Below, in pieces: positions 1 to 28,060 of a DNA stretch of 28,060 bases (position 1 is its first letter; each line of letters starts with the position of its first letter). The DNA lies in the IMG/VR virus record IMGVR_UViG_3300044641_005189, positions 1 through 28,060 of that record, one strand, 5' to 3'. This DNA is from a virus. A program made the position numbers and the translations under genes. The notes beneath the pieces are model-generated. The model did no database searches. It was not told where the DNA came from and saw only the letters and a list, made by a program, of their open reading frames with translations.

Positions 1-770
<770 letters not shown>

Positions 771-799
<29 letters not shown>

Positions 800-1511
800 A
801 GAATCTCCCATTGAGTTTTTTGGCCTGAAACAACTGATAGGTCCCGTCTTCAAACAAGAATCCGTAGCACCAAGCATTGTTGTGCCTTAGCTTCCCCGGC
901 ATGTGCTGGTTGTAGCTCATGTCTATCTTGCAGCAACAGCCAATGCCTCGCGCTTCTGCCGGCCCGTCCGCACTCTCCACCGGGGCCGAATCTGTCGCGT
1001 GCGTATGCCCAAAAAGGCAGTTTCCGTAGGTAATGGAATGCCGTCTGGCCGAACTTAGCCCAGCAAAGTAGCCATGCACCACTTTCATGTGCCCTAAACG
1101 AAAAATCCCTAGACGGGCGTCATAGGGAAGCATCGTAGCCTTAGATTGGCTGACAAGCTGCGTAAACTGCTTTATGCCGTCACGGGCGTAGTCTCGCAAG
1201 ACCCCCGTTACAGCACTCTCCAAGTACCACAGGCGTTCATCGTGGTTGCCACGCAAAAGGACGTTCTGTTTTCCGCCCTCAAAAAACTTCCTTAAAAACT
1301 TGCTTCCCGCTTCCCAATCTTCAGCTAAGGAATGCGCCTTTTCGTCGTCCCCAGCTCCTTTCCTAAAGTTCCGAAAGTCAAAGCAATCGCCCGAATGAAT
1401 CCTGATTTCGGGCTTAAACTCCTTTAAGAACGCCCCCAGCGCCCGATCTGTTTCCTCGTCCACCTGATCGCCGTGATTGTCTCCGGCGATGACAAACCGC
1501 TTTGGCTTCAT
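771..1511 (-). CDS. Calcineurin-like metallophosphoesterase, 246 aa
   Basis: All hallmark metal-binding motifs of the calcineurin-like phosphoesterase fold are visible in order: GDNHGD (residues 10-15), GDCFD (41-45), GNHDE (88-92), a lone His in VVHGYF (146) and GHTH (168-171). The family hydrolyses phosphomono- or diesters with two metal ions; the substrate here is not predictable. I chose the ATG at 1511 because it overlaps the stop of the preceding 31-codon ORF as ATGA; an in-frame GTG six codons upstream is the alternative. It lies at the far end of the late operon, after the lysis genes and before the winged-helix protein. A nucleic-acid or nucleotide substrate is plausible but inferred. 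Confidence 0.88.
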
Positions 1512-1603
1512 CCTTGGCGAGAAGGACACTTCTCAAAGGTAAAACGCTCTTCGTTTCCTTCACCTTGGACGGGATTGGTTTTCGGCGTTTGGTTTTCACT
1601 CAT
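1508..1603 (-). CDS. Tiny coupled ORF, 31 aa
   Basis: The reading frame starts with ATG at 1603 (MSENQTPKTNPVQG) and ends FEKCPSRQG. Its TGA overlaps the phosphoesterase ATG as ATGA, and its own ATG overlaps the stop of the 44-codon ORF upstream in the same way. The product is hydrophilic with a single Cys and no membrane segment. I do not recognise it. The support is positional: two successive ATGA overlaps in a region where all real genes are joined like this. It could also be a leader that delivers ribosomes to the phosphoesterase start, which has no properly spaced Shine-Dalgarno. Confidence 0.5.
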   Translation of the reverse strand: MSENQTPKTNPVQGEGNEERFTFEKCPSRQG

Positions 1604-1734
1604 AGGTTGAGAAGAGCGCGGATAAGGCCGGGAAAGCTCCAAAACATTGCCTTTAAATGTCGCGCTGTATGGACAGCGTGGCACCTAATGCAGCGAATGT
1701 GAAGCCTAATCTGCTGGCGCCGGCTGATGCTCAT
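1600..1734 (-). CDS. Tiny coupled ORF with CxxCH, 44 aa
   Basis: The frame starts MSISRRQQIRLHIRC and contains CIRCHAVHTARH, a Cys-x2-Cys-His cluster with further His residues, which may bind a metal. It ends with the hydrophobic GLIRALLNL. There is no signal peptide, so a haem c role is unlikely. Its ATG overlaps the TGA of the 19-codon ORF, and its TGA overlaps the ATG of the 31-codon ORF. Family unknown. It could be a zinc-finger-like micro-protein or a translation-coupling relay. Confidence 0.5.
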   Translation of the reverse strand: MSISRRQQIRLHIRCIRCHAVHTARHLKAMFWSFPGLIRALLNL

Positions 1735-1790
1735 ACGTTGATGAAATCGTCCCCATTGTCCGAATCATCGTCATCATCAGGGCCACGCAT
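1731..1790 (-). CDS. Acidic micro-ORF, 19 aa
   Basis: This 19-codon frame begins MRGPDDDDDSDNGDD and ends in FINV. It starts 11 bases after the stop of the XhlA-like gene, and its TGA overlaps the next ATG. It has no Shine-Dalgarno, so translation would depend on re-initiation after the upstream stop. The run of Asp is striking, but so short a frame can arise by chance; the tandem overlaps are the main support. Confidence 0.35.
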   Translation of the reverse strand: MRGPDDDDDSDNGDDFINV

Positions 1791-1801
1791 GGCTTGGAGG
1801 C

Positions 1802-2065
1802 TTAAAGCAAATGATTAAAAACCCAAGCTATGCCACCCATGATAAATGAAACGACGACTGAAATAACTGCTACCTTAGCCGTAATAACGTCCCGCCAACG
1901 CTCCAAACTTAACACGCGCCCGTTGGTTTGCTTTACCTCGTTGCGTAATTCACCAAGAACTTGAAGCAAATCAGCTCGAAACGCAGCGGTTTCTTTAGCT
2001 TGCTGGTCAAGTCGGCCAAGTATACGCGAAAACATTGCATCATTGGAGTTTTCGTCGTAACTCAT
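1802..2065 (-). CDS. XhlA-like membrane protein (holin-associated), 87 aa
   Basis: The N-terminal 55 residues are polar and heptad-like (RILGRLDQQAKETAAF, ELRNEVKQTNGRVLSLE), as in a coiled coil. One C-terminal membrane helix follows (VAVISVVVSFIMGGIAWVF) with only a few residues after it. This is the layout of the XhlA / haemolysin-associated family that works next to phage holins. Its ATG overlaps the TGA of the lipoprotein gene (ATGA). It belongs to a holin - lipoprotein - XhlA-like lysis cassette. The coiled-coil plus single-TM layout would also suit an i-spanin partner for the neighbouring lipoprotein, although i-spanins usually have an N-terminal membrane helix. Confidence 0.65.
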   Translation of the reverse strand: MSYDENSNDAMFSRILGRLDQQAKETAAFRADLLQVLGELRNEVKQTNGRVLSLERWRDVITAKVAVISVVVSFIMGGIAWVFNHLL

Positions 2066-2247
2066 GGCTTTAAACTACTAGCGTTAATTGCGGCGGTGCC
2101 TGTTCCAGCCTCCTGAATGTCCAATTTGTGCGAACCCCAAGGCGTGTTGATTTCAGACTTAACCCCGCGCATGTACGAATCCGGCGGCAGCTTGTGAGAG
2201 AAACAGCCTGCGGCGAGAAGCGGAATGAGTAGTACAAGGCGTTTCAT
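2062..2247 (-). CDS. Small lipoprotein, possible o-spanin, 61 aa
   Basis: The start at 2247 gives a textbook lipoprotein signal: MKRLVLLIPLLAAGCFS with lipobox LAAGC and Cys at residue 15. An in-frame ORF extends upstream but would bury this signal, so the internal ATG is preferred; it also overlaps the stop of the holin gene as ATGA. The mature part is about 47 polar residues (KLPPDSYMRG, INTPWGSHKL). Its place between the holin and the XhlA-like gene suggests an outer-membrane lipoprotein used in lysis, such as an o-spanin. This is inferred from context, not from sequence family. Confidence 0.7.
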   Translation of the reverse strand: MKRLVLLIPLLAAGCFSHKLPPDSYMRGVKSEINTPWGSHKLDIQEAGTGTAAINASSLKP

Positions 2248-2450
2248 AGCTTGGGCGTTTCGGTCGGCGTAGGTGCTGGCGACTTGGACTTGAAAGACCA
2301 AAGGCCGACCGCAGCAACTACCAGCGTGGTGACTGCTTCGATCAAAAGCGGGTCGGCAATTCCGCGCAGGGCTTCACTCTTGCCCGCAGCTAGGCCGGCG
2401 AGGTAGGCGATGAGCGTTCGGATAGCGCCCTGTAATTGAGATGCGTTCAT
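2244..2450 (-). CDS. Putative holin (Pam3-gp28-like), 68 aa
   Basis: A short protein with two hydrophobic stretches, GAIRTLIAYLAGLAAGKS near the N-terminus and LLIEAVTTLVVAAVGLWSF in the middle, and a polar Pro/Thr-rich tail (SPAPTPTETPKL). The pattern of a first helix ending in Gly-Lys, a short polar link and VTTLVVAAVG...W matches the small Pam3-gp28-type holins. It would form the membrane lesion that starts lysis. The ATG overlaps the stop of the fibre gene (CAATGA), and it leads the three-gene lysis cassette. No endolysin is visible nearby. Confidence 0.7.
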   Translation of the reverse strand: MNASQLQGAIRTLIAYLAGLAAGKSEALRGIADPLLIEAVTTLVVAAVGLWSFKSKSPAPTPTETPKL

Positions 2451-5101
2451 TGAATATTGAGCGTGCCGACGTTGAGGGTTTGAATCGTCGCAGCACCACC
2501 GCCGCCACCACCACCACCGCTTTCTGGCTGCGTGGTCGCCGATGCCGTGTTGCTGGCCGTGCTGTCGCCTGAACCGTTCATGGCAAAGACGCGATAATCG
2601 TAAGTCGTCGAAGCCGTGAGCCCGGTGTTGTTGTAGCTCGTCGCGTTTGCGGCTGTCGTAGCGATTGCACTAAATGCGCTATTGCCCACTCTGCTCTCAA
2701 TGCGAAACCCGGTCTCGTTGTTGGAGTTATCGGTCCACGCGAGGTTGATTTGAGATGAGCTGAACTGGGTCGCTCCGAGGCTGGATGGCGCATTTGGTAC
2801 GCCGCCGATTGTGTAGGTTCCACTTTGCACGGAGCTGTCGGACAAACCGGACTTAACCGTGATAGCCTTCAGCGTCGTCGTCGCGCCGGGAAGGGTCACC
2901 GGAGAAGAATAAACCAGACTGCTCGTGGTTGGCGTGCTGCCGTCAATAGTGTAGTAAATCGTGTAAGGTGCCGGGGAGCCCGTCGTGATCGTGACCGTCT
3001 GTGCGGACCCATAGGTGCCGGGAGCCGGTGAATACTGGGGCGTCGCCGCGCCTCCGAGATAGTCCTCGTTTCCGTTGATGGCACGATGAGCGGCCGGGAG
3101 TCGCGAAACGTCAGCCGTAGCCGCGCTATCAACGTTGAATACTGGCCACGGCTTTGACCCAAACCAAGCTGGCTTTGCAGACCACGCCAGCGAGGCCGGA
3201 AACGTGGAGCCAGAGCTATTCTGGATCGCCCCCGTTCCGGTGCCAGCAGCGAAATAGTTATGCGTCACCGTCGAGCTTGCCTGCACATCCAAGTCGCGCT
3301 CCTGCCAGCCACCCGGTCCTTGATACAGTTTCACAGCCGTCAATTCAGCCGGAAGTGAACCTGAGCCAAAGTCCATCGTGACCGAGTTTCCAGCGACCGC
3401 CGTGACGTAAGACGAGCCGATGGCCCCCATACCCGTCGACTTGTTGTTCCACCAGACGCGGGGCCAAATTCTCCCACCAGTTGCCGCGTCGCCTGTGAAC
3501 CAAGTGCCGCCCGACACGGTGAAGATTCCTACGGTGTTGCTCACCCGCGTCGTCAGCGTAGCAGAAGTTTCCCAGTCGGACCAGAAATCCCCAACGGCCA
3601 CGTCACCCGCTTGGATCACGTAAGTGTTAGGAGCGTACCCCGGCTGGCTTCGATCAACCTGACCAACTTGATTTGACAGCCCAGTCGGTCCAGCAAATCC
3701 GTTTGCGTCCAAATTGAAATTTGGTTGGCCCCACATGATGCGTCCGGCGTTTACTCCATCTTGACCGAAGAAGTTTCGAGCGACGACATGACGCCGCGTG
3801 AATCGGTGCAGCATCAGGGAATACCAGCCCGCCAGCCCTGTGCCTCCACCGTAGAAATAATTACCGTAGACGGTGTTGTCTGACGAGCTGCCGTGGTAGC
3901 CGTCCGCGACATGGTTGTAGGCGTAGTTGCCCTCCACAAGGTTCAACATCGGGTGCGCGTTGTGGAGGTCCGAGCCTAGATCTGGTGCATAGTTGTATGC
4001 GTAGACGTTGTTGAACGAATTTCCGTTGTCGTAAATCCAAGTTCCCCATCCGCCGGTGATGATGTTGTCGTAGATTGCCGAGCTGGTCATGCTCCCAAAT
4101 CCGATAGCTCCGTCCGAGCTGACGCTCGGGGCAGCGGTAAACACGCATTTGCGAATCTCACAACGGTATGAATCGCCAATCCCAATGGCGGAACCGTTGG
4201 CTGTGTTCATCGACCAGTTCAAGAACTTGACATCATACACCCAACAATACTCCGCAGCCGTGATAGCAATAACGGCTGGTGGATGGCTGGAAGAGGCGTA
4301 GGAAACGGAGAACCCCTCAAAACCAACGCCAGACGTGATCCAGTTTTGGCCAGCCAAAGCATATCGGTAGATCTTCAGCTCAAGGTTGGTCGCGTCTGCC
4401 GGTAACGCAGGATCAATGGTGACCGTCGTGCCCGTTTTCCCAGTAACCCGAGCATACATCCGGCGAGCTTCCGGCCACCCCAAGGAAGTCCACACTGGCG
4501 GTGCTCCAGCCTGAATGCGGGCATTGTTGACTTCGTTTTCGTAGGCGATGGAGACGTGGTCCCCGACTGTGTAGAGCGAGGTTTCATCAACGGTCAACGT
4601 GCGCGTTCCCTTGGTCTTTGTGCCAGTGACGATTTTGGGAGACTGGTCGGGAATTCCAGGCGATCCAAATTGAAATACACTCTGTGTCGTCGCGATTACA
4701 AACGTAACGCTGCCACTTCCAGCTCCACGAATAGTTACGTTGTCTTTATTCTGTATGTAGAGCGCCCTCGAATCGAAGCGATAAGTGCCGGGCGGAAAGT
4801 AAATCACGTCGCCAGGATTAGCAGCAGCGTACGCCGCCGCGACCGCAGCGTTGGCGCTCACGACGCCCGTTGAATCGGCGTTGTACGGAGCTGCAGTGAC
4901 GTTGCGCACCGTGCCGGTGACGGCACGATCATTCACGCCGCCTGCTAGGTACTGGTCGATCCCACCGGGGATTCCGGTGCCGCCGGGAGTCCCGGCAGCT
5001 TGGCCGACTGTCCACTCACCTTGGCCTGTGGCTGGAGGTGCCCAAGTCTGGGCGAAAACCGATAGAACGCTGGCGAAAAGAAGTGCGAGGAATCGTTTCA
5101 T
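2447..5101 (-). CDS. Secreted-type beta-helix fibre/adhesin with chitobiase-like and FN3 domains, 884 aa
   Basis: The N-terminus is a signal peptide (MKRFLALLFASVLSVFAQ). From about residue 70 comes a pectate-lyase-3-like right-handed beta-helix (DVIYFPPGTYRFDSRALY, VTIRGAGSG, many Asn/Gly-rich turns). Toward the C-terminus is a chitobiase/beta-hexosaminidase C-terminal-like module (YSPAPGTYGSAQTVTI, YYTIDGSTPTTSS), then an FN3 domain (INLAWTDNSNNETGF, YDYRVFAMNGSG). It ends with eight glycines and TIQTLNVGTLNIQ. Such beta-helices bind or cut polysaccharide. It follows the LamG-like fibre gene by four bases and overlaps the holin gene. A signal peptide on a phage fibre is unusual; the product may be exported, or the segment may be a retained N-terminal helix. 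Confidence 0.8.
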   Translation of the reverse strand: MKRFLALLFASVLSVFAQTWAPPATGQGEWTVGQAAGTPGGTGIPGGIDQYLAGGVNDRAVTGTVRNVTAAPYNADSTGVVSANAAVAAAYAAANPGDVIYFPPGTYRFDSRALYIQNKDNVTIRGAGSGSVTFVIATTQSVFQFGSPGIPDQSPKIVTGTKTKGTRTLTVDETSLYTVGDHVSIAYENEVNNARIQAGAPPVWTSLGWPEARRMYARVTGKTGTTVTIDPALPADATNLELKIYRYALAGQNWITSGVGFEGFSVSYASSSHPPAVIAITAAEYCWVYDVKFLNWSMNTANGSAIGIGDSYRCEIRKCVFTAAPSVSSDGAIGFGSMTSSAIYDNIITGGWGTWIYDNGNSFNNVYAYNYAPDLGSDLHNAHPMLNLVEGNYAYNHVADGYHGSSSDNTVYGNYFYGGGTGLAGWYSLMLHRFTRRHVVARNFFGQDGVNAGRIMWGQPNFNLDANGFAGPTGLSNQVGQVDRSQPGYAPNTYVIQAGDVAVGDFWSDWETSATLTTRVSNTVGIFTVSGGTWFTGDAATGGRIWPRVWWNNKSTGMGAIGSSYVTAVAGNSVTMDFGSGSLPAELTAVKLYQGPGGWQERDLDVQASSTVTHNYFAAGTGTGAIQNSSGSTFPASLAWSAKPAWFGSKPWPVFNVDSAATADVSRLPAAHRAINGNEDYLGGAATPQYSPAPGTYGSAQTVTITTGSPAPYTIYYTIDGSTPTTSSLVYSSPVTLPGATTTLKAITVKSGLSDSSVQSGTYTIGGVPNAPSSLGATQFSSSQINLAWTDNSNNETGFRIESRVGNSAFSAIATTAANATSYNNTGLTASTTYDYRVFAMNGSGDSTASNTASATTQPESGGGGGGGGAATIQTLNVGTLNIQ

Positions 5102-5105
5102 GGAA

Positions 5106-6962
5106 TCAAGGTCTGCCTGCTGCGTGAATCGCTGATATCTGTCCAGAAGTCAGTTCGCCAGCGTACAGCCGGACGTCGTCGAGGTCGAAGGCTGCGTTGT
5201 CTGCGAATATGGATTTCACAGAAATGAGCCCTGCCGCGAAATTCGCCGTGCCTGTCTTGTCGTCGCTAGTTATATCAGGTGAAGCTAGGGCTCCGTTGAT
5301 GTAGAGCTTAATATCCCCTGCCGCTGTGGAGTTGCTAAAGACGACAGCAATATGACCCCACGTTGCTGTACCGATAGGCGCGTAAATGCTTTCGCCTCGA
5401 TAACCAGTCGCGCCAACTACTGCGCATCGGAGCCATCCGCCATCAAGCGAAAGCTCCCACCTTGGGACATCGTTGATATATTGAGAGCGAAGTATTGGTG
5501 CGTAGTTTGTGAGGTTTGGAACCCTAAGCCACAGCGCAAGAGTCACGATGTTCGTGCTGTAGGTGACATTAGCTGAAGACTGAAATGTCCCGTTTCCAAC
5601 AGCCATGGCCAGGAAGTCATTATTGAGCGTGCCTGTATTTGTCGTGCTTCCGGGGCCAACTGAAGCTGTTATTGTCGCTCCAGGAGGCCCATTGAGCGGC
5701 CAGTGGAGAAGGTCGGGCGTAGGAATGCCCGCAGTGACCGTGTACGCTGCACTGGCCACCGCGCTGTCGATCAAATAGGCGCCGTCCTTGTACGCCATCG
5801 ACTCAATCGTTTGGTTCGCTGAAATAGTCCAAGTTGCGCCAGCGGTGCCAACCGAACGGCTAGGATCGGTCGTGTTGTTCGTGGTCATGAACGTTACGCC
5901 GCTCGTTCCTGATGAAATGGTAATCGTCGTGCCGCTCGCGACCGCACCAGCCGCAGGCGAAAACGTGGGCGTCGCTACGGTGCCGGCCATCTTGATGACC
6001 GGCTTGTAATCGGCGTCGTGGCCCGTGTACGCCGGGATTCCGTTAACGCCTGTTAGCGCCCAGCCGGCTGGAACGCTGGCGCTATCGAGGATAAACTTTA
6101 CGTCACCCGTATCGGCGCCGCTGCCACCCGTCGAGTTAATCGTCATCGAGTTGTTGGTCGCGTTTCCGGCAATCGTGACGCCGTCGCCAGGGTTGATCGT
6201 GAAGTTCCCGGTGTTGTTGATCGTCATCGTCGTCCCGTTCGCGATGATACGACGGAGAATGTTACCCGTGAGGGTGGTAACATTCATTGTCACCGCGTTA
6301 ACGGTGGAGAAATTGGCCGAGCCTGTGACGTTGATATTGCCACCAATCGTGTGGTCACCCGTCGTATTTCCACTTCCGACGATCCGCGTTTCACCAGTAC
6401 TGCCAGGATCAAGAATGATGTTTTCGTTGGAGGCAGAGGCAATCGTCACGTTGCCAGAGGATGCCACAATGTTTCCCGTGACAGTGTAGTTGCCGCCCAT
6501 GCCGCCCGGTGGTGTCTCCCAAGTAATTGTGCCAGCCGTGTTCCACGTTGGCACCTGCCCATTGCTCGGCGTGTCGCTGGCCAAGGCTCCGAGGAGGATG
6601 ATGTTGGCAGTGCCGTCGTAGGTTTGGAACGAACCGCGTGAGGTCGCCCAAGCGTTCGTGTCAAAGCTGATCGTGCCAGCGGTCGTGGTAGACGGGGTGG
6701 CGTTGCCGGTGATTGTCAGGTTGCCGGGGAACGTTGGCGAAATGTCGAACACCACGTTGCCCGTACCCGTAACGCTCGCATTAGTTAAAAACCTAGCACC
6801 AAGAATCTTGCGCGTGCCACTGGTCGCACCGTCAATTGGCACGTAGTCGTCATTATTTACCGTGGTTGCCGTAGTGCCAAAGTCTTTGATTCGGGCAGAC
6901 GCCGCAAACAGAATCGCCGGAATGCCGACGAACAGGGCGATTTTGAGAAGCTGGTTTTTCAT
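5106..6962 (-). CDS. Fibre/adhesin with chitobiase-like and LamG-like domains, 618 aa
   Basis: It begins with a signal-peptide-like segment (MKNQLLKIALFVGIPAILFAAS), then IKDFGTTATTVNNDDYVPI and DGATSGTRKI, a phrase typical of tail-fibre N-terminal regions. The middle is repetitive and Thr/Asn/Gly-rich (beta-rich fibre). Around residues 330-405 is a chitobiase-like module (TFSPAAGAVASGTTITISSG). The last 200 residues form a concanavalin/LamG-type domain (LALWLRVPNLTNYAPIL, GHIAVVFSNS, IKLYINGALASPDI, FDLDDVRLYAGELTSGQI), a sugar- or surface-binding fold. The ATG overlaps the upstream stop as TAATG. With the 884-residue protein downstream it forms a host-recognition pair. No Shine-Dalgarno precedes it. 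Confidence 0.8.
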   Translation of the reverse strand: MKNQLLKIALFVGIPAILFAASARIKDFGTTATTVNNDDYVPIDGATSGTRKILGARFLTNASVTGTGNVVFDISPTFPGNLTITGNATPSTTTAGTISFDTNAWATSRGSFQTYDGTANIILLGALASDTPSNGQVPTWNTAGTITWETPPGGMGGNYTVTGNIVASSGNVTIASASNENIILDPGSTGETRIVGSGNTTGDHTIGGNINVTGSANFSTVNAVTMNVTTLTGNILRRIIANGTTMTINNTGNFTINPGDGVTIAGNATNNSMTINSTGGSGADTGDVKFILDSASVPAGWALTGVNGIPAYTGHDADYKPVIKMAGTVATPTFSPAAGAVASGTTITISSGTSGVTFMTTNNTTDPSRSVGTAGATWTISANQTIESMAYKDGAYLIDSAVASAAYTVTAGIPTPDLLHWPLNGPPGATITASVGPGSTTNTGTLNNDFLAMAVGNGTFQSSANVTYSTNIVTLALWLRVPNLTNYAPILRSQYINDVPRWELSLDGGWLRCAVVGATGYRGESIYAPIGTATWGHIAVVFSNSTAAGDIKLYINGALASPDITSDDKTGTANFAAGLISVKSIFADNAAFDLDDVRLYAGELTSGQISAIHAAGRP

Positions 6963-7150
6963 TAGGAAGTGATAATCTCGAAGCCGTCGTCAGTGACAAA
7001 AAGGGTGCCGTCGTCGGTCACGATGTTGACCGTCGGAGCGGGTTCGCCAGGGTCGAGAGACGCGGACGAAGAGAACATCGTGCCCGCCGTTACGGCATAA
7101 CCCAACCGCCGCCCTAGCTGGTTATTAAAAGCTGCAAGTCCCTTGTTCAT
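6962..7150 (-). CDS. Small protein with MNKGLA motif, 62 aa
   Basis: It begins MNKGLAAFNNQLGRRLG and ends in NIVTDDGTLFVTDDGFEIITS, which contains two near-identical beta hairpins (VTDDGTLF, VTDDGFEI). Both ends overlap neighbours as TAATG, so it belongs to the late operon. The first 13 residues closely match those of the 30-residue protein directly upstream, so the two look like a partial tandem duplication. It sits between connector-type proteins and the fibres, suggesting a small virion or fibre-adaptor part. Family not recognised. Confidence 0.65.
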   Translation of the reverse strand: MNKGLAAFNNQLGRRLGYAVTAGTMFSSSASLDPGEPAPTVNIVTDDGTLFVTDDGFEIITS

Positions 7151-7242
7151 TATGGTTGTGGTGGAACGACCACTTTGGCGGCAATAGCAGTAGCCACTTT
7201 TTGCCCCAACTGGTTTGCAATTGAGGCCAGCCCCTTATTCAC
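7150..7242 (-). CDS. Micro-protein with MNKGLA motif, GTG start, 30 aa
   Basis: A GTG at 7242 starts one base after the TAA of the 99-residue gene and the frame ends as TAATG on the next start. The product begins (M)NKGLASIANQLG, continues as KVATAIAAKVVV and ends PPQP. The shared motif with the next protein (MNKGLA then NQLG at the same spacing) supports real coding, because chance frames would not repeat it. Function unknown; it may be a paralogue that keeps only the N-terminal helix of the downstream protein. Confidence 0.55.
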   Translation of the reverse strand: MNKGLASIANQLGQKVATAIAAKVVVPPQP

Positions 7243-7243
7243 G

Positions 7244-7543
7244 TTAGTACGTCAGCTCGGTGGCATGAACCACGGCGTCGCTCGTCTTTCGAATGAACTT
7301 AGCCGCTTTAGCCATTTCTCGGTGAAAAGTGTACTTCTCTCCGGCAATCAGGTCATGGCCGTTTGTGGCGCTAGGCGTACTGCCGTCAAACGTTACCATC
7401 ACGTTGGCCGTCTGGACATCAATGATGACGGCGCGAGTGTTGTCACTCCAAGAGGCGCTGGCAAGCGATACGGAGCTGGAACTGACGGCAAGACGCTCAT
7501 CGGTGGCACCGACAGTGGGAACAAGGTAAAGAAGGTTGTACAT
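7244..7543 (-). CDS. Small beta-rich virion protein, 99 aa
   Basis: The sequence has alternating short strands (MYNLLYLVPTVG, TRAVIIDVQTANVMVTFDG) and the phrase VTFDGSTPSATNGHDLIAGE, followed by KYTFHREMAKAAKFIRK and a final strand (DAVVHATELTY). I have seen this arrangement (a DGS-P-TNGH-AGE core before a basic helix) in small conserved proteins next to connector genes of short-tailed phages. It would be a minor head or neck protein. It starts nine bases after the connector-like gene and is followed at one base by the GTG micro-gene. Exact role not established. Confidence 0.65.
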   Translation of the reverse strand: MYNLLYLVPTVGATDERLAVSSSSVSLASASWSDNTRAVIIDVQTANVMVTFDGSTPSATNGHDLIAGEKYTFHREMAKAAKFIRKTSDAVVHATELTY

Positions 7544-7552
7544 GATAGGAAA

Positions 7553-8161
7553 TTAACGGGACTGGGCGCTGGCGTGGGTACGAACCCGAACGCCTGCGTT
7601 CATGGCATTGCGGACGTTCATTGGGTTGGTCATTTCAAGAACAAGCAGACTTTGGGCGTACTGTTCTTCCGCCATTGCCTTCTCGGTCTGCTTATCGTAC
7701 CGCAGGAAATCAGCAGCCGCCGCATGAGCCGCGTAATGGTAGAACTCTAACGGAACGTTGGCGTTCGTGGTGGAGTTGTAGTCCCCTTCCCACCGCTTTT
7801 TGTAGTCCACATAGGCCGTCGTAGCCGATGTCGTGTTAACTAAGAGTCGGGCACCAGCCGATGTGACAACAAAGCTGTACTCCCAAACGCTATTGGTTAC
7901 GTGCGGTTCGTTATCGTAGATGCGAAAGAACGTGTCGATGCTGTTTAACGTCACCTGCGTAAACGGAATCGTACTGTCAGATACCGCCCGCTGTTCTCCC
8001 AACACCAAGTAGCGGGGCCAATAGTCGTATTGACGGTAGGCGTTGTAGATCCGCCGGTTAATAAACTCGCCGACAAGTGTTGTTTCAGCCGTGGCAAAGG
8101 TGGTGTTGCCCGTCAGCCCCTTGACCAAGGAAAGCAAACTTGTGTAAGTGGCGGTTTGCAT
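7553..8161 (-). CDS. Head-tail connector / adaptor-like protein, 202 aa
   Basis: The N-terminus is helical (TYTSLLSLVKGLTGN, LVGEFINRRIYNAYRQYDYW) and the centre beta-rich (YDNEPHVTNSVWEYSFVV). A helix with Tyr/His/Ala (EFYHYAAHAAAADFLRYD) and Glu/Gln-rich residues lead to a basic tail. The pattern of a short helix pair, a Trp/Pro (DYWPRYLV) motif and a long C-terminal helix is typical of gatekeeper or adaptor proteins of the tail tubular A type that sit below the portal. Its TAATG overlap with the upstream gene and its place after capsid genes agree. No database comparison was possible. Confidence 0.6.
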   Translation of the reverse strand: MQTATYTSLLSLVKGLTGNTTFATAETTLVGEFINRRIYNAYRQYDYWPRYLVLGEQRAVSDSTIPFTQVTLNSIDTFFRIYDNEPHVTNSVWEYSFVVTSAGARLLVNTTSATTAYVDYKKRWEGDYNSTTNANVPLEFYHYAAHAAAADFLRYDKQTEKAMAEEQYAQSLLVLEMTNPMNVRNAMNAGVRVRTHASAQSR

Positions 8162-8472
8162 TAGAGCTTGTTAGGCGACAGCTCAGGGAATTTCTTCTGG
8201 AAATAGCGAATAAACCCTTTGCTAGACACCTCTTTATGCCCGTATTTGTTTACGAGGCGCAAATACTCGTCTTGGGGGTAAACGGCAACGCAACGCATGT
8301 TTACGTCCTTACCAATAGGGCGATGGCCTCGCAGGGCTTTGGCCTCAGCCGCCGCAACGATTTCGTCCTTTCGGGTCAGTTCCTTGGCCAGTTGGAACCC
8401 CGTTTTGACTTCTTTAATCAGCGCATCCCGAATAGCTCTGTCGGACGGTATCGACGTGACAATAACGTTCAT
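8161..8472 (-). CDS. Conserved-looking small late protein, 103 aa
   Basis: N-terminal half helical and charged (SDRAIRDALIKEVKTGFQLA, LTRKDEIVAAAEAKAL); C-terminal half carries NMRCVAVYPQDEYLRLVNKYG and GFIRYFQKKFPELSPNKL. The final phrase (FQKKFPEL) is familiar from small unknown proteins near capsid genes of other podophages. It lies between the glycosyltransferase (15 bases upstream) and the connector gene, overlapping the latter as TAATG. A head-completion or scaffolding accessory role is possible but not shown. Confidence 0.6.
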   Translation of the reverse strand: MNVIVTSIPSDRAIRDALIKEVKTGFQLAKELTRKDEIVAAAEAKALRGHRPIGKDVNMRCVAVYPQDEYLRLVNKYGHKEVSSKGFIRYFQKKFPELSPNKL

Positions 8473-8487
8473 TGTCCCGCCATTATA

Positions 8488-9528
8488 TCAGCAGGGGAGG
8501 GAAGCCAAATGGCTGAAATACTCCTCGTATTCAACCGACTTGCGTTTAAGCCCCCACTTGGACCTAGCACCCCAAGCAATTTTACCACGATCTAGGTTTC
8601 CAACTTTCTTTAATGCTGCCGCCATTTGATCTACGTTCCGGCAACGATAACCACTAACGCCGTTTTCCACCGTTTCCACAAAGCCGCCCCAATCGGACGT
8701 AATGGCCGGCGTACCGCACATCTGGGCCTCGCAAGCCACGTTTCCAAACGGTTCAAAGGTTTTGGTCGTAGAAAACACCGCCAGCGCGCCCGCCATCAGC
8801 TCGTTTCGGTCAGCTAGGCTTACTGGCCCTAAATACTTGGCCCCGTGCGTTACAAGCCGATTGTCACCCATCCCCGCCACCAGCATTGGCACCCCGGCTT
8901 TGGCTGCGGCCTCACAAGCCTCAGAAACGCCCTTACCTGACGTTAGACGCCCTACAAAGCACGCATAAGTACCTGGCCAATGGTTTATGGGAAATTCGTC
9001 CTCATCGTAGAAAGAATGGATGACGTGCGTGTTTGGATTCACCGGGTTGTCCAAACTGCGTTCTACCCCAAAACAAAACGACATCCACGCATAGCTCTCA
9101 AACACCAGCCACTTGCTCGCGTACCCTGAGTACCCAATGCCGTATTCCACCACCTTATGTCCTGGCACCAGATTTTCCAATTCGGAAAGGCAATTGCCGC
9201 CCAAATGGCAGATAAAATCACCCGGTTGCTTTCGTTCGTGGATGGCTTTTGCCACGTTTACTCGGTAGTCCACCCAAAGCGGAAACCGGGGATTCCACGA
9301 AGGATAGGTATAGTGCTTCATCTCCAAGAGCCCAATTCGCTGCTGCTCGGTAAAGCAGGACACAAACTCGTCGCAAATGGCCTCGTTCTGGGTGCCACCG
9401 TACAGGTACACCGTGTGCCCGCCCATCTTAAGCAGCTTGCAAAACCTAATCGTTTTTTGAGAAAACCCGCATTGGCTAAACTCGCGGGTCGTGTTGGATT
9501 GCGGATTGGCTACAACGTGAAACCTCAT
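8488..9528 (-). CDS. Glycosyltransferase family 4-like, GT-B fold, 346 aa
   Basis: The N-terminus (MRFHVVANPQSNTTREFSQC, then a GGHTVYLYGG strand) is that of GT4-type transferases. The C-terminal domain has GRLTSGKG (193-200), VPMLVAGMGDN, and the nucleotide-sugar motif EPFGNVACE (259-267, Glu-x7-Glu), followed by CGTPAITSDWGGFVETVENG. It should transfer a sugar from a nucleotide donor; the acceptor is unknown. It sits inside the virion gene cluster, so virion proteins such as the Thr-rich collagen-like protein are candidate targets. The ATG directly follows the T-run of an intrinsic terminator and has no Shine-Dalgarno, but the strong family match of the first residues supports this start. 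Confidence 0.9.
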   Translation of the reverse strand: MRFHVVANPQSNTTREFSQCGFSQKTIRFCKLLKMGGHTVYLYGGTQNEAICDEFVSCFTEQQRIGLLEMKHYTYPSWNPRFPLWVDYRVNVAKAIHERKQPGDFICHLGGNCLSELENLVPGHKVVEYGIGYSGYASKWLVFESYAWMSFCFGVERSLDNPVNPNTHVIHSFYDEDEFPINHWPGTYACFVGRLTSGKGVSEACEAAAKAGVPMLVAGMGDNRLVTHGAKYLGPVSLADRNELMAGALAVFSTTKTFEPFGNVACEAQMCGTPAITSDWGGFVETVENGVSGYRCRNVDQMAAALKKVGNLDRGKIAWGARSKWGLKRKSVEYEEYFSHLASLPC

Positions 9529-9560
9529 AAAAAAGGGGCACCCCGATTAAGGAGTGCCCC
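9529..9560 (-). terminator. Intrinsic terminator after the capsid/decoration genes
   Basis: Read on the minus strand, a perfect 7-bp stem GGGGCAC/GTGCCCC (arms 9554-9560 and 9535-9541) with a 12-base loop is followed by six T residues (9534-9529). It lies 26 bases after the decoration-protein stop. The T-run touches the glycosyltransferase start codon, so transcripts that stop here never contain that gene, while read-through transcripts place a hairpin directly before its start. Confidence 0.85.
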
Positions 9561-9586
9561 AAGGCGCTAGTCAATGCAATACGCGG

Positions 9587-10048
9587 TTACTTAATGAGGT
9601 TGGGATCGCTGACGCGCCAAGCAAGTACCCATTCACCAGCCGTAAGGCTGGCAATCGTGCCATTCACTTCCATGTAAATGGAAACGGTGGCAGTGGTGTT
9701 GTTGAAATAACCACGAATGGGAAGCGTCGCGCCGGTCGTGCTTTGAAGCAAAGCATCGCCCGTATTAACCGCCGCCTGCGTGATTCCGTCGAGGTCAAGA
9801 TTATCAATAAACTCGTCCGGGTCAGCCGCCGTAACGCCGCAATCAAGCGTAATGTCAGAAGCACCAGCTTCCGCCGTAACCAACGATACGACAAAAAGGT
9901 CAACGTATGCGCCTTTTGGCACCGTGCCAATGATGCGCTGATTAGCAGCACCAAGCGTGGACAAAAAGCCAGTCTCTTGCAGGTCGAGATAGCTGAATCG
10001 AAAACCGTCGGTAAAACCGGCGTTTTCGTTAATGGTAAGCTTAGGCAT
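9587..10048 (-). CDS. Capsid decoration / minor head protein, 153 aa
   Basis: A beta-rich protein without signal peptide: GFTDGFRFSYLDLQETG, ANQRIIGTVPKGAYVDLFVV, ASDITLDCGVTAADPDEFI, GYFNNTTATVSIYMEV, ending AWRVSDPNLIK. Gene position straight after the major capsid gene and before the terminator, its size and its beta-sandwich look fit a head decoration or stabilisation protein. The 32-base spacer to the capsid gene has no Shine-Dalgarno. A head-fibre or neck protein is the alternative. Confidence 0.6.
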   Translation of the reverse strand: MPKLTINENAGFTDGFRFSYLDLQETGFLSTLGAANQRIIGTVPKGAYVDLFVVSLVTAEAGASDITLDCGVTAADPDEFIDNLDLDGITQAAVNTGDALLQSTTGATLPIRGYFNNTTATVSIYMEVNGTIASLTAGEWVLAWRVSDPNLIK

Positions 10049-10080
10049 GTAAGTATTGAGTTTAGGTTGTTTAGTTGTGG

Positions 10081-11058
10081 TTACAGACCAACGATCTCAC
10101 CATGCGCAGCCGGGTGATTAACGATGAGGGTGCCGGTCCAATCAACAAACCCGCGTTCACCGCCACCGAGATTCGGCAGCGAATTGGTGCCCATCGGGAT
10201 GAGTTCGCCAACTTTGAGGTAATCCGGGTTGATGAGATAGCCCACGTCCTTGTTCGTCGTGTCCGGCGAGGTAACGGGGTTCATGTTGACGATGGACACC
10301 GAACCGTTGTCCGCCATATATTGCTTTACGAACAGTTTGATGGTGCCGTCACCGCTGTTGGCGTTATACGTGCGAATGGCACCCGTGGTCGTGTCCGCCT
10401 GGGTGTAGGCGGTGATAACGGTACGAAGTGCCGTGTCGGCAACGAGCGTCAGATCCGCCGCTTCGCCGCTCGTGCGGTAAACCGACGTAATAAGACCATT
10501 AAACGCGACTTCCGACATGGCGCCGGAAGCGTGGATGCTGCCCGACGGGGTGCGATAGGCCGCAGGGACATCGGACGGGCCGGTGCTATCCAGCCAGTCG
10601 CCGAGACCGCGCAGCGTGTACGCGGTGCCGCCACCGTTTTCCGCCGCACGATCTTGGGTGCCAAGGATGGTCGCCTCAATGTCGCGCTTCAGTTCTTTGA
10701 TAGCCTTCAGTTCGGCCTTCGCGTAGGTAGAGGCGTCGCCCGAATCAACGGCCTTTTGGATGTTGGTCTCCATGAATTCGCGCCGCAGCGTGTGGACGTA
10801 ATTGCCCACGCGAGCGAGATCGGCGAACTTGTTGGTAAAGCTAGTAACGTCGGAGCCCTCGGCAACCGACGTGGTGTTGACATCAGCCAACTTGTCGATG
10901 CCCCACTCATGGAAAGTGGCGCGGATTTTGAGCTTTTCGGCCATCGAGTACACGGGCGTGGACGACGGAGCGAGCAGGGCGACAGCCGATTCGATTTCCT
11001 CGCGGTTGAGCGCGGCAGAACCCGGAGAGGTCGTGTCGTAGGTGTTTGAGAAGGACAT
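10081..11058 (-). CDS. Major capsid protein, SU10/DUF5309-like, 325 aa
   Basis: The phrase HEWGIDKLADVNTTSVAEGS followed by TSFTNKFADLARVGNYVHT and a helix with AVDSGDASTYAKAELKAIKE is characteristic of the SU10 (DUF5309) type of HK97-fold major capsid proteins. Later parts, including GYLINPDYLKVGELIPMG and DWTGTLIVNHPAAHGEIVGL, match the family's C-terminal half. The length is normal for this type. It follows the scaffold-like gene by three bases (TAA ACC ATG) and has no Shine-Dalgarno despite the high expression a capsid needs, so translation probably depends on coupling to the scaffold gene. Confidence 0.9.
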   Translation of the reverse strand: MSFSNTYDTTSPGSAALNREEIESAVALLAPSSTPVYSMAEKLKIRATFHEWGIDKLADVNTTSVAEGSDVTSFTNKFADLARVGNYVHTLRREFMETNIQKAVDSGDASTYAKAELKAIKELKRDIEATILGTQDRAAENGGGTAYTLRGLGDWLDSTGPSDVPAAYRTPSGSIHASGAMSEVAFNGLITSVYRTSGEAADLTLVADTALRTVITAYTQADTTTGAIRTYNANSGDGTIKLFVKQYMADNGSVSIVNMNPVTSPDTTNKDVGYLINPDYLKVGELIPMGTNSLPNLGGGERGFVDWTGTLIVNHPAAHGEIVGL

Positions 11059-11061
11059 GGT

Positions 11062-12135
11062 TTAAATACGCTTACGTAATTGATGTTTTGCTGTGCGAAG
11101 GGCCAAGTAGTCGTTGGTGCTTTGACTTTCTCTAAACCGACTTTCCAATTCCTTAATGGACTTTTCCTTTCGCGCATCGACATTGGTAGGAGCCGCTGTG
11201 GACGTGCTGGGACTGGACGGAGGCGTAAGAGAGGGCGACTTGCCGTTGGACGGCTTGTCATCTACAATCAGACGCCGGCCCCACATTGAATTTGCCGCGT
11301 GGGCTAGGATGTAATCCAGTTGGGGGGCCAGTTCAGGAACGAGTTTCTTGGCTTTCAGAACACGAGGGTCATTGATCATTGAAGCATAACGCTTCGTAGT
11401 GTCGTCCTCGTTATTCTCCACCCAAGAGATTTCCTTGCGCGCTTGCTGCGAGAGTTGGGCTTCGAGTTGTTTTCCCTGCTCCCGCATCACGATTTCGTTG
11501 TGCTGGGCTGGCAGGTACTTATCCTTGGCCTTGATGGCCTTTCGACGCAGTTCCTTGATTTCAGCCTTGGTGTATTGCTTGCCTTCCGATTCTAGAATGA
11601 TTTCGGAGGCGGACAGACCATCGGCTTTGTCGAGCACGTCGTCGAACGTTTCCAAGAGCGTTTCCACCTCTTTGCGCTTACCGTTAAGCGTGGTGATGTC
11701 GTTGATGGACTCGTAGGGATTATTCTCGATCCGCTCGGGAGCAGGAGGCTGCTGTTTCTTGATACTGTCTTCCAGGGCCGCGAGGCGTTCTTCAACCTGC
11801 TTGCGCTTGGCCGTTAGTTCGGACACCCGCTTAAGCAGACCGCTCTTTCCCTTGGACGCCAGAAGATCAATCTCCTCTTCCGTCAGTTCATTAATGGGCT
11901 TGGAAAGAACAACCGCCTCGTCTTCAGCTTTTGCTTCAGGAGGTTCAGGTTTCTTTTCTTCCTTTACCACCGTGGCACTAGCCTCGGACTTTTCCGGCGC
12001 CGGGGGTTGCTTTGAAAGCTTCTCCTTGCGCTTGGCGATTCGGGAAGCGATGAAATCGGCCTCCGTCTTCGGTTTCTCTACCACGGCTGGTTTAGAGTCC
12101 TCCGCGATGGACTGTACGACTGCTTGTTCTGACAT
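11062..12135 (-). CDS. Scaffold-like protein, 357 aa
   Basis: Highly charged and helical: an acidic/basic N-terminal region with KEEKKPEPPEAKAEDEAVV, long coiled-coil stretches (LLKRVSELTAKRKQVEERLA, YTKAEIKELRRKAIKAKDKY), a Pro/Ser-rich link (PSLTPPSSPSTSTAAPT) and a basic C-terminus (HQLRKRI). Placement between portal and capsid, the lack of a hydrophobic core and the basic tail fit a capsid-assembly scaffold that contacts the shell through its C-terminus. An extended -10 promoter candidate lies 55 bases upstream. No catalytic motif is seen. Confidence 0.75.
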   Translation of the reverse strand: MSEQAVVQSIAEDSKPAVVEKPKTEADFIASRIAKRKEKLSKQPPAPEKSEASATVVKEEKKPEPPEAKAEDEAVVLSKPINELTEEEIDLLASKGKSGLLKRVSELTAKRKQVEERLAALEDSIKKQQPPAPERIENNPYESINDITTLNGKRKEVETLLETFDDVLDKADGLSASEIILESEGKQYTKAEIKELRRKAIKAKDKYLPAQHNEIVMREQGKQLEAQLSQQARKEISWVENNEDDTTKRYASMINDPRVLKAKKLVPELAPQLDYILAHAANSMWGRRLIVDDKPSNGKSPSLTPPSSPSTSTAAPTNVDARKEKSIKELESRFRESQSTNDYLALRTAKHQLRKRI

Positions 12136-12189
12136 AGAATGTGTGATCTAACTCCGCCCTCTTTACGCCAAGGCGACTGCGTAATTCGG

Positions 12190-12198
12190 AGTATAGCA
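12190..12198 (-). promoter_or_regulatory. Candidate extended -10 promoter before scaffold/capsid
   Basis: The minus strand reads TGCTATACT, which fits an extended -10 element (TGn plus a TATAAT-like hexamer at 12195-12190). It follows the stop of the 76-residue gene by a few bases and precedes the scaffold ATG by about 55 bases. No good -35 is visible, as is usual for extended -10 promoters. With the terminator at 9529-9560 it would define a separate scaffold-capsid-decoration transcript. Confidence 0.4.
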
Positions 12199-12203
12199 CA
12201 CAC

Positions 12204-12434
12204 CTATCCTTGAAGTTTTCGGAATCGTTCTTTGAACTCCGTATAGGAAACAAGGGCCAGCAGTTCATCCAAAGCCAGGATACGCCCGCTAATTTGCTGT
12301 ATGGTTTCGCTTGTGGCGCCGTGCAAATCACGGATGTGGCCCTCGCGGCAATCCTTGACGTGCTCCATCAAGGCAAGGAAATCGGAGCTGTTGTGTAGAC
12401 GTTCCAGCGTCTTATGGTCAAATACTTGGATCAT
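12204..12434 (-). CDS. Small helical late protein, 76 aa
   Basis: An all-helical, charged protein beginning MIQVFDHKTLERLHNSSDF, with GHIRDLHGATSETIQQISGR in the middle and FKERFRKLQG at the end. Its ATG overlaps the portal stop as CAATGA. Small helical proteins of this kind often follow portal genes of short-tailed phages, but I cannot name a family. It may be a portal or scaffold accessory. Confidence 0.65.
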   Translation of the reverse strand: MIQVFDHKTLERLHNSSDFLALMEHVKDCREGHIRDLHGATSETIQQISGRILALDELLALVSYTEFKERFRKLQG

Positions 12435-14521
12435 TGGGCTTGATTAAGCTGCTGCGTTTGCATTTCGGCCATTTGGGCGGGCTTGGTGCCAATCTTTCCA
12501 ATCTGCGCATTCTGCATCTGCGTCATTTGGAATTGATATTGTTCGACGTACTTCTCTAGGCGGGCCTTGAAGGCTTCGTCCTGCTGGGCACGCTGCATAA
12601 CATCCGGCTGCTGGAGGTACTGCTGTACCACTTGGAGGGCAATTTGCGCCCCATTGGGTTGCGCCCCCACCTCGATGCCAGCGTAGATCTTGGCCAAGTC
12701 GTCCGTGACTTTTTTGACAACGTTTTCTTGCGCCTGCTGGGCGGGCTGCAAGACGGCATCCGCCATTGCCGGGTTGATCGTATAGGCGACAAATTCAAGC
12801 ACGTCGCCCATCTTCATGCGGCCCTCGGTGTCGATCTGCTTCAATGTCACCATCTGCTGAATCTGCTTCTCCACCGTCTCGGGGTCGTTGTTTAGCACGT
12901 CGAACATGATCGTGATGTCGAACTTTTCGTTCGGGTCGCCACGGCTGAACTTAACGCTGTCCGAAACGCCCGTCACGCGGAAGAACACTTCTTCGGGGCC
13001 GAACCGCTGAAAGCATTGAAAGGCGTACCGAATCACCTCTTGAACGTGGTTCAGGAACTTGGAAACGAACGCCTGCTGCTTCACCGAGGCTAGGCCATCC
13101 GTCTCGGGGTCGCGCCCCATCATGCGGCGGCACTCGTCGATAATCGTGCGCTCGATCTCCACGCTGCCAGGGTTGAACTGTGGGACGGGGGCGAAGTGGA
13201 TTTCACCCATGCGCCGATAGGGGATGAGCGACTTCGGGGACCAATCCAGCGAACCCTTGAAGTTGTCCGGCACCATGCGCGGGGGGCACGTTGCAAGGCT
13301 GTTTCGGTCAATTCTGGAGTCACGCTCCACCTTTACCTGCCACTGGGCGCCACGCATCTTCTCGGGCAGCGTATTGCACTCGTAGAGGCGTTTGTTGTCT
13401 TCCGACAGCCGGGTGACGACAAAAGGGTAGTCGTCGTAGCCGTTCATAAGTTCACGCTTGGCATAGGCCGGTTCGCCCACTTTGCCCGTAAAATGAGGAT
13501 GGAACACCGTGCAATAGATGCCTTGGCTCCCGTCATCGTCGTCAATGAGGCGTTGATAGCAATAAATCACCTCAAACAGTTCGTTGCTAGACGTGTTAAC
13601 GGTGCGGCTACGGGTGGCGCTGGTACGCGGTTCGCCCATCTCCACGGATGCCGTAGGGCCTTTAAGAACCTGCTCTACCCACTCTTCGTCCCAGCCTTCA
13701 GTCTCGACTTTGTTCCAAAGCTGCTGCGCCGTCATAATGACGCGCCAAAAGCAATATGGAGCCTCTTGCGGGTTGGTCGTATAGGCAGGAAAGAAAACGT
13801 CGCCATCTGGCGCCAGCGCCGCCACCTTGGGGGCATTGATTGACTGCCGCACAACGGGCAGTTCGGCGACGCCGTCCTTACGAAGCTGAATCAGCGCCTT
13901 TTTGATGCGCTTGTCTTTAATGCCCGCAAACTGCTGCTTAAACAGCATAATAAGCTGTTCGTCGTTTTCACCGCTCAAAACTAGGCGGGCCAGCGGCGGA
14001 CTAATCTCGGCAATCTGGTTAATGTCCAGCTTTTGCAAGAAAGTGCGCGCTTCCTTCTGCCAACCAACGTAAGTAATCATTACGTTTTTCTCAAGTAGGT
14101 AGTTAGCGCCCAACTCCATTTGCCGAGCAAAATCGGGAATATACGTCCGAATCATCCACTTCAGGAACGCCGAAACAACCTTGGCTCGGCCTACGTCGCC
14201 CATTTCCACCGGAAACGCTCGAATGTTTGCCCTTCCCAAAGACGACATGAACAGCGAAACGTAAGCGTCAATGTGCTCTTCAATCAGAAAAACCTCCGTG
14301 TCTGACGCATCTTCCCACGGGAAAGCATCGGCCCCATGCTTCAACAAGTCCTTTGCCTTGCCCGCCCAGATGTTCCGCCGATAGTCGAAGCTATCCCGGC
14401 AAGTCGTCATGTACCAACCCAAGTCGTTTAACGTCTGGTCATAAGCGGTCTTTAGCGCCATAATGTTCGGCTTGTCGCCGACGTACAACATGGCCTGAGT
14501 GTGGTCGTTAGAGTTGTTCAT
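12431..14521 (-). CDS. Portal protein (head-to-tail connector), 696 aa
   Basis: I start at the ATG at 14521 (MNNSNDHTQAMLYVG); the longer frame would need a TTG and extra overlap. Features seen: a helical N-terminal part (YRRNIWAGKAKDLLKHGADA, PWEDASDTEVFLIEEHIDAY), a central domain with FFPAYTTNPQEAPYCFWRV and YPFVVTRLSEDNKRLYECN, a region PYRRMGEIHFAPVPQFNPG, and a Gln-rich helical C-terminus (AQQAQENVVKK, QQLNQAQ). Size, order after terminase and the Gln-rich C-terminal barrel helix fit large podovirus portals. It would form the dodecameric DNA channel. The ATG overlaps the end of the 82-residue gene by 14 bases. Confidence 0.8.
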   Translation of the reverse strand: MNNSNDHTQAMLYVGDKPNIMALKTAYDQTLNDLGWYMTTCRDSFDYRRNIWAGKAKDLLKHGADAFPWEDASDTEVFLIEEHIDAYVSLFMSSLGRANIRAFPVEMGDVGRAKVVSAFLKWMIRTYIPDFARQMELGANYLLEKNVMITYVGWQKEARTFLQKLDINQIAEISPPLARLVLSGENDEQLIMLFKQQFAGIKDKRIKKALIQLRKDGVAELPVVRQSINAPKVAALAPDGDVFFPAYTTNPQEAPYCFWRVIMTAQQLWNKVETEGWDEEWVEQVLKGPTASVEMGEPRTSATRSRTVNTSSNELFEVIYCYQRLIDDDDGSQGIYCTVFHPHFTGKVGEPAYAKRELMNGYDDYPFVVTRLSEDNKRLYECNTLPEKMRGAQWQVKVERDSRIDRNSLATCPPRMVPDNFKGSLDWSPKSLIPYRRMGEIHFAPVPQFNPGSVEIERTIIDECRRMMGRDPETDGLASVKQQAFVSKFLNHVQEVIRYAFQCFQRFGPEEVFFRVTGVSDSVKFSRGDPNEKFDITIMFDVLNNDPETVEKQIQQMVTLKQIDTEGRMKMGDVLEFVAYTINPAMADAVLQPAQQAQENVVKKVTDDLAKIYAGIEVGAQPNGAQIALQVVQQYLQQPDVMQRAQQDEAFKARLEKYVEQYQFQMTQMQNAQIGKIGTKPAQMAEMQTQQLNQAQ

Positions 14522-14756
14522 TGAAACGTTGCTTGAGCTGGCTAGTGGTTTCGCGTCTGCCAATCTGCCTGATCATCGTGGAAACAAGTTTATAGTTCAG
14601 CCCAAGCTTGTCCGCCAAAGCAGAGGGAACGACTTCGTTGTAAGACGCATGAACCACATGATAAAGCATTTCAAAGGCAAGAAACCTGTCTGCTTGCTGA
14701 TTCAACCACACAGGGTCTTCTGTAAGGTCTGTCTCAGAGTCCGGTGAGCAATTCAT
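14508..14756 (-). CDS. Small helical protein, HTH-like, 82 aa
   Basis: The ATG at 14756 is preceded by GGGGAG about eleven bases upstream, better than the TTG fifteen codons earlier. The product starts MNCSPDSETDLTEDPVW; residues 25-80 contain FEMLYHVVHASYNEVV and PSALADKLGLNYKLVSTMI. The latter looks like a helix-turn-helix (ALADKLGLNYKLVS). The gene overlaps its upstream neighbour and the portal start. It could bind DNA during packaging or regulate late genes; no family is recognised. Confidence 0.55.
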   Translation of the reverse strand: MNCSPDSETDLTEDPVWLNQQADRFLAFEMLYHVVHASYNEVVPSALADKLGLNYKLVSTMIRQIGRRETTSQLKQRFNEQL

Positions 14757-15180
14757 GGCGAAAACTCTCCCCTCCCGACTCGTCCTTGATACAATCGACA
14801 AAAATGGATTTGCCGATGAGACGATCTTTTAGCCGGCGGGGAATTGCCACAGGATACTTGCCGTCGCGCCCTTCAATAGCAGCAAAAACCCAGTTTTCGT
14901 TGCGCGCCGGGTGAATCACATGCGCTTTGAGCCGCTTGGGCACCACCATCGGAATTTCCACGGCTAAACGCAACTTGTCGGCCCCGGATGCCGTAAACCA
15001 TTTGGCCCCGTCAATCTCGTAGAAATCCTTTTCGCAAAGGTGATTGTCTCGCAACCTTGCCAATTCAGGCGGGGCCATCTTCATCTCTTTGGCCAAGGAC
15101 ATAAATCGGATGTCCCCTGGCTGCGGCTCACGTTGGGGCTGGGGTTTACGTCCACGCCGTTTTGCTGTTGTTGCATTCAT
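14734..15180 (-). CDS. Basic small protein with AT-hook-like motif, 148 aa
   Basis: The N-terminus is strongly basic with KRRGRKPQPQREPQPGDIRF; RGRKP resembles an AT-hook core that inserts in the minor groove. The rest contains LAKEMKMAPPELARL, a KWFTASGADKLRLAVEIPM segment and KVP/RR-rich strands, ending in ESGGESFRHELLTGL. A clear Shine-Dalgarno (GAGGAGG in the last codons of terL) precedes the TAATG start. It lies between terminase and portal, where DNA-binding packaging accessories are found. Function unproven. Confidence 0.6.
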   Translation of the reverse strand: MNATTAKRRGRKPQPQREPQPGDIRFMSLAKEMKMAPPELARLRDNHLCEKDFYEIDGAKWFTASGADKLRLAVEIPMVVPKRLKAHVIHPARNENWVFAAIEGRDGKYPVAIPRRLKDRLIGKSIFVDCIKDESGGESFRHELLTGL

Positions 15181-16808
15181 TAATAGCCTCCTCTGGTTTT
15201 CATTCCTCTACCGCCTGCCTTAATATCAACGTACCGAATGCCATCAATCGCCGCATACCGCAGGCAATCAATCGGGTCTTTAAAAATCTCCTTTTCGTCC
15301 TCGCCGATGTACTCCTTCAGCGCCAAGATGGTGTTTTCGCACCGATTGCTGATGTAGAAATGTGGGCGATTCAGCCCATCAATCGGCTTCTTGACGTTGT
15401 ACGCCATCTTGCTCTGCAAAGCCTGCAATCCTTCGTTGATATGCAGCCCTGGGGCCGGGACAAAGCGCATCCCGAGGTTGCACATTTCCTCCATGATTGA
15501 GGAACTACCCATCAGCGTCTGGTGCTTGTTTGTGCCCAACCGAGGGTCAATTAGCCGCTCGTACACTTCGGCAATCCCAAGCTGTTTCTCGACGTTTTTG
15601 ATAATGTCGATGTAGTCGTCGTAGCCGTAGCCACGGCCTCGTGCCCCCTCGCCCTCCACCCACTTGCCGCCGTTGGTCTTTGCCCAGTCGCCAAACGTCA
15701 CATCTGGCCACTCCGCCACCACCCAATACGTGTCGGACGCATCCACCCCAATCCACGACATGAACCAGTTCTTTTTGCCGGCAGGGTCCAGCACCATGTA
15801 ATAAGTCAAACCCTTTGGTATGTCCTCTGGCTTGACGACATTTACCATTTCCCCGAAACAGGGAAAACTCGTCGTCGCATTGCTTGTCGGCACCCCATAC
15901 GCCGACATAAGCGTGTAAGAAACGTCGTTCTTCGCCCGGCAGATCTCCGCTACGGTCTCGTACCCGCCCCACGGGTTGTCCTTCGTGTGGAAATAGATGA
16001 TGGCCGTGTTTTTCTGGGCGTTCTGCTGCACATAGGGCACCTTGTAGCCCTCCAGCCCGTGCAATTCCTTCATCAAGGGCGCATCCCGCTCTTCAATCGT
16101 CCGAGCCCCGCCCCGATAGTTCCTCACCGTCTCCGTTTCGCCATGAATCGGCGTAAACGTGAGCAGCAACTTGGCATCATGCGTAGCCAAACGCAGGTAA
16201 AGGCGGTCTAGCATGGCCATACCAAGCAGGTATTCGTCGCACCACGCCCCAATGTTTACCACCGTGGGCGCCGGACTGCCCAACTTCTGACCCTCTAGGA
16301 TGCTTTCGTTCTGCTGAAACTGCGTGTACGTCTTGAAAACGATCTGAGACTTGTTCGGCAGCGTCAGCTTGTACCCCGCAAAGCCGTTCTGCTGCGAATA
16401 GCTGACGTAATGCGTTTCGTTTGTCACCCGCTGCCGCAATTCTGCCGGTAACATGCCCCATACCGCCGCTTGTTGCACCATTACACTCGTCTGGGCATCC
16501 TGCGAAAAGCAGAAGATGGTGCTCTCTGGGTTGTTAATCGCCGCCTTGATGACTGCCTTGGCCCCGTAAAAGGTCTTTCCGCTGCGATTGGCGCCTAGCA
16601 GCAGCAAAGTACGGGCATCCACCAATAACTTGTCCGCCACCTTCCAATTATCGAACTCCCAGCCGTGCCGATAGGGATCTCTTAAGCTGTTCTCAATCGC
16701 CGCATGGTAAAGCCGATGCAGCTCCACCAGCTTTTCCGGCTCCATCTCTGCCATCTCCTCCGCCGTCGGAGGCTTCAGCAACGCATGTTCCTTCCAAACC
16801 ATGCTCAT
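15180..16808 (-). CDS. terL: Terminase large subunit, 542 aa
   Basis: The ATPase domain has Walker A GANRSGKT (72-79), the acidic pair DE (191-192) after a hydrophobic strand (TVVNIGAWC) and the coupling motif TFTPIHG (217-223). The nuclease domain starts near residue 336 with YYMVLDPAG (Asp341) and contains LIDPRLG (Asp421), as expected for the RNase H-like metal site. It powers DNA translocation into the prohead and cuts the concatemer. The ATG overlaps the terS stop (GGCATGA). Length is in the normal range. Confidence 0.93.
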   Translation of the reverse strand: MSMVWKEHALLKPPTAEEMAEMEPEKLVELHRLYHAAIENSLRDPYRHGWEFDNWKVADKLLVDARTLLLLGANRSGKTFYGAKAVIKAAINNPESTIFCFSQDAQTSVMVQQAAVWGMLPAELRQRVTNETHYVSYSQQNGFAGYKLTLPNKSQIVFKTYTQFQQNESILEGQKLGSPAPTVVNIGAWCDEYLLGMAMLDRLYLRLATHDAKLLLTFTPIHGETETVRNYRGGARTIEERDAPLMKELHGLEGYKVPYVQQNAQKNTAIIYFHTKDNPWGGYETVAEICRAKNDVSYTLMSAYGVPTSNATTSFPCFGEMVNVVKPEDIPKGLTYYMVLDPAGKKNWFMSWIGVDASDTYWVVAEWPDVTFGDWAKTNGGKWVEGEGARGRGYGYDDYIDIIKNVEKQLGIAEVYERLIDPRLGTNKHQTLMGSSSIMEEMCNLGMRFVPAPGLHINEGLQALQSKMAYNVKKPIDGLNRPHFYISNRCENTILALKEYIGEDEKEIFKDPIDCLRYAAIDGIRYVDIKAGGRGMKTRGGY

Positions 16809-17380
16809 GCCTTTAATTCAGCCACGGGTTCGCTTACAACCACTTCCACGGCCTCCCGACGGCCCTTCAGCAAAGCCTTTGCTTCCTCAATCGCCTTTAC
16901 CGCATCCGCCAAGCTCACCGCTTTTGCCCCTTGGTGCTCCACAATCATCTTGTTCCCCCCATCCGTAGCCAGGATGTGCTTGTCCGTAAAGATGCCGTAA
17001 CTCAGCGCCAAATCCCGCAAAGGCGTAGCCGCCAGCATGTCCGGGTCATCGCTCATCATTGCCATCTTGTCCATCGCCAGCATTCGCGTCCCCTCCGCTA
17101 GCTCCAACGCATCCTCCGCAATCACCTCCCGCCTCCGACGAATCAAATCCGCATGCGTCGTCCGAATCCGACACAACGCATTCCAATCAATCTTAAACTT
17201 CTCCTTGATCCACTTTGTACTCTTCCCTTCCGCCAACGCCTCCACAATCTGCACCGCTTTCCCCGGCTTCTTGTACTCCAAAAGCATCTTGTTCTTCTCC
17301 CCCACCTCCTGCACGGATGCCGCAGCCTCCTTTCTCAACTGCGCCCTAACAGCCCGCTTTTCTTCCTCCGTTTGCTCCAT
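16805..17380 (-). CDS. terS: Terminase small subunit-like, 191 aa
   Basis: The ATG at 17380 (MEQTEEEKRAVRAQ) has AGGAAG six bases upstream; an in-frame start 21 codons earlier would run into the control region. The N-terminal half is charged and helical, with a helix-turn-helix-like part (ALAEGKSTKWIKEKFKIDW). The middle carries helical LIRRRREVIAEDALELAEG and MDKMAMMSDD, and the C-terminus is AVEVVVSEPVAELKA. Position directly before terL, with an overlapping stop/start, and the N-terminal DNA-binding helices identify a small terminase that recognises the packaging site. It is the first gene of the late operon. Confidence 0.8.
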   Translation of the reverse strand: MEQTEEEKRAVRAQLRKEAAASVQEVGEKNKMLLEYKKPGKAVQIVEALAEGKSTKWIKEKFKIDWNALCRIRTTHADLIRRRREVIAEDALELAEGTRMLAMDKMAMMSDDPDMLAATPLRDLALSYGIFTDKHILATDGGNKMIVEHQGAKAVSLADAVKAIEEAKALLKGRREAVEVVVSEPVAELKA

Positions 17381-17457
17381 CCTCCACTTCCTGACGCCCC
17401 CCAATCTGACTGTCAAGCCTATTGGGTAAAATTCCCCAACCATTTCAATCTACAAAC

Positions 17458-17480
17458 TATTTCAACATTTATTGAAAATA
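17458..17480. promoter_or_regulatory. AT-rich dyad, operator candidate
   Basis: TTTCAA (17460-17465) and TTGAAA (17472-17477) form an inverted repeat with six bases between, flanked by A/T. A further TTTCAA lies at 17443-17448, seventeen bases before. This cluster in the AT-rich part of the divergent region is what a repressor site or promoter would look like. The protein that would bind it is unknown. Confidence 0.35.
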
Positions 17481-17520
17481 ATGCTTGACGACCTACCCAC
17501 TTTCCCCCCATCCATAATGA

Positions 17521-17540
17521 GCCCCCCGCTTTGAGGGGGC
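17521..17540. repeat. GC-rich hairpin
   Basis: GCCCCC (17521-17526) and GGGGGC (17535-17540) form a strong six-pair stem with an eight-base loop. No T-run follows on either strand, so it is not a standard intrinsic terminator. It may mark a protein-binding or packaging site, or insulate the two modules. Confidence 0.45.
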
Positions 17541-17587
17541 GAATGGGCTTGCCCAATAGCCGCCCAAGTGGTGTCCCCCTTTACCCC

Positions 17588-17619
17588 AATTTTTAAAAAT
17601 ACATCTTCAAATTTTTAAA
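17588..17619. repeat. Pair of AT-rich direct repeats, 22-bp period
   Basis: The ten-mer AATTTTTAAA occurs at 17588-17597 and again at 17610-17619, exactly 22 bases apart, or about two helical turns, so both copies would lie on one face of the DNA. The flanks are C-rich. The arrangement suggests an operator pair or an easily melted replication element. Confidence 0.4.
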
Positions 17620-17673
17620 CCTACCCCCGGGAAGAATCCCAATAATCTTCCCAGCCTGGCCCGACGATGCCCC

Positions 17674-17918
17674 CCCCCTGCCCTTGGCGTAGCCATTATC
17701 TCTCGTCCGAAGTCGAAGACTTCGAGCTGAGGCCGCTAGGCCGAAGCGTGACATCGGAGCCAAAGGGGCGGCGCCAGTAGCGGCACAACTGTGAATGAGT
17801 GTGAGGCCACGGGGACGCCCCAGAGCGCGTGGGCGAAGCATGGGGGGCGTGGGATGGATTCCGGGAGCCCTTGGCATTACTTGAGTGAGCTTATCTGTTT
17901 CCAAGGGATGGCAGGGGG
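17674..17918. repeat. Long-range imperfect inverted repeat
   Basis: CCCCCTGCCCTTGG at 17674-17687 is the reverse complement of CCAAGG...GCAGGGGG at 17901-17918, which carries a four-base insert (GATG). The arms enclose about 213 bases that hold two smaller hairpins. It could form a cruciform or RNA fold, or mark two oppositely oriented binding sites. Confidence 0.4.
17708..17724. repeat. Perfect hairpin CGAAGTC-GAA-GACTTCG
   Basis: A seven-pair perfect stem with a three-base GAA loop. A second small hairpin follows directly (GGCC-GCTA-GGCC, 17731-17742). Together they form a compact structured segment in the middle of the divergent region. No T-run follows. Confidence 0.45.
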
Positions 17919-17920
17919 AA

Positions 17921-17938
17921 CTAGGGTGAAGGCCCTAG
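17921..17938. repeat. Inverted repeat CTAGGG/CCCTAG
   Basis: CTAGGG (17921-17926) and CCCTAG (17933-17938) form a perfect dyad around TGAAGG. It lies about 110 bases before the first early gene, a good position for an operator of a rightward promoter, or for a hairpin in the early leader. Confidence 0.4.
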
Positions 17939-18022
17939 GTGAAATATGAGGGTTTCTCCCAGCTAGTATTTTATCCTGCGTCTGGTAAAGTGTGCGTGTC
18001 GGGGCGAGGTGATCCGGCGATT

Positions 18023-18036
18023 AACACTGAAACAAA
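18023..18036 (+). repeat. 14-nt leader repeat, copy 1
   Basis: AACACTGAAACAAA occurs here, eleven bases before the first early start codon, and again at 18815-18828, fifteen bases before the DUF7227-like start. In both it is followed by an A/G-rich ribosome site (AAAGGAA or AAGGAA) and ACATGAA. It is therefore a shared translation leader. Confidence 0.7.
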
Positions 18037-18046
18037 GGAAACTAAC

Positions 18047-18253
18047 ATGAACTTGCAAGAAATCAAATCCGCAGTCGAATCCGGAAAAGTGGTTTGTTGG
18101 GGAAACAGAGGGTATAAGGTAATCAAAGACAATACCGGGCAATGGCTGGTGCGTTGCGAATGGAATGGGTATTGTTTCGGGCTTTACTACGGCAAGACCG
18201 ATACGTTGAACGGCAAAGAAAGCGAGTTTTTCGTTCAGGAGGTGGCTCCGTGA
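18047..18253 (+). CDS. Small early phage protein, 68 aa
   Basis: I start at the ATG at 18047 (MNLQEIKSAVESGKVV), which has AAAGGAA nine bases upstream. The product continues CWGNRGYKVIKDNTGQWLV, CEWNGYCFGLYYG and TLNGKESEFF. This resembles a family of small unknown proteins in enterobacterial and other phages: IKxAVxxGKxVxW, YxVIKDxxGQWL, TLNGKExxFF. It is the first gene of the early module, behind a conserved leader. The C-terminus QEVAP is encoded by the bases that also form GGAGG, the ribosome site of the next gene. Role unknown. Confidence 0.75.
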   Translation: MNLQEIKSAVESGKVVCWGNRGYKVIKDNTGQWLVRCEWNGYCFGLYYGKTDTLNGKESEFFVQEVAP

Positions 18254-18804
18254 GAGTCTTAATCGCTTGCGAATACAGCGGGACGGTACGGGACGCATTT
18301 TCGGCCCGAGGGCATGACGCTTGGTCTTGCGACCTGCTTCCGTCAGAAAAGCCCGGAAATCACGTCCAAAGGGACGTTACGAGCCTGCTAGGTGACGGAT
18401 GGGATCTGTTGATTGCTCATCCGCCTTGCACTCACTTGGCCGTGTCGGGTGCCCGTTGGTTCCCTGCTAAGCGTGCGAGCGGGGAGCAACAGGCCGCGCT
18501 GGACTTTGTCCGCCTGCTTTTAGGCGCTCCGATTGCGCGCATAGCCTTGGAAAACCCTGTCAGTATCATTAGCTCCTATATACGGAAGCCCGATCAAATC
18601 GTGCAGCCTTGGCAATTTGGACATGGCGAGACTAAAGCGACGTGCCTATGGCTTAAAAACCTGCCTAAGCTTGTGCCCACTAACGTAGTCGAGGGCAGAG
18701 AGGCAAGGGTGTATAAGATGCCGCCAAGTGCGGACAGGTGGAAAGAGCGAAGCCGCACGTTTCAGGGGATAGCGGACGCAATGGCGGAGCAGTGGTCTTT
18801 TTGA
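18250..18804 (+). CDS. DNA cytosine methyltransferase-like protein, 184 aa
   Basis: The GTG at 18250 overlaps the upstream stop (GTGA) and is served by GGAGG. Motifs: an AdoMet-site-like start VLIACEYSGTVRDAF (3-17), Asp28 after a strand (SCDLLPSE), the PC motif HPPC (57-60) with THLAVSGARWF, and ENP (101-103) with VSIISS. Then come IRKPDQIVQPWQFGH and ATCLWLKNLP, and finally MPPSADRWKERSRTFQGIAD. HPPC and ENP correspond to motifs IV and VI of C5-cytosine methyltransferases. At 184 residues it lacks room for the usual target-recognition domain, so the real reaction or specificity is uncertain. It may protect phage DNA or take part in base modification. Confidence 0.75.
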   Translation: MRVLIACEYSGTVRDAFSARGHDAWSCDLLPSEKPGNHVQRDVTSLLGDGWDLLIAHPPCTHLAVSGARWFPAKRASGEQQAALDFVRLLLGAPIARIALENPVSIISSYIRKPDQIVQPWQFGHGETKATCLWLKNLPKLVPTNVVEGREARVYKMPPSADRWKERSRTFQGIADAMAEQWSF

Positions 18805-18814
18805 ACAACACAGC

Positions 18815-18828
18815 AACACTGAAACAAA
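18815..18828 (+). repeat. 14-nt leader repeat, copy 2
   Basis: Exact second copy of AACACTGAAACAAA (first at 18023-18036), again just before a ribosome site and ACATGAA. A weaker relative (AAC, AAACAAGG, GACATGAA) precedes the gene at 19623. These leaders look like a reused early expression element. Confidence 0.65.
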
Positions 18829-18842
18829 CAAGGAATACGAAC

Positions 18843-19532
18843 ATGAAATTGAATCTCTTATCAGTGGGCGCCGACGCCAAGACTAGCAAAGGCGAACAAT
18901 TCGGCTGGCGCACTGCTATTCTCTATTTGGCTCCGGCGCAGATGGCGGGGCGCGGTGAAGTTTGCCCGAATCGATCTGCGGGATGCACCCTTGCATGTCT
19001 TTATTCGGCAGGCCGGGGCGCTTTTGCCAACGTGAAATCGGCCCGGATTCGCAAGACCCGGCTTTTCTTTGATTCGTTTCCTGTGTTTAAGGCTCAACTC
19101 ATCGCGGACATCGCTACGTTTGTTATGCACTGCGAAAAGGAAGGGAAGCAAGCTTGCGTTCGCTTGAACGGCACAAGTGACATATCGTGGGAGCGCCTTG
19201 GCATTTTAGATCAATTCCCCAAAGTGCAGTTTTACGACTACACTAAGAGCCCTATTCGTGCGCTGCAGGCAGCAAAAGGAGCGTTGCCAGCGAATTATGA
19301 CCTGACCTTTTCCCGGTCTGAAGTGAACGAAGCGCAAGCAATCGACGTGCTAAGGGCTGGCGGAAATGTCGCGGTCGTTTTCGCTTCGGATTTGCCGGCA
19401 ATTTGGGCTGGTTTTCCCGTCATTGACGGCGATGTTTCGGATTTGCGCTTCCTAGATCGCAAAGGTGTGGTCGTTGGCCTGAAGGCGAAAGGCCAGGGCA
19501 AGAAAGACGAAAGCGGATTTGTGGTTGGTTGA
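18843..19532 (+). CDS. DUF7227 / GP88-like Cys-containing protein, 229 aa
   Basis: I start at the ATG at 18843 (MKLNLLSVGADAKTSKG), with AAGGAA upstream and the repeated leader. Features: an LYLAPAQMAGRGEVCPN segment, a Cys cluster CPNRSAGCTLACLYSAGRG, KSARIRKTRLFFDSFPVF, RLNGTSDISWERLGI, and KVQFYDYTKSPIRAL. The layout (small signature, CPxxxxGCxxxC, then RxxKT and RLNGTSD) is that of the phage GP88/DUF7227 group, a possible metal-binding fold of unknown function. It stands directly before the hammerhead ribozyme, whose outer stem may use its stop codon region. Confidence 0.75.
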   Translation: MKLNLLSVGADAKTSKGEQFGWRTAILYLAPAQMAGRGEVCPNRSAGCTLACLYSAGRGAFANVKSARIRKTRLFFDSFPVFKAQLIADIATFVMHCEKEGKQACVRLNGTSDISWERLGILDQFPKVQFYDYTKSPIRALQAAKGALPANYDLTFSRSEVNEAQAIDVLRAGGNVAVVFASDLPAIWAGFPVIDGDVSDLRFLDRKGVVVGLKAKGQGKKDESGFVVG

Positions 19533-19534
19533 AA

Positions 19535-19589
19535 GGACGAAACCGGCAGCGGTGCCGGTCCGCCCGTATTTGCGGGCGCTGATGAGTCC
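19535..19589 (+). ncRNA. Type II hammerhead self-cleaving ribozyme
   Basis: All core parts are present in circular order. Stem II arms are GGAC (19535-19538) and GTCC (19586-19589), open to the transcript. GAAA follows at 19539-19542. Stem III is CCGGCA / TGCCGG (19543-19548, 19553-19558) with loop GCGG. The cleavage-site U and C are at 19559-19560. Stem I is CGCCCG / CGGGCG (19561-19566, 19573-19578) with loop TATTTG. The invariant CTGATGA is at 19579-19585. An open stem II defines type II. Cleavage is expected after 19560. It lies between the stop of the DUF7227-like gene (19532) and the gene at 19623. An outer TTGAA/TTCAA pairing (19529-19533, 19597-19601) may extend stem II. Confidence 0.93.
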
Positions 19590-19622
19590 AGATTGATTCA
19601 AACTAGTAAACAAGGCAAAGAC

Positions 19623-19931
19623 ATGAACACAAAGATTGATTCGGCATTGCTTGAACGGGCGCAAAGCATTTTGACAAGGAAAGGGGCCAGATCACTTGCA
19701 ACGGCTTGCCTTAGCCTAGCAGCAAAACGGATTTGCGGACTTTCAATTCAGGACTTGCCCGATTTGCCCTGCGGCATGTACTTTCGCGACCAATGGCAAG
19801 AAACGTGGGAAGGGGACGGCCTGAATGTTGGCAACCTTGCCAGTGCAATGGACGACGCGAATGATTGCGTGCGCTCTATTTTGGCTGAGGAGGGATTCGC
19901 TTTTTGTGATCGCGAAGGGAATCAAACATGA
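19623..19931 (+). CDS. Unknown early protein, 102 aa
   Basis: The ATG at 19623 (MNTKIDSALLERAQSIL) lies 62 bases after the ribozyme cleavage site and has AAGG nearby; an in-frame ATG ten codons earlier is less likely. The protein has KGARSLATACLSLAAKRICG, DLPDLPCGMYFRDQW, ETWEGDGLNVGN and a C-terminus FAFCDREGNQT. It is acidic with no membrane segment. I do not recognise a family. It is the first gene on the processed downstream mRNA, and its stop overlaps the next start as ATGA. Confidence 0.6.
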   Translation: MNTKIDSALLERAQSILTRKGARSLATACLSLAAKRICGLSIQDLPDLPCGMYFRDQWQETWEGDGLNVGNLASAMDDANDCVRSILAEEGFAFCDREGNQT

Positions 19932-20101
19932 AACACAATACACTTAGTACAGAGGAAATTCGCCAACGCATGGGCGCTGACGCCAGCACCGAGGAGGCGG
20001 AACGCATGATCGGGCTTCTGTCTGCCCGTGGAATCGCCGATCCGGCCGACGTCTCGGATGAGCAATGGTTTAATTTGGTAGCTGACGCCATCAGCCCATG
20101 A
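19928..20101 (+). CDS. Small acidic protein, 57 aa
   Basis: Starts MKHNTLSTEEIRQRMGADAS and ends EQWFNLVADAISP. The ATG overlaps the upstream stop and has AAGGGA before it; its own stop overlaps the next ATG (CCATGA). Helical and acidic, with two short segments (EEAERMIGLLSARGI, DPADVSDEQWF). Unknown function, supported by coupling at both ends. Confidence 0.55.
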   Translation: MKHNTLSTEEIRQRMGADASTEEAERMIGLLSARGIADPADVSDEQWFNLVADAISP

Positions 20102-20211
20102 AACGACACAACGCATTCCCCTCTGTTCTCTCCGCTCTATTCCATGCCGCGCTTTACATCGGCATTTGCTACGTGTTCGCGCTGGTGCTGCTGGGCTTTA
20201 TCACGCCATGA
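20098..20211 (+). CDS. Single-span membrane micro-protein, 37 aa
   Basis: Begins MKRHNAFPSVLSAL; the rest is a long hydrophobic helix (LYIGICYVFALVLLGFI) ending ITP. It overlaps neighbours as ATGA at both ends but has no separate ribosome site, so it would be read by coupling. Tiny membrane proteins in early operons can act in superinfection exclusion or as holin-like parts; no specific evidence here. Confidence 0.5.
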   Translation: MKRHNAFPSVLSALFHAALYIGICYVFALVLLGFITP

Positions 20212-20342
20212 ATACGTTTCTCATCATCTGCGGCATGGCCCTACTTGCCTTTGGCGTGCTCGTGTTGGGCGTTGCGCTCATCAGCCGCAAGGCTATGCCA
20301 CCACAACCAGAACAGACAGACAAGGGAGAATCCAACCCATGA
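20208..20342 (+). CDS. Single-span membrane micro-protein, 44 aa
   Basis: Begins MNTFLIICGMALLAFG, continues VLVLGVALI as one N-terminal membrane helix, then a polar tail (SRKAMPPQPEQTDKGESNP). The stop overlaps the next ATG. The tail codons include GGGAG, which serves as ribosome site of the following gene. Paired with the preceding membrane micro-protein. Unknown role. Confidence 0.5.
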   Translation: MNTFLIICGMALLAFGVLVLGVALISRKAMPPQPEQTDKGESNP

Positions 20343-20530
20343 AAAAACCAATACAGAAGCCCGAGCCAGGCTCACCACTTGGCGAAAGCTTTACGGACAT
20401 TTACAACGGCCTTTGCCAGCGGGGCTGGCCAATGGACATTGCATGGCGCGAAGCATTAGCCCGCGTCCAATGGTTAGAGAATCACGAACAGAGAGAACAG
20501 GAAACCAAACAGGAGGAAAAGAGCACATGA
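20339..20530 (+). CDS. Small early protein, 63 aa
   Basis: ATG at 20339 with GGGAG upstream gives MKKPIQKPEPGSPLGESF, TDIYNGLCQRGWPMDIAWRE and ALARVQWLENHEQREQETKQ, ending EEKST. A longer frame upstream is not used because the two membrane micro-genes occupy that stretch. Charged helical C-terminus. Its last codons carry GGAGG for the next gene. Not recognised. Confidence 0.6.
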   Translation: MKKPIQKPEPGSPLGESFTDIYNGLCQRGWPMDIAWREALARVQWLENHEQREQETKQEEKST

Positions 20531-20703
20531 ATATAGATAAATTACTAAGCACGCCGCCTCAAGAAATTGCCCGGCTTTACAGAGATGCCGTGTCTCGCCA
20601 GCGCCGGGCACCTATTGCCGCGCAATGGCTATTTGGTGCAGAAATTAAGCGCCTTAAGGATGCGTTTTACATCGCCTCAGAAGAACGGAGGCTTTTTCGA
20701 TGA
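20527..20703 (+). CDS. Small basic helical protein, 58 aa
   Basis: Starts MNIDKLLSTPPQEIARL, followed by YRDAVSRQRRAPIAAQWLF and AEIKRLKDAFYIASEERRLF. Mostly helical and basic, so nucleic-acid binding is possible. Preceded by GGAGGA and overlapping ATGA junctions at both ends. Not recognised. Confidence 0.55.
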   Translation: MNIDKLLSTPPQEIARLYRDAVSRQRRAPIAAQWLFGAEIKRLKDAFYIASEERRLFR

Positions 20704-20990
20704 AAACAGACGATTCAACGCCGCTTAAGCCAGATACGCGAGACTTTGGTTTTTCCCTCCGCGCGCCCTTTTTAATCAATGCAGAAGAATGCACGATTGA
20801 AGCCCTCTGCGCCTTCGCCCTAGCCTGTCGCCCTGTGGTTAAGTTATCGCCGCCAGAAATTGAGATAGAACGTCGTTTGGTGAACTGGGGATACCTTTCC
20901 CAAAGGCACAAAACAGCTAACGGCGAAGAGTTTGTTGGGTCAATGCCGGTGGATGGTATGCCGAAATTATCTTTTAGGGGCAGCACATGA
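20700..20990 (+). CDS. Unknown early protein, 96 aa
   Basis: Begins MKTDDSTPLKPDTRDFGF, with INAEECTIEALCAFALACRP in the middle and KLSPPEIEIERRLVNWGYL, then GSMPVDGMPKLSFRGST. The middle helix and the PPEIEIERRLVNWGYL part suggest a small alpha/beta fold, possibly with a helix-turn-helix. GGAGG precedes the start. Immediately upstream of the beta-helix gene, overlapping by four bases. Function unknown. Confidence 0.55.
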   Translation: MKTDDSTPLKPDTRDFGFSLRAPFLINAEECTIEALCAFALACRPVVKLSPPEIEIERRLVNWGYLSQRHKTANGEEFVGSMPVDGMPKLSFRGST

Positions 20991-22096
20991 ACATATTTCG
21001 ACCACAAGACTTTGGAGCCAAGGCCAACGGATCCAACGATGACACAACGGCTGTTTCCTCGGCCCTATCGGCAGCAATGGGCCGCGATGGCTGCGTGGAG
21101 TTTCCGCCTGGCACATATCGCATAACCGAAAGCATGGTGCGCTTGGTGGGCAATCATAGCCTCAGCCTGCGTGGCTACGGGCCGAACGTGTCTCGGCTGC
21201 TATTCGAGAATTGCGATGGGTTCACGTTCCTGATGGAGCAGGACGGAATCCATCAGCCTTATGGGCTCGACATACAGGGCCTTTCCTTCAACGCAGGGGC
21301 AGGCCAATGCGGCAGGGGGCTCAAGATCAGCATGGGCCAGCCAACAGCCTCAAACGAGCACGGCGGGTGTCCGCTGAGGCTGCGGGATGTCGAAGTGCGA
21401 TCAAATGCGCATAGCTACTGGCGCGAAGGCATCGAAATTGAAGGGGTTTGGAATCCTAAGCTTGAGGACGTGTTCGTTTCCGGTGGCTCCTACGGTGGCG
21501 ACTGGGCAAAGATGACCGGGGCCGGCGTCAAATTGCGTGGCATGTGCGTCAATGCCCACTTGTCCAACGTTCGTTGCAACTTTTGGGCAACAGGGCTCCA
21601 GGCGCACGCCGAGAAATACAACACCGAGGGGCTGTTTTGTTCAAATTGCAGCATGGTAGCCGTAAAGCGTGGCGTTTGGCTCCGGGGCGATCCCTACGTG
21701 GGCGCGGGGCGGATTCACACGCTGCAATGGCAGGGTGGAATGATCGAAAATAGGTTTGGCGGGGTCACAGGAGGGCTTGCGGCCTTCCACCTCGAACACA
21801 CGCACGGGGTGTCGATCATGGGTTGCCAAATGATACCCGAAACCATGAATTGCTTGGAGGCATCGTATGGTGTCATCGCCCAAAACTGCCGAAACGTGCA
21901 GGTGCAAGGCTGCGAAATCAACGCATATCACAACGGAGTGTTGACAACGGATGTTTGTAGTGGTTTTAACATCATCGGGAATAACTTCCCTTACAATACA
22001 AGCCCCGTTACGTTCGGTCCCGGCACCTATTCCAGCCAAGCAAAAAACAACTTACAAGGGCAGGCCGGGGCCGTTCCCGACACAATCGTAGTATAA
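20987..22096 (+). CDS. Right-handed beta-helix protein, depolymerase-like, 369 aa
   Basis: The N-terminus has the pectate-lyase-3 phrase RPQDFGAKANGSNDDTTAV, then GCVEFPPGTYRITESMVRL and GYGPNVSRLLFEN, and repeated Asn/Gly/Cys-rich rungs (GLDIQGLSFNAG, LSNVRCNFWATGLQ, NVQVQGCEINAYHNG, GFNIIGNNFPYN). Such proteins are tail-spikes or capsule depolymerases. There is no signal peptide and no fibre-anchor domain. It lies in the early rightward module, away from all other structural genes. It may be a soluble depolymerase, an acquired cargo gene, or a structural gene made early. The ribosome site AGGGG precedes the ATG. Confidence 0.8.
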   Translation: MNIFRPQDFGAKANGSNDDTTAVSSALSAAMGRDGCVEFPPGTYRITESMVRLVGNHSLSLRGYGPNVSRLLFENCDGFTFLMEQDGIHQPYGLDIQGLSFNAGAGQCGRGLKISMGQPTASNEHGGCPLRLRDVEVRSNAHSYWREGIEIEGVWNPKLEDVFVSGGSYGGDWAKMTGAGVKLRGMCVNAHLSNVRCNFWATGLQAHAEKYNTEGLFCSNCSMVAVKRGVWLRGDPYVGAGRIHTLQWQGGMIENRFGGVTGGLAAFHLEHTHGVSIMGCQMIPETMNCLEASYGVIAQNCRNVQVQGCEINAYHNGVLTTDVCSGFNIIGNNFPYNTSPVTFGPGTYSSQAKNNLQGQAGAVPDTIVV

Positions 22097-22111
22097 CCCC
22101 AAAGGACTAAC

Positions 22112-22324
22112 ATGAAAAACACATACACAGCCGTTGCATTGGTCATTGCGACTCTGCTGCTAGCAGGTTGCGGCGAGGCTCAGAACATGGGAAACAAGCA
22201 CTCTCCCGGCCTGCGGGAGACCAGAGACGGTATTAAGTACAGGCTCGTCAAAATTGAGGGGCGAACCTTTGTTGCAACGCAAACCTATAACGGAAACTGG
22301 ACCTTTGCGGGGCCGATTGACTAA
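22112..22324 (+). CDS. Small lipoprotein, 70 aa
   Basis: Signal MKNTYTAVALVIATLLLAGC with lipobox LAGC (Cys at residue 20), then a polar mature part: GLRETRDGIKYRLVKIEG, RTFVATQTYNGNWTFAGPID. The AAAGGA ribosome site is nine bases before the ATG. Phage-encoded envelope lipoproteins are often made early to block superinfection; this is a context-based guess. Residues after the signal form one small beta-sheet-like unit. No spanin partner is adjacent. Confidence 0.7.
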   Translation: MKNTYTAVALVIATLLLAGCGEAQNMGNKHSPGLRETRDGIKYRLVKIEGRTFVATQTYNGNWTFAGPID

Positions 22325-22325
22325 C

Positions 22326-22619
22326 ATGAACCCATACCAAAGAGAATTGAGCGATTGCGCGGCAAAGGATAGCGCCGCCAACATCATCAACGGTTTTCTC
22401 AACCGTTTCGCGGCGCCGACGTGCATTGAACAGGCTTTAGTCGTGTCGTCGGCTAACGCATGGCTAGAAGCCTATGAGGCCGACGATTTCCGCTCGCCTG
22501 AGCAAAAAGCCGACAAGAGCTATTTCCCAGTTGATCCCACTTCGGCGTTAAGCCGATTTCACAACAAAACCAAAACGATACCCAAAACCATACCGATTAA
22601 ACATCATGCCCATCGCTAA
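22326..22619 (+). CDS. NAWLEA-motif protein A, 97 aa
   Basis: I choose the ATG at 22326 (MNPYQRELSDCAAKDSAAN), one base after the lipoprotein stop. Core: LVVSSANAWLEAYEADDFRS, then a basic tail rich in Thr, Ile and His (KTIPKTIPIKHHAHR). The phrase NAWLEA...DD-RSP recurs in the gene at 23272, so the two are paralogues on either side of the SSB-like gene. The 3' end overlaps the SSB-like start. Function unknown. Confidence 0.6.
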   Translation: MNPYQRELSDCAAKDSAANIINGFLNRFAAPTCIEQALVVSSANAWLEAYEADDFRSPEQKADKSYFPVDPTSALSRFHNKTKTIPKTIPIKHHAHR

Positions 22620-23253
22620 ACAAGGTTCAGAAGGAAAGACATTCGAGCCCGTAAGTGCGGGAGTCCATCAGGGGGTTTGCTACTCCGTGATTGACCTCGG
22701 CACGCAAACGCCGACCAACACGGCGTACATCGCCGCACGCAAGGTCCAGATTGGCTGGGAAATCCCCGGCGAGACGGTCGTGACCGACGACGGCCCGAAG
22801 CCCCGCGTCATTGGCAAGGAATACACGCTCAGTCTTGGCAAGAAGGCAAATCTGCGTGCGGCCTTGCAATCGTGGCGGGGCCGTCCCTTCACCGAGGAGG
22901 AGTTGAAGGGGTTCGAGCTGTCCAAGTTGATTGGGGCGAACTGCCTCATCAACGTGATCCACAAGAAGAGCGACGACGGGACGAAAACCTACGCCCGTAT
23001 CGAGGGCCTGATGCCATTGCCAAAGGGAATGCCGCTGGTTAAGCCCCTAGCCCCAACCCTGACGTTCGACCTGCCTAAAACTGGGGCGATTGTGCTCCCC
23101 GAGGCCATGCCGGAGTTCATCAAGGACAAGATCATGAAGTCCGAAGAATGGATTGCCCAAGTTAGCGGTGGAAAGGCCATCACCGAGACCAAGAAGCTCG
23201 AAGCCGGGGCCGATCCGGCCATTGTCGGCGACAGTGAAAACGTTCCATTCTAA
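22606..23253 (+). CDS. SSB-like / phage replication-associated protein, 215 aa
   Basis: Starts MPIAKQGSEGKTFEPVSAGV, followed by HQGVCYSVIDLGTQTPTN, RKVQIGWEIPGETVV and IGKEYTLSLGKKANLRAAL. Then QSWRGRPFTEEELKGFELSK, LIGANCLINVIHKKSDDG and YARIEGLMPLPKG. The strands fit an OB-fold as in a known phage group of single-stranded DNA-binding or replication proteins. The acidic C-terminus ends in ENVPF, like the DDxPF tail by which SSBs recruit partners. It probably coats ssDNA in replication or recombination. The start overlaps the end of the preceding gene by 14 bases. No strong ribosome site. Confidence 0.75.
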   Translation: MPIAKQGSEGKTFEPVSAGVHQGVCYSVIDLGTQTPTNTAYIAARKVQIGWEIPGETVVTDDGPKPRVIGKEYTLSLGKKANLRAALQSWRGRPFTEEELKGFELSKLIGANCLINVIHKKSDDGTKTYARIEGLMPLPKGMPLVKPLAPTLTFDLPKTGAIVLPEAMPEFIKDKIMKSEEWIAQVSGGKAITETKKLEAGADPAIVGDSENVPF

Positions 23254-23271
23254 CCTTAACCACACAATCAA

Positions 23272-23520
23272 ATGAGCGACAAGGACTGCACGGACAGGAT
23301 TCAAGACTATACGGATAGTCTTTACGACGAGCTGCTCGCCACACGCGAGCAGCTTTTGCAAGCGCGACTGGCCATCGTTGGCGTCAACGCATGGCTAGAA
23401 GCGGGGGATCGGGACGATTGGCGCTCGCCTTTTTATCCGAAGAACGCCCTGAAGGAATTGAGGGCGTATCTGGCATGGGCTGAATCAACCAAACCGAAGA
23501 TGGAGGAGGTCGCGCCATGA
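23272..23520 (+). CDS. NAWLEA-motif protein B, 82 aa
   Basis: Begins MSDKDCTDRIQDYTDSLYDE, then LLATREQLLQARLAIVGV and NAWLEAGDRDDWRSPFYP, ending AWAESTKPKMEEVAP. The motif is shared with the 97-residue protein upstream of the SSB-like gene; here a longer N-terminal coiled helix is kept and the basic tail is absent. Its final codons carry GAGGAGG, the ribosome site for the next gene. Unknown function. Confidence 0.6.
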   Translation: MSDKDCTDRIQDYTDSLYDELLATREQLLQARLAIVGVNAWLEAGDRDDWRSPFYPKNALKELRAYLAWAESTKPKMEEVAP

Positions 23521-23729
23521 ATCCTTCAAACATGGTTGAAGTTCGCAAGCTGGACAAGGGGGACGTAATCGAACATGACGGGAAGCGGCTTGTGTTGCAG
23601 GGATATGGCACGCGCCACGGCAGTAAGTTGTGGCAGCTATTGCTGACGCATGAGGAAGTAGGTGGTGCGTTTCTGATGCATCGCTTTCCCGCAGACAAGG
23701 TTTTACTGGTTAAGGAGGCTGCACCATGA
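23517..23729 (+). CDS. Small SH3/KOW-like protein, 70 aa
   Basis: Starts MNPSNMVEVRKLDKGDVI, then EHDGKRLVLQGYGTRHG, WQLLLTHEEVGGAFLM and HRFPADKVLLVKEAAP. A run of short strands around KGDVIEHDGKR-VL is similar to small KOW or SH3-like barrels. GGAGG precedes the ATG and the gene overlaps neighbours on both sides. Function unknown. Confidence 0.55.
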   Translation: MNPSNMVEVRKLDKGDVIEHDGKRLVLQGYGTRHGSKLWQLLLTHEEVGGAFLMHRFPADKVLLVKEAAP

Positions 23730-24037
23730 ACCGCGAAGCACAACGTATAGCGATTGCGGAGGCGGGAGGGTGGGAACGTACTGAAGACCGCGCGTGGAAT
23801 CTTTGGAAGAAAGGCTGCGACGTTCAGCACTTAGACTGCCTTCCCGACTACCTCAACGACCTGAACGCCATGCACGAGGCGGAGAAGACCTTTGACGACT
23901 GCGAAATTCGATGGGGCGCTTACAAGTCCCAGCTTTTCGTGCTGCTCGAACCACACCGGCACTATCTCCACGCCACCGCAGCCCAACGCGCCGAAGCCTT
24001 CCTCAAAACCCTCAACCTCTGGAAAGACACCCCATGA
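23726..24037 (+). CDS. Phage ABA-sandwich-like protein, 103 aa
   Basis: Reads MNREAQRIAIAEAGGWERTE, CDVQHLDCLPDYLNDLNAMH, EAEKTFDDCEIRWGAYKSQL and HATAAQRAEAFLKTLNLW. The order LPDYLNDLNAMHEAEKT followed by a central sheet and a C-terminal HATAAQRAEAFLKTL helix is the pattern of the phage ABA-sandwich domain family, found in early regions of many phages with no known function. GGAGG precedes the start. Confidence 0.7.
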   Translation: MNREAQRIAIAEAGGWERTEDRAWNLWKKGCDVQHLDCLPDYLNDLNAMHEAEKTFDDCEIRWGAYKSQLFVLLEPHRHYLHATAAQRAEAFLKTLNLWKDTP

Positions 24038-24237
24038 ATCACACGCCATTTGATCGCGACGACATCACCCGTGACAGCGAACGTAATTGGCAGGCACGGG
24101 CCGTTCGTGAGCGTCTGGAACGTACGGGAGATGTGGACTATGCTGCGCTGGCCAAGGGTGAGTTTGACGCTTGGGTGAAGGAAAAGGCGGCAGCGGATGC
24201 CCGGCGCAAGTTCAAGCCGAAGGAGGAGCAGCCATGA
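24034..24237 (+). CDS. Small charged helical protein, 67 aa
   Basis: The ATG at 24034 overlaps the upstream stop as ATGA. Product: MNHTPFDRDDITRDSERNWQ, ARAVRERLERTGDVDYAALA, KGEFDAWVKEKAAADARRKF, ending PKEEQP. Strongly charged and helical. Its final codons supply GGAGGAG for the next gene. Unknown function. Confidence 0.6.
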   Translation: MNHTPFDRDDITRDSERNWQARAVRERLERTGDVDYAALAKGEFDAWVKEKAAADARRKFKPKEEQP

Positions 24238-24629
24238 GCAGCGACACGCCACTGCCGGATTGGCAGTTTAAATGCGCTGGGAAGGTTCCAGCAGACTTCC
24301 TTAACCACGCCCGCACCCTCGAACGCCGCGTCAGCCAGCTAGAGGCCGAGCTTCAATCCGCCGAACAGGTTATTGAGAAATCAGCCGGACAGCCGGGCAG
24401 CTACCTATACACTCAGAGGCTTGAAAAGCGCGTCACCCAGCTAGAGGCCCAGCTTGCCGAGGCGCGCAAGGATTCGGAGCGGTTGGATTGGCTGGATGAG
24501 AAGAAAGCCGACCTTTGCGAACTGAACGGCTGGAGGGCTTACGATCTTACGCAAGAGGCGGGAAAGATTCAAAGCGTCCGTTCGCACCCGACTACCCGCG
24601 CAGCAATCGACGCAGCAATGAAACCATGA
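24234..24629 (+). CDS. Coiled-coil early protein, 131 aa
   Basis: Starts MSSDTPLPDWQFKCAGKVP (ATG at 24234 with GGAGGAG). Residues 25-80 form a long coiled coil (TLERRVSQLEAELQSAEQVI, RLEKRVTQLEAQLAEARKD) with two copies of a heptad unit (RVSQLEAEL, RVTQLEAQL). The C-terminal phrase SERLDWLDEKKADLCELNG, followed by a region ending AIDAAMKP, is common in phage early proteins. Unknown function; the coil suggests oligomer formation. Confidence 0.7.
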   Translation: MSSDTPLPDWQFKCAGKVPADFLNHARTLERRVSQLEAELQSAEQVIEKSAGQPGSYLYTQRLEKRVTQLEAQLAEARKDSERLDWLDEKKADLCELNGWRAYDLTQEAGKIQSVRSHPTTRAAIDAAMKP

Positions 24630-24643
24630 ACCCACAACGCAAA
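24618..24643 (+). repeat. 26-nt junction repeat, copy 1
   Basis: The 26 bases running from the ATG of the last Met codon of one gene through the stop and start of the next (ATGAAACCATGAACCC at the front, ending CGCAAA) are repeated exactly at 24896-24921, 278 bases later. The copies bracket a single gene and both span a stop/start junction. Confidence 0.85.
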
Positions 24644-24907
24644 GCCAAGAAGCCGGCGAGGATTAAGGGCCATATTGTGCCAGCATTTACCGCCGTGAAG
24701 AACGGTGACGGCCTTACGATACGCTGGAGGGAAGTGCCAAAATACCTTGAACTCCCAATCGACAACCCAGACGCTCTGGTTGAGCAGGTGGCCAACGACA
24801 TGGCAGCCTATGGCCGGAGTGGACAGTATCTGAAGACATGGGAGGATATTGCCCGCGCAGCCCTGCGCTCCATCGGCGTGCCGATTAAGGGAGGGATGAA
24901 ACCATGA
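24626..24907 (+). CDS. Early protein bracketed by direct repeats, 93 aa
   Basis: Starts MNPQRKAKKPARIKGHIVP, continues AFTAVKNGDGLTIRWREVPK, YLELPIDNPDALVEQVANDM, and ends IKGGMKP. It is a small alpha/beta protein with a basic N-terminus. The first six residues match those of the following gene because both starts lie in a 26-base direct repeat. It could be a cassette gained by recombination at the junction. Function unknown. Confidence 0.65.
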   Translation: MNPQRKAKKPARIKGHIVPAFTAVKNGDGLTIRWREVPKYLELPIDNPDALVEQVANDMAAYGRSGQYLKTWEDIARAALRSIGVPIKGGMKP

Positions 24908-24921
24908 ACCCACAACGCAAA
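24896..24921 (+). repeat. 26-nt junction repeat, copy 2
   Basis: Exact copy of 24618-24643. Here it spans the stop of the 93-residue gene and the start of the following ORF, and an intrinsic terminator follows 22 bases later. Homologous exchange between the copies would delete or duplicate exactly one gene in frame. Confidence 0.85.
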
Positions 24922-25308
24922 AGCCAAAATCTCAGAAACGAAGAAACCCCGGATTTCTCCGGGGTTTTCGTGAAGAAACCTTTTCAGATCGCCTCAACTG
25001 CATTTAGCAGAAAGTGGCGGGAAAATCGCATTTTCCTCAAAAAAATCAAGGCTTATTTTTCAGCGCGCCTAGAAATGCCTCAAAACTTGAAGTTTCGGTT
25101 GAAATTCAAACTGACCCACTACCAAATCGTGCTAATACACCAATATCTCTACTACGTGATGAATGCGCCGATCTGGAGCGACTACGAATACGACCGATAT
25201 TGCAAAGCTCATGGCCTTGAAGGAGGCGGAGGTTCGGATCGAGCTTCTGACTACTCGGCCGAGATCGCGAACTTGGCCAAGCGGGCGCAGAAGGAAGCGA
25301 GCACATGA
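24904..25308 (+). CDS. DNA ligase LigA-related (Nlig-Ia-like) protein, up to 134 aa
   Basis: The recognisable part is C-terminal: HYQIVLIHQYLYYVMNAPIW, SDYEYDRYCKAHGLEGG. This resembles domain Ia of NAD-dependent ligases (YY-x-NAP-x-SDxEYD), as kept in small phage LigA-related proteins. No adenylation, OB or BRCT domain follows, so it cannot be a full ligase. The N-terminal 20 residues come from the junction repeat plus a perfect intrinsic terminator at 24944-24968. The true start may therefore be the GTG at 24970 or the ATG at 25075, which would give shorter proteins of 112 or 77 residues. Composition at 24970-25090 is unusually A/T-rich. Confidence 0.55.
   Translation: MNPQRKSQNLRNEETPDFSGVFVKKPFQIASTAFSRKWRENRIFLKKIKAYFSARLEMPQNLKFRLKFKLTHYQIVLIHQYLYYVMNAPIWSDYEYDRYCKAHGLEGGGGSDRASDYSAEIANLAKRAQKEAST
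24944..24968 (+). terminator. Intrinsic terminator inside a 5' coding end
   Basis: A perfect ten-pair stem AAACCCCGGA / TCCGGGGTTT (24944-24953 and 24958-24967) with a four-base loop (TTTC) and a T-run at 24965-24968. It lies 40 bases after the ATG at 24904, inside that reading frame. The stem is also able to act on the other strand, where a shorter T-run follows. It probably ends much of the transcription coming from the upstream genes. Confidence 0.8.
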
Positions 25309-25523
25309 GCGACAGCGATATTGAGCGGGCATTTGCTGATGGCCGGCTGAAAGAAGCCGATAGGGTACCGACCATCCGCGCAACAAAGTGCTGTGAATGC
25401 GAGTACTTCAGGATCGCTCCTGGTGAAACGTATTGCATCAGAACCAACTGTTTCACGGCTCGCGACACCTACACCCAAAACGCAAAATGCGGCGGACTAT
25501 TCCGTCCGCGAAAGACCACATGA
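25305..25523 (+). CDS. Cys-rich zinc-ribbon-like protein, 72 aa
   Basis: Starts MSDSDIERAFADGRLKEADR; then ATKCCECEYFRIAPGETYCI, RTNCFTARDTYTQNAKCGG, ending RPRKTT. Six Cys residues in CCEC, YC, NC and KC arrangements suggest one or two zinc sites. AAGGA precedes the ATG, which overlaps the previous stop. Could bind nucleic acid or protein; family not named. Confidence 0.6.
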   Translation: MSDSDIERAFADGRLKEADRVPTIRATKCCECEYFRIAPGETYCIRTNCFTARDTYTQNAKCGGLFRPRKTT

Positions 25524-25804
25524 GCACGCAACCGAGCGAGCACGCGATGCGCGCGGCAGGTGAGCTGTTGGGATTGGCGCTAAAAACGCTGGTTGCCGGC
25601 AACGGCATGCCAGACGGCATCGGCCTAGAGGCGTCGCGGATTATCGACACGCACGCCGTCGAACCCGCCACGCGCGAGCTGCGGGAGGCGCTGGCTAGAA
25701 TCCAAGGGCTTACAATGAGCCAAGTAAGAGACGCAGCCGAGGGCTTTCAGTTGTGCCGTGAAATTGCGGCACGAGCCCTTTCCGAGAACGAGGAGAAGAA
25801 ATGA
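25520..25804 (+). CDS. Unknown early protein, 94 aa
   Basis: The ATG at 25520 (MSTQPSEHAMRAAGELLGLA) overlaps the upstream stop. Helical, rich in Ala/Glu/Leu (VEPATRELREALARIQGLTM, FQLCREIAARALSENEEKK), with IDTHAVEP in the middle. The shape resembles many small early phage proteins. The last codons hold GAGGAGAAG, the ribosome site of the next gene. Not recognised. Confidence 0.6.
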   Translation: MSTQPSEHAMRAAGELLGLALKTLVAGNGMPDGIGLEASRIIDTHAVEPATRELREALARIQGLTMSQVRDAAEGFQLCREIAARALSENEEKK

Positions 25805-25989
25805 AGAAACACCGGCCACGACGAAACCACGCTGAAGCCGAGAAGCTGGCGTGGCAGGTGTTTCACCTTCGCAGGTTCAACGTGAGCAGGAAGTACATTG
25901 CCGAGTTTCTGGGCATCTCGCAGGACATGGCGGGGCACTACCTGCGGGGTGATTGCAAGGCAGCTTTAAGGGCAGGGACTATCAAATGA
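25801..25989 (+). CDS. Small HTH protein, 62 aa
   Basis: Begins with a basic stretch MKKHRPRRNHAEAEKLAWQV. Residues 28-48 (VSRKYIAEFLGISQDMAGHY) form a helix-turn-helix with a recognition helix ending YLRG. The C-terminus is KAALRAGTIK. Likely a small DNA-binding regulator or nucleoid-binding protein. Its last bases belong to a 16-base repeat shared with the end of the next gene. Confidence 0.6.
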   Translation: MKKHRPRRNHAEAEKLAWQVFHLRRFNVSRKYIAEFLGISQDMAGHYLRGDCKAALRAGTIK

Positions 25990-25990
25990 A
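25975..25990 (+). repeat. 16-nt junction repeat, copy 1
   Basis: GGGACTATCAAATGAA encodes the last residues (GTIK, stop) of the HTH gene and overlaps the next ATG. An exact copy lies at 26214-26229, 239 bases later, with the same role at the next junction. The pair brackets one gene. Confidence 0.75.
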
Positions 25991-26228
25991 AGACAAGACC
26001 CATCTGAGTGTTTTGGACCTCCGGGGGAAGGTGTTGTGGCATGGGCCAATTCCCGGCGCCATCGCCCGAAAAAGACGCATCAGGGAACTTGAGGCGGCAC
26101 TTAAATGCTGTTCGGAGAAACTTGAACGGTTTGCCGATAAGGTGCCCAAAGACTCTCTGGAATACAAAAGCGGAATGGCCATCGTGAAATATGCCCAAGG
26201 GGTTCTCTCGAAGGGGACTATCAAATGA
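25986..26228 (+). CDS. Early protein bracketed by direct repeats, 80 aa
   Basis: Starts MKDKTHLSVLDLRGKVLWHG, then PIPGAIARKRRIRELEAALK, CCSEKLERFADKVPKDSLEY and a helical end VKYAQGVLSKGTIK. Basic-helical. Its start and end lie in two exact copies of a 16-base sequence, so both it and the HTH protein before it end in GTIK. Unknown function; a candidate mobile cassette. Confidence 0.6.
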   Translation: MKDKTHLSVLDLRGKVLWHGPIPGAIARKRRIRELEAALKCCSEKLERFADKVPKDSLEYKSGMAIVKYAQGVLSKGTIK

Positions 26229-26229
26229 A
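26214..26229 (+). repeat. 16-nt junction repeat, copy 2
   Basis: Exact copy of 25975-25990. It carries the AGGGGA-type ribosome site and the ATG of the HNH endonuclease gene. Confidence 0.75.
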
Positions 26230-26764
26230 CGAACATTTCATCGTTGGGACGGGATCGACGCGGCTTTACGAGCCCCGTGGCATAAAGGTGTATCCGATTA
26301 CGATTCCAGCCTCTTTGCTGCTCCCACCCGTGTCAGCACCCGTCCAGAAGGTCAAAACGCCTGTAAAGGGCAGGAAAGGGCCAAAGAAGGGCCGCGTAGA
26401 GCGCACCCGTAATGGCGGAACGTGGACGGAGCATCGTTATGTCGGGGTTTGGCGGTCTGCTGTCCGGCGCGTGTCCCGCTTTTGGGTGCCTAAACTGACG
26501 GCCTTGAAATGGGCTAGGTTCTCTTGGCCGGGTCCACGGGGGCGGAAGTGGGGCTACACTTGTGCCCACTGTCAGGGCAAGTTCATCAGGGATAGCGTCG
26601 AGGTTGATCACATCATCCCATGCGGGAGCCTGAAAAAGATTGAAGACCTTCCGGCCTTTATTGCCCGAGCCTTGCCCGAAGACCCCAAGGCTTTCCAAGT
26701 GCTCTGCAAACCGTGCCATAGGGTAAAGACCCTACGGGACAACGAAGTGAGGAAGCTGCAATGA
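26225..26764 (+). CDS. HNH endonuclease, 179 aa
   Basis: The N-terminal 60 residues are polar and basic (VKTPVKGRKGPKKGRVERT), followed by GTWTEHRYVGVWRSAVRRVS and RFWVPKLTALKWAR, a lead often seen before phage HNH domains. The HNH part has CAHC (113-116), EVDHI (126-130) with IPCG, and CKPCH (161-165) with RVKTLRDNE: two CxxC zinc sites and the catalytic DH and H. It probably nicks or cuts DNA. AAGGGG precedes the ATG in the junction repeat. The junction repeats next to it may be linked to HNH-driven gene exchange. Confidence 0.85.
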   Translation: MNEHFIVGTGSTRLYEPRGIKVYPITIPASLLLPPVSAPVQKVKTPVKGRKGPKKGRVERTRNGGTWTEHRYVGVWRSAVRRVSRFWVPKLTALKWARFSWPGPRGRKWGYTCAHCQGKFIRDSVEVDHIIPCGSLKKIEDLPAFIARALPEDPKAFQVLCKPCHRVKTLRDNEVRKLQ

Positions 26765-26958
26765 CCACCAAAGAACACCTAGCAGAGCTACGCCGCATGG
26801 CCTACAACGCCGAGCGGGACGGCTACGACAGGGAATGGCACAAGACCATAGCCAAGAGTCATTCGGACGTTTCTGCCCTGCATAGGGGCGCAGAACGGGC
26901 CATGCTGGACGAAAAAGAGGATTTTAACAACTTCGTACCCAACCTTTTCCCGAAATGA
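26761..26958 (+). CDS. Unknown small protein, 65 aa
   Basis: Starts MTTKEHLAELRRMAYNAERD, continues GYDREWHKTIAKSHSDVSAL and ends FNNFVPNLFPK. Helical, charged, no catalytic motif. GAGGAA before the ATG; overlaps the HNH stop and the next start as ATGA. Unknown function. Confidence 0.55.
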   Translation: MTTKEHLAELRRMAYNAERDGYDREWHKTIAKSHSDVSALHRGAERAMLDEKEDFNNFVPNLFPK

Positions 26959-27587
26959 TCGCTGCACTTTTTGTCCAAAAAGGGGGAAGCTACTACGGTC
27001 TGCCGAACGTGGACCCGTGGCCTGAATCACGGGACGCACGCCTTTACGCCGGCCCCTATCCCGTCGTAGCGCATCCACCCTGCCAGCGTTGGGGCAAGAT
27101 GTGGTTCGGCCAGCCGCTCACGGTGAAACTCACCGGAGTCAGGAAGCAGAAGGGGGACGACGGCGGTTGCTTTGCTGCTGCTCTGTACGCCGTGCGCAAG
27201 TGGGGTGGGGTACTAGAGCACCCTTGGGGCTCGCACGCATGGAAGCACTTTGGCCTTGCGAAGCCATTTCGGGCCGGGGGGTGGATTGTGGCCGATGACC
27301 AAGGGGGCTACACCTGCTGCGTGGAACAGGGCAAATACGGCCACTATGCCCGCAAGCCCACCCTGCTGTACGCCTGCAAAACCGAGCTTCCCGAACTTCT
27401 TTGGGGCCATAGTGAGGCCCGACTAGATCCTGCCGTAATAGCCCGCATGGGACTCACTAGGGCGAAACGGCTGGGCGAAGTGGGCGCAAGGGGTGGCGGC
27501 ACCGATAGCACGCCCAGAATCCACACGCCGGCAGAATTTCGTCATAGGCTTATTTCCTTGGCTACATCCGTTTACGAAAATAGATGA
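26955..27587 (+). CDS. HPPC-motif methyltransferase-like protein, 210 aa
   Basis: Starts MIAALFVQKGGSYYGLPNVD, then PWPESRDARLYAGPYPVV, HPPC (40-43) with QRWGK, AVRKWGGVLEHP (EHP at 88-90) with WGSHAW, and PFRAGGWIVADD, ARKPTLLYACKTELPELLWG. HPPC and EHP correspond to motifs IV and VI of DNA methyltransferases. The usual AdoMet-binding signature at the N-terminus is not evident. It belongs to a phage group labelled methyltransferase-like whose reaction is uncertain. With the 184-residue HPPC protein it brackets the early module. Confidence 0.7.
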   Translation: MIAALFVQKGGSYYGLPNVDPWPESRDARLYAGPYPVVAHPPCQRWGKMWFGQPLTVKLTGVRKQKGDDGGCFAAALYAVRKWGGVLEHPWGSHAWKHFGLAKPFRAGGWIVADDQGGYTCCVEQGKYGHYARKPTLLYACKTELPELLWGHSEARLDPAVIARMGLTRAKRLGEVGARGGGTDSTPRIHTPAEFRHRLISLATSVYENR

Positions 27588-27817
27588 AAAATAACGAACA
27601 AATCGGCTTGACGGTGGAGACCTATGGTATTCTTCTGTCCTTGTTCAAGGCGTCTGATAGCCGCCGTGACCCACAATTTGTTCGTGTTAGTCCTTGTAGG
27701 GCCCCCGGAAGCTATCATCCGCGGGGCCCTTTTCTTTTGGCCCACTCTCACGGCGAGGGGTTGGCGATAAGGGCCGGACAACCTGCAACGCTGGCTATTG
27801 CTGCCAGCCGGGCTTAG
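27584..27817 (+). CDS. Doubtful last early ORF running through a terminator, 77 aa
   Basis: The ATG overlaps the preceding stop as ATGA, and the first 20 residues (MKNNEQIGLTVETYGILLSL) look like a real N-terminus. The remainder (CRAPGSYHPRGPFLLAHSHG and an Ala-rich end) runs across an intrinsic terminator at 27699-27738 and reads like translated non-coding DNA. Either a short gene has been truncated, or only the 5' part was once coding. No ribosome site is seen. Confidence 0.35.
   Translation: MKNNEQIGLTVETYGILLSLFKASDSRRDPQFVRVSPCRAPGSYHPRGPFLLAHSHGEGLAIRAGQPATLAIAASRA
27699..27738 (+). terminator. Intrinsic terminator ending the early module
   Basis: GGGCCCC (27699-27705) pairs with GGGGCCC (27723-27729), with two further inner G-C pairs possible, followed by TTTTCTTTT (27730-27738). 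It lies about 112 bases after the stop of the 210-residue gene and ends the rightward operon. Confidence 0.85.
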
Positions 27818-28060
27818 TGATCTGGCGCTCCCTAGACACCCGACAGGAGCTTAATCTTGCGCAGGAGACATACATCCTGGGTGAATGCCGGATAGTGCAG
27901 CCTCAAGCTGCAACGTGGGCGAAGGCGAAAGCCGAGAGCAGAACCAGCACGGCTATCCGGGAACGTGGCAAACGCAGGCTTCCGAGTCCTTAAACGTATT
28001 TGCTCTTCAAAACCTCACTTCCTCCTTTCAAGGGGTGAAGTGTGGGCACGCGACTAACCC
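27818..28060 (+). ncRNA. Candidate structured RNA, class unresolved, runs to the edge
   Basis: No gene is seen in this stretch. Several nested helices are visible. CCGGATAG (27888-27895) pairs with CTATCCGG (27953-27960). Inside this helix are the hairpin TGCAGC-CTCAA-GCTGCA (27896-27912) and a GNRA hairpin GGC-GAAA-GCC (27924-27933). Upstream, CAGGA / TCCTG form a hairpin, and GCTCC / GGAGC with CACCC / GGGTG could make a pseudoknot. The piece GGCGAAAGCC ... CAGCACGG resembles part of domain I of bacterial group II introns, but the class is not proven. Strand is assumed from the early operon direction. Confidence 0.35.

Follow-up and report, generated by a model that had tools for sequence, protein, structure and literature searches.

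What is the role of a long non-coding gap that separates the two gene arms of a phage genome and lies directly upstream of its terminase genes? This question was raised by a virus record of 28,060 bases (hereafter "the window", meaning the whole stretch of DNA analysed), in which the main gap between divergent arms spans positions 17381-18046 (666 bases). A first-pass annotation had described it as a divergent region between late and early modules and had suggested a genetic switch, an origin and/or the packaging site next to terS.

The genes do diverge around the gap. On the minus strand lie a probable terS (16805..17380), terL, encoding the large terminase (15180..16808; Terminase_6N, phrog_2), and an SU10-type major capsid gene (10081-11058); terS, for which a family match was sought and none found, was assigned by position and by the TerS-TerL order. 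The early genes run on the plus strand from 18047, beginning with a gene of no known function (18047..18253). A relative, L002, sits in a contig of 43,557 bases (G001) whose ends share 127 identical bases, as a circular assembly graph would give. In rough ORF calls its late and early arms point in opposite directions on either side of the gap, and DnaB and a DnaD/O-like loader are the distal genes of the early one. At the left end of the window record, where the contig stops, positions 1-480 (minus strand) encode a collagen-like protein with GPTGPT repeats.

Symmetrical elements of the gap

The gap had drawn attention through its density of symmetrical elements, most of which are real. The reported AT-rich dyad cluster corresponds to a TTTCAA/TTGAAA dyad at 17460-17477, inside an AT-rich block (17438..17495) with three such half-sites, and two copies of AATTTTTAAA lie 22 bases apart, at 17588 and 17610, with no further copy on either strand of the window. 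A CTAGGG-N6-CCCTAG dyad occupies 17921..17938. Two of three hairpins described as strong were recovered, at 17521..17540 (GCCCCC, an 8-nt loop and GGGGGC; no known function) and at 17708 (CGAAGTC-GAA-GACTTCG), but the third, at 17731, is a GGCC/GGCC stem of 4 bp with no stem of 6 bp or more. An inverted repeat with a 213-base loop exists as well (arms 17670-17687 and 17901-17918), but its 14 complementary positions out of 18 were equalled or exceeded in 4/12 dinucleotide shuffles.

Six perfect stems of at least 6 bp occur in the 666 bases, against a mean of 1.7 in dinucleotide shuffles, and six were reached by 1.6% of 500 shuffles; along the record, this density was reached in 5/247 overlapping windows, two of them over the gap. 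Density of symmetry is the wrong ground for assigning a function: it is moderately above shuffles, but most of the symmetries are weakly above chance or lost in relatives. Predicted RNA folds of the two strands were slightly or no better than those of shuffles (z = -1.57, with 1/20 shuffles as good, and z = -0.54, with 7/20), and an Rfam search of the window and of the region returned no match, so that the region bears neither mark of a structured RNA.

Close relatives in viral contigs comprise three sequence variants (the window, L002, and L003, which equals L004), whose alignment was judged by eye. They share 94-97% DNA identity on the terminase side, and the gap varies among them: it has insertions, its A/T repeat differs in copy number, and its middle has diverged. 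The hairpin at 17521 is invariant in all three, the stem at 17708 is retained in two, and the repeat with the 213-base gap was seen in the window alone. All three carry the A/T repeat, in two to three copies (three in L002) with altered spacing.

Two of the conserved elements bear on the possibility that the gap serves divergent transcription control, with late and early promoters and operators, and with the tracts described below forming part of the late promoter or of its regulator. The AT-rich block is nearly invariant in the three variants, and the arms of the CTAGGG dyad are fully so (its spacer letters are free, its spacing is kept, and it occurs once per genome); in the rough ORF calls of G001, the region is the sole large gap separating the arms. 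However, a promoter and terminator scan of the region gave chance-level results, searches of viral contigs found the block and the dyad in close relatives only (the dyad was present in 3/13 phage records searched), and at several loci the element discussed below lies between same-direction genes. We consider transcription control quite unlikely to be what the gap as a whole is for. The AT-rich block and the dyad are nevertheless candidate transcription-control elements, the block alternatively as a candidate protein-binding site and the dyad as a candidate operator of the early arm, and there may well be promoters alongside a packaging site.

Immediately beyond the gap, these near-identical phages differ by exchange of their first early genes. 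In the window (18047-18804), the small gene without known function is followed by a DNA-methyltransferase-like gene; in L002 the gap leads nearly straight to a GP88 gene, and in L004 different genes stand there.

A G tract and an A/T tract persist in distant relatives

The first-pass reading had been staked on the repeats being conserved together with the flanking genes. In distant relatives the palindromes are lost, but an A/T tract persists together with a G tract: the terS-sense strand retains G7AG5-T, then 44-51 bases, then the A/T tract, without the symmetry. The AATTTTTAAA pair of the window is this A/T tract, doubled. At about 50-60% TerL identity, most gaps contain a C5TC7 tract with the A/T tract on its terS side, and the terS-sense consensus reads G7-8AG5T, about 47 nt, the A/T tract, and then often CAAA..GGCC.

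In a sample of 80 TerL relatives chosen blind to the tract, 48 contigs extend at least 1,614 nt upstream of terL, and in 41 of these G5+AG4+ occurs there in sense orientation. A sequence profile built from 25 diverse loci, with the window group excluded, recovered three of the remaining seven (L034 and L016, with C9-10/G9-10, and L071, with a variant); L003 and L004 have G9 and no profile match (L004 searched), and L027 and L037 gave neither tract nor profile match. The tract is present in phage C75C1, whose TerL is 35% identical, and the Manatee Spring phages (TerL 25%) carry G5AG8 at the terS-terL junction, where the profile match is absent. In a second podophage TerL family, also sampled blind to the tract, the tract was found in 38/43 loci with at least 2.5 kb upstream and in antisense in 0/43; the A/T tract stood at the expected place in 26 of the 38.

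These samples bear on the view that the gap has no common function, its palindromes having arisen by chance in non-coding DNA rich in A/T and in G/C. That view draws on the moderate excess of stems, on the chance-level inverted repeat, on the ordinary RNA folds and on the degenerate G tract of the window (see below). Against it, order, spacing and orientation of the two tracts are fixed even where TerL identity among relatives falls to about 30%. For the element in relatives this refutes it, leaving chance as a possible source of single palindromes, and for the locus as a whole we hold it to be very improbable.

Another G-rich motif, GGACGGGGGAAAGG, which the window has at 17513 with 3 mismatches, was set aside as a subgroup feature at most, being found with up to three mismatches in 10/35 loci as compared with 2/35 shuffled ones. 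Among the matches listed, 10/74 loci have copies of CTAGGG/CCCTAG or the related CCCTAGGG no more than 400 nt from the tract. In L012, amidoligase-like and glutamine-amidotransferase-like ORFs (named by eye) lie at 2528-4590, immediately upstream of the element and on the same strand as terS. A search of open-access full text found no paper describing the G tract/A-T tract element in phages; the relevant part of one paper retrieved is a list of poly-G promoter predictions unrelated to it (PMC10957765).

Orientation and spacing in a blind scan

We scanned viral contigs blind for RACCCCCTCCCCCCC, which yielded at least 118 new loci. Such a tract-first scan selects for the tract itself by design; this selection does not extend to spacing and orientation, nor to the TerL-first samples. 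With the TerL proteins of the window and of C75C1 as queries, a TerL homologue was found in 58/118 loci among the matches listed, as compared with 0/100 stretches of a reversed-pattern control scan, which was complete at that number. Among the matches listed, the G strand was the terL sense strand in all 58, and the tract lay within 4 kb upstream of terL in 52 and at 6-12.7 kb in six; the element thus stands beside the terminase genes in a single orientation. The A/T tract started 44-51 nt past the G tract in 59/74 non-redundant loci among the matches listed (control windows, 0-5 of 63-74), and a wider A/T pattern was found in 69/74 of them, again among the matches listed. Even the 60 loci without a TerL match had the A/T tract at this spacing in 33 cases among the matches listed, as compared with 9/100 in the reversed control. 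Ten large tract-adjacent ORFs from loci without a TerL match included four terminase large subunits, 396-493 nt downstream (L145, L193, L200 and L207); the other six gave three weak virion-structural matches, one methyltransferase, one DnaB helicase and one ORF without a match.

On the transcript strand, mitochondrial CSB II and the ColE1 origin likewise have a G run with a single interruption and an A/T run behind it, and there G-rich RNA stays on the template. An origin of this type was our first reading of the element, and it was replaced on the evidence of a linear contig (G013, below). Under it, transcription towards terS would cross the G tract, the G-rich RNA would stay on the template and be cut at the A/T tract, and DNA synthesis would be primed there. 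The two tracts, at a fixed distance on one strand, have the sequence that such an R-loop origin calls for; the terL-sense GC skew becomes positive about 100 nt past the tract and declines again after a maximum of +0.27 at 300-500 nt; primosomal/initiator or DnaB genes lie downstream (DnaB within 3 kb) in 4/6 of the distant-terL loci among the matches listed; and the loader gene region of G001 has no iterons. However, orientation to terL is constant while the position of DnaB changes: among 28 loci with a DnaB match, 11 had the gene downstream and 13 had it upstream on the same strand, three had it on the other strand, and L225 had both. The AT skew stays close to zero, which speaks against a displaced strand undergoing simple deamination. 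Unlike in CSB II and ColE1, the layout coincides with genome ends of isolates and is oriented to terL rather than to replication genes, and an origin leaves the contig and record ends at the element unexplained. An origin, possible as it is, explains less than a packaging site, and we judge it unlikely.

The layout of the element recurs at genome ends of actinophages

End positions were taken from 105/118 tract loci among the matches listed, three duplicate contigs and ten loci without an A/T tract being excluded. Two contigs stop 25 nt past the tract, L134 (contig G013, 43,659 bases) and L123 (contig G014, 5,289 bases). G013 is linear and has both its ends inside the element, the other end starting with CCTAAAAATTT, which is the A/T tract. 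Its TerL is 77-84% identical to those of five isolated actinophages (RosaAsantewaa, TonyStarch, Gordon, Xenomorph and Avazak), a spread list drawn from 1,911 matching records. In all five records examined, the right end consists of the G tract ... GCAT and nine bases, and the left end of two to four mostly C bases followed by the A/T tract. For other phages, sections of the literature give the 3' overhangs CGCCCGCCT, CGCCGCCCT (cluster BI), CGCCGGCCT (AU6) and CGCCGCTCT (DJ) (PMC6256688, PMC11320949, PMC10652937), and three of the strings printed there are the nine bases at the ends of our five records. The sequence of G013 breaks off at GCAT and continues at CCT, so that precisely this nine-base stretch is missing. 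At the ends of both L134 and L123, a complementary C run stands beside the tract (ACCCCCCC, TACCCCCTCCC), and a G/C hairpin is possible.

The podophage element thus resembles the cos sites of these actinophages, which have a nine-base 3' overhang: an A-interrupted G run with its T, a spacer, a GCAT-type hexamer, a short cut zone and an A/T tract, likewise upstream of the terminase genes and in sense orientation. The two groups differ in the terminase, which is TerL_nuclease/TerL_ATPase in the actinophages and Terminase_6N in the phage of the window, and in the distance from G tract to A/T tract, about 39 nt as compared with 44-51 nt in podophages. When the podophage profile was searched against joined ends, its match to Avazak spanned the junction (7.2 bits, E = 0.26), and those to Xenomorph and TonyStarch covered the G tract alone; Gordon matched in antisense only, G013 and L123 mainly at the G tract, and RosaAsantewaa, P092, HK97 and Bloomfield were not among the matches listed. 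The two groups agree in layout, but with matches this weak the agreement need not reflect common descent. A weaker version of the layout occurs in Lactococcus phage P092, whose cos has short G runs, with G4AG3TC ... GCAT ahead of the right end and an A/T tract at the left end. In E. coli phage HK97 (L453), the right end is preceded at 42 nt by G9, but the hexamer and a near A/T tract are absent from cos. Paenibacillus phage Bloomfield (L455) is a counter-example, with C8AC3 near its right end, that is, a C run instead of a G run. Mononucleotide runs near cos sites, as in HK97 and Bloomfield, may be common.

Fixed ends were seen in the actinophages and not in podophage contigs, although many of the contigs analysed are fragments. 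Among 80 contigs with a G013-like TerL, 50 had a natural start in the examined piece (29 fell short of the contig end and one had the G tract further up), and 12 of the 50 started at the left end, as judged by eye. The corresponding figure at the predicted cut was 0/72 natural starts (70 contigs) for the TerL/TerS families of the window, by BLAST mapping and by eye with L003 and L005 excluded, and 0/41 in the second podophage family (Fisher, p = 9e-6 and 2.5e-7, respectively, with distances to the ends unmatched). Because podophage contigs do not stop at the site, we do not file the element as a proven cos, and contig ends, not being sharp, were dropped as proof of a cut in podophages. Six starts are scattered inside the element (L006, L015, L024, L044, L045 and L053) and three lie in or beside G runs (L087, L100 and L101); imprecise pac cuts or loss of reads at the G run are possible causes.

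A probable packaging site upstream of terS

In lambda cos (cosQ-cosN-cosB) and in headful pac sites, the cut or recognition site lies in or just upstream of terS, and packaging proceeds in the terS-terL direction. The element has the same place and the same proposed direction, a likeness of layout. The orientation of the tract, the ends of G013 and the ends of the actinophage records together lead us to read the element as a terminase site, the third of the functions first suggested. This suggestion of a packaging site next to terS gains support from the uniform terL-sense orientation among the matches listed and from the same layout at the genome ends of isolated actinophages, and we conclude that the gap probably carries the DNA-packaging site of the phage, a cos- or pac-like site for terminase cutting or recognition; an origin and a switch are less supported. 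The element itself, its orientation and spacing in relatives, and the identity of its layout with the genome end of isolated actinophages are direct observations.

In the packaging process that we propose, the terminase would recognise, on the terS/terL-sense strand, the G run, the spacer ending in the hexamer, the cut zone of about 10-12 bases and the A/T tract or tracts. The cut would fall between hexamer and A/T tract, and the DNA would then be pumped into the head with the terS/terL side first. We infer that the degenerate copy of the window is functional; assignments of particular proteins to particular parts, and the choice between cutting every genome (cos) and cutting the first of a series (pac, headful), are to be taken in the same way. 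The circular assembly of G001, with its exact end overlap, agrees with permuted, redundant headful DNA without proving it. In some phages cos cutting is helped by HNH proteins; the window carries an HNH endonuclease gene (26225..26764, plus strand; PHROG match, with Pfam HNH below the cut-off), and linking it to the element would be a guess.

The element of the window lies about 290 bases upstream of terS, on the minus strand. Its G tract is a run of nine Gs (17670..17678), absent from the features first listed and identified by synteny; it is what remains of the feature that the family conserves best, which is G7-8AG5-T in most relatives and G6AG5TC in L002, and is degenerate in the window and in L003/L004. 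Profile alignment puts the hexamer position at 17632..17637, where the letters of the window (ATTCTT) fit poorly with those of relatives (ATTGAT, ATTGGT, ACGCAT and similar; GCAT at actinophage ends). The predicted cut zone (17620..17631) is placed by analogy of position with the nine-base 3' overhang of actinophages. A/T tract 1 (TTTAAAAATTT, 17609..17619) follows from synteny and the profile, and A/T tract 2 (17588..17601) is a duplicate unit recognised by repeat comparison.

The best profile match in the window, at 17658-17611 (minus strand), scored 3.7 bits (E = 1.8, not significant), and L002 scored 18.8 bits (E = 0.00026) in a search of 18 loci, of which 14 matched at E = 1 and L004, L027, L037 and L326 did not. 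Because the copy in the window is degenerate and its match non-significant, it is synteny with L002, together with the family, that carries the claim for the window. At E = 0.1, 7/9 phage records had a single match per genome, as a packaging site should, and the window record (G000) and G002 had none.

A wider reading, which we offer tentatively and with more doubt than confidence, is that a packaging code, in which G tract, hexamer, cut zone and A/T tract always follow one another in this order, is common to podophages with Terminase_6N, actinophages with TerL_nuclease and further lineages, although their TerS and TerL have diverged too far to be easily recognised. For most uncultured phages, assembly conceals where the genome ends and how it is packaged. 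If the code holds, the ends of many such phages could be read from sequence, and the podophage site may have passed from unit-length (cos) to headful use with its sequence intact. A signature that outlasts the alignability of terminases would allow ends and the direction of packaging to be predicted, would yield a recognition rule open to testing, and would link isolated actinophages of known overhang to large uncultured podophage groups.

The combined pattern (tract, 40-55 nt, AAAWTT) occurred in 28 stretches of 84,980 species genomes; in two of these a TerL homologue is present and oriented as expected, and one has DnaB. Seventeen of the 28 (within L328-L355) lie in Verrucomicrobiota-type assemblies, including AG-891-C06 and AG-919-G08, which are named like single-cell genomes; several of the others look like chance by their flanks, and the Verrucomicrobiota-type stretches offer a hint of the host.
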